Assembly: GCA_025153755.1 (NCBI GenBank)
Contig: JAOALD010000001.1
Location: forward strand, 806,001 to 870,000
Origin: SAR92 clade bacterium H921
Lineage (GTDB): Bacteria > Pseudomonadota > Gammaproteobacteria > Pseudomonadales > Porticoccaceae
DNA length: 64,000 nt
Direction: 5' to 3'
The stretch's first letter is position 1. Each line of letters opens with the position of its first letter. Position numbers and translations under genes: made by a program. Under the pieces are notes generated by a model. The model worked only from the letters and a program-made list of their open reading frames with translations. It was not told the origin of the DNA and ran no database searches. Of this stretch, positions 1-64,000 are shown in pieces.

Positions 1-25
1 AGTCATTAGCTTGAGGGAATTTTAG

Positions 26-1333
26 GTGCGATCGGTAAATATCGGCATCTGTGGACTAGGCACAGTAGGCGCAGGCGTATTCAACGTTTTAGGCCGCAAT
101 ACAAACATTATCAATGCACGGGCCAATTGCGAAATTGCTGTTACCCAAGTTGGCGCTCGCCGGGACAACCCAAGTTGCGACACCTCGGGTGTTGCAGTGG
201 TGCGGGATATATTTGAGGTTGCCAAAAATCCAGCCGTAGATGTGGTGGTCGAATTGATCGGCGGCACTACTGTTGCACTAGAGTTGGTGATGACTGCGCT
301 AAGGCATGATAAGCATGTGGTTACCGCCAATAAGGCATTGATTGCTGCCCATGGAGCGGAGATATTCGCTGAAGCTCAGTCACGCAATCGTATTGTCGCC
401 TATGAAGCGGCAGTAGCTGGTGGCATCCCCATTATCAAGGCCTTGCGCGAGGGCTTATCGGCTAATCGTATCCATTGGCTGGCTGGTATTATTAATGGCA
501 CCACTAATTTTATTCTATCCGAGATGGACAGCAAGGGCCGAGACTTTGCTGATGTGCTCGTAGAAGCTCAGGAAAAAGGCTACGCCGAAGCAGACCCTAC
601 CTTTGATGTGGAGGGCATAGATGCTGCCCATAAACTAGTTATTATGGCGTCGCTAGCCTTTGGTATGCCTCTTAGTCTAGATGGCGTGTTTACGGACGGC
701 ATTACTAAATTAGAGCCCCAGGATGTCTCCTATGCCCGGGAACTTGGTTATGCCATTAAGCATCTGGGTATTGCTCGTCAGACAGATGAGGGGGTTGAGT
801 TGCGGGTACATCCGACACTGGTGCCTGAAAGCTGCTTGATTGCTGGCGTTAATGATGTGTCAAATGCGGTGATGGTCAATGCTGACGCCGTGGGTACCAC
901 GTTATTTTACGGCCCTGGTGCTGGCTCCGAGCCAACGGCATCTTCAGTGATTGCAGATATAGTAGATGTTGCTCGTACTTTGGCATCTAATCCAGATTCT
1001 TGGGTGCCTCCATTGGGCTGTGCCTCCTCGGCTTTGCAAAGCCAAAAAATTATAGACATTCAGAATATAGAAACCAGTTTTTACATTCGCTTCTCGGCAC
1101 TGGATAAGCCGGGTGTACTATCCAATATCACCAAGATAATGGGTGATGCAGGTATTAGTATCGAGGCTATTATTCAAAAAGAGCAACCTGCTGGTGAAGA
1201 GTATGTGACCATTATTATTTTGACCAATGTGACCAAAGAGAAGTTTCTCGATGAGGCCGTTGAGCATATTGAGCAACTTGAAACAGTGCGTGGCAACGTA
1301 AACTTTATCCGTGTAGAGCACCTGGACCAGTAA
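26..1333 (+). CDS. hom: Homoserine dehydrogenase
   Basis: Catalyses NAD(P)H-dependent reduction of aspartate semialdehyde to homoserine, the branch step towards threonine and methionine, in the cytoplasm. The 435-residue protein opens with a Rossmann dinucleotide motif (GLGTVGAG, about residues 10-17). It carries the family signature region AEADPTFDVEGIDAAHK near residue 195 and a C-terminal ACT regulatory domain from about residue 350 (FSALDKPGVL), so threonine feedback is expected. It is monofunctional, with no aspartokinase domain. The start is GTG, with AGGG 8 bases upstream. The stop codon directly abuts the thrC start, so the two are surely co-transcribed. The upstream end of the operon lies outside the window. 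Confidence 0.97.
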   Translation: MRSVNIGICGLGTVGAGVFNVLGRNTNIINARANCEIAVTQVGARRDNPSCDTSGVAVVRDIFEVAKNPAVDVVVELIGGTTVALELVMTALRHDKHVVTANKALIAAHGAEIFAEAQSRNRIVAYEAAVAGGIPIIKALREGLSANRIHWLAGIINGTTNFILSEMDSKGRDFADVLVEAQEKGYAEADPTFDVEGIDAAHKLVIMASLAFGMPLSLDGVFTDGITKLEPQDVSYARELGYAIKHLGIARQTDEGVELRVHPTLVPESCLIAGVNDVSNAVMVNADAVGTTLFYGPGAGSEPTASSVIADIVDVARTLASNPDSWVPPLGCASSALQSQKIIDIQNIETSFYIRFSALDKPGVLSNITKIMGDAGISIEAIIQKEQPAGEEYVTIIILTNVTKEKFLDEAVEHIEQLETVRGNVNFIRVEHLDQ

Positions 1334-2731
1334 ATGAAATATATAAGTACCCGTGGTGGCGTTGAGCCAAAAAGTTTTGAAGATGTAATTCTCACTGGAC
1401 TGGCATCAGATGGCGGATTGTTCGTCCCTGAAAAGCTGCCCCATTTTAGTGAAGCAGAAATTGCTTCCTGGGCGGGCCTCAGTTACCAAGAGCTAGCACT
1501 TAAAATAATGACGCCGTTTGTCGATGGAGCAATTCCCCAGAATGACTTAAAACAGTTGATAGATGAGTCCTATGGCACCTTTCGTCACGGCGCAATTGCT
1601 CCTCTAGTGCAGACTGGCCATAACGAATGGATACTAGAGTTGTTTCACGGGCCAACCCTAGCCTTTAAAGACTTCGCTTTGCAGTTTTTAGGTAACCTAC
1701 TGGATTACACCCTGGAAAAACGCAATCAGAAAGTGGTTATTATGGGTGCCACCTCAGGTGATACAGGGTCTGCAGCGATTGAAGGCTGTCGTCGCAGTAA
1801 GCATGTTGATATGTTTATTTTGCATCCCCACGAGCGGGTGTCTAATGTGCAGCGCCGTCAGATGACTACTGTTTTGGCCGACAATATTCACAATCTAGCT
1901 CTCGAAGGTAACTTCGATGACTGTCAGAATATGGTTAAAGCGAGTTTTTCTGACCAATCATTTTTGCCAGATGGCCGTCAATTAGTGGCGGTTAACTCAA
2001 TTAACTGGGCGCGGATCATGGCGCAGATTGTCTATTATTTTTGGGCATCACTGTCATTGGGAGGGCCTCAACGCAAAGTCTCCTTCTCGGTACCTACTGG
2101 CAACTTCGGTGATATTTTTGCCGGTTATCTGGCCCATAAAATGGGTCTTCCGATTGAGCAACTGGTGATTGCTACTAACCAGAACGATATTCTTCACCGC
2201 TGCATTAGCGATAATGACCACAGTACTCGGCCCCTAGAACAGAGTTTGGCGCCGAGTATGGATATTATGATTTCGAGTAATTTTGAACGGTTGCTTTTTG
2301 ATCTCTATGGCCGTGATGGCCCTGCCATTGCCGAGTTGATGAAAGATGCCAAAGCGGGCCATATGCATCTCAGTAAGGCAGCGCTAGTGGAGGCACGTAA
2401 GCTATTTTCTAGCTACCGCTGCGATGATGAAGGCATGCTTAACATTATTAGTGATGTCAATCGTGACAGTGACTATTTACTCGATCCACATACTGCCATT
2501 GGCCTTGAGGCGGCGCGTCAATGTCGTCGCAACTTAGATACTCCCATGGTAACTCTAGCGACAGCCCATCCTGCTAAGTTTCCTGATGCGGTTAAGCAGG
2601 CGGGTTATCCCCATGATCCAGAGCTACCAGCCCATATGGCTGATCTGTTCGAGCGTGAAGAGCGTTTCACTGTGGTCGCCAATGATCGAGTCGCGGTGCA
2701 TCAATTTATGAAGGACCACATTATTGCTTAG
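1334..2731 (+). CDS. thrC: Threonine synthase
   Basis: PLP enzyme converting O-phosphohomoserine to threonine, the last step of the pathway begun by the adjoining hom. The 465-residue length and N-terminus (MKYISTRGG) fit the longer, gammaproteobacterial/yeast-like class of threonine synthase. The PLP lysine lies in HGPTLAFKDFALQ (K112), followed by the phosphate-binding GATSGDTGSAA stretch near residue 138. The ATG follows the hom stop with no spacer, implying translational coupling. No terminator is evident in the 42 bases before the next gene. Confidence 0.97.
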   Translation: MKYISTRGGVEPKSFEDVILTGLASDGGLFVPEKLPHFSEAEIASWAGLSYQELALKIMTPFVDGAIPQNDLKQLIDESYGTFRHGAIAPLVQTGHNEWILELFHGPTLAFKDFALQFLGNLLDYTLEKRNQKVVIMGATSGDTGSAAIEGCRRSKHVDMFILHPHERVSNVQRRQMTTVLADNIHNLALEGNFDDCQNMVKASFSDQSFLPDGRQLVAVNSINWARIMAQIVYYFWASLSLGGPQRKVSFSVPTGNFGDIFAGYLAHKMGLPIEQLVIATNQNDILHRCISDNDHSTRPLEQSLAPSMDIMISSNFERLLFDLYGRDGPAIAELMKDAKAGHMHLSKAALVEARKLFSSYRCDDEGMLNIISDVNRDSDYLLDPHTAIGLEAARQCRRNLDTPMVTLATAHPAKFPDAVKQAGYPHDPELPAHMADLFEREERFTVVANDRVAVHQFMKDHIIA

Positions 2732-2773
2732 TAGCGCAGGCAGATTAGCGACCATAATAGATAGATAAACATA

Positions 2774-3616
2774 ATGACAATAAGAACTTTTAAAGATGCT
2801 ACAGCTATTATCACAGGCGCTGCTACAGGCATAGGCAAGGCGCTGGCAGTAGAGCTCTCTAACCGCGGTTGCACCGTAGTACTAACCGACAGGCAAGTCG
2901 CACTCGCCGAAACCGTTGCCGCTGAAATTGTTAGCCATGGTGGCAATGCCTGGGCCCGTGAGCTGGATGTCTGTGACTATGAGTTAATGCAGACTATTGT
3001 CGATGAGACCGTCGCTAAGACTGGCCGTCTCGACTATATGTTCAACAATGCAGGCATAGGCATTGGAGGCTTTGCTGACGAGTACGAGATAAGTGATTGG
3101 AATGCCACTATCGATGTCAATTTGCGGGGTGTGACCAATGGCGTTCAGTCCTGCTATCGAACTATGGTAGCCCAGGGCTTCGGTCATATTGTTAATACTG
3201 CCTCTATGGCTGGCCTAGTGCCTACCGCCAGTCAAATTGCCTATAGCACCACCAAATTTGCTGTCTCAGGTCTTACCCAAGCACTGCGTGTAGAGGCAGA
3301 GATGAAAGGGGTTCGAGTGAGTGCCCTATGTCCAGGCGCGATCGATACGCCGCTGCTTACAGGCGGTGTTTATGGGCGTCTTCCCAAAGGCATAACGCGG
3401 GAAAAAGCTACTGCCTACTGGGCAAAGTTGAAACCCATGCCGGTGGAAGATTTTGCTGTTGAGGCCTTAGATAAGGTGGCAAAAAATATTCCGCTTATTA
3501 TCGTGCCCGGCCGGTGGCTTGGGATGTATTGGATGTATCGACTATCCTGGAGTCTGTGGTTTAAAAATGCCAAAAAAGACCTAGCTAGGGTAATGAGGAT
3601 GACCAGACGAAAATAA
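2774..3616 (+). CDS. SDR family oxidoreductase
   Basis: Classical short-chain dehydrogenase/reductase of 280 residues. Visible motifs are the cofactor motif TGAATGIG near residue 14, NNAG near residue 91, a serine in NTASMAG and the catalytic YSTTK pair (Y157, K161). The C-terminus runs on about 30 residues past the SDR core with a Trp/Tyr-rich, basic stretch (WLGMYWMYRLSWSLW), which could sit at a membrane surface. Substrate is unknown. It lies downstream of thrC without an obvious terminator and may be read through from it, but nothing ties it to threonine synthesis. The ribosome-binding site is weak. Confidence 0.85.
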   Translation: MTIRTFKDATAIITGAATGIGKALAVELSNRGCTVVLTDRQVALAETVAAEIVSHGGNAWARELDVCDYELMQTIVDETVAKTGRLDYMFNNAGIGIGGFADEYEISDWNATIDVNLRGVTNGVQSCYRTMVAQGFGHIVNTASMAGLVPTASQIAYSTTKFAVSGLTQALRVEAEMKGVRVSALCPGAIDTPLLTGGVYGRLPKGITREKATAYWAKLKPMPVEDFAVEALDKVAKNIPLIIVPGRWLGMYWMYRLSWSLWFKNAKKDLARVMRMTRRK

Positions 3617-3711
3617 GCAAAATGTCCTTAGGTGCTCTGCGAGTTCTCTGGTGCCTAATAACTATCTTGTTGCTCTTTGGATAATGAAGAACTAGATAAA
3701 TAAAACTCCCA

Positions 3712-3744
3712 CTGTTAACCTAAAAATATTTATTTGGTTGACAG
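3712..3744 (+). promoter_or_regulatory. BirA-type biotin operator
   Basis: An inverted repeat CTGTTAACC (3712-3720) and GGTTGACAG (3736-3744), 15 bases apart, matches at 8 of 9 positions. It fits the known biotin operator form TTGTAAACC-N14-16-GGTTTACAA. It overlaps the -35 element of a promoter in front of bioB, so BirA-biotinyl-AMP binding would block RNA polymerase. The sequence match is direct; binding by BirA is inferred from family knowledge and position. Confidence 0.85.
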
Positions 3745-3765
3745 CGCCAGCTCTGGCCTTATCAT
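3738..3765 (+). promoter_or_regulatory. Sigma70-like promoter of the biotin operon
   Basis: TTGACA at 3738-3743 is a perfect -35 hexamer, followed after 16 bases by TATCAT (3760-3765), one mismatch from the -10 consensus. The -35 lies inside the right half of the BirA operator. A start site a few bases after 3770 would leave a leader of about 30 bases before the bioB ATG. Confidence 0.75.
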
Positions 3766-3800
3766 TGTCTCCCTAGTATTTGAGATATCGGAGTTTGGCC

Positions 3801-4856
3801 ATGTCACCCCCAGAAGGATCGGTCGTTCGCAACGACTGGACGCGGGAAGAAGTTCTCGCTCTATTTAACCAGCCTTTTAACGATCTGCTATTTGATGCTC
3901 AGGTTGCTCATCGCAGGCATTTTAACCCCAATCAGGTACAACTCAGTACGCTGTTATCGATCAAGACAGGCGCCTGTCCGGAAGACTGCAAGTACTGCCC
4001 CCAGAGCGCGCGTTACGATACGGGCCTTGAAAAAGAAAAGCTTTTGCAAATCGAGCAGGTAATTGAAGCGGCGAAAATCGCCAAGGCCAGTGGGTCTAGT
4101 CGTTTTTGCATGGGTGCTGCATGGCGTTCGCCCCATGACCGCGATATTCCAGCGGTGGCTGAAATGATCCGAGAAGTGAAATCCCTCGGTCTAGAAACCT
4201 GCATGACACTGGGCATGCTGTCTGAACAGCAGTCAGAAAAGTTAGCCAGTGCTGGCCTGGATTATTATAACCACAACCTAGATACATCTAAGGAATTTTA
4301 TGGCGAGGTGATCACTACTCGCACCTATCAAGACCGACTCACCACCCTAGCTAATGTCCGCAACTCTGGTATGAAAGTTTGTGCTGGTGGCATTGTCGGT
4401 ATGGGTGAAGAGCAGCAAGATCGAGCCGGCTTATTAATGGAGCTTGCTAACCTTCCGGTTCATCCTGAGTCTGTGCCAATCAATATGCTGGTCAAGGTGG
4501 CGGGCACGCCTATGGCCGAGCAGGCTGATTTAGACCCCTTTGAATTTATTCGGACCATTGCGGTAGCGCGACTGATGATGCCCAAGTCTTATGTCCGCCT
4601 TTCAGCGGGCCGTGAAGATATGAACGAGCAGATGCAGGCAATGGCGTTTATGGCCGGAGCCAACTCAATTTTTTACTGCGAAAAATTATTAACCACCCCT
4701 AATCCTAAAGCCAATACAGATATGCAACTATTTGAACGTCTGGGTATAGTCCCAGAAGAGTATCAGGTGGATAAAAATGGCGATGAGCAGGAAGCTGAGC
4801 TTCATCAAACTATTGCCGAGGCTAAGACCGACTCGATGTTTTATCGGGCCGGTTAG
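3801..4856 (+). CDS. bioB: Biotin synthase
   Basis: Radical SAM enzyme that inserts sulfur into dethiobiotin to make biotin. The protein is 351 residues, close to the usual length of about 346. The radical-SAM cluster motif CxxxCxxC is present as CPEDCKYC (C59, C63, C66). The later GMGEEQQDR and [10 protein letters not shown] stretches are typical of BioB. An in-frame TTG exists at 3780, but the ATG at 3801 is preferred because GGAG (3790-3793) sits 7 bases before it. First gene of the bioB-F-HC-D operon, controlled by the BirA site just upstream. Confidence 0.97.
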
Positions 4857-4864
4857 TTCTGTCA

Positions 4865-6028
4865 GTGAAATCCTTAGATGCGACTTTGCAGGCGGCGCTC
4901 GACGAACGGCGCCAACAGCACCTCTATCGCCAGCGAGTCAATGTGGCCTCGGGCTGTGGCCCAGCCCTTGGAGTAAATGGTCAGTCCCTCCTGAACTTTT
5001 GTAGTAATGATTACTTGGGTTTAGCTGGGCATCCAGATATTGCTGCGGCGTTAAAAGCAGGCGTAGACGCCTATGGCACCGGCAGTGGAGCATCCCATCT
5101 TATAAGTGGTCATTCGGTAGCCCACCAGAGGTTGGAAGAACAGCTGGCCGAATTTACCGGCCGTCCTCGTGCCCTGCTTTTCAGCACTGGCTATATGGCC
5201 AATTTGGGGGTTATTAATGCCCTGGTGGGGCGTCACGATCTGGTGCTTCAAGACCAGCTCAATCATGCTTCTCTTTTAGATGGCGGCCGTCTAACGCGAG
5301 CGGATTTCAGACGCTACAAACACAGTAGTCTATCCCATTTACAATGGTTGCTAGAGCGCAGTTCAGCCAGGCGGAAATTGGTGGTGACCGATGGTGTTTT
5401 TAGTATGGACGGTGATCTGGCGCCACTGGTTAAAATTAGTGCCTTGGCCAGCGAGCACAATGCCTGGTTAATGGTGGACGATGCCCATGGTGTTGGCGTG
5501 CTAGGTGCTACCGGCGGCGGTATTGTTGAGCAGCAAAATTTATCCCTACCGCAGGTGCCGATACTCATGGGCACCTTAGGTAAAAGCTTTGGTACCTTTG
5601 GCGCTTTTGTAGCGGGTAGTGAGGCATTAATCGAGACTCTCATCCAGTTTGCCCGCAGTTATATCTATACCACCGCACTACCGCCCTCGATAGCTTGCGC
5701 GACCAGTGCCAGTTTAAAAATAGTTGCTCAAGAGCACTGGCGTCGTGATCATCTTTGTGCATTGATTGCACGATTTAGAGAGGGCGCACAGCACATTGGT
5801 TTACACCTGATGGCATCGACTACTCCTATTCAACCTGTGCTGATTAATGATGACCAACGGGTGAACGAGATCAGCCAGCTGCTGCGCGCCAAAGGTATTA
5901 TGGTGGGTGCGATTCGACCGCCTACCGTACCAGAGGGTAGCGGTAGATTGCGCATCTGTCTGTCGGCAGCTCATAGCGAGCAACAAGTTGATCAGTTGCT
6001 TGAAGCGCTGGAGTCAGTGGGTGCCTAG
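4865..6028 (+). CDS. bioF: 8-Amino-7-oxononanoate synthase
   Basis: PLP-dependent condensation of pimeloyl-ACP with alanine, giving 8-amino-7-oxononanoate. The 387-residue protein shows [11 protein letters not shown] near residue 47, the aspartate/histidine region [10 protein letters not shown] and the PLP lysine in [11 protein letters not shown] (K240). It begins with GTG, 8 bases after the bioB stop, and ends overlapping the bioHC start by 8 bases, so translation is probably coupled along the operon. Second step of biotin ring assembly. Confidence 0.96.
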
Positions 6029-7529
6029 CAAATTTCAGCAACCTACAGTGATGCTGCATGGCTGGGGTGCAGACAGTCAAATTTGGGGATCATTTAAGCA
6101 GTCGTTACAAAATTATGCTGAGGTCTATACCTTAGATCTCCCCGGATTTGGTGATTCGCCGACTCTAAATGATTACAGCCGAGCCAGCCTTCTTCGCTGG
6201 ATGGCTGACAGTTTGCCCAGTCAATGTAATCTTGTTGGACTCTCTCTAGGCGGCATGCTGTGCCGCGCGTTTGCGGCCGAGCACCCGAAGCGAGTGGTCA
6301 GTTTAATCACCATCAGTAGCAATCTACAATTTGTTGCCACGGAGCAGTATCCACATGCGATGAGTGGAGATAGTTTTAATGAATTCATGACGAGTTGGAC
6401 TCAGGATAGCCAGGCTTGCCTCAAACGTTTTGCCAGTTTGCAAGCACAGGGAGATGCACAGCAACGACAGCTTATTCGGACCTTGCGCGGCATAGAGTCA
6501 AAGATTGATCCTACGGCTGGAAAACAACTATTGGCACTGCTGGGTGATTTAGATAATCGGTCATCAATGGCCCAGATCCATTGCCCTAGCTTGGCTATTT
6601 TTGGTCAAGCTGATAGTCTGGTTCCAGTTAACGCAAAGTCGCAAATTCCTGATTCAGTGATTATCCAGGGGGCTGGTCATCTCCCTCATTTAACCGCCGG
6701 CGATGATGTTGTTTTAGCAATAAGCCAGTTTTTTGAGAGTCAACGCTATCGTCTGGATAAACAAAAAGTCGCTGACTCCTTCGGTCGTGCTGCTGAGCGT
6801 TACGATGTTGCTGCACAACTCCAGCATCGAACTGGCGAGCAACTACTAGACAGTATTACACTGACCGATTGTCCTAAAAGTATTGTCGATCTGGGCTGTG
6901 GCACGGGTTATCACAGTATTCAGTTGCAGACTCGATTCTCCAATTCTCAGGTAATTGGAGTCGATATTTCCCCCGGCATGCTGGCCTATGCGAAGACTCG
7001 TTACCCAGCATGTCAGTGGCTGTGCTCAGATGCAGAAAATCTCCAATTAGCTAGGGGTTCTCAAGACCTTATTTTTTCAAATTTTACCCTGCAATGGTGC
7101 GATGATCTGTCGCGCCTAGCGGCGGAAATTTATCGTGTACTGGCTATAAATGGGCAGCTTTATATCGTTGTTCCTGGCCCGCAGACATTAGCAGAGTTAC
7201 GTGCAGCCTGGCTCGAGGTAGATGATGGAGTTCATGTCAACCGCTTTGCCAGCCTGGAACAGTGGCAGACTGCGTTTTTCGAGGCAGGCTTTAAAACAGT
7301 CAATCTGCAATCTACGCCAGAGGTCGAGTATCACCAGTCGGTGAGAGAATTACTATTAGAGCTAAAAAATATTGGTGCTCATAATAATAACGCTGGTAAA
7401 GCGTCTCATTTAACAGGCAAACGCCAGCTCAAAGCGCTATATAATGCCTATGAAAAATTCCGGCTACCAGATGGAACTCTTCCTGCAAGTTGGGAAATTA
7501 TCAGTGGCTGTGTGGTTAAACATCAATAA
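6021..7529 (+). CDS. bioHC: Fused BioH esterase / BioC methyltransferase (BioHC)
   Basis: A bifunctional protein of 502 residues. The N-terminal half (about 1-240) is an alpha/beta hydrolase like pimeloyl-ACP methyl ester esterase BioH, with HGWGAD, nucleophile motif GLSLGG (S75), an acidic residue in GQADSLVP (about D198) and His in GAGHLPH (H220). The C-terminal half (from about 247) is BioC, malonyl-ACP O-methyltransferase, with the [10 protein letters not shown] start and SAM motif VDLGCGTG (about 289-296). The frame stays open upstream inside bioF, but GTG at 6021 is chosen because GGAG lies 7 bases before it and the product then begins like BioH. One polypeptide thus adds and later removes the methyl disguise of pimelate synthesis. 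The same fusion is known from Saccharophagus and Teredinibacter. Confidence 0.93.
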
Positions 7530-7546
7530 ATTTTAGAGTCGATACC

Positions 7547-8242
7547 ATGCCTAACAAATGGCTATTTATTTCTGGTACAGATACCGATATAGGCAAAACA
7601 GCCATTGCCACTGGCCTGCTGTGGCTAGCTAATAATGCGGGTCTGAGAACTGCAGCCGTCAAACCTATAGCCGCAGGGTGCGAAGACAGTGGCGCTGGGT
7701 TACACAATGACGATGCATTGCAACTGCAGGCTATCGCGAGCCATAAGCTGCCCTATCAGCAGGTAAATCCGGTTGCTTTGGAAGCGGCTATTGCACCTCA
7801 TATAGCTGCCCAGGAACAGGGTAAAACATTATCGGCATCACGGTTGGTGGGGTACTGTCGCGGTGTTGCTCTATTGCCCGTGGATATGGTTCTGATAGAG
7901 GGCGCTGGCGGCTGGAGAGTGCCAATTAATAATCGAGAAACACTCGCCGATGTGGCCCGAGAGCTGAGTTGCGCCGTAATAATGGTTGTCGGCATGCGTC
8001 TGGGCTGTTTGAACCATGCGCTGTTAACGGCAGAGGCGATTCGGCGCGATGGTCTAAACATCGCTGGCTGGGTGGCCAATGTAGTGGATGCAGATATGCC
8101 GCGGTTAGATGAAAATATTGCTACACTTCAACACTTAATTATAGAGCCCTGTCTGGGTGTTGTGCCCAGACTGACCAATCTGACACCGGAGCAGGTTGGC
8201 GGTTACCTAAGTTTACCGGTTGAGTTTGAGAGTCAATCATGA
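7547..8242 (+). CDS. bioD: Dethiobiotin synthetase
   Basis: ATP-dependent carboxylation of 7,8-diaminopelargonate to close the ureido ring. The 231-residue protein has the P-loop GTDTDIGKT (about 10-18), the lysine-containing AVKPIAAGC and the EGAGGWRVPI stretch typical of BioD. It follows bioHC by 17 bases and overlaps the next small gene by 4 bases (ATGA). bioA is not in the window, so the aminotransferase step must be encoded elsewhere. Confidence 0.96.
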   Translation: MPNKWLFISGTDTDIGKTAIATGLLWLANNAGLRTAAVKPIAAGCEDSGAGLHNDDALQLQAIASHKLPYQQVNPVALEAAIAPHIAAQEQGKTLSASRLVGYCRGVALLPVDMVLIEGAGGWRVPINNRETLADVARELSCAVIMVVGMRLGCLNHALLTAEAIRRDGLNIAGWVANVVDADMPRLDENIATLQHLIIEPCLGVVPRLTNLTPEQVGGYLSLPVEFESQS

Positions 8243-8424
8243 GCGAAGAAAAACAACTATCTGACGAAGACATGGAGCGTGTTGAAAAATATCTTAACAG
8301 TGGGTTCAATACCACTGAGCGCAAACCTTTTCGGGGTCTTATACTATTGGCTGGCATCTGGGCGATTATCGCGGCTCTAGGATGGGTGAGCTATTATATT
8401 GGTAAGCAAGCGGGCTACCTTTGA
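8239..8424 (+). CDS. Small DUF3094-like membrane protein
   Basis: A 61-residue protein with an acidic, charged N-terminal half (SDEDMERVEKYLNSG), the conserved-looking ERKPFRG turn and one C-terminal transmembrane helix (LILLAGIWAIIAALGW). The layout resembles the DUF3094 family of small pseudomonad proteins. It overlaps bioD by four bases, so it is co-translated with the biotin operon. No role in biotin metabolism is known to me. It could simply be a conserved neighbour. Confidence 0.75.
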   Translation: MSEEKQLSDEDMERVEKYLNSGFNTTERKPFRGLILLAGIWAIIAALGWVSYYIGKQAGYL

Positions 8425-8585
8425 GAGCACTTTCACCACCACTTTTTTCTTAGTGATTACGGCTGCTTGGCAAATAGCTGAAGCTCATAGGTGATTAGCC
8501 AAACCAGCGGTGATTAGCATCTGGGTTAGGGGCAAGGCCATGGTATGTGTGACTATTATGCCTGCGCGGCCCGAGGCTTAGACGA

Positions 8586-10352
8586 ATGCCATTATTTAAA
8601 ACGGACAGTCCCATGCAAATTGAAACGCGCCCCGTTGACCTGAGTAGCTGCGACTTTGCCCAACAGCTCGACCCATTATTGCAGCGTATTTACCAGGCGC
8701 GGGGTATCAGTAATCAAGATCAGTTAGATCGTCATCTTTCCTGTCTTCCCAAGCCCGCGTCTATGCAGGGTGTGCATGCTGCGGTTGAGCGTCTAATTTT
8801 GGCGCTTGAGCAAAAACATCAGATTATGATTCTTGGGGACTTCGATGCCGATGGAGCTACTAGCTCGGCGCTAATGGTTCTGGCGCTCAAGGCTATGGGT
8901 TATGACAGTGTTAACTTCTTAGTGCCTAATCGTTTTGATTATGGTTATGGCCTGACCCCTGAGATTGTTGACCTCGCGGCACAAAATGCCCCTGATCTTA
9001 TTATTACAGTCGATAACGGGATCTCCAGTATTGAGGGAGTTGCCCATGCTAAAAGCCTCGGTATCGAAGTCATTGTAACTGACCACCACCTTCCCGGTAA
9101 TCTGCTTCCTGAGGCCGTGGCAATCGTAAATCCCAATCAGCCGGGCTGTGACTTTCCAAGTAAAAATCTCGCAGGTGTCGGCGTGGCATTTTATTTGCTC
9201 AGTGCACTGCGCGCCGAACTAAGACTTCAAAATTGGTTTACTGGGCAGGGCCTAGTCGAACCCAATATGGCCAACTGGTTGGATTTGGTGGCCTTGGGAA
9301 CCGTGGCGGATGTGGTGCCCTTAGATCAGGTGAATCGAGCTCTGGTGCATCAGGGGTTGCTGAGAATTCGCACTGGTCGTTGTCGTCCTGGCATTCAGGC
9401 GCTTCTCCGTATTGCAGGTAAAAACCCGAGCCGTCTAGTGGCTGCGGATCTAGGCTTTGCGGTGGGTCCTCGACTTAACGCTGCCGGTCGACTCGATGAT
9501 ATTTCTCTGGGAATTCAATGCTTGTTGACCGAAGATCCAGAGTTGGCGATGAACACTGCCCGCGCGCTCGATGAGTTAAACCAGGACCGAAAATTAATTG
9601 AGCAGGATATGCAACGCGAGGCACTGAGCATTGTGGGCAAACTGGTTTTTAATGCAGAGGACGAACTGCCCGCGGCGCTATGCCTATTTCAACCAGATTG
9701 GCACCAGGGCGTGGTGGGGTTGTTAGCGTCGCGTATCAAAGAAAAATATCATCGTCCGGTAGTGGCTTTTGCCCGCGGAGACAACGGCGAACTTAAAGGC
9801 TCGTCACGATCGATTCCCGGCCTGCATATTCGCGATGCTCTGGACGCAGTGGCAACTCAAAATCCAGGGCTAATTACTAAGTTTGGCGGCCATGCCATGG
9901 CGGCCGGTCTAAGTCTTGAGGAGCATAAGCTCGCTGAGTTCAAACAGGTTTTCGCCCTGCAGGTGGCCGCATCATTGAGTGAAGATGACCTGCAGGCCAA
10001 ATTAGTGACAGATGGTAGCCTAAATAGTGATCAGCTAACTATGCATACAGCTGAATTATTACGCGATAACGGACCCTGGGGGCAGCTTTTCCCCGAACCC
10101 TGCTTTGAGGGCGACTTTGTGGTTGTGCAGCAGCGCATTGTTGGTGAAAAACATCTTAAGCTGATGCTGGCATCCCATGACCAACCCCAATTAGTTATAG
10201 ACGCTATCTGGTTTAATATTGATACTTCGATTTGGCCCAATCATGAAACTGAGCTGGTGCGCTGTGTGTACCGATTGGATATAAACGAGTTTCGTGGTCA
10301 AGAAAACCTCCAGTTGCTGGTTCAGCACATAGAGCCCAAGAGCAATCATTAA
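8586..10352 (+). CDS. recJ: Single-strand-specific 5'-3' exonuclease RecJ
   Basis: DHH-family exonuclease of 588 residues acting in recombinational and mismatch repair. Motifs visible are GDFDADGATSS (about 84), VDNGISS, TDHHLPG (the DHH motif, about 160), and the DHHA1 region with GVVGLLASRIKEK and GGHAMAAGLSL. The start may be ATG 8586 or ATG 8613. The latter aligns better with the short N-terminus of E. coli RecJ, while the former has GAGG upstream. In E. coli recJ is immediately followed by prfB and lysS; here about 11 kb separates them. Confidence 0.95.
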   Translation: MPLFKTDSPMQIETRPVDLSSCDFAQQLDPLLQRIYQARGISNQDQLDRHLSCLPKPASMQGVHAAVERLILALEQKHQIMILGDFDADGATSSALMVLALKAMGYDSVNFLVPNRFDYGYGLTPEIVDLAAQNAPDLIITVDNGISSIEGVAHAKSLGIEVIVTDHHLPGNLLPEAVAIVNPNQPGCDFPSKNLAGVGVAFYLLSALRAELRLQNWFTGQGLVEPNMANWLDLVALGTVADVVPLDQVNRALVHQGLLRIRTGRCRPGIQALLRIAGKNPSRLVAADLGFAVGPRLNAAGRLDDISLGIQCLLTEDPELAMNTARALDELNQDRKLIEQDMQREALSIVGKLVFNAEDELPAALCLFQPDWHQGVVGLLASRIKEKYHRPVVAFARGDNGELKGSSRSIPGLHIRDALDAVATQNPGLITKFGGHAMAAGLSLEEHKLAEFKQVFALQVAASLSEDDLQAKLVTDGSLNSDQLTMHTAELLRDNGPWGQLFPEPCFEGDFVVVQQRIVGEKHLKLMLASHDQPQLVIDAIWFNIDTSIWPNHETELVRCVYRLDINEFRGQENLQLLVQHIEPKSNH

Positions 10353-10366
10353 AAAAGTAGAAAACT

Positions 10367-11281
10367 ATGAGTTTAAAAACAGACCTGCGGGCCGATTCGA
10401 TTCTTCTGCTAACGGCTTTTATTTGGGGTCTGGCTTTTGTTTATCAGCGCACGGGCATGGACCATATAGGGCCCATTACCTTCACCTTCGGACGTTTTTT
10501 TATCGGTGCACTAGCGATTTTGCCCCTGTGGTACCTGATGGAAAAACCAACACAAATTTTTGCTGTAAATAGGATCAATAAAAAGGCCGCATTGCTCGGG
10601 CTTGTGCTGACCGCAGGCATGCTACTACAGCAGTGGGGCATGGTGTATACCACTGCCGGCCGCGCTGGTTTCCTAACCGGGGTCTACATTATTTTTGTGC
10701 CAATCATCGGTATATTTTTCCGCAATAAAACCCAGTGGCCGACCTGGGTCGGCGTGGCTATGGCTATGGTTGGGCTGTTCTTTATGGGGCAGGTGGAAAG
10801 TGACGAATTATTTACGGGTGATATCCTGATTCTACTCGGCTCGGTGCTGTTTGCCCTTCACATGATTTTTACTGGCAAGCTGGCAAACCAAACATCTCCA
10901 TTTCGTTTAATTTTTATACAGTTTGTGGTGGCCTCAATTATCAGCTTTATTATGGTGCCTATCTTTGAGGCTTGGAACTGGCAGGGTATTTTGGATGCAG
11001 GTGTGGCATTGCTCTATGTGGGTGTTATGTCATCTGGCGTCGCCTTTTGCCTACAGGTGGTTGGCCAGCGCACAGCGCCTGCCTCTCATGCCTCAATTAT
11101 TTTGAGTTTTGAGTCTATGTTTGCAGCCCTCTGCGGCTGGTGGTTACTGGATGAGTATCTGACTGATCCAGAGTTGCTTGGTTGTGGTCTTATTTTGGCG
11201 GGTGGTCTTATGTCCCAGTTAAAAGTATTGCTGAAGCAATCTGCAGGTGATCCGATCGTGCATCCCCATGGTGTGAACTAA
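10367..11281 (+). CDS. DMT-superfamily (EamA) permease
   Basis: A 304-residue inner-membrane protein with about ten hydrophobic helices in two EamA repeats. The first opens SILLLTAFIWGLAFVYQRTG and the second begins around GDILILLGSVLFALHMIF. The glycine/tryptophan-rich ends of each repeat (PASHASIILSFESMFAA) are typical of drug/metabolite exporters. Substrate unknown. The gene starts 14 bases after recJ and is probably co-transcribed with it. Confidence 0.88.
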   Translation: MSLKTDLRADSILLLTAFIWGLAFVYQRTGMDHIGPITFTFGRFFIGALAILPLWYLMEKPTQIFAVNRINKKAALLGLVLTAGMLLQQWGMVYTTAGRAGFLTGVYIIFVPIIGIFFRNKTQWPTWVGVAMAMVGLFFMGQVESDELFTGDILILLGSVLFALHMIFTGKLANQTSPFRLIFIQFVVASIISFIMVPIFEAWNWQGILDAGVALLYVGVMSSGVAFCLQVVGQRTAPASHASIILSFESMFAALCGWWLLDEYLTDPELLGCGLILAGGLMSQLKVLLKQSAGDPIVHPHGVN

Positions 11282-11352
11282 GCTTTTTTTAGTGGTCTAA
11301 CTCTTTGTGGGGTCACAAGCTGCCGCTAAACAATGAACTGGAGGTTAAAAGA

Positions 11353-11826
11353 ATGAATAGACGAACATGGATACAGCGACTAGGACTTGGATTTGTGAGC
11401 ATGGCCGTCAGCACCAGACTATGGGCCCTCGACAAGTTAGAATTGGCGGACAGCGTCTGGAAACAGCGGCTCACTGAGGCGGAGTATTATATTCTTCGTG
11501 ACGAAGGTACCGAAGCGGCGGGGTCAAGCGCCTTAAATGATGAGCACAGAGATGGTGAGTATCAGTGTGCGGGCTGCGATTTACCGCTGTTTACGGCAGA
11601 GATGAAATATGAAAGTGGTACAGGCTGGCCGTCATTTTTTACCCATATTGATAAGCATTTAGAAACTAAACGAGATTTTAAATTAATTTGGCCACGCCTT
11701 GAATATCACTGTGCTCGCTGCGGTGGTCATCAGGGCCACGTGTTTGATGATGGCCCCGAGCCCACCGGTCAGCGCTGGTGTAACAATGGCTTGGCGCTAA
11801 AGTTTATTCCCCGTTCTCAGGCTTGA
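11353..11826 (+). CDS. msrB: Peptide-methionine (R)-S-oxide reductase with Tat-like signal
   Basis: Reduces the R form of methionine sulfoxide in proteins. The 157-residue product has the MsrB fold motifs: zinc cysteines in CAGC (C72, C75) and CARC (C120, C123), SGTGWPSF, and the active-site cysteine in RWCNNGLALKF (C143). The family more often has Asn-Ser after the catalytic region; here it is Asn-Gly. ATG 11353 has GGAGG (11340-11344) 8 bases upstream, much better than the in-frame ATG at 11305. The N-terminus NRRTWIQR, then a hydrophobic run ending LWA, looks like a twin-arginine export signal, so the enzyme probably works in the periplasm. Confidence 0.9.
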   Translation: MNRRTWIQRLGLGFVSMAVSTRLWALDKLELADSVWKQRLTEAEYYILRDEGTEAAGSSALNDEHRDGEYQCAGCDLPLFTAEMKYESGTGWPSFFTHIDKHLETKRDFKLIWPRLEYHCARCGGHQGHVFDDGPEPTGQRWCNNGLALKFIPRSQA

Positions 11827-11944
11827 TTGGCGATTAAATGTCTGGGTGGTATTGCCTATCCTAAGGGTCACCCAGCGGCAGTGAAGTTATGTTTTCCTAG
11901 CCGTTGGTTTGCAGTAGCAGACAGGCGAAATCGGTTTGACGGTG

Positions 11945-12559
11945 CTAGTCCATTAGTGGCTGTATATATTTCTTAATAACCTCTTTAATGATAGGTTGCG
12001 CCAGTGCAGTTGGATGCAGACCATCTGCTTGAATCATACCCTCGGTAACGGCTAGCTCTTCAAGTTGAAAGGGAATTAAAAGAACCTGCTGCTCATCAGA
12101 TATCTCGGGGTACACTGCGGCAAAGGCATCGGAGTAACGGCGACCATAGTTGGGTGGCAGACGCATGCCGAATAAAATTGGTTCGGCACCAGCTTGGCGG
12201 CACAGCTCGATCATGGCCAGCAAGTTACGTTTCATCAGATTCAGCGGCTGACCACGCAGACCATCATTGCCTCCCAGTTCTAACAGCACATAATTAGGGC
12301 TGAATTTTTCCAGAAGCAGAGGTAATCGGTTCAAGCCACCACCCGTGGTGTCGCCGCTAATGCTGCCATTAATAATTCGATGCCTGTCGTCCAAATCATC
12401 TTTCAATAATGCGACCCAGCCGCTTTCTTGGTTGACGCCATAGCCCGCACTGAGGCTGTCACCTAAAACGAGCAGAGTTGATCCATAAGTATTGGCGCTG
12501 AGTAAAATAAAAAGGCAACATAGGCGCCTGATAAAAGTGATTGTTATGGCAATCCGCAT
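11945..12559 (-). CDS. tesA: TesA-like GDSL esterase / lysophospholipase
   Basis: SGNH/GDSL hydrolase of 204 residues corresponding to E. coli TesA (thioesterase I / protease I / lysophospholipase L1). A signal peptide with a hydrophobic core (LCCLFILLSANTYG) targets it to the periplasm. Catalytic blocks are GDSLSAGYG (S35), ELGGNDGLRG and DGLHPTA (Asp-His near the C-terminus). It is divergent from the ybbA-like gene across 74 bases, the same arrangement as tesA/ybbA-ybbP in E. coli, which supports the assignment. Confidence 0.93.
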   Translation of the reverse strand: MRIAITITFIRRLCCLFILLSANTYGSTLLVLGDSLSAGYGVNQESGWVALLKDDLDDRHRIINGSISGDTTGGGLNRLPLLLEKFSPNYVLLELGGNDGLRGQPLNLMKRNLLAMIELCRQAGAEPILFGMRLPPNYGRRYSDAFAAVYPEISDEQQVLLIPFQLEELAVTEGMIQADGLHPTALAQPIIKEVIKKYIQPLMD

Positions 12560-12633
12560 AAATTTTCTCTTTATATATTTTCTTTTAACATTTACTGCAG
12601 TGTATGCAATTTTGTTAGCAATGGATATTTGAA

Positions 12634-13710
12634 ATGATCGAAGTCAGTAATGTCAGCAAGCAGGTAAGTACCTTAGAAGGTACGCTCAGTATTTTGGATA
12701 AGATCAACTTGACGCTGGTAGCGGGAGAGAGTTTAGCTATTGTTGGCCCCTCTGGTTCAGGTAAGTCAACATTGTTGGGTATCCTGGCTGGTCTTGATCT
12801 GCCTACATCGGGGTCGGTAAGCCTTAATGGTCAAAACATTACAGCTATGGATGAAGAGGGTCGCGCTGCTGTGCGAGCCGACCATGTGGGTTTTGTTTTT
12901 CAGTCGTTTCATCTCTTACCCGGATTAACCGCCCTAGAAAACGTTGCACTACCACTGGAATTGCAGGGTGACAAAGATGCACTAAAAACCGCCGCTCACT
13001 ATCTCCAGCGGGTGGGTTTGGATCAACGTACCACTCATTACCCTCGCCAGTTATCTGGGGGTGAGCAACAACGCGTTGCGGTGGCCAGAGCGTTTGCCTG
13101 CCGGCCAACGATTCTTTTTGCCGATGAACCCACAGGAAATTTGGACACAGGTACGGGTGATAAAATTAATAATTTGCTGTTTGACCTAAACCGGGAAGAG
13201 GGCACCACATTGGTGCTGGTGACCCATGAGCACAATCTTGCTGCTCGCTGTGGTCAACGTCTAGTGCTGACTGGAGGTCGACAAGTTACAGAAAATTTGG
13301 TGAAGAAAAAGTCCAGCGCTAAAAAGACGGCTGATAATAAGCATGTCGTCACCAAAGCGGCAGTCGCCCAGCCAAAATCTAAGTCTGTGGCAAAGGCCAA
13401 GGCGGTTGCAAAGGCTAAAGTAGTTGCAAAGACTCAGGCGGTTGTAAAGACTAAAGCGGTTCCAAAGGCTAAAGCGGTTGCAAAGGCTAAAGCGGCGCCA
13501 AAGGCTAAAGCAGTTCCAAAGACTAAAGCAGCGCCAAAGGCTAAAGCAGTTCCAAAGACTAAAGCAGCGCCAAAGGCTAAAGCAGTTGCAAAGACTAAAG
13601 CAGCGCCAAAGGCTAAAGCGGCGCCAAAGGCTAAAGCGGCGCGAAAGGCTAAAGCAGTTCCAAAGGCTAAAGCGGCGACCAAGAGCAAAAACCAGGATAG
13701 TAAACGCTGA
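12634..13710 (+). CDS. ybbA: ABC exporter ATPase (YbbA-like) with Lys/Ala repeat tail
   Basis: ATPase subunit of a MacB/LolD-type ABC system, partner of the permease gene it overlaps. Walker A is GPSGSGKST (38-46), the signature LSGGEQQ starts near 140 and Walker B plus catalytic Glu is FADEPTGNLD (D164, E165). The canonical ATPase ends near residue 222, where YbbA proteins normally stop. About 135 further residues follow, made almost only of Lys, Ala, Pro, Val and Thr in repeats such as KAKAVPKTKAAP. The tail resembles histone-H1-like or AlgP-type repeats. The frame is intact to the stop overlapping the permease ATG by one base. Confidence 0.9.
   Translation: MIEVSNVSKQVSTLEGTLSILDKINLTLVAGESLAIVGPSGSGKSTLLGILAGLDLPTSGSVSLNGQNITAMDEEGRAAVRADHVGFVFQSFHLLPGLTALENVALPLELQGDKDALKTAAHYLQRVGLDQRTTHYPRQLSGGEQQRVAVARAFACRPTILFADEPTGNLDTGTGDKINNLLFDLNREEGTTLVLVTHEHNLAARCGQRLVLTGGRQVTENLVKKKSSAKKTADNKHVVTKAAVAQPKSKSVAKAKAVAKAKVVAKTQAVVKTKAVPKAKAVAKAKAAPKAKAVPKTKAAPKAKAVPKTKAAPKAKAVAKTKAAPKAKAAPKAKAARKAKAVPKAKAATKSKNQDSKR
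13386..13680 (+). repeat. Tandem 18-base repeat encoding the Lys/Ala tail
   Basis: Imperfect tandem units of about 18 bases, built on gcgccaaaggctaaagca and variants (gttgcaaag, gttccaaag), fill this stretch in frame with the ATPase gene. Each unit encodes six residues of the type Lys-Ala-x-Pro/Ala-Lys-Ala/Thr. Because the unit length is a multiple of three, slippage would change tail length without breaking the frame or the downstream gene. Confidence 0.9.
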
Positions 13711-16199
13711 TGCAAGCACTAAGAATGTTGATGCGCGCCTGGCGAGGCGGGCAGTTGGGACTTATAGTTTGGTCACTGGTGCTGGCAGTTGCCGTGGTGA
13801 CTTCTGTCTCTTTGCTGGCTGAACGTATCGAGCGGGCGCTTACCGCAGAGTCCAGTGCCTTTTTGGCCGCTGATTTGGTGGTTAGAAGCAATAAGCCAAC
13901 GCCAAATGCATGGATAACGGAAGCACAGTCGCGCGGTATAGAAACAGCGCAGATGGTGAGCTTTGCCTCTATGGTATATCACCAGTCGGATATGCATCTG
14001 GCCTCTATTAAAGCAGTGCAAAGTAACTATCCGCTACGTGGCGTTATCAAGCGTTCATTAACGCCATTTACCTTGGATGAAAATCTCATTGAAGCCGTTG
14101 ACTATGGTCCGGCCCTGGGAGAAGCCTGGGTTGATGCAAGGCTGTTACCCTTACTTAACATCGAGCTTGGCGATGATATAGAGCTTGGTGATACTGTTCT
14201 CAAAGTGACTCAGATAATTGTTGAAGAACCTGACAGCGGCTCTTACAGTTTCATTGGTGCCCGGGTATTGATGAATTGGGGAGATGTTGCAGCCGCAGGC
14301 ATAGTGCAGCCGGGCAGCCGTGTCACTTACAAGTACCTAATGGCTGCGGGTACTGATGAAAATACTTTTATTGGCTACAGTGACTGGCTAAAAAATCAAA
14401 TGAGCATTCACGATCGTCTTATTACTCCAGATGAGGCTCAAGCCAGTATTGCCAGTACCATGGATCGAGGGCGACGATTTCTATTGCTGGCCGGTAGTAT
14501 TGGTGTAGTGCTAGCCGGGATTGCCCTAGCTTTGGCCAGCCATCATTTTGCGGCAGGACAGACTCAACAGGTGGCACTGCTTAAAAGTTGGGGTCTCTCC
14601 GCTATTAGAGTGCGCTCCCTTTATTTACAACAAAGTTTATGGCTTGGTCTTGGTGGCTCCCTTGTGGGACTGTCAGTCGGCTATGTTTTTTCCGAATTAC
14701 TCATTGCAATTGTTCGTGAATGGCTTCCCATAGCACTGCCCTCTGCGGGGATTAGACCTTGGATCACTGGAATGGCCACAGGCCTACTCTGTTTGGGAGG
14801 CTTTACCTTGCCTGCTCTTTGGCATCTGCCAGCTCAGTCTCCGCTTGCGGTGTTGCGACAGGATGTTCAGGTTGCGCCAGTGAGTTCTGCTATTCGTGGT
14901 GCCTTTGGTGTAGCGGCAGTGGCTGGATTACTGCTGTGGTATAGCAATAGTTTATACCTGTCTGTGGCTATCTTGGCTGGCTATGCACTTACTGCTCTGG
15001 CCACAGTGGTTATTGGTTTAGGGATGTTGCGGCTAGGAAAGAATTATGGCCAGCGCCTGGGTAGTATCTGGCGTTTAGCGCTGAGTAATCTATGGCGACG
15101 CAGGTCGCAAAGTGTAATCCAGATGGTGGGCTTTTCTGGGGCCATTGCCCTGTTAATGATAATGGTGGTAGTGCGAACTTCATTGATTGATGAGTGGCGC
15201 TTTCAGCTAGCCGAGGATGCACCCAATCATTTTTTGGTCAATGTGGCCCCCTATGAGCTCGACGGAGTGCGCGACTTAGTCAATGAGCAAAATCTTGAGA
15301 CTGCCGGATGGTATGCCATGGTCCGTGGCAGAATGACCGCCATTAATGGGCAGTTAATTACTGAAGCTCAAAAAGACAGCCATGAGTCTTTTCGGCGCGA
15401 ACTAAATCTTAGCTGGACATCAGAATTGCCGGAGGGCAATAAGATCACCGACGGGCAGTGGTGGGATGAGGTGGATAGTGCCACGACGATCGCGCCTGTG
15501 TCTCTCGAAGAAGAGTTAGCACAGGAGCTTGGGCTAAAACTAGGTGATCGTATTACCTTTAGTGTCGGCGGTTTGATCTTCGAGTCAGAAGTGGCCAACA
15601 CTCGGTCTCTTAACTGGGACAATATGACACCTAATTTCTACTTCCTGTTTCCTGAAGGTTTACTCGAAGAGTACCCGCGCACTAGCATGACTAGCCTATA
15701 TATACCGCCTAAGCAAAAACTGTTGGTCAATGACTTGCTGCGCAAGTACCCCACCGTACAGGTGATAGAGCTAGATAAAATTATTGATCGAATTCGTACC
15801 ATTGTCTCTCAGGTCACTCGTGGCTTGGAGGTTATGACGTTGCTAATACTCAGCTGTGGCGTTCTGGTGATGTTTGCCGCGGTAAGTCTGTCGATGTCGG
15901 AGCGGCTTCAAGAGAGTGCTGTATTGCGTACACTTGGCAGTTCCAGACGCTTGATACTCGGCATTCAGTTGGTCGAGTTTAGTACTCTGGGGATAATGGC
16001 AGGGCTCTTGGCTTCAATTGGTGCCGAGGCTACCGTTGCTATGCTTCAACGCTTTATGTTTGATCTGCCCTTCGCATTGCACCCTTGGTTGTGGGTTACA
16101 GGACCGCTGTTAGGGGGGCTGCTTGTGGGTGCCCTCGGCATAGCATATAGCCGCAAGGCCGTTGTGCAGCCACCGCTTGAAGTACTGAAAAGTATTTAG
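13710..16199 (+). CDS. ybbP: ABC transporter permease (YbbP/FtsX family)
   Basis: Large permease of 829 residues. One transmembrane helix lies at the N-terminus (LGLIVWSLVLAVAVVTSVSL), followed by a periplasmic domain. A membrane block with FtsX-type motifs comes near residues 255-350 (HHFAAGQTQQVALLKSWGL), then a second periplasmic domain. Three C-terminal helices start near 705 (SMSERLQESAVLRTLGSSRR). This matches E. coli YbbP in size and order. The ATG overlaps the ATPase stop by one base. By family the pair is a MacB-like mechanotransmitter or lipid/peptide exporter linked with TesA; the substrate is unknown. Confidence 0.93.
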   Translation: MQALRMLMRAWRGGQLGLIVWSLVLAVAVVTSVSLLAERIERALTAESSAFLAADLVVRSNKPTPNAWITEAQSRGIETAQMVSFASMVYHQSDMHLASIKAVQSNYPLRGVIKRSLTPFTLDENLIEAVDYGPALGEAWVDARLLPLLNIELGDDIELGDTVLKVTQIIVEEPDSGSYSFIGARVLMNWGDVAAAGIVQPGSRVTYKYLMAAGTDENTFIGYSDWLKNQMSIHDRLITPDEAQASIASTMDRGRRFLLLAGSIGVVLAGIALALASHHFAAGQTQQVALLKSWGLSAIRVRSLYLQQSLWLGLGGSLVGLSVGYVFSELLIAIVREWLPIALPSAGIRPWITGMATGLLCLGGFTLPALWHLPAQSPLAVLRQDVQVAPVSSAIRGAFGVAAVAGLLLWYSNSLYLSVAILAGYALTALATVVIGLGMLRLGKNYGQRLGSIWRLALSNLWRRRSQSVIQMVGFSGAIALLMIMVVVRTSLIDEWRFQLAEDAPNHFLVNVAPYELDGVRDLVNEQNLETAGWYAMVRGRMTAINGQLITEAQKDSHESFRRELNLSWTSELPEGNKITDGQWWDEVDSATTIAPVSLEEELAQELGLKLGDRITFSVGGLIFESEVANTRSLNWDNMTPNFYFLFPEGLLEEYPRTSMTSLYIPPKQKLLVNDLLRKYPTVQVIELDKIIDRIRTIVSQVTRGLEVMTLLILSCGVLVMFAAVSLSMSERLQESAVLRTLGSSRRLILGIQLVEFSTLGIMAGLLASIGAEATVAMLQRFMFDLPFALHPWLWVTGPLLGGLLVGALGIAYSRKAVVQPPLEVLKSI

Positions 16200-16235
16200 A
16201 ATAAAGTATCAGAGGCTGCGGCTCTGGGGCCATTG

Positions 16236-17633
16236 TTACTGTATTGGTAGCTGTATGTGGAAGGTGGTTCCCACATCTGGGTCAGAGGTAACGGCAATGT
16301 GTCCCTGATGCTGCTCGGTGATAATAAAGTGCGAGAAAGAGAGACGCTTGCCCGCATTGTAGGAACCATTGGCGTCGCCATCGGCAGCGAAGGGTTCAAA
16401 GATGGTTTTTTGATCCTCCAAGCTAATACCGCGGCCATTGTGCTGAATGCGAACCCAGATGTTTTCGTAGAACTTGGTGACTTCAATGTTAATTTCTGGT
16501 GAGCGCTCTAAGTCGTCAACCTTACCCAGGGCATAACATGAGTGCCTGAATAGGCTCAAAAACACCTGTTGTAATTCGGTGATATAGCAGGCTATCTCAG
16601 GCACATCATCGGCGTAATCAATCTTTATATGTATATCGCGAAACCTTAGGCCCGCCATAACCGACAGTACATCATTGGCAAGTTCGACACTGTGATTAAC
16701 AATATCTTTCATGTCTGCCATCACTTTGTGACCGCCGCCACTACCAGAATAATGGACTAAATTGCTGATCACTGACGTAGCCTGTTGGCCGCGTATCATG
16801 GCATCTTCTAATAATTCGTTTAGTCCCATACCGTCGATCGGCTCATCGGTTAGGCCAAGTCTCACTGTCTGTACATCTTTCAGGATAGCCCGCAGAGGAA
16901 TATTAATATCATGGGCCATAATAGAAGCCATCTCACCCATGGAAGACATTTTGTCGCGTTGAATTAAGAGAGTTTCATTGTGCACTCGCTGAGTAACGTC
17001 ATCGACCAAAATAACTACTCCAGTCTCAAGCTGGTTATGTAAAGGATAGATGGTGATATCAAAATGATACTGACCACGCTGACTGTATTTGATGGTCAGA
17101 GTCTTATTATCATCCTGGGCCTGCTTAATTTGTTGCGGTGTAATAGTGATCGTTGGGTAGGCCTGCCATAGATCTAAGCCCAGCACCGCACTGGAAGCAA
17201 TACCGCTAATTTCCTCAGCCCGCTGATTCCATTGGGTAATCTGGTTCTGTTTGTTAAGACCAATCAGCATTAACGGCATAGAGCGCAGGATGCTAGTGAT
17301 GTAGGACTCTGAACTGAGCAGGCGGGCGGCTGTGCCTCTGTGTTCGGCTACTTCATCTTCCAAGGTCGCTGTGCGCTCTTTGACGCGCAATTCCAGCTGG
17401 GTGCGAATTTCTTCAAGCTCATTATTGTAGCGGCGAGCTTGGCGACGGCTAAAGAACAGCCGCAGAGCGGTTATCGAAACGGCAATTAATAGCAGGCTAC
17501 TTGAAAAATTGGCGACATATTGCCAGTTGGTCGAGCCATCGCTGTTGCGGACAAACCAGAAAATATCGGCTGCTGCCAACGGGCTGTAGGTCAGGACTGT
17601 AAACAGGGCAACAACAGGATTGAATAATTTCAA
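16236..17633 (-). CDS. PAS-containing sensor histidine kinase with degenerate ATPase motifs
   Basis: A 465-residue membrane sensor with two N-terminal hydrophobic segments (about 4-22 and 42-62), a coiled coil (about 70-100) and a PAS domain (about 105-215; LIGLNKQNQITQWNQRAEE). The phosphoacceptor box MAHDINIPLRAI (H241) resembles the HPK4-type AHEINNPL. The ATPase domain is abnormal. The N-box asparagine is replaced (SLFRHSCYAL, about 360), the G1 Asp is His (HNGRG, H398) and the G2 glycine loop reads NAGKRLSFS. The F-box FEPF is kept. It may therefore bind ATP poorly or act as a non-kinase sensor. No response regulator is adjacent. Convergent with ybbP. Confidence 0.85.
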   Translation of the reverse strand: MKLFNPVVALFTVLTYSPLAAADIFWFVRNSDGSTNWQYVANFSSSLLLIAVSITALRLFFSRRQARRYNNELEEIRTQLELRVKERTATLEDEVAEHRGTAARLLSSESYITSILRSMPLMLIGLNKQNQITQWNQRAEEISGIASSAVLGLDLWQAYPTITITPQQIKQAQDDNKTLTIKYSQRGQYHFDITIYPLHNQLETGVVILVDDVTQRVHNETLLIQRDKMSSMGEMASIMAHDINIPLRAILKDVQTVRLGLTDEPIDGMGLNELLEDAMIRGQQATSVISNLVHYSGSGGGHKVMADMKDIVNHSVELANDVLSVMAGLRFRDIHIKIDYADDVPEIACYITELQQVFLSLFRHSCYALGKVDDLERSPEINIEVTKFYENIWVRIQHNGRGISLEDQKTIFEPFAADGDANGSYNAGKRLSFSHFIITEQHQGHIAVTSDPDVGTTFHIQLPIQ

Positions 17634-18021
17634 GATTGAAAACTCTCAGAGGGATACCGTTAAGAGCTACATTATAGCCATGAAACTGGAATTGTCAGTT
17701 TTTGTTGTAGAGGCTGGGTGCAAACTATCATCGCTTAGTGGAACTAAGGTCATTAGAAGACTAGTCAGGCTCCTCTAGGGTACTGCTCGAACTGTGCTTT
17801 GTTATTATTATCTTTTTTTATACTTTCATTTCGCTTGAACACAATATTAGGGTACAAGCCGATTGTGGGCGCCAGTTTTCAGATATAGGAGGTCGATGCT
17901 GCCTTTAGGGGCGAGTGCATAGCTGGAAAGTAACTAGCTACTGTGCACTATTACCGAGAAAAATTTGTTTTTAATACTCAAGCCATCTACTCTAACTGTT
18001 TGTGCGTTACTAGAGTTTTTG
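17634..18021. other. Intergenic region between divergent kinase and thioesterase genes
   Basis: 388 bases without a convincing full gene. It must contain promoters for the kinase (minus) and the thioesterase (plus), but I cannot place -35/-10 elements confidently. The only distinct feature is a strong Shine-Dalgarno followed by a nine-codon reading frame at 17887-17922. Confidence 0.6.
17887..17922 (+). other. Possible leader mini-ORF with strong SD
   Basis: AGGAGG (17887-17892) is followed after 3 bases by ATG (17896) and an eight-residue frame MLPLGASA ending in TAG at 17920-17922, about 100 bases before the thioesterase start. It could be a leader peptide, or the vestige of a lost gene start. 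The SD-ATG spacing is shorter than optimal and no attenuator hairpin is obvious, so confidence is low. Confidence 0.25.
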
Positions 18022-18447
18022 ATGACGAGTAGTTTTATCCCAGATGATTTCCCGCAACTGCGCCGAGAAAATGTGCGTTACTCGGACACTGACCGCCAAG
18101 GTCATGTCAATAATGCTGTTTTCTCCACGTTCTTGGAGTGTGCGCGTACCGATATTTTGTATGATAAGTCTCGTGGCCTGCTAAACCCAGATCGCGAATT
18201 AGTAATTGTTAAGATAGCGATAGAGTTTCTAGCTGAGTTGAGTTGGCCTGGGAGCGTTGAGATTGGTAGTCGTGTAGCAAAAGTTGGTCACAGTTCTATT
18301 ATGTTTGAGCAGGCTATTTTTCAAAGTGATAAATGCGCGTCCGTGAGTACCAGTGTGATGGTGATGATTGATAAGGTAACCCGTAAATCTGCCGGATTGC
18401 CCGAGGATGTGGCTGAGAGGCTTGCTGATTTGATAATACAGTCATAA
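18022..18447 (+). CDS. 4HBT hotdog-fold acyl-CoA thioesterase
   Basis: A 141-residue single hotdog protein of the 4-hydroxybenzoyl-CoA thioesterase / YbgC-like family. The hallmark YSDTDRQGHVNN sits near residue 20, with the aspartate and HVNN of the active site intact, followed by a long helix (FSTFLECARTDILYD). The reading frame opens at a TTG (17965), but ATG 18022 gives the usual family N-terminus and is preferred. Likely hydrolyses acyl-CoA esters in the cytoplasm; substrate unknown. It is convergent with selO. Confidence 0.85.
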   Translation: MTSSFIPDDFPQLRRENVRYSDTDRQGHVNNAVFSTFLECARTDILYDKSRGLLNPDRELVIVKIAIEFLAELSWPGSVEIGSRVAKVGHSSIMFEQAIFQSDKCASVSTSVMVMIDKVTRKSAGLPEDVAERLADLIIQS

Positions 18448-18556
18448 TGACGCTTTTGGCGGCAAACGAATAAAATTCTTAACCGTCTAGGAGCAGTAAA
18501 TGACTTTACATAAAAGGTGCTTGAGGCCCTGGGTGAATGCCATGCGAAAAGATCTA

Positions 18557-20023
18557 TTAAGACGAACAGCTCACCGATAACTGATCAGCCCAGTCTGGTG
18601 GCAGACCTGCGTATTTCTCTGCTTCTGGGTGCTCTTTAAAGGGGCTCTGTAGCACAGTTAACATTAATTCAACTTCACTGTAATCACCCTGTTTGGCAGC
18701 ATCTATGGCAGCCTGAGCCATATAGTTGCGCAGCACATATTTTGGATTTAGTTGGTTCATATTATGCTGACGTTGCTGATCCGTTATGGTCTGCTGGTTA
18801 AGCCTTTCACTATATTTTTGCGCCCAGGCATCAAAGCCATCGCGGTCTATAAATTGATCTCTAATTGATTGCCTATTATCGGAAAAAACACTCAGAGTTC
18901 TAAAGAAAATACTGTAATCAACATTGTTGGTTTGTAACAGCTCTAGGAGCTGGTTTATCAATGGTTCATCGTCGGGTTGATACTCTTCTAACCCAATTTT
19001 ATTTGCCATAATATTTCTAAAATGAGTTAAAAACGCTGGCTCGTATTGTTTTAGTGCACTGATTAGATCTTCATTGTCTATTAAAGAAGTCAGAGAGGTA
19101 GCCAGAGCGTTGAGATTCCAAAGACCAACGCTGGGTTGGTTTTTAAAGCTGTAGCGGCCATTAGTATCGGAATGATTACAGACATGATCGGGATCATAGC
19201 GATCCAAAAATCCAAACGGGCCATAGTCGATGGTGTCCCCGATTATGCTCATATTATCAGTGTTCATTACTCCGTGATTAAAGCCCACTGACTGCCATTG
19301 AGCTATCATTTTTGCTGTCTTCAGTACGCAGTTTTCAAACATCAAATAATACTTATTGTCTGCGTCTACCCATGCTGGAAAGTTACGTTCAATTACATAG
19401 TCCGCCAGTGCTTTGACTGCCTCTGGCTGGTTGCGGTAGTGAAAGTGCTCGAAGGACCCAAAACGAATATGGCTTTGAGCAACACGGCAGACGATCGCTC
19501 CAGACTCTATTTCTTCTCGATAAACTTGGGTCTCACTATTGAGTAGGCAAAGTGCTCTTGTGGTAGCTATGCCCAGACCATGCATAGCTTCGGAGCAAAG
19601 GTATTCACGGATGCTCGATCTTAAAACGGCGCGACCGTCAGCAAATCTGGAGTACGGCGTTGGCCCCGCCCCCTTGAGTTGTATGTCCCATAAGCTTTGA
19701 GAATCACCTGTTGATAATTCTCCGATAGTCATTGCTCGACCGTCCCCTAGTTGACCCGCCCAGACACCAAACTGATGGCCGGAATACACAAGCGCGATGG
19801 GTTTGATGTTGGCAGTCAGAAAGTTGCCGCTCATTAGTTGTAACATTTCTGGCCTAGCTAGCTCTGTCGGGTCAATGCCCAGTTCCTCGGCGAGCAATGA
19901 GTTGCTGCTCACCATAACAGGGTTGTCGAGTCGGGCAGCTAGAACAGGGCTAAAATGGAGATCGCCCTGTTCTCTAAACTGGTCAAAAAATGTGTGCTGT
20001 AAGCGGTCGAAAAATAAAGTCAT
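18557..20023 (-). CDS. selO: Protein adenylyltransferase SelO (YdiU)
   Basis: Pseudokinase-fold enzyme that transfers AMP from ATP to protein hydroxyls, linked to redox stress. The 488-residue length fits bacterial SelO. Typical blocks are YSGHQFGVWAGQLGDGRA, QLKGAGPTPYSRFADGRAVLRSS, GVMNTDNMS and the DYGPFGFLD metal/ATP segment. The C-terminus ends SCSS, matching the conserved terminal cysteine motif of the family; in some eukaryotic members this position is selenocysteine. Its ATG overlaps the stop of the upstream SMP-30-like gene by one base, so the two form an operon. Confidence 0.95.
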   Translation of the reverse strand: MTLFFDRLQHTFFDQFREQGDLHFSPVLAARLDNPVMVSSNSLLAEELGIDPTELARPEMLQLMSGNFLTANIKPIALVYSGHQFGVWAGQLGDGRAMTIGELSTGDSQSLWDIQLKGAGPTPYSRFADGRAVLRSSIREYLCSEAMHGLGIATTRALCLLNSETQVYREEIESGAIVCRVAQSHIRFGSFEHFHYRNQPEAVKALADYVIERNFPAWVDADNKYYLMFENCVLKTAKMIAQWQSVGFNHGVMNTDNMSIIGDTIDYGPFGFLDRYDPDHVCNHSDTNGRYSFKNQPSVGLWNLNALATSLTSLIDNEDLISALKQYEPAFLTHFRNIMANKIGLEEYQPDDEPLINQLLELLQTNNVDYSIFFRTLSVFSDNRQSIRDQFIDRDGFDAWAQKYSERLNQQTITDQQRQHNMNQLNPKYVLRNYMAQAAIDAAKQGDYSEVELMLTVLQSPFKEHPEAEKYAGLPPDWADQLSVSCSS

Positions 20024-21105
20024 TAGAGTCCGATATCTTGTTTACGAATGCGTGCCAGGTCATCTGCATGGAGACTACTGATATAGAGCCAGTCGTCTGT
20101 TTCCAAGGCACCGGTGTTAGTATGATAAATGCCGTTGGGGTCCTGCAGCGAGGTGATTACGTTACCATCTCCGTCCATGGCAAACACATGGCTGTATGAT
20201 TCGGCGGCCAGTTGCATTGATTTTGGTAGTCGCAGATTCACAGCACGCATGAACGGCCAGTTTGAAAATAGGTCGAGGGCTGCATTTCGCGGCGACACTA
20301 GGCCAACCCAAAAACGGCCATCGCGACCCCGCACTATATTGTCCGGGAAGCCTGGTAGGTTGTCGATTATTACTTCAAAGGTGCCAGCTTTTTCACCCTT
20401 TAACCAGTATTTATTAATTTGATAGGCACTGGTTTCATTGATTAGCACGAAGCTACTGTCTGCGGCCGCGGCAACACCATTGGCGAAGTCTAGGCCGCCC
20501 ATTACGAGCCTAGTGCTCTGGTCTGCGGGGTCATACACCAGCAGTCGGCCGTGGCTGCCGTGCTCGCTTGCATCGAGCAGGCTTGCAGCATAGGTTCCGC
20601 CATTACTCTGCGCGCCAAATTTGGTGGTGGCATCGCTAAAATAAATTTTACCATCATCGGTTACATCTAGATCATCGGCATATTCGATGGGCAGGCCGTT
20701 AATGCTATTGGTGATTACAGTTAGTTCCCCCTGTGGAGACATGCTCAGTATGCCTTTGTAAGCATCGGCGATCAGTAGATTATTCTCGGCATCAAACACC
20801 AGACCCAATGGGCTACCCTTGGTATTGACTAGTTTGGTGATTTCGCCGCTCGCTTCGTTGTAGCGCAGTATCCATCCTTCTCGAGTGGCGGCGTAGACCT
20901 CACCATTAAGCAAAGCTAAGCCCTCTGGGCCGTGAGTGTCTGTAAGTTCAATGAATTCGATTTTACTCAGGAGACTGTTGGGCGCGAACATACCGACAAA
21001 GCCATTATTTTTAGGCGCATTCCAGCTTACCGGCTCAATCGGCACCGGCCAGAAAAACAAGTAGGCGAAAAGACAAGTTGCGATCATTAGGCTGGTTCTT
21101 AACAT
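20023..21105 (-). CDS. SMP-30/gluconolactonase-like, strictosidine-synthase-type propeller
   Basis: A 360-residue six-bladed propeller protein. An N-terminal hydrophobic segment (SLMIATCLFAYLFFW) acts as signal or anchor, so the propeller faces the periplasm. Motifs include HGPEGLAL, the repeated GKIYFSDA-type strand with DDLDVTDDG, and the long GRLLVYDPADQSTRLVMGGLDFANGVAA blade shared with strictosidine synthase / arylesterase-like proteins. Function would be a metal-dependent hydrolase of a lactone or ester, but this is family inference. It forms a tight operon with selO and is divergent from prfB. Confidence 0.82.
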   Translation of the reverse strand: MLRTSLMIATCLFAYLFFWPVPIEPVSWNAPKNNGFVGMFAPNSLLSKIEFIELTDTHGPEGLALLNGEVYAATREGWILRYNEASGEITKLVNTKGSPLGLVFDAENNLLIADAYKGILSMSPQGELTVITNSINGLPIEYADDLDVTDDGKIYFSDATTKFGAQSNGGTYAASLLDASEHGSHGRLLVYDPADQSTRLVMGGLDFANGVAAAADSSFVLINETSAYQINKYWLKGEKAGTFEVIIDNLPGFPDNIVRGRDGRFWVGLVSPRNAALDLFSNWPFMRAVNLRLPKSMQLAAESYSHVFAMDGDGNVITSLQDPNGIYHTNTGALETDDWLYISSLHADDLARIRKQDIGL

Positions 21106-21246
21106 GATGGGGCACTCCGGCTCTTAATTTTATCGCAATATGTTGCGCTAGTGCTGAAGCTTAATCAACTGCGTTTTCTTCTAGTTTGTGATTGGCAGGT
21201 CATGTAAAATAGTTAGCCTATTCGATGCGACTCACAAGAATCTAAA

Positions 21247-22342
21247 ATGGAAGTTAATCCAATCTATAACGCCCTCGATGACCTGCAAACACGCACTGAC
21301 GTGTTGAGGGGGTATCTTTGACTATGTTAATCGAAAAGATCGCCTTGCCGAAGTTGAGTTAGAGCTCGGCGAACCCGATGTATGGAATGAACCGGAGCGT
21401 GCTCAGGAGTTGGGCCGTGAGCGTTCGTCTTTAGAAGCGGTGGTAAAAACCATTGAGGACTTGGATGCAGGCGTTGCAGATAACCGCGAGCTATTAGCCA
21501 TGGCCGTGGATGAAGATGATGCAGACACTGTTGCTGATGTGGAAATTGAGATTGCAGCACTGGATGAACAGCTGGCCAAACTTGAGTTTCGTCGTATGTT
21601 CAGCGGTCAGATGGATCCTAATAATGCCTACTTGGATATTCAGTCTGGCTCTGGTGGTACCGAGGCTCAGGATTGGGCTGAGATGTTACTGCGTATGTAT
21701 CTGCGTTGGGCAGATGACAAAGGATTTAAGGCTGAGTTGATGGAATGCTCTGCCGGCGATGTGGCTGGTATCAAAAGTGCCACGGTACAAATTAGTGGTG
21801 AATATGCATTTGGTTGGTTGCGGACTGAGACAGGCGTGCATCGTTTGGTGCGCAAGTCGCCCTTTGATTCTGGCAATCGTCGCCATACCTCTTTTTCGGC
21901 GGTCTATGTGTCGCCTGAGATTGACGACAATATTGAGATTGATATTAATCCATCGGATGTGCGCACAGACACATACCGAGCTTCTGGTGCCGGTGGACAG
22001 CATATCAATAAAACCGATTCTGCGGTAAGGCTTACCCACGAACCCAGTGGTATAGTGGTGCAGTGTCAGAATCAGCGGTCACAGCATCAGAATCGCGATA
22101 CCTGTTGGCAGATGTTGCGCGCTAAACTTTATGAAGTTGAGATGCAAAAACGTGCTGATGCAGCCCAAGCCAATGAGGACAACAAGTCTGATATTGGTTG
22201 GGGTAGTCAGATTCGTTCCTACGTGTTGGACGATGCACGAATTAAAGATTTACGTACTGGCATAGAAACTAGAAATACTGGGGCCGTATTGGATGGCAAG
22301 CTCGACCAGTTTATTGTGGCCTCGTTAAAAGCAGGACTATAA
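21247..22342 (+). CDS. prfB: Peptide chain release factor 2, with programmed +1 frameshift
   Basis: Recognises UGA and UAA stop codons. The gene begins at ATG 21247, runs 24 codons to an in-frame TGA (21319-21321), then continues in the +1 frame from GAC (21320) to the stop at 22342, for 364 residues in all (E. coli: 365). The stop-recognition tripeptide SPF is at about 204-206 and the catalytic GGQ at 249-251. Synthesis is autoregulated: low RF2 favours the shift past UGA. Annotating only the second frame (from 21410) would lose the N-terminus. Confidence 0.97.
21307..21322 (+). promoter_or_regulatory. RF2 programmed +1 frameshift site
   Basis: Internal SD-like AGGGGG (21307-21312), three bases, then CTT TGA C (21316-21322). 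This is the canonical bacterial prfB recoding site: tRNA-Leu slips from CUU to UUU while UGA awaits RF2. Sequence and spacing match the well-studied E. coli element. Confidence 0.97.
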
Positions 22343-22592
22343 GAGACAGCTAAGATACTCGTGCGGCAAAAGGGCCAGCAAAAGGAGTCATTTTGAAGCT
22401 ACTTATGGACTCGTTGCAAAGTTAGCGGCTAAATACAAAATCGGGTGTAATTCAGGGCGCGCATCTTAGGCAGATCGTAGTTTTGTCTCTGTTGCTCAAG
22501 GTTTCAGATGCTCACCTCAGCTTGCATCCTTGAACGGGTGTGATTTGATGGATGACTAACTTAATTATTGGAATAAAAATAAAGACCACATT

Positions 22593-24101
22593 ATGACTGA
22601 TCAACAAGACCAAAATAAACCAGACGAGAATAAGCTCATTGCCGAACGCCGGGCCAAACTAGACGCATTGCGAAAAGATGGTGGCTCGGTATTTCCCAAC
22701 GATTTTCGCCCTCAACATAGGGCAGCTGAATTGCAGGCTGACTTTGGCGGTGAAACTAAGGAAGATTTGGAAAAGCTAGGTAAAACTGTCAGCGTTGCCG
22801 GCCGCGTTATTCGTAACCGTGGCGCATTTATTGTGATTCAAGATAGCAGCGATCGCATTCAGCTCTATGTGACCAAACAAGCGCGTCCTTTTGCTAAGTC
22901 GTTGGATCTGGGTGATATCGTCGGCATTAAGGGTGAATTGCATCTCTCTGGCAAGGGTGACCTCTATGTGCAGACAGACGAGTATCAGTTGCTGACCAAA
23001 GCGCTGCGACCACTACCGGATAAATTCCATGGTCTAGCCGATCAAGAGATACGTTATCGTCAGCGCTACGTTGATCTGATTGTTAATCCAGACGTGCGCA
23101 GTACCTTTCGTGTTCGCTCGAAGGTAGTGGACTTCATTAGGCGCTATTTAAATGACGCTGATTATTTGGAAGTTGAAACGCCAATGTTGCAGGTGATTCC
23201 TGGGGGTGCGGTGGCGCGGCCCTTTGTGACGCACCATAATGCGCTAGATATTGATATGTATATGCGTATCGCACCGGAACTCTATCTAAAGCGGTTGGTT
23301 GTGGGTGGCTTTGAGCGTGTCTATGAGATTAACCGCAATTTCCGTAACGAGGGTTTGTCGACCCGTCATAACCCTGAGTTCACGATGCTAGAGTTCTATC
23401 AGGCCTATTCTGATTTTAATGATCTAATGGATTTGACGGAAGACATGCTGCGCAAGATGACTACTGAGGTACTGGGTTCTACCAAGGTCAGGAATACAGT
23501 CAGTAACGCAGATGGCGAAGTGGTTAGTGAAACTCATTATGATTTTGCCGATCCTTTCATTCGTCTGTCTGTGTTTGATTCTATTTTGCAGTACAACCCA
23601 GATATAAGCGCTGAGCAGTTGGGCGATGAAGTTGGAGCACGGAAAATCGCCCAGGATCTGAATATTCCGTTAAAAGATATCTGGGGTTTAGGTAAGGTTC
23701 AGATTGAAATTTTTGAAAAGACCGTTGAGCATCTATTAGAGCAGCCTACTTTTATCACTATGTATCCTGCTGAAGTGTCGCCATTGGCGCGGCGCAATGA
23801 TAAAGATCCTCATGTGACCGATCGATTTGAATTTTTTGTCGGTGGACGTGAGATCGCCAATGGGTTTTCTGAGCTTAATGACGCAGAAGACCAAGAGGCA
23901 CGTTTTAAGCAGCAGGTAGCTGAAAAAGATGCCGGTGATGATGAAGCTATGCACTTTGATGCTGACTACATTCGCGCCTTGGAGTACGGTATGCCGCCTA
24001 CGGCAGGAGAGGGCATTGGTATCGATCGCCTGGTAATGTTGTTAACTGACTCACCCTCTATTAGAGATGTCTTGCTGTTTCCTCATATGCGACCTGAGTA
24101 A
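22593..24101 (+). CDS. lysS: Lysyl-tRNA synthetase, class II
   Basis: Charges tRNA-Lys with lysine in the cytoplasm. The 502-residue protein has an N-terminal OB-fold anticodon domain ([21 protein letters not shown], about residues 65-90). The class II catalytic domain shows motif 2 [18 protein letters not shown] (about 252-270) and motif 3 [14 protein letters not shown] near the C-terminus. It follows prfB, as in E. coli, though 250 bases separate them. A hairpin terminator lies 30 bases past the stop. Confidence 0.97.
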
Positions 24102-24130
24102 TAACGGCGTCGTAATCTAAATCAAATTGT

Positions 24131-24170
24131 CTCTATGCCCACACAGCCCTGTGAGGGTATAGAGATTTTT
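24131..24170 (+). terminator. Rho-independent terminator after lysS
   Basis: Near-complete inverted repeat: CTCTAT (24131-24136) pairs with ATAGAG (24159-24164), CCC with GGG and CACAG with CTGTG around a very short loop, with one A-A mismatch and one G-T pair. It is followed by ATTTTT. It separates the housekeeping genes from the catabolic island. Confidence 0.85.
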
Positions 24171-24275
24171 CAGGTAAATCTTAGCCAGATGGCAATGCAA
24201 AATAAAAGTTATTCTGGTTTGTTTTTTTTGTAGATGCTAAAATCCGTCGTTTTCTAACCCCAGAGAGGCTCGCTA

Positions 24276-24295
24276 ACTGGGCTAGTCCAGTCTGG
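24276..24295. promoter_or_regulatory. Inverted repeat upstream of the crotonase gene
   Basis: ACTGG (24276-24280) and CCAGT (24287-24291) flank GCTAGT, giving a 16-base near-palindrome centred on CTAG. A second overlapping CCAG-t-CTGG runs 24287-24295. It lies about 50 bases before the crotonase ATG, a usual place for an operator. The cognate regulator is unknown; the TetR gene at 26837 is a candidate. Confidence 0.4.
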
Positions 24296-24343
24296 TTTAG
24301 ACGGTCTCGTTGATAAGGCTGGTTGGCCCATCAAGGATTATCT

Positions 24344-25207
24344 ATGAATTACAAAACAATTGAATATTTGGTTGATGACGGCATTTTGACGCTTAGGCTT
24401 AACCGCCCCGACAAAATGAATGCTTTTACTTTAGATATGAGTGACGAGCTTACTCATGCTTTTTATCGGGCCAGTGATGATGACGATGTGCGGGTGATTA
24501 TAGTTACAGGTGCAGGCAAAGCATTTTGTGCTGGCATGGATCTATCTGTAGCCGGTAACGTATTTGGTCTTGATGAGACCCGTAAGCCGACGCTGGCCGA
24601 GATGGCTGAGCCGGACAATATGCCTGGCGTCCGCGACAGTGGTGGTAAGGTCACCCTAGCTATCTATGACTGTAAGAAGCCTGTGATCGGGGCAATTAAT
24701 GGTGCCGCCGTGGGAATTGGCGCGACCATGATCTGCGCTATGGATATCCGTCTAGCATCTGAAAGGGCTCGTATTGGATTTGTGTTTGGTAAAATTGGTA
24801 TAGCGCCAGAGGGCTGTTCGACCTGGTTTTTACCACGCATTGTTGGTATGCAGCAGTCTTTGAAATGGATGATGACCGGCGAAATTTTTGATGCTGCTGA
24901 AGCCTATTCAGGTGGTTTGGTTTATGAGGTCTGTGCCGCTGATGAGCTGATGTCGAGAGCCTACGAAATGGCTCGGCAGATTGCCGACAATACCGCGCCA
25001 GTCTCCTCCGCCTTAATACGTCAGATGATGTATCGTAATTCCGCGGCCGCTCATCCGGTTGAGGCTCACAAGATTGAATCTCTGGCGGTGTTCTATGCCA
25101 GTAAGGTTGACGGTAAGGAGGGTGTGTCTGCTTTTCTGGAAAAGCGCCCAGCTAATTTTGAATCGAAGTCGTCTTCCGATATGCCGCCCTTTTATCCTTG
25201 GTGGTAA
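24344..25207 (+). CDS. Enoyl-CoA hydratase/isomerase (crotonase) family protein
   Basis: A 287-residue crotonase-fold enzyme, expected to hydrate or isomerise enoyl-CoA thioesters. It has LRLNRPDKMNAF near residue 15, the first oxyanion-hole segment GAGKAFCAGMDLS (about 58-70) and the second GAINGAAVGIGATM near residue 117. The acidic residue in GKIGIAPEGCSTWFLP is where catalytic Glu usually lies. ATG 24344 has AAGGA 6 bases upstream and is preferred to the in-frame TTG 24323. It starts the catabolic island and is followed after 51 bases by an acyl-CoA dehydrogenase. Confidence 0.9.
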   Translation: MNYKTIEYLVDDGILTLRLNRPDKMNAFTLDMSDELTHAFYRASDDDDVRVIIVTGAGKAFCAGMDLSVAGNVFGLDETRKPTLAEMAEPDNMPGVRDSGGKVTLAIYDCKKPVIGAINGAAVGIGATMICAMDIRLASERARIGFVFGKIGIAPEGCSTWFLPRIVGMQQSLKWMMTGEIFDAAEAYSGGLVYEVCAADELMSRAYEMARQIADNTAPVSSALIRQMMYRNSAAAHPVEAHKIESLAVFYASKVDGKEGVSAFLEKRPANFESKSSSDMPPFYPWW

Positions 25208-25258
25208 TACCTCGATTCCTAAAATTTTTTTAATTTCTTCTACTAGTGGAGCAAAAAT

Positions 25259-26488
25259 ATGTACCAAAATAGTGAAAAATCTCAGCGGTTACTCGACCGC
25301 CTGAATGACTTTTTCGATGAGCACATTTATCCCAATGAAGAAAATTATGCTCGCCAGTTAGATACTGCTGAAAATCGTTTTGCTCCACTACCTTTGATGG
25401 ATGAGCTGAAAGTAAAAGCCAAGGCGGCCGGACTTTGGAATCTGTTTGTACCGCCATCCCACGCAGAATACTGTGACCATGGTGGTTTGACCTTTGCTGA
25501 ATATGCGCCATTGTGCGAGGTTATGGGACGGGTTATCTGGTCTCCAGAGGTGTTTAATTGCAATGCTCCCGACACAGGCAATATGGAAGTGTTCATGAAT
25601 TATGCGACTAGAGCACAGCAAGACAAATGGCTGCAGCCTCTTTTAAATGGGGATATTCGCTCGTCCTATGCTATGACTGAACCGCAGGTGGCTTCTAGTG
25701 ACGCAACTAATGTGGAAATGAGTATTGTTAAAGAGGGTGATGAATGGGTACTTAACGGCCGTAAGTGGTTTATCACTGGAGCCATGAATGAGCGCACTAA
25801 AATTCTTATAGTGATGGGTAAGTCAGATCCAGGCAACAGCAACCGTCACTTACAGCAGACTCAGGTGCTAGTCCCAAAAGATACTCCGGGCCTGACCCTA
25901 GTGCGGCCTCTCTCTACCTTTGGTTATGACGATGCTCCTATAGGTCATGCCGAGTTGATTTTTGAAAACTGTCGGGTTCCCGCAGAAAATGTATTGCTCG
26001 GTGAAGGTCGCGGTTTTGAAATTGCTCAGGGGCGATTGGGGCCTGGCCGCATGCATCATTGTATGCGTCTAATTGGAACTGGTCAGCGCGCCCTCGAGTT
26101 AGCCTGTAAGCGAGCTACCTCTAGAACCACTTTTGGCCGTCAGTTGAGTAAGCATCAATCAGTGCGTGAAGATATTTCTAGAATGTTCTCAGAGATAGAA
26201 ATGGCCCGCCTGCTAGTTTTAAAGACCTCTCATAAAATCGATGAGCAGGGTGTTCCTGCGTCTATCGATATGATTGCCGCGACTAAGACAACTATTCCGC
26301 TACTCATACAAAATGTGATTGATCGGGCAATTCAAATGCATGGTGCTGGCGGATTAACTGCCGACTACTGTATGGCCGAGGGCTACAACTATGCGCGTTG
26401 GTGTCGCCAGGCAGATGGCCCGGATCAGGTGCACCAAATGGCATTGGGTAAGCAGATTATCGAAAGGTACTCTGGCGAGAAGGCCTAG
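25259..26488 (+). CDS. Acyl-CoA dehydrogenase (ACAD10/11-like)
   Basis: FAD enzyme introducing a 2,3 double bond into acyl-CoA; 409 residues. FAD/substrate blocks AMTEPQVASSDATNV (about 140) and GRKWFITGAMN (about 163) are visible. The C-terminal segment GAGGLTADYCMAEGYNYARWCRQADGPDQVH resembles the longer ACAD10/11-like subgroup, which often acts on unusual or branched chains. It probably works with the crotonase just upstream. Start ATG with GGAG 8-9 bases before it. Confidence 0.92.
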   Translation: MYQNSEKSQRLLDRLNDFFDEHIYPNEENYARQLDTAENRFAPLPLMDELKVKAKAAGLWNLFVPPSHAEYCDHGGLTFAEYAPLCEVMGRVIWSPEVFNCNAPDTGNMEVFMNYATRAQQDKWLQPLLNGDIRSSYAMTEPQVASSDATNVEMSIVKEGDEWVLNGRKWFITGAMNERTKILIVMGKSDPGNSNRHLQQTQVLVPKDTPGLTLVRPLSTFGYDDAPIGHAELIFENCRVPAENVLLGEGRGFEIAQGRLGPGRMHHCMRLIGTGQRALELACKRATSRTTFGRQLSKHQSVREDISRMFSEIEMARLLVLKTSHKIDEQGVPASIDMIAATKTTIPLLIQNVIDRAIQMHGAGGLTADYCMAEGYNYARWCRQADGPDQVHQMALGKQIIERYSGEKA

Positions 26489-26836
26489 AGTCGCTTTTGT
26501 GTAAGGTCACCTAAGGAGTGGTGATGGGTGCTAGTGGTTAGTCTAAGTTAGTATTTTAGGGGTCTAGGTGCAGGCTTAGGCTGTGGCAAAAACCATGATG
26601 AGGATTGTAAAGAGTGCTCATTTAGTAGGGCGATGCTGGAGCCGTGATTAAAAAGAACGGGTGATAAGTCTACTTAACGTAACTTCGGTGATGTCCTATA
26701 AAAACCTGTATATAAAAGTCTGACTGAATTGTTTTTATTTCCAAAGGAATTTACAATCACGTGATTTTTTTAATTGTAACTCACTGGCCATAGTAGGTTA
26801 TGCCGGTGAGATCAACCAAAAACAAAGGCGAGCAAA
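26489..26836. other. Intergenic region before the TetR gene
   Basis: 348 bases with no supported reading frame. The right part is AT-rich and carries two nested inverted repeats: AATCACGTGATT (26755-26766, perfect) within TTACAAT (26751-26757) and ATTGTAA (26773-26779). This is a plausible autoregulatory operator for the TetR gene starting at 26837. Confidence 0.6.
26751..26779. promoter_or_regulatory. Nested palindromes, candidate TetR operator
   Basis: TTACAAT and ATTGTAA are perfect 7-base inverted arms 15 bases apart. The left arm overlaps a perfect 12-base palindrome AATCACGTGATT (26755-26766). The element ends 57 bases before the TetR GTG, where an autoregulatory site is common. Identity of the binding protein is inferred only from position. 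Confidence 0.45.
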
Positions 26837-27505
26837 GTGGCAAACGATGTAAAAGCTAAAGAGACCAAACGACCAAAGCGCAATGAAAAAGGGTGGCAAG
26901 CTGAGAAAAGCGCCATGACGCGGTTGGCTATACTAGAGGCAACTATTAAGTGTCTTCTAGAGCTGGGATATGCCAATACGACGACGGCACTGATCGCCAA
27001 TTATGCCGGTGTTTCCCGTGGCGCTATGATGCACCATTTTCCGTCGCGCATGTCAGTGATGAGAGCGGTGGTCGATCACTTGCATCAACTGCGTCTGCAG
27101 GAGTATCTAGAGTTAATGGCTGACATTGATGATCCGCAGCGCAATCTGACTCATCAAGTCATTCGAGAGTCAGTAGAAGCCGCTTGGCAATATGTCAATC
27201 TGCCCTCATTTTTAGCGTATCAGGAGCTGCTGAGTGCCTCACGTACTGATGCAGAGTTGCGTCAGGTTATTGACCCAGTAGAAAAAGATTTCGAAAAACA
27301 GTTTCTCGATACGGCTAAAGCGGTGTTCCCTCACTGGCAGAATCTGGCAAGACTCGAAGGCGCTCATGATATGGTGCAGTTTTTGATGAAAGGTATGGCT
27401 CTGAGTCATATGTCTGTGCGTAAAAAAGCGCGAGCTAAACGAGTGATGACCTACCTGACGGCCATTTTGTATGATATTTACCAAGAGGCAAACTTGCTCG
27501 AATAG
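26837..27505 (+). CDS. TetR-family transcriptional regulator
   Basis: A 222-residue one-component repressor. The helix-turn-helix is clear: AILEATIKCLLELGYANTTTALIANYAGVSRGAMMHHFPSRMSVMRAV, about residues 31-77. A ligand-binding all-helical C-terminal domain follows. The N-terminus is unusually basic (KAKETKRPKRNEKGWQ). Start is GTG. It lies between the crotonase/ACAD pair and the large SDR-Rieske operon and probably controls one or both. Acyl-CoA thioesters or substrate-like hydrophobic ligands are typical inducers for such neighbours, but that is inference. Confidence 0.9.
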   Translation: MANDVKAKETKRPKRNEKGWQAEKSAMTRLAILEATIKCLLELGYANTTTALIANYAGVSRGAMMHHFPSRMSVMRAVVDHLHQLRLQEYLELMADIDDPQRNLTHQVIRESVEAAWQYVNLPSFLAYQELLSASRTDAELRQVIDPVEKDFEKQFLDTAKAVFPHWQNLARLEGAHDMVQFLMKGMALSHMSVRKKARAKRVMTYLTAILYDIYQEANLLE

Positions 27506-27850
27506 ATCCAAAGCGCCTAGTTTTCAAGGTCGAGTATGTTAGGTCTTGGCAATAAACGGCATTGCAGTGGGGCCGCAGCTTGTCCATTTTCAAAGGTTTT
27601 GTTTAAACACATTGAGTGTATTGTCTCGACCCGAGGCTACGCCCCATAACATCCCTCTTTCGACCACCCCGGTCAGCAAACCTAATCCTCATTTGCCCCC
27701 CCAGAATATTGCCGACAAAGATCTTGCAGGTCTTGTCGATTGGTAATATCATCCTTAAAATAAACATTCCTGTCTGTTTTATCATACTGCAGTAGATATA
27801 GTGGCAGCCAGAGCATAATAAAAATTATAGCTACACCAAGGGGAGCTCAA
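27506..27850. other. Promoter region of the SDR-Rieske operon
   Basis: 345 bases between the TetR gene and the ten-gene operon. A 66-codon frame at 27546-27746 has no RBS or recognisable protein features. AAACA (27762-27766) and TGTTT (27775-27779) form an inverted repeat with an 8-base spacer, possibly an operator. An exact promoter could not be placed. Confidence 0.5.
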
Positions 27851-28420
27851 ATGGGCCGTTTCGATGGCAAAGTCGTCTCTATTGTAGGCGCCGCAAGTGA
27901 CAATAATATGGTCGAGGTCATGGCTCGTCGCTTTGCCGCAGAGAGTGCGAAGGTTGTTGTTTCGGGGAGTCATAAGGAGACCCCTAGTTCTCTAGTCGAA
28001 GATATTGATGGCTCAATTATTCAGATCTCCTCAGCTACCGCCAATATCATGCTGGATGATCATGCCGCTTACATGGGCACCAAAGCAGGCACCGATCATC
28101 TTGTTCGCTGTGTGGCTAATCAATATGGCTCCAAAGGTATCCGTGCCAATAGTATTTCTCCCGGTTTGACCGCAACGCCTATGACCGCCGAACCCCTGAA
28201 GAGTGCAGCACTACTGGCTGAGTATGAAAGTTGCTACCCCCTTGTTCGCATCGGTACCAGTGAAGATGTTGCCGCTGCAGCTACATTCCTAGCTTCAGAC
28301 GAATGTTTTATGACTGGCGAAAATCTTCAAGTTAATGGTGGCCTGTGTCTGCATCGCAATCCCCTAGGTACTGAGTTAGTTGATGCCATGGTTTCGGCTG
28401 GTGAAATTCCCTCTGGATAG
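27851..28420 (+). CDS. SDR-family protein with internal deletion
   Basis: Only 189 residues, with both SDR ends but not the middle. The N-terminus GKVVSIVGAASDNN is a weak version of the cofactor motif. After about residue 50 it jumps to the segment around the catalytic YMGTK (Y74, K78), which lies near residue 151-157 in neighbours. The normal C-terminal part follows (NSISPGLTATPM, SDECFMTGENLQVNGG). The NAG motif and central strands are missing. The closest window relative by eye is the 255-residue SDR at 37448, which shares its odd C-terminal extension. The frame is open and the RBS good (GGGGAG), so it is translated, but normal SDR catalysis is doubtful. Confidence 0.75.
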   Translation: MGRFDGKVVSIVGAASDNNMVEVMARRFAAESAKVVVSGSHKETPSSLVEDIDGSIIQISSATANIMLDDHAAYMGTKAGTDHLVRCVANQYGSKGIRANSISPGLTATPMTAEPLKSAALLAEYESCYPLVRIGTSEDVAAAATFLASDECFMTGENLQVNGGLCLHRNPLGTELVDAMVSAGEIPSG

Positions 28421-28453
28421 GCGTAACTCGAAGAAGTTAATAAAGGACGTGAT

Positions 28454-29215
28454 ATGAAACTTGATAATAAGGTTGTTTTAATTACCGGTGCTGGCGGTGG
28501 TATTGGGCAGGCGGCAGTACGCAAATTTATTGACGAAGGTGCAAAAGTCATGATGGCCGACCTGACCACTGAAGATACTCAGCCGCTAGTCGATGACTTG
28601 GGTTCTGATCTCTGCGACTGTGTGGCGGTGGATGTCAGTCAAGACGATCAAGTTGCGAGCATGGTAAAGGCCTGTGTTGAGCGCTTTGGCGGAATTGATG
28701 TATTCGTTGCCAATGCCGGTGTAGAGGGTGAGATCGGTGACATTATGAGTACCGATGTTGCAAATCTGGACAAGGTACTTGCGGTCAATGTGCGCGGTGT
28801 TTGGCTGGGGCTTCATTATGTGATTCCGGTGATGCGCGATGGCGGCGGTGGCAGCATTATGATTACTTCCTCCGGTGCTGGAGTGCAGGGCTCACCCAAC
28901 ACTGCATGCTATAACGCGAGCAAACATGCAGTTATTGGACTGATGCGTTGTGCGGCGCTCGAGGTTGCTCCGTTCGGTATTCGTGTTAACACGGTAAATC
29001 CAGGGGCTGTTGAAACGCGAATGATGACCTCCATTGAGGACGGCTTTGCCGATGCAGGTGCCGGTGACTTTAGGGCTATGGTTGAAGCTGGAACGCCTTT
29101 GGGGCGCTACGGCCAGCCGGAAGAAATCGCTAATATGATGGTATTTCTCGGCAGCGATGATAGTAGCTACTGTACCGGTGGCGTCTATATGGTTGATGGC
29201 GGTAACTCCACCTGA
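28454..29215 (+). CDS. SDR family oxidoreductase
   Basis: Classical 253-residue SDR: TGAGGGIG near residue 12, VANAG near residue 87, serine in SSGAGVQGS, and catalytic Y153/K157 in YNASK. The C-terminal GGVYMVDGGNST is typical of 3-hydroxyacyl or cyclic alcohol dehydrogenases. An AAGGA ribosome site precedes the ATG. Second gene of the operon 27851-38215; substrate unknown. An aspartate after the second strand (MMADLT) suggests preference for NAD over NADP. Confidence 0.9.
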   Translation: MKLDNKVVLITGAGGGIGQAAVRKFIDEGAKVMMADLTTEDTQPLVDDLGSDLCDCVAVDVSQDDQVASMVKACVERFGGIDVFVANAGVEGEIGDIMSTDVANLDKVLAVNVRGVWLGLHYVIPVMRDGGGGSIMITSSGAGVQGSPNTACYNASKHAVIGLMRCAALEVAPFGIRVNTVNPGAVETRMMTSIEDGFADAGAGDFRAMVEAGTPLGRYGQPEEIANMMVFLGSDDSSYCTGGVYMVDGGNST

Positions 29216-29246
29216 GACTCTCATTAATAAACGGAATGAACGTTCT

Positions 29247-29996
29247 ATGACATTTGATTTTACAGATAAGGTAGTTCTCATCACTGGCGCGGGAGCCGGG
29301 TTAGGCAATGCCTGTGCACTGGCGTTTGCGGATGCTGGAGCCAAGCTAGTGATTACCGATATTTGTCAGCAGTCATTGGATAGGGCTGTGGTCGATCTTG
29401 CTAGCAGAGGCGCCGAGGTCTTGGGGCTAATCAATGATGCCAGTGATTGCGCCGATGTTAGCGCTATGCTCGACAGTATTATTGAGCGCTATGGGCGGCT
29501 AGATATTGCTGTTAATAATGCAGGTACGGCTACGCCATTGCAGGAATTTCATGAAGTCGGAGAAGCAGAGTTTGATCGTGTCATGGGGGTTAACCTGAAA
29601 GGTGTGTGGCTATGCATGCAAGCAGAGATTCGGCAGATGCTCAAGCAGGGAGGTGGTTGTATTGTCAATATGGCCTCTGCTACTAGCCGCAATACCTATC
29701 CCAATGCCTCGCCCTATGTCACCAGTAAGTTTGCAGTAGCTGGTTTGACTCGAACTGTAGCGGTGGAATATGCCGATCGAGATATCCGCATCAATGCAAT
29801 CTGTCCTGGCAATGTTGCTACTCCATTGGTCGTCAGTCTGGTTGAAGATCTGTCAGTGCTGGCGACCAAACATGCTATCAAGCGCCTTGGTACCCCCGAA
29901 GAGGTTGCCAATGGTGTGATGTTTTTAGCCTCGGATTTATCGTCTTTCAGCACTGGCAGTTTGCTCGAAGTCGATGGTGGCTGGAACGCCATATAA
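29247..29996 (+). CDS. SDR family oxidoreductase
   Basis: A 249-residue SDR with TGAGAGLG near residue 12, Asp after the second strand (ITDICQ, NAD-type), NNAGTATPL near residue 90 and catalytic Y157/K161 (YVTSK). The frame is open further upstream to 29157 inside the previous gene, but ATG 29247 fits the family start (MTFDFTDKVVLITGAG) and avoids the overlap. Third SDR of four in a row. Confidence 0.9.
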   Translation: MTFDFTDKVVLITGAGAGLGNACALAFADAGAKLVITDICQQSLDRAVVDLASRGAEVLGLINDASDCADVSAMLDSIIERYGRLDIAVNNAGTATPLQEFHEVGEAEFDRVMGVNLKGVWLCMQAEIRQMLKQGGGCIVNMASATSRNTYPNASPYVTSKFAVAGLTRTVAVEYADRDIRINAICPGNVATPLVVSLVEDLSVLATKHAIKRLGTPEEVANGVMFLASDLSSFSTGSLLEVDGGWNAI

Positions 29997-30030
29997 ACCC
30001 TAAATTTAAAATATACCAAGGAAAATTATT

Positions 30031-30792
30031 ATGTCTAGATTGTTAAACAAAGTGGCCATTATTACAGGTGCAGCGTCTAATCCAGGTTTGGGTCATGCCA
30101 CTGCAATTCGCTTTGCTCAAGAGGGAGCTAAATTGGTGATCACTGACATCGATATGGTGGGATTAGCCGCTGCTGAAAAAGAGCTAGTGGCTCTGGGCGC
30201 CGAGGTGTTGTCTATGGAGCAAAATGTTACCGACGAGGATCGCTGGCAGGAGGTAATCGACGCCACTGTTGAACGTTTTGGTGGTCTCGATGTGCTGGTA
30301 AACAATGCCGGTATCGCTGTGATGCGACCGATAAGCGAATACACAACCCAGGATTACGACCTGCAGATGGATGTCAATATCCGCAGCGTTTTCTTAGGCT
30401 GTAAAAAAGCATTACCAGCGATGATTGCGTCTGGCGGCGGTTCTATCGTCAACATGTCATCGGTCGCTGCCTTGCGTGGGATTCCTGGCGTGTCGGTTTA
30501 TGGTATTGCCAAGGCGGGCGTGCAAATCTTTAGTAAGAGCATTGCTCTGGAACATGCAGCAGATGGTATTCGTTGCAATTCCCTGCATCCAGGCTTAATT
30601 GATACCAATATCCAAAATGATTCAAGACGCGACAACCCTGATGAGTTTGAGAAGCTAGCTGACACTGTGCCGTTTGGGCGCATGGGCTATCCTGCAGAAG
30701 TTGCCAACTGTGTCTTATTTCTAGCCTCTGATGAGTCCAGTTATGTGACTGGCGCCGAACTGGTAGTTGATGGTGGTTTGATCTCTAAGTAA
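30031..30792 (+). CDS. SDR family oxidoreductase
   Basis: A 253-residue SDR: TGAASNPGLGHA (a two-residue longer cofactor loop), NNAGIAV near residue 90, catalytic Y157/K161 (YGIAK), and NSLHPGLIDTNI in place of the usual N-x-x-x-P-G context. AAGGA precedes the ATG. An Asp in ITDIDM suggests NAD use. Fourth gene of the operon, placed directly before the Rieske oxygenase, so it may oxidise a hydroxylated or diol product. Confidence 0.9.
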   Translation: MSRLLNKVAIITGAASNPGLGHATAIRFAQEGAKLVITDIDMVGLAAAEKELVALGAEVLSMEQNVTDEDRWQEVIDATVERFGGLDVLVNNAGIAVMRPISEYTTQDYDLQMDVNIRSVFLGCKKALPAMIASGGGSIVNMSSVAALRGIPGVSVYGIAKAGVQIFSKSIALEHAADGIRCNSLHPGLIDTNIQNDSRRDNPDEFEKLADTVPFGRMGYPAEVANCVLFLASDESSYVTGAELVVDGGLISK

Positions 30793-30888
30793 TCCTCAAT
30801 AGATTCTGGTCGGCTCTTTGTGCGTGAATTCGGGTCGACCAGATAACCACATTTTTCCTTCGCATTGCCAACCATAGAGAACCAAATT

Positions 30889-32232
30889 ATGAGTGCATCA
30901 TCTGAGACATCTCGTTACGCCAATGGATTTGATATCTCTTTGCGGGGGGATACCATCACACCGGATCGTTATATCTGTAAAGAGTTTATGGCCCGCGAAA
31001 ATGAGCACCTATGGCCAAAGATTTGGCATCTGGGCGGAATGGTCGCTGAGTTAGAGCAGGAAGGAGACTATGTCCGCCATAATTTGGGTGCCGAATCGGT
31101 GATCATGATTCGCCAAGCCGATAGTTCTATTAAGGCCTTCTATAATTCCTGTCCTCACCGCGGCAACCGTTTGGTACTAGGCGAGATTGGTGGCAGTGAA
31201 CGTATTACCTGCGGCTACCATGGCTGGCAGTTTTCTCCCGATGGCGTGCTAGTCAATGTTCAGGACCCAGATGATTTCCCCAATGGTAATCCCTGCGGCA
31301 AGGTGACTCTAACTGAGGTGCGTTGTGAAATCTGGGGGCCGTTTATTTTTTACTGTATGGATCAGGACGTCGCGCCACTACTGGACTGGCTGGCACCTCT
31401 GCCAGAGAGACTTAAAAGCTACGGCCTAGACAATTGGATTCGAGTGATGTACCTGACCGCTGATGCCGACTTTAATTGGAAAATCATCCGCGATAACTTT
31501 AACGAGAGTTATCACTTGCCAACCATTCATCCAGAGCTCTCCACTTTCATCAATGATGGTCTGTCGGATACATTATTTGAAATGTATGAAACTGGCCATA
31601 ACTCTATGTGGATGAAGGGCCATCAGGCCTCTACAAGAAATCCTGATTTTGAAACCGGAGAGGTGCCCGCGCCACTAGATGATGTTGCACGCGCCTGGGG
31701 TCTCAACCCAGAGGACTACCGCGGTCACACCAGTGACATTCGTGAGGCTATAGTGGCCGCCAAGCGTCGTATGGGGCCTGAAATGGGCTATACCAACTAC
31801 GAAAATATGAGTGACCAGCAGTTGGTAGACTATTTCCACTGCACGCTATTTCCCAATCTGACTATCACCATGTCGCCAGAACAGTGCCAGATTCTGCGTA
31901 CTGAACCTCATCCAACTGATCCACAAAAATGTGTATTTCATCACTGGGTATTGGCACCGCCGGTTGAGGGTATGAAAGAAGTAATTACACCTATTGGCCC
32001 CATGCCGTTGGAGTGGGCTGAGAATCGACACAGCGTTTACGGTGATGGACAGTCGGTTGGCTATGTCGCCGATCAGGATTTGAGTATAGGTACCAGCCAG
32101 CAGCAGGGGCTAAATTCTCGAGGCTTTAAAGGCTGTATTTTGACCCATCAAGAAAAGCGTGTGCAGAGATTTCATGAATTGCTCAATGATTATGTGAGTA
32201 CGGACACTATTAACACTGACCAACTTGGGTAA
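30889..32232 (+). CDS. Rieske non-haem iron oxygenase, alpha subunit
   Basis: A 447-residue oxygenase component that hydroxylates a hydrophobic substrate with O2. The Rieske [2Fe-2S] ligands are C88, H90, C108 and H111 (CPHRGNRL and CGYHGW). The mononuclear iron site is DNFNESYHLPTIH with H209 and H214. ATG 30889 has an AGAGA site upstream; the frame also opens at a TTG (30865). No beta subunit, ferredoxin or reductase gene is adjacent, so electrons must come from elsewhere, for example the ferredoxin at 61376. It overlaps nothing and is followed after 5 bases by the VOC gene. Confidence 0.92.
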   Translation: MSASSETSRYANGFDISLRGDTITPDRYICKEFMARENEHLWPKIWHLGGMVAELEQEGDYVRHNLGAESVIMIRQADSSIKAFYNSCPHRGNRLVLGEIGGSERITCGYHGWQFSPDGVLVNVQDPDDFPNGNPCGKVTLTEVRCEIWGPFIFYCMDQDVAPLLDWLAPLPERLKSYGLDNWIRVMYLTADADFNWKIIRDNFNESYHLPTIHPELSTFINDGLSDTLFEMYETGHNSMWMKGHQASTRNPDFETGEVPAPLDDVARAWGLNPEDYRGHTSDIREAIVAAKRRMGPEMGYTNYENMSDQQLVDYFHCTLFPNLTITMSPEQCQILRTEPHPTDPQKCVFHHWVLAPPVEGMKEVITPIGPMPLEWAENRHSVYGDGQSVGYVADQDLSIGTSQQQGLNSRGFKGCILTHQEKRVQRFHELLNDYVSTDTINTDQLG

Positions 32233-32237
32233 CTGAT

Positions 32238-32756
32238 ATGCTAAAAGCCAGTCTCGTTGGATTAGTTGTTGTTTGTTTATCTTCTCTGGTTGCGGCTGAA
32301 GGTGCCGAGTCAAAACCTAACCCTCTGAGCCTGATGCGTGCCGATCATATTATGATTTCAACGGATGATTATCGTGCAACTGTAGATTGGTATAACGCCG
32401 TGCTTGGCTTTGAAGTTGTCCGAGAATGGGATATCGATGGCTACCCTGATGTAGATGTGGGTTACATCTCTGCTAATGGTTTTATGATCGAAGTGGTTGC
32501 TACTAAAGAGGCATTTCAGGATGAAACAGTTGCCCCGGATGTGTTTACCGCTATGTCAGATCGTGGCTACGTGCATATTGCTTTTAGAAGTTCGGATGTA
32601 GATGCAGTGGCAGCAGAACTCATCAGCCGTGGAGTTGAATTGGAATTGCCGCCGACTAATTTTGACGCGGCTGGTGTTCGACTTCTGTTCATACGTGACA
32701 ACAATGGCAATCTTATTGAAATTGTTACTCCCCTCTCAACCTACAAGGAGTTGTGA
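32238..32756 (+). CDS. Exported VOC (glyoxalase-fold) protein
   Basis: A 172-residue single VOC module behind a cleavable-looking signal peptide (LVGLVVVCLSSLVAAEGA), so it should be periplasmic. The metal-site pattern is present: His in ADHIMIST near residue 36, a second likely ligand around RGYVHIAF, and the C-terminal Glu in GNLIEIVTP. Exported VOC proteins are uncommon; cytoplasmic relatives include glyoxalases, epimerases and extradiol dioxygenases. The stop overlaps the start of the lipoprotein gene by one base, so the two are translationally coupled. Confidence 0.85.
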   Translation: MLKASLVGLVVVCLSSLVAAEGAESKPNPLSLMRADHIMISTDDYRATVDWYNAVLGFEVVREWDIDGYPDVDVGYISANGFMIEVVATKEAFQDETVAPDVFTAMSDRGYVHIAFRSSDVDAVAAELISRGVELELPPTNFDAAGVRLLFIRDNNGNLIEIVTPLSTYKEL

Positions 32757-34507
32757 TGAAAAAGCTACCGAATTTTAATATTTTCTACCCTCTCGCACTA
32801 TTAGTAATTCTCGCCGGCATTGGCTGTTCGGAATCTGAGATTGCACCCTCGAAAATTGCGCTTACAGGCTCAGTATTTTCCGAAAAAGAGGGGGCTATGG
32901 AAGGGGTAGTGGTAATTGTTCAGGACGTGGGTGACACCGTGCTCACCGCGGTGACCAGCGACGCGGCCGGCCAGTTTCAATTCCATCGCGATCGGCTCAA
33001 GGCAGGGAAATATGAGATCAGTATAAGAGCAGCAGGCTATGAAATGCTGCAACCACGGACGGTAGTTGTCGACAAAATAACATTACAAAATCTGGGTCAG
33101 CTAAGTTTGGTTGCGGTCACTGAGCCTCTGCGCCTGGCATCTCAGTTGACCTCGTTGGACTGGGTTCAAAGTTTTCCAGGTTCCCAGGAAAAAAAAGATT
33201 TACTGGTTAAAAATATGGTCAACTGTGGTTTTTGTCACAGTCTAGAGCGAATCGCGCGATCTAGCTATACGGCAGAGGGGTTGGTGCAGGTAATACAGCG
33301 CATGCATACCTATGAAACTGACCATGCCTCTGCTGATCGCATTCAGGTGGTTTCAAAGCCGAAACCTATTGAAGGGTTGATTTGGTACGGACGCAAGGCC
33401 GCAGATATTGCTGAGTATTTGGCAACGGTTAATCTTAGTGGTGGTAAGTCGCAATGGGACTATCCATTGCAGACTCTACCGCGTCCCTCTGGTGAGGGCA
33501 CTAATGCCACAGTTACTGTCTTCCCAATTCCTCGTCAGCCCAGTGTGATTCATGATCTAGACGTGGATTCAAAAGGTAATGTTTGGTACGGCAATACCGG
33601 CTGGGATTTTATTGGCAAGCTAAATCCGCGCACTGGAGCATTTTCGGAGTGGCCATCACCCAATTTCCTGCCAGAGCCCGAAGAGGGTCTGATGCGCATT
33701 GTCGGGGTTCAGGATATTCAAGTCGATGAAACCGACACTGTCTGGGTCGCGGTCATGGGTAATAAGCATGCGTCCTTCAGCCCAGAGACTGAAACCTGGC
33801 AGACCTATGATTTACCGGTAATATGGAAAAATCCTTTCCTTGGTCCGGTGAGGGCTGGGGAAGATGGGCTCTGGGCTACGGGTATTACCTCGCCACCTGA
33901 TGGCCCTGTTCGCCATGAACATGCTTTTCGTTTTGATATTAAAACCGGCGAGCTAGGCAAAGGTATTATGCTGTTTGATGATAAGCCATTTCCTACGGAT
34001 CCCAATCGGGTCGGGCAACTAAACTACTGTTATATGATGGACCAGGATGCTGATGGTAATTTCCTTTGTACTGCCCCAGAAGCATCCTCCATAGCCCGCT
34101 CCGATAGTGAGGGCAATGTTCGCTTAGTGTCTACGCCAACCCCCAATGCCTATCCACGGCGAGGCTACAGAGATGACAATAATCATTTTTGGTTTACTGA
34201 GTTCTTTGCTGACAATGTCGCCTCTATCGATTTGGCTACTGATAAAATTACTGAATATCCCATCCAACCAAGATACATCTCACCCTATTACGCTCGGCCA
34301 GATCGCAGCGGCAAGATCTGGATATCCAGTACCGGTTCCGATCGCTTAATGCGACTGGATCCCGAGACCGGCGAGGTGGTCAAGTACCTGATGCCTGTGT
34401 CCTATGATGCGCGCAAAGTAGTTGTAGATAATAGTGCTGATCGTATTACTGTTTGGTTGCCAAATAAAAATCATGGGCAATTGATTCGGATCGAAGTTGC
34501 TGACTAA
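32756..34507 (+). CDS. Lipoprotein with Ig-like domain, c-type haem motif and Vgb-like propeller
   Basis: A 583-residue predicted lipoprotein (LAGIGCSES, lipid Cys24). Residues about 35-105 form a carboxypeptidase-regulatory-like beta domain (SVFSEKEGAMEGVVVIVQD). A haem c motif CGFCH follows (C157, C160, H161). From about residue 250 there are repeated propeller blades of the virginiamycin-B-lyase/streptogramin-lyase type (DLDVDSKGNVWYGN, GKIWISSTG). A redox or substrate-processing role in the periplasm is likely but unproven. ATG 32756 has AAGGAG 5 bases upstream and overlaps the VOC stop. Confidence 0.85.
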   Translation: MKKLPNFNIFYPLALLVILAGIGCSESEIAPSKIALTGSVFSEKEGAMEGVVVIVQDVGDTVLTAVTSDAAGQFQFHRDRLKAGKYEISIRAAGYEMLQPRTVVVDKITLQNLGQLSLVAVTEPLRLASQLTSLDWVQSFPGSQEKKDLLVKNMVNCGFCHSLERIARSSYTAEGLVQVIQRMHTYETDHASADRIQVVSKPKPIEGLIWYGRKAADIAEYLATVNLSGGKSQWDYPLQTLPRPSGEGTNATVTVFPIPRQPSVIHDLDVDSKGNVWYGNTGWDFIGKLNPRTGAFSEWPSPNFLPEPEEGLMRIVGVQDIQVDETDTVWVAVMGNKHASFSPETETWQTYDLPVIWKNPFLGPVRAGEDGLWATGITSPPDGPVRHEHAFRFDIKTGELGKGIMLFDDKPFPTDPNRVGQLNYCYMMDQDADGNFLCTAPEASSIARSDSEGNVRLVSTPTPNAYPRRGYRDDNNHFWFTEFFADNVASIDLATDKITEYPIQPRYISPYYARPDRSGKIWISSTGSDRLMRLDPETGEVVKYLMPVSYDARKVVVDNSADRITVWLPNKNHGQLIRIEVAD

Positions 34508-34531
34508 AAAATTTAACTTTTGGAAATGATA

Positions 34532-36391
34532 ATGACAAAGCATATTTACACCTCACTACTAGGCTCAATAGCAATTTGTCTGAGCCTGTCAACGAACGGC
34601 ACCGATGCATTATCGACAGAGCAGAAACTGCTTTATTCCACGCCGGTGAGAGAGAGTATAACCAATCTCTACTGGGGGGATTTACATCTGCATTCGCAGC
34701 TTTCTGCTGATGCTTATATTATGCATACCCGCTTGACCAAGGATCAGGCTTTTAAGTTTGCCCGTGGGCAAATGGTAGAAGCAGATAATGGTATGCCAGC
34801 GCGACTACGTCGCCCGTTAGATTTTTTAGCCGTCACAGATCATGCGGAGTATCTGGGCATCTATGCGCAATTAGCAGTCAACGACCCGCGACTGCATAAA
34901 TGGAAGATGGGCATGGAATGGCAGGCCCTGATGAAACAGGGAGATACTAGAAGCCTGGCGCGAGCTTTCGCCGATGCGATTCAAATCAGCGAGGAACAAT
35001 ATTTAACGCCCGACAGTCTCCGCAGATCAATCTGGTCGGAAGCTTCGGCAGTGGCAGATAAATACAATGAACCGGGCCTGTTTACAGCTTTCGTGGGCTA
35101 TGAATGGACCTCTATGATTACCGGTGACAATCTACATCGGGTGGTTATCTACAAGGACGGCGCAGAGCTTGCTTCTCAGCACACTCCGTTTTCAGCTCAG
35201 CATAGCAATGATCCGGAGGATTTATGGGACGCCCTTGCAGACTATGAAAAGCAAACCGGGGGAGAGGTGATCGCTATTGCCCATAATGGCAATGTCAGCA
35301 ATGGACGTATGTTCTCGCCCAATCGGGAAAATGGATTGCCGCTAGATGAGTCCTATGCCCGCAAGCGGGCGCGCTGGGAGCCTGTCTATGAAACTACCCA
35401 AATCAAGGGGGATGGCGAGGCTCATCCGTTTCTGTCTCCCACAGATGAGTTTGCCGATTTTGAGACCTGGGATGAGGGTAACATTACTCTCGATACGCCT
35501 AAACAACCAGAGATGTTGCAGTATGAATACAGTCGCTCGGGACTCCGTGAGGGCCTAAGACATGAGGCCAATTTGGGTGCCAATCCGTTTAAATTTGGCC
35601 TGATTGGTAGCACTGATTCCCACACTGGTATGGCCACCACCTATGAGGACAATTTTTTCGGCAAGTTTGCCCATGATGAACCCTCGGTCGATCGCACAGA
35701 AAAACGTATGGCTGGTCAATTACAGAAGATTTGGCAGCTGGTGTCATCTGGCCTAACTGCCGCCTGGTCTGAAGAAAACACTCGGGAGTCGATTTTTGAA
35801 GCGATCAAGCGACGGGAGGTATATGCAACATCTGGGACTCGCATTCGGCTTCGCTTCTTCGGCGGCTGGGAGTTCACGCAGGCCGATGTGATGGACGCCG
35901 ACTTTGCCAGTATTGGTTATCGCAAAGGTGTGCCCATGGGAGGTGATTTAACTCGCAGTGAAAGCGCAGCACCAACCTTTATGGTAGCTGCGTCTAGAGA
36001 TCCAGATGGAGCTAACCTTGATCGTGTGCAAATTATTAAGGGCTGGCTCAATGCTAGTGGCGAGACCGAAGAAAAAATATTTGATGTAGCGCTGTCAGAT
36101 GGCCGCACAGCTAACTGGCTGACGGGAGATATTCCTGCAGTGGGAAATACCGTAGATGAGGAGAACGTCACCTATAGTAATAGTATCGGAGATGCAGAAC
36201 TGGCGGTAGTATGGACTGATCCAGAATTCGACCCAGAACAGCGAGCATTCTATTATGTAAGAGTTATTCAAATTCCTACGCCGCGCTGGACTGCCTATGA
36301 CGCCAAATATTTTGGTTCGGTTATAGACCCTCGCGCACCTAAGACGATCCAGGATCGCGCCTATTCATCTCCAATTTGGTATACCCCATGA
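34532..36391 (+). CDS. Exported DUF3604 protein (PHP-like metal hydrolase fold)
   Basis: A 619-residue protein with a signal peptide (TSLLGSIAICLSLS). DUF3604 features include YWGDLHLHSQLSADA and the long tail with REVYATSGTRIRLRFFGGWEF. The metal-binding pattern of the PHP superfamily is visible: HxH (H52, H54), TDH (H104), AHN (H251) and TDSH (H364). A phosphoesterase or other metal-dependent hydrolase activity is therefore plausible, though DUF3604 has no agreed function. ATG 34532 is preferred (GGAA 6 bases upstream) over the in-frame TTG 34520. Its stop overlaps the MDR gene by four bases. Confidence 0.88.
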   Translation: MTKHIYTSLLGSIAICLSLSTNGTDALSTEQKLLYSTPVRESITNLYWGDLHLHSQLSADAYIMHTRLTKDQAFKFARGQMVEADNGMPARLRRPLDFLAVTDHAEYLGIYAQLAVNDPRLHKWKMGMEWQALMKQGDTRSLARAFADAIQISEEQYLTPDSLRRSIWSEASAVADKYNEPGLFTAFVGYEWTSMITGDNLHRVVIYKDGAELASQHTPFSAQHSNDPEDLWDALADYEKQTGGEVIAIAHNGNVSNGRMFSPNRENGLPLDESYARKRARWEPVYETTQIKGDGEAHPFLSPTDEFADFETWDEGNITLDTPKQPEMLQYEYSRSGLREGLRHEANLGANPFKFGLIGSTDSHTGMATTYEDNFFGKFAHDEPSVDRTEKRMAGQLQKIWQLVSSGLTAAWSEENTRESIFEAIKRREVYATSGTRIRLRFFGGWEFTQADVMDADFASIGYRKGVPMGGDLTRSESAAPTFMVAASRDPDGANLDRVQIIKGWLNASGETEEKIFDVALSDGRTANWLTGDIPAVGNTVDEENVTYSNSIGDAELAVVWTDPEFDPEQRAFYYVRVIQIPTPRWTAYDAKYFGSVIDPRAPKTIQDRAYSSPIWYTP

Positions 36392-37401
36392 CAGCATTGA
36401 GTAACAGAAAGTGGACACTAGCTTCCAGACCTGAAACCACGGTAAGTGAAGAAAACTTTACCCTTGAAGTCGAGACCGTACGAGATTTGGCTGAAGGTGA
36501 GTTTCTGGTCAAGAATCACTATCTCGCCTTTGAGCCGGCACAGCGCGGTTGGCTCAATGATGTTCGCAGCTATTTACCTCCGGTAGCTATTGGTGAGGTT
36601 ATGCGGTCTGGTGCCGTCGGCGAGGTTATCGCCAGCAAACATAGTGATTTTGCCTTGGGTGATTTTGTACAGGGGACCTTTGGATGGCAGGAATATGCTA
36701 TTAGTGATGGTGCAGGGCTCTATCCGGTCACCAAAATAAATGCTGGCACACCTATTTCGTATCCTCTCCATATCTATGGTCTAACCGGCCTGACGGCGTA
36801 TTTTGGCTTTTTGGAAATTGGACGACCCAAGGCAGGAGACACGGTATTAGTGTCTGGTGCTGCGGGTGCCACAGGCTCCACTGTTGGGCAGATGGCCAAG
36901 CTTATGGGCTGTAAAGTGATCGGTATCGCTGGAGGTCAGGCTAAGTGTCAGTGGCTTATCGATGAACTGGGTTATGACGCTGTGATTGACTATAAATCGG
37001 AATCTGTCGCCGACAGATTACAAGAATTGTGCAACAACAGTGTCGATATATTTTTCGATAATGTGGGTGGTCCAATTCTCGATGAGGCGCTGGTCAATAT
37101 GGTCAACAATGGCCGCATTGTGCTGTGCGGAGGGATATCCAGTGGTTATCAGGTTAAAGAATTGCCACCTGGCCCAAAAAATTATATGCAATTAGTGATT
37201 CGCCGCTGCACGATGGAAGGCTTTATTGTGTTGGATTATGTGGAGCGCTACCCAGAGGCGAGAGAGCAGCTGCAGCAGTGGGTTGATGAGGGAAAGATCC
37301 TGGTAAAGGAACATGTTCTAGAGGGCATTGAACAATGCCCATCCGCCCTTGCCGGCCTTTTTGCCGGTCAAAATTTTGGCAAGCAACTGGTCAAAATATA
37401 A
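36388..37401 (+). CDS. Zinc-free MDR NADP-dependent oxidoreductase (PTGR/CurA-like)
   Basis: A 337-residue medium-chain reductase without zinc ligands, of the group that reduces alkenal/enone double bonds with NADPH. Visible are RGWLNDVRSYLPPVAIGEVMRSG near residue 55, GLTAYFGF, the Rossmann GAAGATGSTVGQ near residue 155 and the C-terminal GQNFGKQLVKI. The ATG overlaps the DUF3604 stop (ATGA). It is one of four paralogues in the window (also 51237, 55486, 60355), all sharing this N-terminal pattern. Confidence 0.9.
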   Translation: MTALSNRKWTLASRPETTVSEENFTLEVETVRDLAEGEFLVKNHYLAFEPAQRGWLNDVRSYLPPVAIGEVMRSGAVGEVIASKHSDFALGDFVQGTFGWQEYAISDGAGLYPVTKINAGTPISYPLHIYGLTGLTAYFGFLEIGRPKAGDTVLVSGAAGATGSTVGQMAKLMGCKVIGIAGGQAKCQWLIDELGYDAVIDYKSESVADRLQELCNNSVDIFFDNVGGPILDEALVNMVNNGRIVLCGGISSGYQVKELPPGPKNYMQLVIRRCTMEGFIVLDYVERYPEAREQLQQWVDEGKILVKEHVLEGIEQCPSALAGLFAGQNFGKQLVKI

Positions 37402-37447
37402 TAGTTGCTAGGCCTTTACGTTAAACGAAAAAATAGGAAGAGTAGCA

Positions 37448-38215
37448 ATGGCTGGTAGATTGGAAGGTAAGATAATTATAATCTTGGGTGCGTCCGATGA
37501 GCGTAGCATGGGAGCTGCAACGGCCCGTCTTTGTCATGCACAGGGCGCCAAGTTGGTATTGGCTGCGCGCAGACTTGATAAGGTGCAGGCGGTGGCGGAC
37601 AGCTTAGGTGCGCACGCAATGAGTTGCGATATTACTGATGAACAGCAGCTAGCGGCGCTGGCGGATGCCGCAGTGTCTGAGTACGGTAAACTAGATGGCG
37701 CGATTAATTTTGCAGGTATTGAAACCTCATCTCCCATTGCCGATATTAGTCGCGAGGTATTACAGGAAAACTGTGATGTGCACTTAATTGGTACAACGTT
37801 ATTTATCAAGCATATGACTGCGCGTATGAGTGATGGTGGCTCGGTAGTTACAACCTCCTCCCAGACGGCTCAACTAGCACCTCCAGGCCTTGCTGCCTAT
37901 GCCGGCACCAAGAGTGGGGCAGACCATATAGTTCGCATAGCGGCGGTAGAATACGGTGCGCAGAATATTAGGGTTAACTCCCTGGCACCGGGCTTTACTC
38001 CTAGTGCGATGACTGAAGGCTTTCTTAGCATACCTAATATTGAACAGGCGTTTATCAAGGAGATTCCTATGGGTAGGCTGCCCTCCACTGATGATATGGC
38101 CAATGCAGCACTTTGGCTACTGTCGGATGAGTCATTTATGACTGGCAGAATATTAGATATTTCCGGGGGCCAAACATTGCGCCGTATTCCCACGGCTACG
38201 GAGATGGGATTCTGA
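37448..38215 (+). CDS. SDR family oxidoreductase (divergent cofactor motif)
   Basis: A 255-residue SDR. The cofactor loop reads LGASDERSMGAA rather than TGxxxGIG, and NAG is replaced by NFAGIE. Catalytic Y151/K155 (YAGTK) are intact. The C-terminal tail (SDESFMTGRILDISGGQTLRRIPTATEMGF) is shared with the deleted SDR at 27851, so the two are a pair at either end of the operon. AGGAAGAG precedes the ATG. It is the last gene before a strong terminator. Confidence 0.88.
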   Translation: MAGRLEGKIIIILGASDERSMGAATARLCHAQGAKLVLAARRLDKVQAVADSLGAHAMSCDITDEQQLAALADAAVSEYGKLDGAINFAGIETSSPIADISREVLQENCDVHLIGTTLFIKHMTARMSDGGSVVTTSSQTAQLAPPGLAAYAGTKSGADHIVRIAAVEYGAQNIRVNSLAPGFTPSAMTEGFLSIPNIEQAFIKEIPMGRLPSTDDMANAALWLLSDESFMTGRILDISGGQTLRRIPTATEMGF

Positions 38216-38246
38216 TGTAAGACTATTAGAGCCGTGAAGTAAGAAC

Positions 38247-38274
38247 AAGCCGCTGTTATATGCGGCTTTTTTTT
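38247..38274 (+). terminator. Rho-independent terminator of the SDR-Rieske operon
   Basis: AAGCCGC (38247-38253) and GCGGCTT (38262-38268) form a 7-bp stem with an 8-base loop, followed by eight T (38267-38274). It lies 31 bases after the last SDR stop and closes the ten-gene operon. Confidence 0.92.
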
Positions 38275-38311
38275 GCCTGTCATTTATTTTTAGGCTCAGT
38301 TGGTTGCCCAT

Positions 38312-38346
38312 AAAAAAGGCGGTTGAACTTATGTTCAACCGCCTTT
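38312..38346 (-). terminator. Rho-independent terminator of the TonB receptor gene
   Basis: A 14-bp perfect stem, AAAGGCGGTTGAAC (38315-38328) with GTTCAACCGCCTTT (38333-38346), and a 4-base loop. On the minus strand it is followed by a T run (complement of the A run from 38312). It ends 24 bases past the receptor stop and sits beside the opposing operon terminator. Confidence 0.92.
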
Positions 38347-38369
38347 GGGAGTTGCTAAAGTTCAGATTT

Positions 38370-40595
38370 TTAGAACTCATATCCTACAGTTACACCCATC
38401 TGGCGACGGGGAACCAGCTCTGCCCAAGCGAATGAACCAGCATCATATCTGCGGCCAACTCGGTTGCCATCTTCCAGCACATCGGTGCCGTACACTCGAA
38501 GTTTGAGTGTTCCGTTAGACAACTCTTTCATAAACGTGGCAGATATATCCAGAGTTTCAAAGCTTTCAATTGTTACTTCTGGCCCAGTTACAGGATCATA
38601 GGTAGACCAATCAGCCTGAGTCTCTACTTCATCTTTATGACTGAAGCCAACATTGATAGTCAATGTTCCGCCAGCGCGATCAGAGGTATGCTCTGCACCC
38701 AGATAAGCAGTTAGGTCTGGGGCGTACAAAAGACGCGCTTTGTCAGAGATATCAACACCGTTGTAGTTATACTCATCGTAGTCCGCATCAAGCGTGCCAA
38801 ATGAAGCGCGAAGGGTAAGCGCGTCTGTAGGCATGTATGTGCCTTCAAACTCGATGCCGCTCATAGATACTTCACCGGCATTACGCACAAAGGAGCAGGT
38901 CACACTACCTGCGTCGTTTTGCTCTTTGTCACAGTCTGCATCTGACGCTGGAACAATCACGGTAGTTTGCTTATCGGTGTACTCAGAATTAAAGTAAGTA
39001 ATATTAATTTGCGAGTTATCTGTTGGATTACTGCGCATGCCTAGTTCAATACTGGCTACTTCTTCGGACTTGAAGGGCAGATTTTCTAATGGTGTAATGC
39101 CTCGGTTGAAGAAACCACCACTGCGATAACCTGTTGAGTAAGACGCATAAACCATCCCTGTCTCGATCTCACGTTGTAGCACCACACGGAATGAGGTGTT
39201 GTTATCTTTGAAGGTAGGGTTAGCCGAATTTAGTAGATCGGCAGCTACGTAGCTATTTGCCAGTCGTGCGGCATTACCTGAAACCATTGGGTAGGAACGG
39301 GTATCTAGCTCTTTCTCTTCTTCAGTGTAGCGAGCACCAAGAGTGAATGACCAGAGGTCATTGATTTCATAGCTCATTTCACCAAACACTGCGGTGCTAT
39401 CTAAGTAATGTAATGCGGTGAAGTTCTGGATTGGTCCTGAGGTGATATAGGAGTCAGCTTCCATACTGTAGAGGCCAGCAACAAAGTTCATTGGGCCGTC
39501 AAGGTCAGAAGTCAACTGCAGTTCGTGTGAGGTTTGCTTAAAGTTTTGATCACGATCAACTGGGAAAAACACACCGCCCAGAACATCTGGTCCAAGACCC
39601 CAAGACGCTTCACGAACTACTTCATCATAATCCATGATTCCCATAATGTACTTGATTTGGAAGTTGTCAGTATCGTGAGTCACTTTAAGAGTCGTGTTCT
39701 CACCCTCCAAGGTGGCAGTCAGAGGGAGAAACTGAGGAGAGGTCTTCCAGTCATTTGCTTCTGAATTAATAGCACCCTGATTACCTAATGCCTCGAAACC
39801 AACAAAAACATTATCTGGAGCAGTGGTGTTGTGGTCATAATCATCAAAAGTAAGCACTGCAGATGTGTTCTCGGAGAAGTTATATTTTACAGCGATGCTC
39901 ATAGTCTCTGAATCTTTCATTGAGCGGCGAGCATTCAATGAAGTGTTGTAAACATGGGAGTCGGACTCTAGGCTTTTAAATGAGAGCTTGATGCCGCCGT
40001 TATCACCCAGAGGCATATTGATAACCCCTTTGATATCAGTCATGTCTTCATCGCCGGCTGTAGCCTCTAACTTCGCACCGAACTCACCGGTTGGCTCTGT
40101 TCTTTGAACGCTGATAACACCACCAATAGTGTTGCGACCGAAAAGTGTGCCCTGAGGGCCACGAAGAACTTCAACGGAATCTACATCGAAAAGATCAAAG
40201 ACGCCGCCTGAGTTACTGGCCAGAAACACACCATCAATAGCAACACCGACGGTCGGCTCGATTGACTTTTCGATATCGTCGTAGCTCATACCACGGATTG
40301 AGGCACTTAGTGACTCAGAACCGATCGCGGTTTCATGGAGTTCCACATTAGGTACCATTTTACCTAACTCAAGGGAGCTAGTAATTGAGCCGCGCTCTAG
40401 CTGCCCTGGGCTCAGTGCCGATACAGCAACGGGTACGTCTTGAATCGATTCTTGACGTTTTCGAGCGGTAACCACAACTTCTTCGAGACTTGCGGACTCT
40501 TGTTGAGCAATCGCGCCTCCTGCGTACAGGGGCAGGATGCTGAGCGAAATTACTGCTGGAAGTAGCTGTTTTTTATATTTATTTTGAAATTTCAT
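38370..40595 (-). CDS. TonB-dependent outer-membrane receptor
   Basis: A 741-residue outer-membrane transporter. A signal peptide (about 1-30, ending AGGAIAQ) precedes a TonB-box-like ASLEEVVVTARKR and the plug domain with IQDVPVAVSALS, SIRGMSYDD and VEVLRGPQGTLFGRNTIGG (about 130-150). The 22-strand barrel ends in aromatic Phe (GVTVGYEF). The plug style is that of the large receptor class used by marine and sphingomonad catabolic clusters, not a clear siderophore or B12 type. It is divergent from the acyl-CoA ligase over 321 bases and likely imports the substrate of this island. Confidence 0.93.
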   Translation of the reverse strand: MKFQNKYKKQLLPAVISLSILPLYAGGAIAQQESASLEEVVVTARKRQESIQDVPVAVSALSPGQLERGSITSSLELGKMVPNVELHETAIGSESLSASIRGMSYDDIEKSIEPTVGVAIDGVFLASNSGGVFDLFDVDSVEVLRGPQGTLFGRNTIGGVISVQRTEPTGEFGAKLEATAGDEDMTDIKGVINMPLGDNGGIKLSFKSLESDSHVYNTSLNARRSMKDSETMSIAVKYNFSENTSAVLTFDDYDHNTTAPDNVFVGFEALGNQGAINSEANDWKTSPQFLPLTATLEGENTTLKVTHDTDNFQIKYIMGIMDYDEVVREASWGLGPDVLGGVFFPVDRDQNFKQTSHELQLTSDLDGPMNFVAGLYSMEADSYITSGPIQNFTALHYLDSTAVFGEMSYEINDLWSFTLGARYTEEEKELDTRSYPMVSGNAARLANSYVAADLLNSANPTFKDNNTSFRVVLQREIETGMVYASYSTGYRSGGFFNRGITPLENLPFKSEEVASIELGMRSNPTDNSQINITYFNSEYTDKQTTVIVPASDADCDKEQNDAGSVTCSFVRNAGEVSMSGIEFEGTYMPTDALTLRASFGTLDADYDEYNYNGVDISDKARLLYAPDLTAYLGAEHTSDRAGGTLTINVGFSHKDEVETQADWSTYDPVTGPEVTIESFETLDISATFMKELSNGTLKLRVYGTDVLEDGNRVGRRYDAGSFAWAELVPRRQMGVTVGYEF

Positions 40596-40751
40596 TTTTA
40601 TATACCCTCAGGATATGGTTATATTTTTAGCGCTGATGCAGATGAAACACTAGTAGATGCGCATGCAGTGCTCTCCCCTTATAGCAGCCAACAAAAAACA
40701 AACGAGATGGCTTTTTATCTAAACTGCTTAAATATAACCCTACAAATGTCA

Positions 40752-40762
40752 AAGTTCAACTT
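40752..40762. promoter_or_regulatory. AAGTT-C-AACTT inverted repeat (second operator-like site)
   Basis: Five-base arms AAGTT and AACTT around one base. The same arms form the core of the perfect palindrome at 40806-40823, suggesting two sites for one dimeric regulator in the divergent promoter region. Confidence 0.45.
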
Positions 40763-40805
40763 ATTTCATGAGGCTAATAAACAATCAAGGTTGTATGTTT
40801 TATAG

Positions 40806-40823
40806 ATTTAAGTTAACTTAAAT
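40806..40823. promoter_or_regulatory. Perfect 18-base palindrome, probable operator
   Basis: ATTTAAGTTAACTTAAAT is fully self-complementary over 18 bases with no spacer. It lies between the divergent receptor and ligase genes, 93 bases before the ligase ATG. Such a site fits a dimeric TetR, GntR or MarR-type repressor controlling uptake and activation together. No gene for the binding protein is adjacent. Confidence 0.7.
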
Positions 40824-40916
40824 AGCAATCATCTGCGCTGTGATCTTGTCTTGATCAAAACTTTGCTCGGGGCCGGCATCACAGGTAAAAAGTACAATCC
40901 TCAGTTAGGATAACTA

Positions 40917-42494
40917 ATGGTACTAAGTACTAAAAATTTGGCTGATCATGCTCTGCATAAAGCGAGCGCCGCGCCAGACGCCGTTGCGATCTATTTAGAA
41001 GACGGCGCGCATATCCATTTTGGCAGTATCTTTGATGAGGCAATGGCCTTGGCGGCATCAATGGTGGATCTAGGTCTCAGGGCCGGGGATGTTATTAGTT
41101 TTCAGCTCCCCAACTGGCGCGAGGCAGTTGCAGTTGATATAGCTGCTGTATGGCTTGGGCTGGTGGTCAACCCGGTAATACCAATATACAGAGACCATGA
41201 ATTGGCTTTTATTCTGGCCGATAGCGGTAGCCGGTGCCTATTTATCCCGGGTGTCTATCGCGGCCATGATTTCCCCGAGATGATTGAGCGTTTAAAGCCT
41301 GATTTGCCTGCTTTACAGCATGTTATTTCAGTGCGCCATAATGATGCCAGTGGAGCCGTGCTGAGCTATGAAAACTTGGTTCAACAGCGGGGCTGCCCAA
41401 TACCGGATAAACAGCCCACAGATATGCAGGCGTTAAAGGTAATTATGTATACCTCCGGTACCACAGGTCGTGCAAAAGCAGTGCGTCATTCCCATCAATC
41501 TCTGGCTCGAGCCATAGACAATGGTGTTGAAGCTTGGGGGCTGGGTGCTCAGGATGTCATGCTGATGCCTTCACCGGTTACCCATATTACCGGTTTTGCC
41601 AATGGTATTGAGCAGGCCTTTATCAGCGACTGTAAAACTGCCTTTATGGAGCGTTGGGATGCTGACAATGCTGTTTCTTATATAGAAAAGGTCGGAGCAA
41701 CTAGCTGTATCAGTGCCACACCTTTTTTACAGGAACTGGTGGAGACGGCTAAAAAGCATTCTCTAGATTTGCCATCTCTGCGCATTTTTGCCTGCGGTGG
41801 CGCCTCTGTGCCGCCAAATTTGATCATCGATACCCATAGCGCTCTGGCGAACTGCCGAGCATTTAGAGTTTATGGCTGCACCGAAGCACCATTAATTACA
41901 GTGGGGTTTGTAAAGCCTGAAGAAGAAATGCTGGCCGCCACAACCGATGGTCGAATTAATAATTGGGATGTGATTATTGCTGATGATAATGGCAACCCAC
42001 TAGCCCAAGGGTTGGATGGAGAAATCTTGGTCAAAGGTCCAGCTATGATGATCGGCTATGGTGAAGAGGCACAAACCAAGCAGGCAATTGATGATGGCGG
42101 TTATTTTCGTACAGGCGATATAGGCCATATTACAACTCAGGGTGCCATTGTGATCACTGATCGCAAGAAAGATATCATTATCCGTGGTGGCGAAAATATT
42201 TCCGCCCGGGAAATTGAAAATGTGTTGTATCAGCATCCGCTGATCTCGGAGGCCGCAGTGGTGGCAATGCCCCATGAGCGACTGGGCGAGGGGGTCTGTG
42301 TATTTATCGTCACTCTGAATTCAGCGCCGTTAGACCTCGCTGAGTTGCAGCCCTTCTTGGAGCGGGCGGGGTTGGCTAAACAAAAATGGCCTCAGCGACT
42401 AGAGTTGCGCGATGAATTGCAAAAGACAGCATCGGGTAAGGTGCGCAAGGATGTGTTGCGACAGGCGGTGAAAGCGGCGATTGAGCGTGAGTAG
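40917..42494 (+). CDS. Acyl-CoA synthetase (class I adenylate-forming)
   Basis: ATP-dependent CoA ligase of 525 residues. It has the AMP/P-loop motif MYTSGTTGRAKAV (about 177-189), YGCTEAPLITVG (about 320), the hinge TDRKKDIIIRGGENISARE and the C-terminal catalytic lysine in KTASGKVRKD (K508). It should activate a carboxylic acid substrate to its CoA thioester in the cytoplasm. AGGATAA precedes the ATG. It is divergent from the TonB receptor and heads the genes running to the P450 at 47807. Confidence 0.92.
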   Translation: MVLSTKNLADHALHKASAAPDAVAIYLEDGAHIHFGSIFDEAMALAASMVDLGLRAGDVISFQLPNWREAVAVDIAAVWLGLVVNPVIPIYRDHELAFILADSGSRCLFIPGVYRGHDFPEMIERLKPDLPALQHVISVRHNDASGAVLSYENLVQQRGCPIPDKQPTDMQALKVIMYTSGTTGRAKAVRHSHQSLARAIDNGVEAWGLGAQDVMLMPSPVTHITGFANGIEQAFISDCKTAFMERWDADNAVSYIEKVGATSCISATPFLQELVETAKKHSLDLPSLRIFACGGASVPPNLIIDTHSALANCRAFRVYGCTEAPLITVGFVKPEEEMLAATTDGRINNWDVIIADDNGNPLAQGLDGEILVKGPAMMIGYGEEAQTKQAIDDGGYFRTGDIGHITTQGAIVITDRKKDIIIRGGENISAREIENVLYQHPLISEAAVVAMPHERLGEGVCVFIVTLNSAPLDLAELQPFLERAGLAKQKWPQRLELRDELQKTASGKVRKDVLRQAVKAAIERE

Positions 42495-42627
42495 CCATAA
42501 CCAACTCCGCAAACGATAGGGTCAGTATCTGTGGTATTTCGTTGCAATAATTTTTCATTAACCCTACACTAAAAAACAATTCTGTTTGTTTATGTTGTGA
42601 CGGCAAATTTCTCAACTGAGATAAATT

Positions 42628-43815
42628 ATGACTGATAATGTATTCCGCGAAGAAGTCAGGGCCTTTTTAGACGAGTCTCTATCGCCCGATATTAAGCGCG
42701 CTGGTGAACTCATGACTAGCGTCTTTGCGGACTTTGAAGCCACTATGAAATGGCACCGAATTCTCCACGCTAAGGGCTGGATAGCACCAGACTGGCCTGA
42801 GGAACATGGCGGCACTGGTTGGACATTAAATCAGCGCTATATCTTTCAGGAAGAGTGCAAGCTCGCTAATGCCCCAGCCTTTCCCGCTATGGGCCTGCAG
42901 ATGCTTGGCCCGATGCTTATGCACCATGGTACCGCCGAACAGAAAGACTATTATCTGCCGAGGATACTCTCGGGCGAAGATATGTGGTGCCAGGGTTATT
43001 CTGAACCAGGTGCAGGGTCTGACCTTGCCTCACTGATTACCTCGGCTGTCCGTGATGGTGACGACTATCTTATTAACGGGTCTAAAATCTGGACTAGCTA
43101 TGCCCATCATTCCAATATGATTTTCTGTCTGGTTAGAACCTCAAAAGAAGGGCGACCTCAGGCGGGGATCAGTTTTATTCTGGTGGATATGGCTACAGAG
43201 GGTTTAAAGGTTGAGCCTATTGTTGGATTGGACGGCACGGTCGAGCAATGTCAGGTGTTCTTTGACAATGTGCGTGTCCCCGTAGGCAACCTTCTCGGCG
43301 CTGAAAATCAGGGCTGGGATGTGGCCAAGTCACTACTTGAATTTGAGCGGGGCGGCCACAATTTCACCATCGACCATAAAAAACAAATGGCTAAGATCGT
43401 CCAGCAGGCAGCTTCTCAGCGGGATTCCGATAATCGACCATGGAAAGACAATCCGGTATTTTCAGCCAAACTGGCAGATGTGGCCGTGGACGCTCTGGCT
43501 CTGGAATTTACCGAGTTGCGGGTTAAAGGTGCATTTGAAGCGGGCGGTAATGCCGGTGCGCTGTCTTCTCTGACCAAGGTAATGGGTACTGAGATCGGCC
43601 AGCGTTTTAACGAATTAAGTGTAGAAATAATGGGTGAACATACTCTGGTTAAACAGCTTGATGCATTGCAGCCAGATTACAAGGGTGGCTCTATTGGTCC
43701 TGACTGCGGGCTCACAACAATGGCGGAATATATTAATAATCGCGCCTCAACTATTTATGGCGGCTCGGCAGAAATCCAAAGGGATATTATTGCCAAGCGT
43801 GTTTTACGCCTGTAA
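42628..43815 (+). CDS. Acyl-CoA dehydrogenase, first of an adjacent pair
   Basis: A 395-residue ACAD. It has GYSEPGAGSDLASL (about 126-139, FAD/substrate loop), a central VDMATEGLKVEPIVGLDG and the C-terminal IYGGSAEIQRDIIAKRVL where FAD contacts normally lie. It belongs to the medium-length FadE group used for bulky CoA esters. The next ACAD starts 27 bases later, so the pair may form a mixed oligomer. The 133-base gap after the ligase may hold a separate promoter; AAACAATTCTGTTTG occurs there. Confidence 0.92.
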   Translation: MTDNVFREEVRAFLDESLSPDIKRAGELMTSVFADFEATMKWHRILHAKGWIAPDWPEEHGGTGWTLNQRYIFQEECKLANAPAFPAMGLQMLGPMLMHHGTAEQKDYYLPRILSGEDMWCQGYSEPGAGSDLASLITSAVRDGDDYLINGSKIWTSYAHHSNMIFCLVRTSKEGRPQAGISFILVDMATEGLKVEPIVGLDGTVEQCQVFFDNVRVPVGNLLGAENQGWDVAKSLLEFERGGHNFTIDHKKQMAKIVQQAASQRDSDNRPWKDNPVFSAKLADVAVDALALEFTELRVKGAFEAGGNAGALSSLTKVMGTEIGQRFNELSVEIMGEHTLVKQLDALQPDYKGGSIGPDCGLTTMAEYINNRASTIYGGSAEIQRDIIAKRVLRL

Positions 43816-43842
43816 CCACATCCTCACTGAGTAGTAATTTGT

Positions 43843-44973
43843 ATGTTTATTGAATACAGCGAAGAACAGACAATGTTGCATGACAGTGCAGACAAGTATC
43901 TTCGTGAAAACTATAGTTTTGAAAACCGTCAGGCCACTGTCAGACAAAAATCTGGCTTTAGTGGTGAACAGTGGCAGATGTTCGCTGACTTAGGCTGGCT
44001 GGCCATGACCTTTGACGAGGAGGTTGGAGGCTTTGGTGGCGGTGCTCTGGAAACCATGATTCTGTGCGAACAGTTTGGCAAGTATCTGGTGCTTGAGCCC
44101 TATCTTGAATCTGTTGTACTGGTAGGCGGATTAATAGCCGCTGGCGCGCAGCCTGCTATCAAAGAGCGGTTTCTCTCAGGCCTGATGGCCGGGGAACTGC
44201 AGGGCGCACTGGCATATTTGGAAGAGGGCAATGTTGGCAATCCGCATTATGTGGAAACCAAAGCGGAAATAACTGGCGATGGCTATGTGCTTAATGGTAG
44301 TAAGGCAGTTGTGCTCAATGGTCCAGAGGCAGACCTACTATTAGTGTCAGCTCGTATTGGAGATAACGCAAATCATTCAAAAGAGGGCATCAGCCTATTT
44401 GCAGTGGATAAAAACACCACGGGTATGCATTGTAAAAATTATAAAACCTACGATGGTCGTTCAGCCTGTGAACTGCAATTGGATAATGTTGTAGTTGGTA
44501 CTGAGGCTCTGGTCGGTGAAGTCGGAAATGCCTCGACAATGGCAGCGCCGATATTTGCTCGGGCTATTGTGGCGGTCTGTGCTGAGGCAGTGGGTGCCAT
44601 GGATGCATTGTTGACGGTGACCGTAGATTACACCAAACAGCGCAAACAATTTGGTCAGTCAATTTCTAGCTTTCAGGTACTGCGTCACCGCATGGTTGAT
44701 ATGTATATGGAAATCGAATTAACCCGTTCCCTGCTGATGGCAACAGCCTGGAAACTAGATAACGGATCAGAAGATGCACAGCAATGCGTTGCGGCACTTA
44801 AAGCTAAAGTAGGTAAGGCGAGTCGTTATGTTGCGCACAATGCGATTCAGCTCCACGGAGGAATAGGTACGACTGATGAGTTTAGTGTTGGTCATTATTT
44901 TAAACGCTTGGCCGCTATAGGAGTGATGTTTGGATCAAGAGATTCTCATCTGTCACGCTATATGCGAGCCTGA
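43843..44973 (+). CDS. Acyl-CoA dehydrogenase, second of an adjacent pair
   Basis: A 376-residue ACAD-like protein. The N-terminal helical domain is clear (FIEYSEEQTMLHDSADKYLRENYSF), as is the C-terminal FAD segment TRSLLMATAWKLD and IQLHGGIGTTDEFSVGHYFKRL. The C-terminus lacks the GG-x-EIQR-x-I pattern of its partner. That asymmetry is known for heteromeric steroid-type FadE pairs, in which each subunit supplies part of the active site. Whether that applies here is inference. Confidence 0.9.
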   Translation: MFIEYSEEQTMLHDSADKYLRENYSFENRQATVRQKSGFSGEQWQMFADLGWLAMTFDEEVGGFGGGALETMILCEQFGKYLVLEPYLESVVLVGGLIAAGAQPAIKERFLSGLMAGELQGALAYLEEGNVGNPHYVETKAEITGDGYVLNGSKAVVLNGPEADLLLVSARIGDNANHSKEGISLFAVDKNTTGMHCKNYKTYDGRSACELQLDNVVVGTEALVGEVGNASTMAAPIFARAIVAVCAEAVGAMDALLTVTVDYTKQRKQFGQSISSFQVLRHRMVDMYMEIELTRSLLMATAWKLDNGSEDAQQCVAALKAKVGKASRYVAHNAIQLHGGIGTTDEFSVGHYFKRLAAIGVMFGSRDSHLSRYMRA

Positions 44974-45012
44974 GATTTCCCATTATAAAATTATTAATAA
45001 GGAACTATCATT

Positions 45013-45774
45013 ATGGATCTGCAATTAAAAAATAAGTCAGTTTTGATTACTGGCTCATCTAAAGGCATTGGTTTTGCGCTGGCAAAAATGCTGGCGGCTG
45101 AGGGCTGTAATATAGGCATCTGTGCCCGCAATGGCGATCAAGTCAACGCCGCAGTAGCGGCTATTGAAGCCATGGGTGTCAAGGCCCATGGCGAGGTGGT
45201 TGACGTGACAGACTCAGCATCTCTCGAGTCATGGGTAAGCAGCTGTGCTAATGCCCTAGGAGGCGTTGATGGTTTTGTGGCCAATGTGAGTGCCGGCGGT
45301 GCCGATGCAGCAGAATCTGGATGGCGCAGTAATTTTGAAGCCGATGTTCTTGCCAGTTGGAAAGCAGTCAATGCGGCGAAGCCTTTCTTAGAAAAGTCAG
45401 ACAGTGGTTCTATTGTCAGCATAGGTTCTACGGCTTCGCTGGAAGCATTTGCAGGCGCTGTTCCCTACGGTGCTATGAAGGCTGCACTGCTCAATTACTT
45501 TGGCAATTTGGCTCAGGATCTAGCCCCCATGGGAATTCGAGTAAATACAGTTAGCCCCGGCCCGATCTTTATTGAAGGCGGGGCCTGGGATCAAATTAAA
45601 ACGGCTATGCCGGAGATTTATGAGTCCACCGTGGCCATGATTCCTGCGGGACGCATGGGGTCGGCTGAAGAAGTTTGTGTTCAGGTTGCCCTGTTATTAA
45701 GCCCACTATCTGCCTATACCTCAGGTACTAATGTGGTGATTGATGGTGGCTTTACGAAGAGAGTGCAATTTTAA
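45013..45774 (+). CDS. SDR family oxidoreductase
   Basis: A 253-residue SDR with TGSSKGIG near residue 12, catalytic Y152/K156 (YGAMK) and NTVSPGPIFIEGG. The NNAG motif is replaced by VANVSAGG, so the structural asparagine position differs. The CARNG after the second strand lacks the usual NAD aspartate and suggests NADP. AAGGAA ribosome site. It lies 39 bases after the ACAD pair; likely acts on a hydroxy- or oxo-acyl-CoA or ring ketone. Confidence 0.9.
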   Translation: MDLQLKNKSVLITGSSKGIGFALAKMLAAEGCNIGICARNGDQVNAAVAAIEAMGVKAHGEVVDVTDSASLESWVSSCANALGGVDGFVANVSAGGADAAESGWRSNFEADVLASWKAVNAAKPFLEKSDSGSIVSIGSTASLEAFAGAVPYGAMKAALLNYFGNLAQDLAPMGIRVNTVSPGPIFIEGGAWDQIKTAMPEIYESTVAMIPAGRMGSAEEVCVQVALLLSPLSAYTSGTNVVIDGGFTKRVQF

Positions 45775-45818
45775 TTGCGACAGTTTGATTTTTAAAATAA
45801 CAATTAAAGGTGAGTTTC

Positions 45819-46589
45819 GTGATAGATAATCTATTTTCCGTTAAAGGCAGGGTGGCAATGGTCAGTGGCGCATCCAGTGGTTTGGGAGAGCATATTGCTA
45901 AATTGCTGGCAGATAATGGTGTAGCTGTGATCTGTGCTGCGCGGAGAACGGATCTGTTGGAGAGACTTGCTGAAAGCATTAAAGCTAAGGGCGGGAAGGC
46001 GCTGGCGGTGGCAATGGATGTCACAGACCGCGCCTCGGTTAAAGCGGCATTTGATCTGGCAGAAAAAGAATTTGGAACCCCAGACATAATCCTTAGTAAC
46101 GCCGGTGCCACAGGACGCCAGCCCTTTGTTGAGATGGAAGAGGATAACTGGGACCACGTGCTAAATGTTAATGTAAAGGGCGTATTTAACCTTGGACAAG
46201 AGGGTGCTCAACGTATGTTGGCAGCAGGTATTGGAGGCAATATTATTAATATATCCTCTATCTGTGCGGTGTCTTCATTTAAAGGTCTTACCCACTACAG
46301 TGCCTCTAAAGGTGCGGTAAATCAGCTCACAGCCGTGATGGGGCACGAACTGGTGGAGCATGGCATTCGGGTCAATGCTTTGGCGCCCGGTTTTCTGCAT
46401 ACGGATCTGGTCGCTGACTACTACGAGACAGATCAGGGCAAAGCTGACCTAGCTAATCTGCCTTTGGGTCGAGCAGGTCAGTTATCTGAATTGGACGGTA
46501 CGATTTTACTGTTAGCTAGTGATGCGGCAAGCTATATGGCCGGCACAGTGATTACAGCAGATGCCGCTCATTCTGTCCGACTGGGATAA
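45819..46589 (+). CDS. SDR family oxidoreductase
   Basis: A 256-residue SDR. It has SGASSGLG near residue 15, CAARRTD after the second strand (NADP-type arginines), SNAGATG near residue 92, catalytic Y160/K164 (YSASK) and NALAPGFLHTDL. The frame opens at GTG 45810, but GTG 45819 (MIDNLFSVKGRVAMV) is placed correctly after AAAGG. It precedes the P450 by 18 bases. Confidence 0.9.
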   Translation: MIDNLFSVKGRVAMVSGASSGLGEHIAKLLADNGVAVICAARRTDLLERLAESIKAKGGKALAVAMDVTDRASVKAAFDLAEKEFGTPDIILSNAGATGRQPFVEMEEDNWDHVLNVNVKGVFNLGQEGAQRMLAAGIGGNIINISSICAVSSFKGLTHYSASKGAVNQLTAVMGHELVEHGIRVNALAPGFLHTDLVADYYETDQGKADLANLPLGRAGQLSELDGTILLLASDAASYMAGTVITADAAHSVRLG

Positions 46590-46607
46590 CGATTATCGAG
46601 GGCTGCG

Positions 46608-47807
46608 ATGAGTACTGAAACATTACCTGATCATGTTGCAGAACATCTGGTGCGCGATTTTAATATATATAATCCGCCAGGTATCGAGGGCGATTTTCAT
46701 CAGGCTTGGGCGACATTATTAGCTGAGGACGATTCGTCCCCTCTAGTTTGGACTCAGGAAAATGAAGGCCACTGGCTGCCCACAAGGTCATCTATCGTTG
46801 AAGAGATATTGACCGATTACAGTAGATTTTCCAGCCGCAGTATTATCCTTCCTAAAAGTCACAGTGCCGATCATGGTCTGCTACCTACAACCATTGACCC
46901 CCCTGAGCATCATTTTTATCGCAAGACCTTAAATCACAGCATGGCGCCAGCGGCAGTCAATGCCATGGGCGAGAATATTCGTAGTATTGTGGCTAGTTTG
47001 ATCGATGGTTTTGTGGATAAGGGTGGATGCAATTTCACTCAGGATTTCGCGGATATTTTGCCTATTAGAGTATTTCTGTCGATGATGGATCTACCGGAAG
47101 ATGACATACCACAGACCAAGTACTGGACCGATCAGTTAATCAGACCAGATGGCACCATCACCTTTGCCGATGCACTGCAAAATCTGAAGGATTATATAGC
47201 TCCCTATGTTGATCAACGCATGGGCAAAGATGGTACAGACATGCTTAGTCGCATGATTAATGGTCAAACCAACGATCGAACACTGACTCGCGAAGAGGCG
47301 ATTAAGTTATCCATTCAGGTATTTATCGCCGGAGTGGATACAGTGGTAAATTTACTGGGTTTTGTATTCCTATTTTTGGCCAAAAATGCACAGCATCGCG
47401 CACAGATTATTGAGGGTGAAATCTCTGTGGCTGAGGCGGTGGAAGAGATTTTAAGGCGCTTCCCGCTGGTGACTGTGGCCAGAGAAGTGACAGAGGATAT
47501 TGAGTTTCATGGTGTGCAGTTAAAGGCCGGTGATATGATTGCGGCCCCAACCCCATTGGCAGGAATGGACAACACTTTTACGCCCAATGCAGAGGATGTG
47601 GAATTCGGTCGCAAGCGGGGTAATAGTCTCACATTTGGGCGCGGAGCCCACACGTGTCCGGGGAAAAATTTAGCTCGCATTGAGTTGCGTATTGCTATTG
47701 AAGAGTGGTTGCGACGTATTCCGGATTTTCATGTTGATCAAAGCAGGGATGTTAGTTTTAGCAGTGGTATTGTTGGCGTGGTGAATGAGTTAAATTTACG
47801 CTGGTAG
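46608..47807 (+). CDS. Cytochrome P450
   Basis: Soluble bacterial P450 of 399 residues. The haem cysteine lies in FGRGAHTCPGKNLARIE (C350), the I-helix oxygen-binding segment is FIAGVDTV (normally AGxDT-T; Val here replaces the second Thr) and the K-helix EILRRFP carries ExxR. Expected to hydroxylate a hydrophobic substrate, using ferredoxin electrons. No dedicated ferredoxin or reductase is adjacent. It is the last gene of the ligase-ACAD-SDR set, closed by a hairpin terminator. Confidence 0.94.
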   Translation: MSTETLPDHVAEHLVRDFNIYNPPGIEGDFHQAWATLLAEDDSSPLVWTQENEGHWLPTRSSIVEEILTDYSRFSSRSIILPKSHSADHGLLPTTIDPPEHHFYRKTLNHSMAPAAVNAMGENIRSIVASLIDGFVDKGGCNFTQDFADILPIRVFLSMMDLPEDDIPQTKYWTDQLIRPDGTITFADALQNLKDYIAPYVDQRMGKDGTDMLSRMINGQTNDRTLTREEAIKLSIQVFIAGVDTVVNLLGFVFLFLAKNAQHRAQIIEGEISVAEAVEEILRRFPLVTVAREVTEDIEFHGVQLKAGDMIAAPTPLAGMDNTFTPNAEDVEFGRKRGNSLTFGRGAHTCPGKNLARIELRIAIEEWLRRIPDFHVDQSRDVSFSSGIVGVVNELNLRW

Positions 47808-47838
47808 ATGGTCTAATGTCCACATAACAACAAGCATA

Positions 47839-47865
47839 AAAAAAGGGCATTAGATGCCCTTTTTT
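47839..47865. terminator. Bidirectional rho-independent terminator
   Basis: AAAAAAGGGCAT (47839-47850) and ATGCCCTTTTTT (47854-47865) make a perfect 12-bp stem with a 3-base loop. The T run on either strand lets it serve both the P450 gene (plus) and the ThuA gene (minus, stop at 47877). Confidence 0.92.
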
Positions 47866-47876
47866 ATACCGAAGTA

Positions 47877-48683
47877 TTATTTTACTGCGGCGCGAGCCTT
47901 AGCCATGGCATCAGCGGTTGCCTTGTCCATTGGCTCAATCGCCCACTTAATTCCTCTGCGCAGCAATTCATAGAATACCGGCAGTTCCCATGAGCCTCGA
48001 TCCAAAGTTGGCCAGTAGTCAAGCATCGGTTGCATATCATGATGGTGACGACAGTGGCCCAGTGTCAGATAGAGAACCTCGCCTTCACCCACTTTATGGG
48101 TATAGAACACCGGGTGACGGGCATGTTCCCATTCATCTTCTTCAAACCCCTCTGCCTTGCCGCCGTACTCGGTATCCAGAATCACATGGAGATCGCCATA
48201 GGTCTTCATAAGGTAAAGTTCATCTTCAGAATCGAAGGGTTCAATGCCCTTAGCGAGAGGGTGGTCTGGATCGGCCACAGAGACCTTGTAAGGCGCGATC
48301 GGTGGATGAGAGCGGAACATTGAGCCAAGAGTTTCTACGAACAATGGCGCCCAGTCTGGTGTGCCGTAAACTCCACTCGACATAAGCCTAATAATTGAAT
48401 TGGTGCCGTGCAATGCATACCAGCGGCCCCCTCTTTCGACCCAAGCTTTTAAGGCTTCCTGAGCGCCAAGTGAGGGTATAACATTGCAGGTGTAGCTAAC
48501 AATAAAGTCAGCTTCTTCAAGGGCGTCAAGATTTTCATAGTCTTCAAATACTCGCACTCGAAAGCGCTCGTCCTCTGATAGTAATTTCAGTAATTCAAGG
48601 CGCGCATGGTCAATATCATGCCAGACTCCTCCAGCAATCAGTAAGCAATTGATTCTACCCGCGCGGTTATCATGAATACTCAT
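47877..48683 (-). CDS. ThuA-like domain protein
   Basis: A 268-residue protein of the ThuA family, a class I glutamine-amidotransferase-like fold of uncertain chemistry. Typical blocks are LLIAGGVWHDIDHARLELL at the N-terminus, WVERGGRWYALHGTN near residue 85, and the late GEGEVLYLTLGHCRHHHD. It lacks a signal peptide. Its ATG overlaps the stop of the Rieske oxygenase gene by four bases, so the two are translationally coupled. ThuA-type proteins are usually linked to sugar metabolism; here the setting is different. Confidence 0.85.
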   Translation of the reverse strand: MSIHDNRAGRINCLLIAGGVWHDIDHARLELLKLLSEDERFRVRVFEDYENLDALEEADFIVSYTCNVIPSLGAQEALKAWVERGGRWYALHGTNSIIRLMSSGVYGTPDWAPLFVETLGSMFRSHPPIAPYKVSVADPDHPLAKGIEPFDSEDELYLMKTYGDLHVILDTEYGGKAEGFEEDEWEHARHPVFYTHKVGEGEVLYLTLGHCRHHHDMQPMLDYWPTLDRGSWELPVFYELLRRGIKWAIEPMDKATADAMAKARAAVK

Positions 48684-49876
48684 AAAATATCCTTTTTTCT
48701 ATCGAGTTCTGGTTTGGGGGCAGATGGATTCTGTGTTAGATACCATTCAACCCATTTGTGGAACAGTTGATTGCCGGCTTCATTGCGACCGAAGGTAACA
48801 TTGGCATGGGCATTAGATTCTAGGCCTTTCTGAATTTTCAGCCCTACCTGATAGTCTTCGACATCTACTACTTCTTGGAAAAAGTCCATCATACCTTGCA
48901 GTTCGGTATCCTCTCCGTCCGGCACGGTCGGGTGGACAAAGTTGATATAGGTGGTGTTTTGATTTGGCAATGGACCAGGAATAATCTGACTGATTAATGT
49001 AATTTCTGGAGCCACAAACAACGATATATTAGGGAACAGTGTTCGTATCCAATCGTAACCGTTATTTTCATGTTTGTGATAATCCTCTGGCGCCACGTCG
49101 GCAAGATTCTCTTTAATGGCAAGATGAGGAAAGCAGATCAATGTATGGGGACCATAGGCATCAAACTGCATTATGTTGGAGTAAGTGCGCTCTGCAATAG
49201 TGTCCGGGTGTGCTGCCGCAAAATGATAGCCCTCCAGATAACCGTCATAGGCAACTTTCCAGTTGGCGCCATCGATCTTACGCTGACCACAGAAATGCCA
49301 GTTTTCCATACCCAGACGACCAATATCCTCCATCACGCCGCCTAAGAAGCCATCAAAATCTACTTCCTCTTCACCGGGTTCAAGAACCGTAAAGATCATT
49401 CCTCCCCGCTCGTAAACAGGGAGTTGGGTCAAGCCATTAGTCTGCTTGTCGAAGTCGCCAAATTTTTCCTGATCAGCGACGCCGCGCAGCACTCCATCAT
49501 TGCTATACATCCAGCCGTGATAGGGGCAGGTAAAGCGCGACTTATTGCCGCAAGGTTCGGTAGCTATTGTCATAGCACGATGAGAACAGGCATTAAGCAT
49601 TACTCGGGCGGTGCCATCTTTCAGCCGTGTGATTAGCAAAGGCTTGTCGAGAAATTGGAATGTCTTGTAGTCACCAGGGTTTGGCAGTTCCTGAGTTAGA
49701 GCTACAAATACCGGAACCTTTTTAAAAATTAGGTCCATTTCCTGTTGCCAAATATCAGCATCAGTATAGTTTTTTGATGGCACAGACAATGTTCCATCGG
49801 CCTGGTCTGTGGTGCCATTATCGACGTCATCAATTATGCGGGCGACAATGCGATTATAGTTCTCTGCAATAGTCAT
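48680..49876 (-). CDS. Rieske non-haem iron oxygenase, alpha subunit
   Basis: A 398-residue oxygenase. Rieske ligands are C97 and H99 (CSHRAMTI) and C117 and H120 (CPYHGW). The iron site is DGYLEGYHFAAAHPD with two histidines. The reading frame runs upstream to 49960 through the end of the ABM gene, but the ATG giving MTIAENYNRIV is the natural start and avoids that overlap. It is shorter than the other two window paralogues and differs in Rieske sequence. The operon order is ABM, Rieske, ThuA. Confidence 0.91.
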   Translation of the reverse strand: MTIAENYNRIVARIIDDVDNGTTDQADGTLSVPSKNYTDADIWQQEMDLIFKKVPVFVALTQELPNPGDYKTFQFLDKPLLITRLKDGTARVMLNACSHRAMTIATEPCGNKSRFTCPYHGWMYSNDGVLRGVADQEKFGDFDKQTNGLTQLPVYERGGMIFTVLEPGEEEVDFDGFLGGVMEDIGRLGMENWHFCGQRKIDGANWKVAYDGYLEGYHFAAAHPDTIAERTYSNIMQFDAYGPHTLICFPHLAIKENLADVAPEDYHKHENNGYDWIRTLFPNISLFVAPEITLISQIIPGPLPNQNTTYINFVHPTVPDGEDTELQGMMDFFQEVVDVEDYQVGLKIQKGLESNAHANVTFGRNEAGNQLFHKWVEWYLTQNPSAPKPELDRKKDIL

Positions 49877-49904
49877 GCTGTGTATTCCTCGACTGTTTCG
49901 GGAC

Positions 49905-50219
49905 TTAGCTTTCAGGAAGTACCAGCGGTCCAGCCGCTGACACATCGTATCTAACCACATTCATGTCAGTGATCTCGACGGTCTCACAAAATGCTAGAAA
50001 CTCAACAATAAGAGGCATAGCTAAATGAGCCATCAAAGCGCTCTCGTTCTCCCATTGCTCTGTGACCCAGATAACATTGGGATAATTTATATCTTGAGCG
50101 AAGGCATAGAGCTGGCAGCCCGGCTCATCGTGAGTTGGGCCGATAATTTTTTGAGCGGCAGCCACATAGGCTGCAATATCTTTGGACGCTAGTTCAATTC
50201 TTGCAGAGATAGCTAACAT
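49905..50219 (-). CDS. ABM-fold (antibiotic biosynthesis monooxygenase-like) protein
   Basis: A 104-residue ferredoxin-like barrel protein. Signature features are ISARIELASKD, DEPGCQLYAFAQD near residue 35, and VTEQWENESALMAHL. Such proteins dimerise and include cofactor-free monooxygenases, isomerases and haem enzymes, so the activity is open. It lies 28 bases before the Rieske gene. Its closest window relative is at 54541, sharing GCxxY, the ExWE motif and the following LxAHL. Confidence 0.83.
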   Translation of the reverse strand: MLAISARIELASKDIAAYVAAAQKIIGPTHDEPGCQLYAFAQDINYPNVIWVTEQWENESALMAHLAMPLIVEFLAFCETVEITDMNVVRYDVSAAGPLVLPES

Positions 50220-50529
50220 GGTTAAATCCCTAATAATGTGAATTTATAATTTTTATAATATGTTCATTTGCCCTTTGCTGGCATGAACTGCCTATTCTGT
50301 CACACCATCACAGTCCTGAAACATCATTTCATAGTCTCACACTTTTTCCGGTGCCTTCTAATTCGGCATGATCTATGTCGCTGAGAGTACTCTTTTGCCT
50401 CTGTACCTGACTATTACCAGTATCCAGCAGCAGTTCCCAACTGGACTCTCTGCATAAGCTTATACTTTGATGGGGTGCAGGTGTACCAAATTGCGTTTCT
50501 CGCTTTTTATGAGTGCTACAGGTTACAGC
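50220..50529. other. Intergenic region between ABM and SnoaL-like genes
   Basis: 310 bases with no supported gene or hairpin. AT-rich close to the ABM start (50230-50270), so a promoter for the ABM-Rieske-ThuA operon may lie there. Nothing else stands out. Confidence 0.5.
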
Positions 50530-50970
50530 CTAGCCATTGAGCCCGATATCCCCCGATGTATACATTGATGTCAGCTTGCGGTGATTAATGCGCCAGCCAT
50601 CAGCAGTGCGGACTAATCTATCGCTATATTCGCCCCAGACAGTCATAGTCTCAGTAGCGTAATCACCGAGACCGACATGTAGGGCGCTCAGATAGCAGGT
50701 TGCTGTCGCTGTATCGCCACTAACTACAATATTGATATTGCCGAGAAGATGCTGTGTTACCGAGCACTGTGTGAGTACACTAGCAATTAAGTCTGTAATT
50801 GTTTGACGGCCTTCAAACACGCCTAACTCAATAAAGTCAGCCCTAGCATCCTCAGTGAATACGCCTTCCAGCGCTGACCACTGATGTTTGTCGATAGCTG
50901 AGGCGTAAAGGTTGATTACCTGTTGAATTTCCAGATGGTCAGCAAAGTTCTGCGATTCTGTTGTTGCCAT
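50530..50970 (-). CDS. SnoaL/NTF2-like protein
   Basis: A 146-residue cone-shaped alpha+beta barrel protein. The N-terminal helix LEIQQVINLYASAIDKHQWSAL, GDTATATCY and the late GWRINHRKLTSMY are typical of the SnoaL-like family, which includes isomerases, cyclases and dehydratases. ATG 50970 has GGAGG 6 bases upstream and is preferred to the in-frame TTG 50982. It is divergent from an MDR reductase over 266 bases. The same SnoaL / MDR arrangement recurs at 54909 / 55486. Confidence 0.83.
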   Translation of the reverse strand: MATTESQNFADHLEIQQVINLYASAIDKHQWSALEGVFTEDARADFIELGVFEGRQTITDLIASVLTQCSVTQHLLGNINIVVSGDTATATCYLSALHVGLGDYATETMTVWGEYSDRLVRTADGWRINHRKLTSMYTSGDIGLNG

Positions 50971-51124
50971 TATGGCCTCCAAAGTAAAATGAGAGCCGCT
51001 ATGGCTCTGCGGTAGACTAGGACTCTTTAACAGCTCGCTAAAACAGCTAGCTGAGCGTTGTTTTTTACTACAAATTTAAGAACTAATAGTACTGCGGTGC
51101 CCTCAACTCGTCAATAAAAACCAT

Positions 51125-51136
51125 CAAACATGTTTG
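51125..51136. promoter_or_regulatory. Perfect 12-base palindrome, PsrA-like box
   Basis: CAAACATGTTTG lies in the divergent promoter region between the SnoaL-like gene and the MDR reductase. It matches the published PsrA-type pattern G/CAAAC(N2-4)GTTTG/C with N2. PsrA is a fatty-acyl-responsive TetR repressor of pseudomonads. Binding here is inferred from sequence only. Confidence 0.5.
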
Positions 51137-51236
51137 TTATTTACCTGAGCCTGTACCTGAGTTAGTATGATCGCCAAATGAGGCGGTTAATATAACTGTC
51201 GTTCCAATCAATACTTAACGTCAATGGAAATGCATT

Positions 51237-52253
51237 ATGGCTCACATGAACTCTCGAGTATTACTCGCCCGCCGACCAGCTGAACATTTAGTTGCGGCTG
51301 ATTTTGAGGTAGATACCAAGCCACTTGGCAGTATCAGTGAAGGGCAGTTTATGATTAAGAACATCTATCTGTCGTTGGATGCGGGCTTTCGGCAGTGGAT
51401 GAATGAGGGTTCCGGTGATAACTATCTGGAATCGATGCCATTGGGTGAGCCAGTTCAGAGTATTGTCATGGGCACGGTTATTGAGTCGCGTAATCCTGAG
51501 TACCCAGAAGGCAGTATCGTCATGGGTCGAACCTCTTGGGAGCAGTACAGTATTGCTGATGGTTCAGATTTAATGAGCATACTTGAGCCAGACCCAGCTG
51601 TGGAGTTGCACGAGTACCTCTGTAGTCTCGGGCCCTCTGGAATGACTGCTTATTTCGGGATTATGGATATAGGCCAGCCGAAGCTGGGTGACATATTTGT
51701 TATCAACGCCGCGGCTGGTGGCATTGGCTGTATTGCCGGACAAATTGCCAAGGCCGAGGGTTGTACCACTGTTGGTATTGCCGGTGGCCAGGCTAAGTGC
51801 GAATGGCTGCAGACGACTCTGGGATATGATCAGGTGATTGATTACAAATCTGCCGAGCCCCTTGAGCAGCAGCTACACAGAGTAGTGCCTAATGGCATAG
51901 ATATTGTCTATGACAATGTAGGCGGGTCTATGCTCACAACCATGCTCGGTCAGCTCGCGGAAAACTCGCGCATTATTCTCTGTGGTGCCGTTTCTCAATA
52001 TGAAGGTGATGGAGGTCATGCGGCTATAGGTAATATGTGGGAGCTTATTACCAAACGTGCTAGGGCAGAGGGCTTTATGTTTTCTGATCATGTAGATCGC
52101 TATCCACAGGCCATTGAATACATTACCGGTATGCTAAAATCTGGCTCATTAGTGAGTCCAGTGAACTGGTCTGAGGGTATTGAGAGCTCAGGTCAAGCTT
52201 TTATCGATATGTTAGCCGGCAGTAATTTGGGTAAATGCTTAATCAAACTGTAA
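51237..52253 (+). CDS. Zinc-free MDR NADP-dependent oxidoreductase
   Basis: A 338-residue PTGR/CurA-like reductase. It has FRQWMNEGSGDNYLESMPLGEPVQS near residue 45 (a divergent version of the RGWxxxxxxYxPPV pattern of its paralogues), GMTAYFGI, the Rossmann NAAAGGIGCIAGQIAKAEG near 158 and the final GSNLGKCLIKL. It has no zinc-binding cysteine set. ATG 51237 or ATG 51246 may be used. It is divergent from the SnoaL-like gene. Probably reduces an enone or an alpha,beta-unsaturated CoA ester. Confidence 0.88.
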   Translation: MAHMNSRVLLARRPAEHLVAADFEVDTKPLGSISEGQFMIKNIYLSLDAGFRQWMNEGSGDNYLESMPLGEPVQSIVMGTVIESRNPEYPEGSIVMGRTSWEQYSIADGSDLMSILEPDPAVELHEYLCSLGPSGMTAYFGIMDIGQPKLGDIFVINAAAGGIGCIAGQIAKAEGCTTVGIAGGQAKCEWLQTTLGYDQVIDYKSAEPLEQQLHRVVPNGIDIVYDNVGGSMLTTMLGQLAENSRIILCGAVSQYEGDGGHAAIGNMWELITKRARAEGFMFSDHVDRYPQAIEYITGMLKSGSLVSPVNWSEGIESSGQAFIDMLAGSNLGKCLIKL

Positions 52254-52358
52254 GTAGTTGATGAGGAAATTCCGCGGATTTATCTACACTTTTTAAAGCC
52301 TTCTATGCCTAGTGAGGATGGTTTTTTTGTGATTATAAATATTAACAATGGATAAAAC

Positions 52359-53288
52359 ATGCCTTTAGAACCAGTTACTGCCGCAATTTTGGCCCAGATC
52401 GCTGAATCTGGTGCGCCTGAGTACCACCAGTTGCCGGTTACCGAAAGTCGCCGTCTTTATACCGAGGCCCAATCAGTACCACCAACGGTTGAGGTTTACT
52501 CGGTCGAGGATTTTATGGTGCCCGGCCCAGCAGGGGATATTCCAGTGCGGCTTTACAGGCCCAGCGATAAACCAGCACCTTTGCATGTGCATTTTCACGG
52601 TGGTGGCTGGGTGATAGGTAACCTTGTTACCCATGATGCCGACTGTCGTGAGATTTGTGTAGCATCCGGTTGTATGGTTCTGGCAGTGGATTATCGACTG
52701 GCACCAGAGGATCCATTTCCCGCGGCACCAGAAGACTGTTATGCGGCAAGTGTATGGGCTGCGACTCACAGTACAGAGCTAGGCGCTTGTCCGGGCTTAA
52801 TAAGTATTGGTGGTGATTCCGCTGGCGGCAATCTAGCCGCTGTGGTGGCCTTAATGGCACGGGATCGCAAGGGCCCTGAGTTTGCTCTGCAGTTACTTCT
52901 TTATCCAATTACTGAACCCAGTATGAATAGCACTTCTTATCAGGAAAATGCGGAAGGCTACCTGCTGACCAAAACGATGATGATCTGGTTTTGGGACCAC
53001 TATTGCCCCGACATCGAACAGCGCAGCAATCCGTTGGTCAGCCCACTATTGGCAACAGATCTGTCCGGACTTCCGCCGGCGTTGGTGATTACGGCTGAAT
53101 TTGACCCTCTGCGCGATGAGGGCGAAGCCTATGCAAAGCGCTTGTCAGAGGCGGGAGTTGACGTCCAGGTGCGACGCTTTGACGGCTTTATCCACGCATT
53201 CTTTTCATTGGCAGGCGTAATTGAAGCGACCCGCGAAGCGGTCGACTTTGTAGGCATTGCTCTGCGCGAAGCCCATGGTCTGAAATGA
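52359..53288 (+). CDS. Alpha/beta hydrolase, hormone-sensitive-lipase family
   Basis: A 309-residue esterase. It has HGGGW (H80-W84) as oxyanion hole, nucleophile GDSAGG (S154), acid in EFDPLRDEG (D249) and base in GFIHAFFS (H279). No signal peptide, so cytoplasmic. It should hydrolyse short or bulky esters or lactones formed in the pathway. It starts 105 bases after the MDR gene and may share its transcript. Confidence 0.92.
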   Translation: MPLEPVTAAILAQIAESGAPEYHQLPVTESRRLYTEAQSVPPTVEVYSVEDFMVPGPAGDIPVRLYRPSDKPAPLHVHFHGGGWVIGNLVTHDADCREICVASGCMVLAVDYRLAPEDPFPAAPEDCYAASVWAATHSTELGACPGLISIGGDSAGGNLAAVVALMARDRKGPEFALQLLLYPITEPSMNSTSYQENAEGYLLTKTMMIWFWDHYCPDIEQRSNPLVSPLLATDLSGLPPALVITAEFDPLRDEGEAYAKRLSEAGVDVQVRRFDGFIHAFFSLAGVIEATREAVDFVGIALREAHGLK

Positions 53289-53325
53289 CGCAGGGCTGAG
53301 TTGCAGCGAATTTACTATCCCGCCA

Positions 53326-53532
53326 TTACAAAAATTGCGAGACCAACACAATCCCACCGATCAGTACTAGTGAGTAGAGCAGGATTTTTCCTATTGAAAA
53401 ATTCCTCTCTGACCAACTGATACGGTCATCTCGCTCAGTTTGTTTTGTAGAGGCTTTAAACTGACCGAGATAAAAGAAAATGGCCAATGAGATTACAGTC
53501 ATAGAGCCAAAAATAAGCGTATTCGCGTCCAC
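53326..53532 (-). CDS. Small two-helix membrane protein, unknown
   Basis: A 68-residue protein with hydrophobic helices at both ends (TLIFGSMTVISLAIFFYLG and ILLYSLVLIGGIVLVSQFL) around a charged middle (STKQTERDDRISWSERNF). I do not recognise the family. It starts with GTG overlapping the stop of the Bax-inhibitor-like gene by one base, so it is translated with it and could be an accessory subunit. Confidence 0.65.
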   Translation of the reverse strand: MDANTLIFGSMTVISLAIFFYLGQFKASTKQTERDDRISWSERNFSIGKILLYSLVLIGGIVLVSQFL

Positions 53533-54326
53533 TAACGGCTTCTCAGTTTAGCCAGTAGTCTGAGCATTTCAAGATAGAGCCATATCAGTGTCACCATAAG
53601 AGAAAATGCACCGAACCATTCCATATATTTAGGCGCATTCATCTCAGAGCCCTGCTCAATAAAATCAAAATCCAGGACTAGGTTAAGCGCCGCAATTGCC
53701 ACTACAAAAAGGCTAAAGCCAATACCAAAAAGGCCATTGGAATGAATAAAACCAATGCCGCCAGAACCAAACATATTCATCAGCATACTAACTAGATATA
53801 GCAGTCCAATGCCCATGGTGGCCGAGGTGATCATAAGGCGGAAGTTTTCTGTTGGCTTGACGATGCCGGTTTTATAGAGGAATAGTAACGATGCAAGGGT
53901 GCCCAGAGTCAGGCCCACCGCTTGAATAACAATCCCGGGATACTGCATTTCAAATATTCCTGAGATAGCACCTAGAAATAGTCCCTCAGCTATGGCATAC
54001 AGCGGTGCTGTCGTGCCCGCCCACTGCTTTTTAAAAATGGTTACAAGGGCTAAAATAAAGCCGACGATAGCACCGCCAAAAGCGATAGGCATAACCGTCG
54101 CTGGATTGCCGCTTTCAAAAAACATGTTCCATGTCCATGAGGCTGACAAGACCACCAGTGCCAGCAGAATACCTGTTTTGTTGACTGTTCCCTCAAGAGT
54201 CATGGTATCCGACGAAGTGGACTGAATGCCAGACGGTGAGGGTTTGACGCTATTGCCAAAGGTATCTGCATTTAACGCAGGGTTCCCTGAACGACCAAAC
54301 ATCTGTAAAGCTCTATGATTAGACAT
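53532..54326 (-). CDS. Bax inhibitor-1/YccA-like membrane protein
   Basis: A 264-residue membrane protein with about seven helices after a 40-residue soluble N-terminus. It has the family features ALVVLSASWTWNMFF, APLYAIAEGLFLGAISGIFE and the later ALNLVLDFDFIEQGSEMNAPKYMEW, whose acidic residues in related proteins form a proton-dependent latch. This is the longer COG4760-like variety. Related proteins are calcium leak channels or protease modulators; function here is unknown. It is not obviously part of the catabolic pathway. Confidence 0.9.
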   Translation of the reverse strand: MSNHRALQMFGRSGNPALNADTFGNSVKPSPSGIQSTSSDTMTLEGTVNKTGILLALVVLSASWTWNMFFESGNPATVMPIAFGGAIVGFILALVTIFKKQWAGTTAPLYAIAEGLFLGAISGIFEMQYPGIVIQAVGLTLGTLASLLFLYKTGIVKPTENFRLMITSATMGIGLLYLVSMLMNMFGSGGIGFIHSNGLFGIGFSLFVVAIAALNLVLDFDFIEQGSEMNAPKYMEWFGAFSLMVTLIWLYLEMLRLLAKLRSR

Positions 54327-54540
54327 ATTTAAATCTCGCTATTTTGACCGGTAAAAGTATCACCTCGCTAAATCCGGCTATCAAGGATTTAAGAGGCGTG
54401 AACTTGATTTTAAATCATAGCTTAAAAGTCCGGGCAACCCAATGTCCAGAGGTGAAAATTCATACCAAAGTCATCGTCCTATTTGGAATAGGCCTAGCTG
54501 AGGACGTAATTGATTATGCCGATAATTGTTTAGGAGCCAA

Positions 54541-54885
54541 TTATTTCAAAAAGAAATCAGCGCGGGGGGTGCCTGTCTCGTCATAGACTGGTTCGCAATG
54601 ATCAATACGATACTTGAGAATATCAGTGCCAAGGATCTCGTAATTATTCAAAAGTGCTAGCATATCTGTGTAGTAGTGGCTGCTCAGATGAGCGCGTAAA
54701 TCATCGACTGACTCCCAGTTTTCATGGACATAAATTCGTCCGGGGACTGCTGGATCAAGACTCCAAACATAATGACGGCAGCCTTTTTGTAAGCGGGTCT
54801 GTGCCATTAGTTCAGCGGTTTCCGGTAGTACTTTAATCGCATCTTCGGGCTTAAAGTTTACTGTGCCATTAATTATTACTGTCAT
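54541..54885 (-). CDS. ABM-fold (antibiotic biosynthesis monooxygenase-like) protein
   Basis: A 114-residue relative of the ABM protein at 49905. It has INGTVNFKPEDA, QKGCRHYVWSLDP, VHENWESVDDLRAHL and a C-terminal tail EPVYDETGTPRADFFLK. It follows the SnoaL-like gene at 54909 by 23 bases. Activity is unknown; ABM proteins range from cofactor-free oxygenases to isomerases. Confidence 0.83.
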   Translation of the reverse strand: MTVIINGTVNFKPEDAIKVLPETAELMAQTRLQKGCRHYVWSLDPAVPGRIYVHENWESVDDLRAHLSSHYYTDMLALLNNYEILGTDILKYRIDHCEPVYDETGTPRADFFLK

Positions 54886-54908
54886 TGCAATTCCTATAGA
54901 TACTGGGA

Positions 54909-55322
54909 TTACTCACCATACATAGAGTTAAAAATACGCTCTTTAAAAAACCATTGGCCATTGATTTTGATGAGCTTGTCGTCATATTGCCCTCTTGGCC
55001 GAATCTCTTCGCCGGTTAGAGTGGTGCCTACCTCGGAGGTATAGCTTCTGGCGGTGGCAGTATCACCCGTTACCTGAATGTCACCGACAGAAATAGACAT
55101 AAATATGAAGGGGAACATGGCCATACCAGCTTCCCACGAAGAGACAATAGTGTCTTTGCCACTGAGATTTTCCATGCCCGGTATTACTGGTAGCTTCCAG
55201 GCTGAGTCCTCAGCCCAGGTCGAAGACCACAGAGCCGTATCTCGCTGATTAACAGCGTCAGCGTAAATATCCATTAGTTCGCGAATAGCGAGACGATCTT
55301 CAACTGATCCTGAAAAAGGCAT
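54909..55322 (-). CDS. SnoaL/NTF2-like protein
   Basis: A 137-residue SnoaL-like protein resembling that at 50530. It has VEDRLAIRELMDIYADAVNQRDTALW, GDTATARSY and the C-terminal GQWFFKERIFNSMYGE. AGAGAGGAAAC precedes the ATG. It is divergent from the MDR gene at 55486 over about 165 bases and forms an operon with the ABM gene downstream. Confidence 0.84.
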   Translation of the reverse strand: MPFSGSVEDRLAIRELMDIYADAVNQRDTALWSSTWAEDSAWKLPVIPGMENLSGKDTIVSSWEAGMAMFPFIFMSISVGDIQVTGDTATARSYTSEVGTTLTGEEIRPRGQYDDKLIKINGQWFFKERIFNSMYGE

Positions 55323-55485
55323 AGGTTTCCTCTCTTTTAGAATTTTTATAGGTTGTAAGACTATACAGGACTGCCTTTCAAAAAAACAATCTTAGTTGAT
55401 TTTTTATCTCCAACAGAGTACCTTAAAGATTGAATTTTGATTGTCGGATTAGGGTCTGATCGACAGTCATTTAACGAAAATAAAA

Positions 55486-56508
55486 ATGAGAAAAGCCATG
55501 TCAATACAGTACAAGCAGTTATACCTTCACCAGCGCCCTATTGGGAATACCACCGACGATGATGTAAGAATGCGCACCGTCAATGTGGATGAACTAGCCG
55601 ATGGCCAACTTCTGATTAAAAACGATTATTTCTCCCTAGATCCCGCGATACGTGGCTGGATGAGTGCAGAGCCTAACTATATGCCACCCATCGGACTGGG
55701 AGAGGTTGTACGCAGTTCTACTGTGGGCACGGTGGTCGAAAGTAAGCACTCGGACTTTGCGGTTGGCGATCAGGTTTATGGTCTTAATGGTTGGGAAGAG
55801 TACAGCCTGTCCGATGGCTATTTTCTGACCAAGGTACCCGCTGACAATAAGTTTCCACTGCATTATTATTTAAGTATATTTGGGGCCGTAGGCCTGACTG
55901 CTTATTTTGGTATTACAGATTCTGCAGAGTTGAAAGCGGGCGACACCTTGCTGATGAGTGCCGCTGCAGGTGCTGTGGGTTCTCTGGGCGGCCAGTTGGC
56001 AAAAAACATGGGTTGTCGCGTTGTGGGTCTCGCTGGCACAGATGAAAAGTGTCAGTGGCTTAAAGATGAGCTGGGCTTTGATGGGGTTATTAATTACAAA
56101 ACTGAGTCTGGAAATCTAGAAGCTGCGATTCGCGCCGAATGTCCTGATGGTGTGGATGTCTTTTTTGACAATGTCGGTGGTGAAACTCTGGATGCTGCAC
56201 TGCTAAACCTTCGGGATAACGCGAGAATTGTTTTCTGCGGCTCTATATCTAGTTACAACGCCTCTGAGCCAGTTCCTGGTCCTTATAACTACTGGCAGAT
56301 ACTTGCTAAGAACGCTGTTGTAAAAGGCTTTTTGGTCAGTGCCTATTTTGATCGTTTTGAATCCGGTGCCGCCGCACTCGCCGAACTGCTAGTCGACGAG
56401 AAAATTGACTTCAAATATCAAATTGTAGAAGGCTTTGACAATACCCTGTCGGCCTTTCACAAGTTGTTTGACGGTAGCAACACCGGCAAGCTGATGTTGA
56501 AAGTTTAG
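55486..56508 (+). CDS. Zinc-free MDR NADP-dependent oxidoreductase
   Basis: A 340-residue reductase like the one at 36388. It has RGWMSAEPNYMPPIGLGEVVRSSTVG near residue 58, GLTAYFGI, the Rossmann AAAGAVGSLGGQLAKNMG near 163, FFDNVGGETLDAAL and the terminal GSNTGKLMLKV. ATG 55486 or ATG 55498 could be the start; neither has a strong RBS. It is divergent from SnoaL/ABM genes, followed 4 bases later by an SDR. Confidence 0.9.
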   Translation: MRKAMSIQYKQLYLHQRPIGNTTDDDVRMRTVNVDELADGQLLIKNDYFSLDPAIRGWMSAEPNYMPPIGLGEVVRSSTVGTVVESKHSDFAVGDQVYGLNGWEEYSLSDGYFLTKVPADNKFPLHYYLSIFGAVGLTAYFGITDSAELKAGDTLLMSAAAGAVGSLGGQLAKNMGCRVVGLAGTDEKCQWLKDELGFDGVINYKTESGNLEAAIRAECPDGVDVFFDNVGGETLDAALLNLRDNARIVFCGSISSYNASEPVPGPYNYWQILAKNAVVKGFLVSAYFDRFESGAAALAELLVDEKIDFKYQIVEGFDNTLSAFHKLFDGSNTGKLMLKV

Positions 56509-56512
56509 GTTT

Positions 56513-57280
56513 GTGGCAAAGCAAAGGCTATTAGGAAAGCGAGCTATAATCACTGGTGGTGCTACCGGCATTGGTTATGGTATCGCTCTGCGATTTATTG
56601 CCGAGGGGGCGACTGTGATTATCACCGACATAGATAAACTCGGTGGTACACAGGCCGCTCAAAGACTGGGGCCAGACTGTGAATTTGTGCATCATGACGT
56701 TGCAGTTTCAGAGCAATGGGACAATGTTTTTGCTATTGCGGCGGCTAGATTTTCTGGTCTGGACATCATGGCAAATGTTGCCGGCGTTACGCTCATGGGT
56801 ACGATTGAAGATATGGATGTTGAGACCTGGGACAAAACTATGGGGATCAATGTTCGTAGCTGTTTTTTAGGCTGTCAGGGTGCAATCAAGTTAATGAAAA
56901 ACGATGGCGGCGGCGCGATTATCAATATGGCCTCGGTGTCCTCGTTTAAAGCCCAGCCTGAATTAGTGGCCTACAATGCCTCTAAAGCTGGAGTGGACAT
57001 GATGACCAAATCTGTGGCTCTGCACTGTGCTCGCAGTGGTTACGGTATAAATGTGAATTCAATTAATCCCGGAGTTATCCAGACCGATATGCTAACAAAG
57101 GTGGTCAGCCAGGTGGAAAATGGTGATGCTCTGATGGATAGCTATAAAGCCATGCATCCGATTGGCCGTATTGGTGAGCCGGCTGATGTGGCTGCTATGG
57201 CAGTTTATTTGGCCAGCGAAGAGGCTTCATTTATTACCGGCGCTGCATTTACTGTGGATGGTGCTCTGGGTCTTAACTAA
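56513..57280 (+). CDS. SDR family oxidoreductase
   Basis: A 255-residue SDR with TGGATGIG near residue 13, ITDIDK after the second strand (NAD-type), NVAGVTL in place of NNAG, catalytic Y154/K158 (YNASK) and NSINPGVIQTDM. GTG start 4 bases after the MDR stop, so it is translated with it. The MDR-SDR pair may carry out consecutive reductions or oxidations of one intermediate. Confidence 0.9.
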   Translation: MAKQRLLGKRAIITGGATGIGYGIALRFIAEGATVIITDIDKLGGTQAAQRLGPDCEFVHHDVAVSEQWDNVFAIAAARFSGLDIMANVAGVTLMGTIEDMDVETWDKTMGINVRSCFLGCQGAIKLMKNDGGGAIINMASVSSFKAQPELVAYNASKAGVDMMTKSVALHCARSGYGINVNSINPGVIQTDMLTKVVSQVENGDALMDSYKAMHPIGRIGEPADVAAMAVYLASEEASFITGAAFTVDGALGLN

Positions 57281-57301
57281 ATATTGAGAGGAGATAGAAT
57301 A

Positions 57302-57721
57302 ATGACAGAAGAGTTTAGAGAGGGCGGATGTCTGTGTGGTCAGGTGCGCTACAAGGTGCCGGCACAGCCAGTAGACACCATAATTTGTCATTGCAAAAAC
57401 TGTCAAAAACAGGCCGGCAGTGCATTTTCTGTGGTGTCTTTTTTCCCTAGGGACAGTCTTGAATTGAATGGTGAATTACAGACCTTCGAAGATAAAGGTA
57501 CCAGCGGTCAAAAGGTTTACCGTCGCTTCTGTGGCAGCTGTGGTTCGCCAGTAATAACTGATACAGACGATGCGCCGGGCATGGGTTTAATATTTATTAA
57601 GGCAGGTACTCTTGATGAGGTGGATGATTTAAAGCCATCTTTGCATGTTTGGGCGGATAGTAAACACTGCTGGCTAACGCTGGCTGATGATCAGGTTCAA
57701 GTTCCCAGGCAGGACTTTTAA
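57302..57721 (+). CDS. GFA/CENP-V family zinc protein
   Basis: A 139-residue Mss4-fold protein. Zinc cysteines lie in GGCLCGQVRY (C10, C12), CHCKNCQKQAGSAF and FCGSCGSPV. The family name comes from glutathione-dependent formaldehyde-activating enzyme, but most members have no proved role. ATG 57302 with AGGAG upstream is preferred to the in-frame start at 57284. It ends the MDR-SDR operon; a terminator follows. Confidence 0.87.
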   Translation: MTEEFREGGCLCGQVRYKVPAQPVDTIICHCKNCQKQAGSAFSVVSFFPRDSLELNGELQTFEDKGTSGQKVYRRFCGSCGSPVITDTDDAPGMGLIFIKAGTLDEVDDLKPSLHVWADSKHCWLTLADDQVQVPRQDF

Positions 57722-57753
57722 GCGTTGCAATCATCAACGAGTTACCATAAGAG

Positions 57754-57781
57754 GGCCTCCCAAGCAGGGTAGGCCTTTTTT
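57754..57781 (+). terminator. Rho-independent terminator after the GFA gene
   Basis: GGCCTCCC (57754-57761) pairs with GGG-T-AGGCC (57767-57775) with one bulged T and a 5-base loop, followed by six T (57776-57781). The T run overlaps the stop region of the convergent alcohol dehydrogenase gene. Confidence 0.8.
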
Positions 57782-58886
57782 ATTCTCCATCGAAAATAAG
57801 AACAGGCTTAACGCATTCACCCTCATGCTGAGCCTCAATTGCCTCATTAATCTGATCGAAAGGGTAGGTAGTGATCAGGCGGTCAAAGGGGAAGCTACCA
57901 TTTTCATAATGGTCCAGTAGCAGTGGAATAAATTGTTGCGGGTCCACTTCCCCCTCACAAATCCCACGAATTTTCTGTCCGGTGAGAAGCATACTGGGGT
58001 TAAAGGTGGGCAGCGGTGAATCCTGACTTGAGGTACCTACAAGGCCCAGTTCCCCGCGAGGTGCTAATGCGGCTATGGCGCCTTCGATAACCTTTGCTAT
58101 ACCGGTGGTGTCGAATCCGTAGTTAACACCCATCTCACAGATTTCACCAATAGATAGTTGGGTGTCGCTGGCGGCGGGGTCAATTACATGGGTTGCACCC
58201 AGTGATAGGGCCAATTGCCGCCTGCTCTCCATAGGTTCAACTAGGATAATAGTTGAGCATTCTTGGATCACGGCACCCATTACGGCTGCTAGGCCGACAC
58301 TCCCTCCACCATATATGGCAATACTAGAACCAGCATCGCAGGCCAGTGCGTGCATAATGCTCCCTGCGCCTGTTTGAATACCGCAACCCAGAGGCCCGAG
58401 CAGTTCAATAGGCAAGTCTTTATTAACCTTGACCGTATTGCTCTCGCTGGCTAACGCATAACTGGCAAAAGAAGATTGGTTAAAAAAATGAGCTGACACT
58501 TGACTGCCCTGATCTGAAACTGGACTACTGCCGTCAGTGCGGGTGCCCATTACATTGAGTGGCACGAAGCTTTCACAGTAGGCCGGGCTGTCAGACTTGC
58601 ACCGGGAGCATTGCCTGCAAGAGGCAAAAGATAGAACAACATGATCACCGACACCGACGCTAGTCACGCCGCTACCAATTTTTTCCACAATCCCAGAGCC
58701 CTCATGCCCCAATACCGAGGGGTAGCGTGGCGGCAGCATACCAGCTTTGGCAAAGAGATCTGTATGACAGACCCCAACCCCTTTGATTTTTACCAGAATT
58801 TCATATTCTCGAGGAGGCTCTAGTTGCACACTTTTTATCTTGAATGGCTGGTCGGCTGCTACTGCAACGGCTGCTTCAATATCCAT
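57780..58886 (-). CDS. Zinc-dependent alcohol dehydrogenase (aryl-alcohol type MDR)
   Basis: A 368-residue NAD-dependent ADH. Catalytic zinc ligand C40 lies in GVCHTDL, followed by GHEGSGIVE. The structural zinc cysteines are in CRQCSRCKSDSPAYC, and the Rossmann motif is YGGGSVGLA near residue 195, followed by a glutamate (VEP, NAD-type). The C-terminal part resembles benzyl/terpene alcohol dehydrogenases. Likely oxidises a primary or allylic alcohol made by the oxygenases. Convergent with the GFA gene. Confidence 0.91.
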   Translation of the reverse strand: MDIEAAVAVAADQPFKIKSVQLEPPREYEILVKIKGVGVCHTDLFAKAGMLPPRYPSVLGHEGSGIVEKIGSGVTSVGVGDHVVLSFASCRQCSRCKSDSPAYCESFVPLNVMGTRTDGSSPVSDQGSQVSAHFFNQSSFASYALASESNTVKVNKDLPIELLGPLGCGIQTGAGSIMHALACDAGSSIAIYGGGSVGLAAVMGAVIQECSTIILVEPMESRRQLALSLGATHVIDPAASDTQLSIGEICEMGVNYGFDTTGIAKVIEGAIAALAPRGELGLVGTSSQDSPLPTFNPSMLLTGQKIRGICEGEVDPQQFIPLLLDHYENGSFPFDRLITTYPFDQINEAIEAQHEGECVKPVLIFDGE

Positions 58887-59199
58887 AGATCCTTACCTAA
58901 TAGGTTTAGCTCAGGCGCCTACTCATTGCTTTGCATAGCGAACTGCAGGACAGTCTTACATCCAAGATGTTAGCACCATGTATTTACACTCAACATTATC
59001 AAAATAGATACCTTGGCAAAGCCTGACAGGCTATACGCAGATTGCTATTTAGTGCTATCAGGTATGAATGTGACAGGACAGGTTCGGTCTAGCCAAAAAA
59101 CGAGCAGGAGTAATTGGTTTTTATGAGTTAGCAGAGGGCGACCATCTGCCCACTCGTGCAGAACTCTTAGGGGGCCGCTGAGGCTATTGAATGAATTGA
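58887..59199. other. Intergenic region between ADH and GST genes
   Basis: 313 bases with no supported gene. It precedes the ADH on minus and follows the GST. I found no clear promoter, hairpin or strong palindrome. Confidence 0.5.
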
Positions 59200-60042
59200 C
59201 TAGTCGAAGTCGCTGGCACTATGACGATCGCGCAGTTGTCGCTTCTTGTCGCCCCAGACTCGATTGACTCGCAGGCCGCGTTGCACCGCTTCACGGTTCT
59301 GGATTGTTTCAGCCCAGCGGAGCACATTGCTGTAGCTTTTCACGTCTAAAAACTCCTGCGCGTTATACAGAGAGCCTGAGACTAACATGCCGTACCAGGG
59401 TTGTGTGGCCATATCGGCAATTGTGTAATCGTCACCAGCTAAAAACTCACGGCTCGCCAATGTCTGATCAAGCACATCTAGTTGACGTTTTACTTCCATT
59501 GCATATCTATTGATAGGATATTCAAGCTTTTCTGGTGCATAGGCATAAAAATGCCCAAAGCCGCCGCCGAGAAAGGCAGCACTGCCCATTTGCCAAAATA
59601 GCCAAGAAAGGCACTCGGTACGCTGAACGCCGCTGGAGGGCAAGAACGCATCAAACTTCTCTGCCAAGTAAACCAGTATAGCTCCTGATTCAAATACGCG
59701 GGTTGGCTCCGGTGTGCTGTGATCAAACAGTGCCGGTATTTTAGAGTTAGGGTTAATCGCGACAAAGCCGCTACCGAATTGCTCGCCTGAACCTATGTCA
59801 ATGAGCCAGGAATCGTACTCTGCGTCGTTGAACCCAAGTGCCAATAGCTCCTCAAACATCACGGTTACCTTGACACCGTTGGGAGTACCAAGAGAATAGA
59901 GTTGATGAGGATGCTCGCCAATAGGCAACTCATTGTGGTGAGTGGCGCCAGATACGGGGCGATTGATATTGGCAAACTTGCCGCCATTATCTTTCTCCCA
60001 TTTCCAGACTTTAGGGGGGACATAGGTACTTTTTATGCTCAT
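59200..60042 (-). CDS. yghU: Glutathione S-transferase, YghU type
   Basis: A 280-residue thiol:disulfide-exchange GST resembling E. coli YghU. The leader YVPPKVWKWEKDNGGKFANINRPVSG precedes a thioredoxin-like domain (LYSLGTPNGVKVTVMFEEL, NPNSKIPALFD) and an all-helical C-terminal domain. ATG 60042 matches the family start; the frame runs on to 60087. It likely acts on glutathione disulfides or peroxides and may protect against reactive intermediates of the oxygenases. Confidence 0.92.
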   Translation of the reverse strand: MSIKSTYVPPKVWKWEKDNGGKFANINRPVSGATHHNELPIGEHPHQLYSLGTPNGVKVTVMFEELLALGFNDAEYDSWLIDIGSGEQFGSGFVAINPNSKIPALFDHSTPEPTRVFESGAILVYLAEKFDAFLPSSGVQRTECLSWLFWQMGSAAFLGGGFGHFYAYAPEKLEYPINRYAMEVKRQLDVLDQTLASREFLAGDDYTIADMATQPWYGMLVSGSLYNAQEFLDVKSYSNVLRWAETIQNREAVQRGLRVNRVWGDKKRQLRDRHSASDFD

Positions 60043-60354
60043 TTTGAACCGAGGCTCCAGATACTTAAATCGATGCTTATCAGGCACTGCTATTGTCAGC
60101 CGGCGAAGGACTGGCTTTGGCGTACAAGCCTTGGCTGACTAGAAGATGCCGCATATTATAACAAAAGTCAGAAAACAAGAAGGGCACAATGGTGAGCTAA
60201 GAGTATGGTTTTTATTGGTAGTCCCCAAGGTATGGCTGATTAACTTGGTTAGGGATTAAGTGAGTAAATGGTCGGTATTTTAGTCCCAAAGGCTAGAGCG
60301 TTCAGTTCGAACAATTAGAGTCCCTATCGCATCATCGCGCCTCAACGATCCTTT

Positions 60355-61368
60355 TCAAAGATCGATTTTAACTAGCGCTTTGCCCACAGTGTTGCCCGAC
60401 ATGAGGTCACAAAATGCTTTTGGGGTGTTAGCGAAACCCTCAGTAATGTTCTCGATTACAGTAATATCTCCCGCTCCTATCCATTTTTCAAGCTGAGCCA
60501 TTGCCGCCGGAACCTTAGATTGATAGGTGGGGAGTAAAAATCCCTGCATAGTCAGTTGTCGAGATACCATTTCCCAAAGATTGGTAACAGGGTTTGGGTT
60601 ATCAGTACGATTGTAATCGGAGATCATGCCACAACCTACAATACGCCCATAGACTTTCATAGCTGGCAACATAGCATTTAGAACGGGACCGCCGACGTTA
60701 TCAAAGTATATATCTGCGCCCTCAGGTATCAGCCTGGTGACTGCGGCGGTAACATCATCAGTCTTGTAGTTAACAGCAGCGTCAAAACCAAACTTGTCTA
60801 CGATGAGTTTAGCCTTTTCATCACTGCCAACAATACCGATAACTGTGCAACCACAGAGTTTGGCGATCTGCCCGGCCATACTGCCGGTGGCGCCGGCGGC
60901 GGCACTCACCACAACAGTTTGCCCAGACTGAATTTGGCCAACTTCATGGAGCCCAATATAGGCTGTAGCACCTGCTCCTCCAAGTGAACCCACATAGTAG
61001 GAGAGGGGTATGCCATTGTGTGGTTGAAGCTTTTCTAGCAAGATAGCGTCACTGTGACAGATTGAATAGTCTTCCCAATGGTTCAGTGCAAATACATATT
61101 CACCTTCAGCAAAATCTGAGTTGCGAGATTTGATAACCCGGCCTACTGAAGGGCCCCGAATCACACCACCGATAGGGATTGGCTCAAAGTAGTTGGCCTT
61201 GCCATCGACCCAGCCGCGAATAGCGGGCTCCATTGAGAAATACATATTACGCAGTAAGAACTCCCCCTCACTAGGCGCAGGTATTGGGCCTTCGGAAAGA
61301 GCAAAGTTTTCTGGTTGCGCGGCATCGCTGACATATGAGGCAAGAATAATCTGGCGATTGTGTGGCAT
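60355..61368 (-). CDS. Zinc-free MDR NADP-dependent oxidoreductase
   Basis: A 337-residue paralogue of the other three MDR reductases. It has RGWVDGKANYFEPIPIGGVIRGPSVG near residue 50, GATAYIGL, AAAGATGSMAGQ near residue 155, YFDNVGGPVLNAML and the terminal SGNTVGKALVKI. It is the last gene of a minus-strand operon, 7 bases after the Rieske ferredoxin, and so is tied to the third Rieske oxygenase. Confidence 0.9.
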   Translation of the reverse strand: MPHNRQIILASYVSDAAQPENFALSEGPIPAPSEGEFLLRNMYFSMEPAIRGWVDGKANYFEPIPIGGVIRGPSVGRVIKSRNSDFAEGEYVFALNHWEDYSICHSDAILLEKLQPHNGIPLSYYVGSLGGAGATAYIGLHEVGQIQSGQTVVVSAAAGATGSMAGQIAKLCGCTVIGIVGSDEKAKLIVDKFGFDAAVNYKTDDVTAAVTRLIPEGADIYFDNVGGPVLNAMLPAMKVYGRIVGCGMISDYNRTDNPNPVTNLWEMVSRQLTMQGFLLPTYQSKVPAAMAQLEKWIGAGDITVIENITEGFANTPKAFCDLMSGNTVGKALVKIDL

Positions 61369-61375
61369 GGCTAAC

Positions 61376-61690
61376 CTAACCTAACTCTATTTGTAAATTG
61401 CCATTTTCAGCGACGCTGACATCATAGGTCTGCAGCGGCACCCTAGTCAGCTCACCCATAGGCTCACCCGTACGCAAGTCAAAGCGCACGCCGTGCAATG
61501 GACAGGCCAGATAGCAATTTCTAATGCGACCGCCAGTAAGCTCTGCACGTTGATGAGTACATTGATTATCTACGGCGTAGAATTCCCCATTGGCCTTACA
61601 TATAAGAATATTTGTGCTATTGAGGGTAACAGGGACAGTTTGCTTATCGCCAAGGTCAACAGCGGGTATTAATGTATCTGTTATTGCCAT
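61376..61690 (-). CDS. Rieske-type [2Fe-2S] ferredoxin
   Basis: A 104-residue electron carrier. Ligands are C44 and H46 (CTHQRAEL) and C63 and H66 (CPLHGVRFD), with the spacing expected for Rieske ferredoxins of dioxygenase or nitrite-reductase-small-subunit type. It sits between the Rieske oxygenase (73 bases upstream) and the MDR gene. It is the only ferredoxin in the window and may serve all three oxygenases and the P450. No ferredoxin reductase gene was seen. Confidence 0.92.
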   Translation of the reverse strand: MAITDTLIPAVDLGDKQTVPVTLNSTNILICKANGEFYAVDNQCTHQRAELTGGRIRNCYLACPLHGVRFDLRTGEPMGELTRVPLQTYDVSVAENGNLQIELG

Positions 61691-61762
61691 AGAACGCTCA
61701 TAAATTTATTTGCCGGTTTGAAACTCGGGATCAGCAATGCTGAGGCCCGAGATTAAAAGATG

Positions 61763-63145
61763 TCAAGCATTTAAATATTTATCAATAGTTTGATGTAGGT
61801 GACGAATTCGACTCTCCTGATAGCTGGCTAGACTGACTGCCCCTTTTTTAGATGCGATCATACCTTTTTGTACTGCGGCCATATTGCTATCGTCCTGGTC
61901 AAAGACTGGACCTAGACCACCGATTTCTGGCGCTTCACTAAATGCCTGATCAGGACGCAGAATATTTTTCTCGGCCGGATCGGGTTTTTTTGTGCCTTTT
62001 TCATAGCGCATCAGAATCATAGTTTCGAAGATACAGCTGTTGTGGTCGTCACCATTGGGTAAGAAACGATAGACAATATTGCCGTGGTAGCCAGTCCATA
62101 TTTGGGTATTGGGAAACAGCATGTAAAGTATAGCGTCTTCCAGTTCGGACTGGGTGGCATCGTCCAGTGGCTCGCCGATAATGTCGCTAAACATTTCGCG
62201 GTTGGTCTCTGCCACGTAGGTGCGTGCGGTCAGCCCCTCGGGCATTTCATGACCTTCGGCACTGTCAGTTGCCATGCGGCCCGACAGTTCAAGGATATCG
62301 CGCATGGTCTCGTCAGCAGTCACATCAGGTAAATGGGGGCTAGCAACGCCCATCGGGGTTACAGAGCGACTCACGTGATCGCCAAAGGTGTCGTACTGGG
62401 AGTTGGCATCCCCGGTAAATGTAAGGATCTCACTGTGAGTTTCGAGGGTATGAAATGACTCCATAAAGGCCTCGGCGCCAACCTTCCAATTACAATTTAC
62501 AACGCGCTGTACATGAGCACCTTTATAATAATCGTGAAGCGGGAAGCGAGAAAAATGATCTGGGAGCGGATGGAGATAGTCTTCGAGAGGAACACAGTTC
62601 TCATCGAAGTTTATAAAGATAAAACCACCCCAGGTACCAACTTTCACCTGCGGCAGGCTCATATCTTTCTCGTCTAAATGGCTAAAGTCCCACTTGCAGG
62701 GGATACCTTTAAAGTTACCATTAATATCCCAGGTTGCGCCGTGGAATGGGCAGACAAACTCGTCCGCATGGCCATCGTTGTCGCGCAGGATGCGGCCGCG
62801 GTGCAAACAGGAGTTAATAAAGGCTTTAAACTCATTGTCACCGGTTCGAGTGACGATAATTGACTGATCAACGATTTCATAAACATGATGGTCGCCCACT
62901 TCAGGAATATCTTCCTCACGGCAGGTCATTTGCCAGACCTTGGGCCATAATTTTTGTTTTTCTTGCTCGTGAAAATCTCGACTGATCCAGCGTGCAACAT
63001 CTATATCTTCATCACCCATGTAAGGGTTCGTGTTTTCCCGCAGATAGGCCGGTACTTCGACTGTCTCGTCATCGAGCAGATCCTGATAGCTCAGACCGTC
63101 ACAGCGAGCTGCACCCTGCTGCTTTACCTTGATTAATTCGGACAT
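61763..63145 (-). CDS. Rieske non-haem iron oxygenase, alpha subunit
   Basis: A 460-residue oxygenase. The Rieske ligands are C113 and H115 (CLHRGRIL) and C132 and H135 (CPFHGA; the usual Trp after Gly is replaced). The iron site is EAFMESFHTLETH with two histidines. GGAGAA precedes the ATG. It is placed between the thiolase-like gene and its probable ferredoxin, so it should act on a substrate of the same pathway. Confidence 0.92.
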   Translation of the reverse strand: MSELIKVKQQGAARCDGLSYQDLLDDETVEVPAYLRENTNPYMGDEDIDVARWISRDFHEQEKQKLWPKVWQMTCREEDIPEVGDHHVYEIVDQSIIVTRTGDNEFKAFINSCLHRGRILRDNDGHADEFVCPFHGATWDINGNFKGIPCKWDFSHLDEKDMSLPQVKVGTWGGFIFINFDENCVPLEDYLHPLPDHFSRFPLHDYYKGAHVQRVVNCNWKVGAEAFMESFHTLETHSEILTFTGDANSQYDTFGDHVSRSVTPMGVASPHLPDVTADETMRDILELSGRMATDSAEGHEMPEGLTARTYVAETNREMFSDIIGEPLDDATQSELEDAILYMLFPNTQIWTGYHGNIVYRFLPNGDDHNSCIFETMILMRYEKGTKKPDPAEKNILRPDQAFSEAPEIGGLGPVFDQDDSNMAAVQKGMIASKKGAVSLASYQESRIRHLHQTIDKYLNA

Positions 63146-63172
63146 AGAATATTCTCCTGCTTATAATTTTAT

Positions 63173-64000
63173 TTATTTGGTAATAATATTAACGCCGCTA
63201 ATGCCGGGGGCACCATAGACATGAGTGTAGCCAACTTTGGGCTGATTAGGCACCTGCCGTGCACCACCTTCTCCACGTAATTGCACGCAAACTTCATACA
63301 CCTGACGCAAGCCAGAGGCCCCGACCGGCTCACCGTTGGCTAAACAGCCACCGTCGGTGTTAATGGGTAGACGACCATTGATACCCGTGGCACCTTCACG
63401 TAGTAGCTTTTCCTGCTCGCCATGCTCACAGAAACCATTTTCGGCCATATGCATAATCTCTGTACCGCTATCAGTATCCTGAAGTTGCATAACGTCCACA
63501 TCTTCTGGGCCAATGCCCGCTTGCTCAAAAGCGGCCTCGGAGGCAGTAACGGTTGGGGCATCTGCCACTTCCATCGCTTGGGATGGAGCGAATACTTCGA
63601 AGCTTCCATAGTGGCGAGTGCGCACAGCGGCAGCTTTTAGAAATAAGGGTTTGCTACAGTATTGATGAGCCTTGTCGGCGTTACAAATAATCAATGCTGC
63701 GCCACCCTCGGCAGGACTACAAAACATATATTTGCGCAATGGGTGGCTTATCATAGCTGAGTTTGCGATTTGCTCGTAACTAAGCGCCTGCTGGCGCCAA
63801 GCGGTTGGTGTCAAAGAGCCGTTCTTAAAGGCTTTTTCGGAGACGCGGATCAGAGCATCTTCGGTAATATCGTGATCGTGCATATAGCGCTGGGTTTTAA
63901 GAGCAAAAAACTGGGTGGTTAGCATAAGCCCAGTTTCGCCATACCATTGGTCCAAACCCCATTCTTTTGGCTGAGGATTAAACGCACCTCGCGGATGCTT
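63173..64000 (-). CDS. Thiolase-like / SCP2-type lipid-transfer protein (partial, 5' end outside window)
   Basis: The reading frame stays open to the window edge at 64000, so the N-terminal part is missing; 275 residues are visible. They match the C-terminal portion of SCP-x/Ltp-like thiolases: FCSPAEGGAALIICN, the AAFEQAGIGPEDVDVMQLQDT block and the NTDGGCLANGEPVGASGLRQVYE signature with the region usually holding catalytic residues. Such proteins cleave or retro-aldol-cleave CoA thioesters, notably of steroid-like side chains. It heads the operon ahead of the Rieske oxygenase. Confidence 0.88.
   Translation of the reverse strand, partial: KHPRGAFNPQPKEWGLDQWYGETGLMLTTQFFALKTQRYMHDHDITEDALIRVSEKAFKNGSLTPTAWRQQALSYEQIANSAMISHPLRKYMFCSPAEGGAALIICNADKAHQYCSKPLFLKAAAVRTRHYGSFEVFAPSQAMEVADAPTVTASEAAFEQAGIGPEDVDVMQLQDTDSGTEIMHMAENGFCEHGEQEKLLREGATGINGRLPINTDGGCLANGEPVGASGLRQVYEVCVQLRGEGGARQVPNQPKVGYTHVYGAPGISGVNIITK

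Follow-up and report, generated by a model that had tools for sequence, protein, structure and literature searches.

An exported VOC-superfamily protein and a DUF3604 protein are encoded together beside a Rieske oxygenase gene in one SAR92 genus and suggest a catabolic step outside the cytoplasm

The window analysed here, a stretch of 64,000 nucleotides from the genome of SAR92 clade bacterium H921, contains a gene run in which products with apparent export signals are encoded directly behind a Rieske oxygenase gene, and it raises the question of whether a catabolic pathway begins outside the cytoplasm. A preliminary description had answered that an exported VOC protein, a haem-containing propeller lipoprotein and a PHP-like DUF3604 protein form a module locked to the Rieske gene. 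The Rieske, VOC, haem-propeller, DUF3604, MDR and SDR genes form a single co-directional run, with open frames from Rieske to MDR on the plus strand (Table 1). The overlaps with neighbours described for the VOC, lipoprotein and MDR genes hold for VOC/propeller (4 bases or 1, the propeller starting at GTG 32753 or ATG 32756) and for DUF3604/MDR (4 bases), but the Rieske and VOC genes are separated by a 5-base gap, and the propeller and DUF3604 genes by 18 or 24 bases, depending on whether DUF3604 starts at ATG 34526 or 34532. With VOC read from its earliest possible start, it would overlap Rieske at 8 of the other loci, by 1 or 4 bases. The upstream TetR/SDR order is mostly kept at other loci, one or another SDR being absent at some. 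A homologue of the TonB receptor (at least 60%) adjoins the cluster at 12 other loci; the receptor is the presumed outer-membrane entry of the substrate, and the block from CoA ligase to P450 is likely the cytoplasmic rest of the pathway.

Table 1 Genes of the run and its flanks, by position in the window
Feature	Position	Strand	Evidence
TetR regulator and four SDR genes, upstream	26837..30792	+	
Rieske non-haem iron oxygenase alpha subunit	30889..32232	+	PF00848 142 bits, PF00355 56 bits; without export signal
Exported VOC-superfamily metalloprotein	32238..32756	+	PF00903 66.3 bits (cut-off 20.6); ligands H37 E85 H113 E161
Exported CarboxypepD_reg, c-type haem (CGFCH) and Vgb-fold propeller protein, possible lipoprotein, optional	32753..34507	+	
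Exported DUF3604 protein, predicted PHP/CehA-like metallohydrolase	34526..36391	+	PF12228 824.8 bits (cut-off 20.4)
MDR reductase, curcumin-reductase/PTGR-like	36388..37401	+	NF058644 363 bits, under 440 cut-off
SDR oxidoreductase after MDR	37448..38215	+	PF13561 200 bits
TonB-dependent receptor	38370..40595	-	PF00593 104.7 bits, PF07715 56.2 bits
CoA ligase, two acyl-CoA dehydrogenases (PimC/PimD-like), two SDRs, P450	40917..47807	+	

Export was judged with a hand-made measure rather than SignalP, namely the best 10-residue hydropathy near the N-terminus, averaged over the rows of each alignment. The VOC protein scored 2.61 (16 rows, 1.95-2.96, hydrophobic in 16/16), the propeller protein 2.63 (5 rows) and DUF3604 2.39 (16 rows, 1.38-2.86, several with starts over-extended by the ORF rule, e.g. 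L038, L039, L047 and L049), against 0.22 for Rieske (16 rows) and 0.31 for MDR (13 rows). The exported control, the TonB receptor, gave 2.25 (12 rows), and two SDRs gave 1.38 (14 rows) and 1.70 (11 rows). On this measure, three successive products do appear to be exported, as had been described. Judged by eye, the lipobox of the propeller protein is weak in 5/5 genus rows of its alignment (A1) and clear in none of the other 8; one distant homologue (L058) has a lipobox.

Of 112 genomes from the family Porticoccaceae, to which the source genome belongs, 16 carry an orthologue of the Rieske gene (at least 80% identity), at 17 loci in all. At 16 of these loci it is followed by orthologues of both VOC and DUF3604; at the remaining one (G050), where Rieske, MDR and their neighbours persist, neither is present. 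The VOC gene is present in 15/112 family genomes, every one of which has the Rieske orthologue. A possible VOC relic in the Rieske-propeller gap of G050 (L021:9760-9858; tblastn E about 0.67) reached a best local score of 50, equalled by 2/1000 mononucleotide shuffles and 1/423 other windows, and is only suggestive. The propeller gene occurs at 6 of the 17 loci, scattered on gene trees, and the full order Rieske-VOC-propeller-DUF3604 was seen at 5 loci of the genus. Thus, the linked pair is VOC and DUF3604, for which the proposed lock to Rieske stands, while the haem-propeller protein is optional. The gene order is not widely conserved: in 390 genomes from the taxonomic order, VOC had no match at E <= 1e-22 outside the genus, and the co-inheritance of VOC and DUF3604, confined to one genus, in part reflects relatedness. 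Since two exported proteins, VOC and DUF3604, are inherited together beside an oxygenase gene, an early catabolic step probably takes place outside the cytoplasm.

What the two proteins might do was examined from their families and conserved residues. The VOC protein belongs to its superfamily by a wide score (Table 1), its four putative metal ligands, in an H-E-H-E pattern, are invariant in 6/6 sequences, and its closest models are those of glyoxalase and epimerase, both under cut-off. On plasmids, VOC relatives were found in 31 records (E <= 1e-8), with about 32% identity among the eight matches listed. The literature searched gave no fitting precedent for an exported VOC protein.

DUF3604 is a large, widespread family. 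The window copy carries the HxH (54/56), TDH (105/106), AHN (253/254) and TDSH (364/366) motifs as described, and H54, H56, D105, H106, H253, N254, D364 and H366, whose conservation had been named beforehand as a test, are invariant in 9/9 sequences (36-85% identity to the window copy, four of them paralogues at 36-45%). Against the CehA/McbA model NF038032, it scores 24.8 bits, far below the cut-off of 80, and all nine members match at E <= 5 (best 7.9e-7, window 1.3e-5). Comparison of the DUF3604 alignment with the CehA/McbA alignment by hhalign gave, as E values for single comparisons, 1.2e-7 for the C-terminal part (414-617) and, for chosen sub-ranges, 6.4e-7 (residues 40-130) and 9.8e-6 (40-410); the template comprised 21 sequences, one of them (L081) cut at the wrong place. 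The segments are colinear, and the middle part has no reliable alignment. By these profile comparisons, in which the metal-motif regions show homology, DUF3604 is distantly related to the exported PHP-type hydrolases of the CehA/McbA type, outside that family's cut-off, which agrees with its earlier description as PHP-like. Because no solved relative was found at E <= 1 and a structure prediction from five close sequences gave a pLDDT of 33, the metal site is not visible in three dimensions. The source genome holds 5 full-length DUF3604 copies and divergent ones; the other loci have no adjacent VOC gene or close Rieske homologue, so that membership of the family does not by itself settle the reaction. 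DUF3604 is also found in other contexts, e.g. PPIase-HupE/UreJ, and on plasmids (77 records at E <= 1e-40, all under 60% identity), while 36 pattern matches on viral contigs included no relative. In the literature searched, one paper names DUF3604 and none names PF12228.

The composition reported for the optional propeller protein was borne out: its Ig-like part is CarboxypepD_reg (35.0 bits, cut-off 32.3), the CGFCH haem site is present, and Vgb_lyase (PF24684) scores 68.4 bits against a cut-off of 50. CxxCH, M183, H266, D267, R468, R469 and Y511 are invariant in 15/15 distinct sequences, so that the haem motif and one methionine are conserved throughout; M183 (15/15) and H190 (14/15) are candidates for the second axial ligand, in a model with pLDDT under 50 at 155-162. 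A TIGR00353 gene in the genome (774 bits, cut-off 569; listed as nrfE), which we take to be of the CcmF/NrfE family, would be available for haem attachment. Both features by which we judged a c-type cytochrome were thus found, a conserved CxxCH in the protein and, elsewhere in the genome, an assembly gene of the Ccm type. The predicted structure (mean pLDDT 74) best matches Vgb (2z2o/2z2n/2qc5; E 4.5e-19, TM 0.84-0.87 on target). No relative was found on plasmids at E <= 1e-20, and no fitting cytochrome-plus-Vgb protein in the literature searched.

This fold and the PF24684 score would agree with a Vgb-type lyase that opens a cyclic ester. However, of three blade registers tried, the one that scored best aligns R468 and S509-P510-Y511 with the ARPHA and AEPHG motifs of the VgbB structure, so that both histidines and the glutamate, which are catalytic in Vgb, are replaced, although the register of a propeller is ambiguous; we rejected this activity as very improbable. 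A broader role for the haem protein, as part of one functional module of all three exported products that would oxidise or isomerise the substrate before uptake, draws on the shared order at 5 genus loci, on the invariant residues and on the propeller loci of other genera, 6 of 8 of which have pathway homologues nearby (at least 40% identity, within the flanks examined). Yet the gene is missing at 11/17 loci with a Rieske orthologue, DUF3604 occurs at 0/8 of the non-genus propeller loci in the stretch examined, and in G005 the propeller gene and a DUF3604 gene of 64% identity are some 70 kb apart. We consider such a module unlikely, and a fixed three-gene unit was discarded on the locus counts.

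DUF3604 and VOC might also serve general envelope work, e.g. phosphoester turnover or aldehyde detoxification, and lie in the operon for regulation only. The many DUF3604 copies and contexts and the nearness of VOC to glyoxalase and epimerase models favour this, but within the family VOC occurs only alongside the Rieske orthologue, and the pair is jointly absent at G050, making it an improbable account as well.

We favour, as a proposition evenly poised between right and wrong, a catabolic island in which periplasmic DUF3604 hydrolysis and an exported VOC step precede a cytoplasmic Rieske route. The substrate, which may be oxidised, cleaved or isomerised, would enter through the TonB receptor. 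DUF3604, as a PHP-type metal hydrolase, would cleave an ester-like bond (carboxyl-, carbamate- or phosphoester) in the periplasm, and the VOC protein, with a four-ligand metal site of glyoxalase-I/epimerase type, would act in the same step sequence, e.g. by an isomerisation or elimination on what the hydrolysis releases. At loci that have it, the haem-propeller protein would play an accessory part, in electron transfer or as an oxidoreductase, rather than act as a Vgb-type lyase. From the periplasm, the product would then pass to the cytoplasm for the Rieske, SDR, MDR, CoA-ligase and acyl-CoA dehydrogenase steps. Of this account, the linkage of the genes, the conservation of residues and the family membership or distant homology are observed, whereas the location, the reactions, their sequence and the class of substrate are inferred. 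Steroids and terpenoids were considered as substrates, with no result in support, and no fitting SAR92 pathway was found in the literature searched. More narrowly, DUF3604 and VOC may work in the periplasm as an obligate unit of two steps (PHP hydrolase and metal isomerase/lyase) that prepares a TonB-imported compound for the cytoplasmic Rieske enzyme, the haem-propeller protein providing an optional branch of oxidation; this is possible, though on balance doubtful. If true, it would, to our knowledge, give DUF3604 its first assigned role and be the first case of a periplasmic VOC enzyme used in this way. Both are exported enzymes of an unstudied type, the linkage of DUF3604 to one Rieske and one VOC gene gives it a concrete genetic setting, and the cultured strain HTCC2207 (L022), close to the source genome, carries the cluster and makes function testable.

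Among known systems, the propeller protein shares family and fold with virginiamycin B lyase, but has other residues at the Vgb histidines and adds CarboxypepD_reg and c-haem domains. The VOC protein shares the superfamily and the H-E-H-E pattern with glyoxalase I and methylmalonyl-CoA epimerase, whereas its scores (33.9 vs 120 bits and 34.4 vs 114.95 bits, respectively) place it outside both families, and it has an export signal. A further parallel is the carbaryl hydrolase McbA of Pseudomonas C5pp, which is reported to be periplasmic, the ring being hydroxylated in the cytoplasm (PMC8292978). An extracytoplasmic first step, which had been called undescribed for such pathways, therefore has a precedent, and the pathway proposed here would broaden periplasmic first-step catabolism to compounds other than carbamate pesticides. 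DUF3604 resembles CehA/McbA by distant homology in its N- and C-terminal parts, by common HxH, DH and DxH motifs, by its export signal and by its putative role beside ring-hydroxylating catabolism; it differs in belonging to a separate Pfam family, below the CehA/McbA cut-off, and in having a partner VOC gene.

The window is part of contig C1 in a genome of 2.57 Mb. Of the named relatives identified, the nearest are Porticoccaceae MAGs and isolate HTCC2207, a SAR92 clade member. At mid-island, Rieske, VOC, haem-propeller, DUF3604, MDR and SDR genes follow one another on the + strand, with 5 bases between the Rieske gene and the VOC start and 18 or 24 bases between the propeller gene and the DUF3604 start.

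Features of the catabolic-looking island in the window
Feature	Position	Strand	Remarks
Island	24.3 to about 57 kb		Crotonase, acyl-CoA dehydrogenases, TetR, many SDRs, two Rieske oxygenases, P450, three CurA-like MDRs, CoA ligase, TonB receptor, esterase
SDR	27851-28420		In-frame loss of 77 residues (54-130) relative to the 266-residue HTCC2207 orthologue; probably non-functional, or the deletion an assembly fault
Rieske oxygenase	30889-32232	+	
VOC	32238-32756	+	
Haem-propeller	to 34507	+	
DUF3604	to 36391	+	
MDR	36388-37401	+	
P450	46608-47807	+	Homologues also flank the propeller gene at sphingomonad loci L015 and L023
Second Rieske oxygenase	48680-49960	-	Homologues also flank the propeller gene at L015 and L023

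Among 112 family genomes, Rieske orthologues (at least 80% identity) were found in 16, at 17 loci, the G014 gene, split across two contigs, being counted once. The VOC gene was detected in 15 genomes, at 16 loci, with no further family match at E <= 1e-30; DUF3604 orthologues (at least 74%) occupy the identical 15 genomes and 16 loci. Eleven loci carry Rieske-VOC-DUF3604 without the propeller gene (G028, G036, G013, G033 twice, G037, G051, G052, G057, G014 and G034) and five carry all four genes (G000, the window's genome, G012, G031, G038 and G044), while the G050 Rieske locus lacks both VOC and DUF3604 and has the propeller gene in two pieces. From these patterns, VOC and DUF3604 are paired and the propeller gene is optional. 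This survey of co-occurrence is the check that the preliminary description itself proposed. The two G033 clusters (loci L039 and L040) are copies within one genome.

The propeller gene occurs in 7 of the 112 genomes, the seventh (G005) belonging to another genus and encoding a 64% identical DUF3604 protein about 70 kb away. Its presence requires 3-5 changes on six gene trees, a number as low being reached by 35 to 338 of 500 label shuffles, and well-supported branches alone force only 1-3. Since the slot is always the same within the genus, we infer that repeated loss is likelier there than repeated gain. Across 390 genomes of the order, the propeller was found in 5 (E <= 1e-40) and VOC nowhere outside the genus at E <= 1e-22; among 398 phylum genomes, the propeller was found only in the window's own (E <= 1e-30). 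A pattern scan of an 84,980-species collection, which detects close relatives only, returned 13 propeller loci. Of the 8 propeller loci outside the genus, 6 have pathway homologues (at least 40% identity) close by; L016 and L017 have none, nor do the distant loci L095 and L096. A Parahaliea locus (L018:8040-11716) has a Rieske-VOC-propeller order, with Rieske 28% and VOC 26-28% identical and the VOC protein devoid of an export signal; it is a similar arrangement of unlike parts.

Mean N-terminal hydropathy, a simple measure, is 2.61 for VOC, 2.63 for the propeller and 2.39 for DUF3604 (individual rows of the latter fall to 1.38 where the start is called too far upstream), resembling the TonB receptor (2.25) and exceeding Rieske (0.22), MDR (0.31) and two SDRs (1.38 and 1.70). 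The propeller lipobox is weak and, by eye, confined to the genus rows of its alignment. VOC residues H37, E85, H113 and E161 are invariant in 6/6 sequences, a 26% identical relative included, a glyoxalase I or epimerase pattern rather than that of three-ligand extradiol dioxygenases; the protein scores under the cut-off of every one of the 12 NCBIfam models listed.

The propeller protein combines a CarboxypepD_reg domain with a helical domain bearing CxxCH and a propeller of the Vgb family (predicted structure: mean pLDDT 74, pTM 0.72), and the genome encodes a CcmF/NrfE-family gene. Across 15 distinct sequences (17 rows, the window and one genome each present twice), the most divergent being about 29% identical, C157, C160, H161, M183, H266, D267, R468, R469 and Y511 never vary. 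M183 appears the better candidate for second haem ligand, because H190 is kept in only 14/15, although the model is weak around M183. Vgb-type lyase chemistry seems unlikely, as R468 and Y511 stand at the histidine motifs of solved VgbB in the best-scoring of three registers.

For DUF3604, a literature search by family name and accession found no function, and structure prediction gave no usable model. All nine sequences tested matched the CehA/McbA model (PHP-type carbamate hydrolases) at E <= 5, under its cut-off. Comparing profiles of 18 DUF3604 and 21 CehA/McbA-type sequences (one of the 21 cut at the wrong place) gave E 1.2e-7 over residues 414-617; among selected sub-ranges, 40-130 reached 6.4e-7 and 40-410 reached 9.8e-6. 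Each E-value applies to a single comparison, and alignment of the mid-protein region was unreliable. Together with residues invariant in 9/9 (Y49, G51, H54, H56, D105, H106, E193, H204, H253, N254, D364 and H366), these matches support, without proving, a PHP-type metal hydrolase. DUF3604 also forms a trio with a PPIC-type PPIase and HupE/UreJ at two other loci of C1 (L103 and L105) and on two plasmids (L108 and L109), one from Rhizobium and one from Sinorhizobium; a third plasmid examined lacked the trio. HupE/UreJ, a Ni/Co-type permease family, may hint at the DUF3604 metal.

The genes and features were mostly described correctly at the outset, and an extracytoplasmic stage in the pathway is plausible in outline; what each exported protein (VOC, propeller and DUF3604) does is something we infer. 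Such a stage does not have the haem protein as a constant member, nor is it without precedent as had been claimed: McbA carbaryl hydrolase of Pseudomonas C5pp is reported to be periplasmic, ring hydroxylation is cytoplasmic and CehA-type enzymes carry signal peptides (PMC8292978), so that a periplasmic hydrolase ahead of a cytoplasmic oxygenase has already been described. The window cluster, to which no substrate is assigned, differs from the McbA system in having a DUF3604-family protein with a VOC partner.
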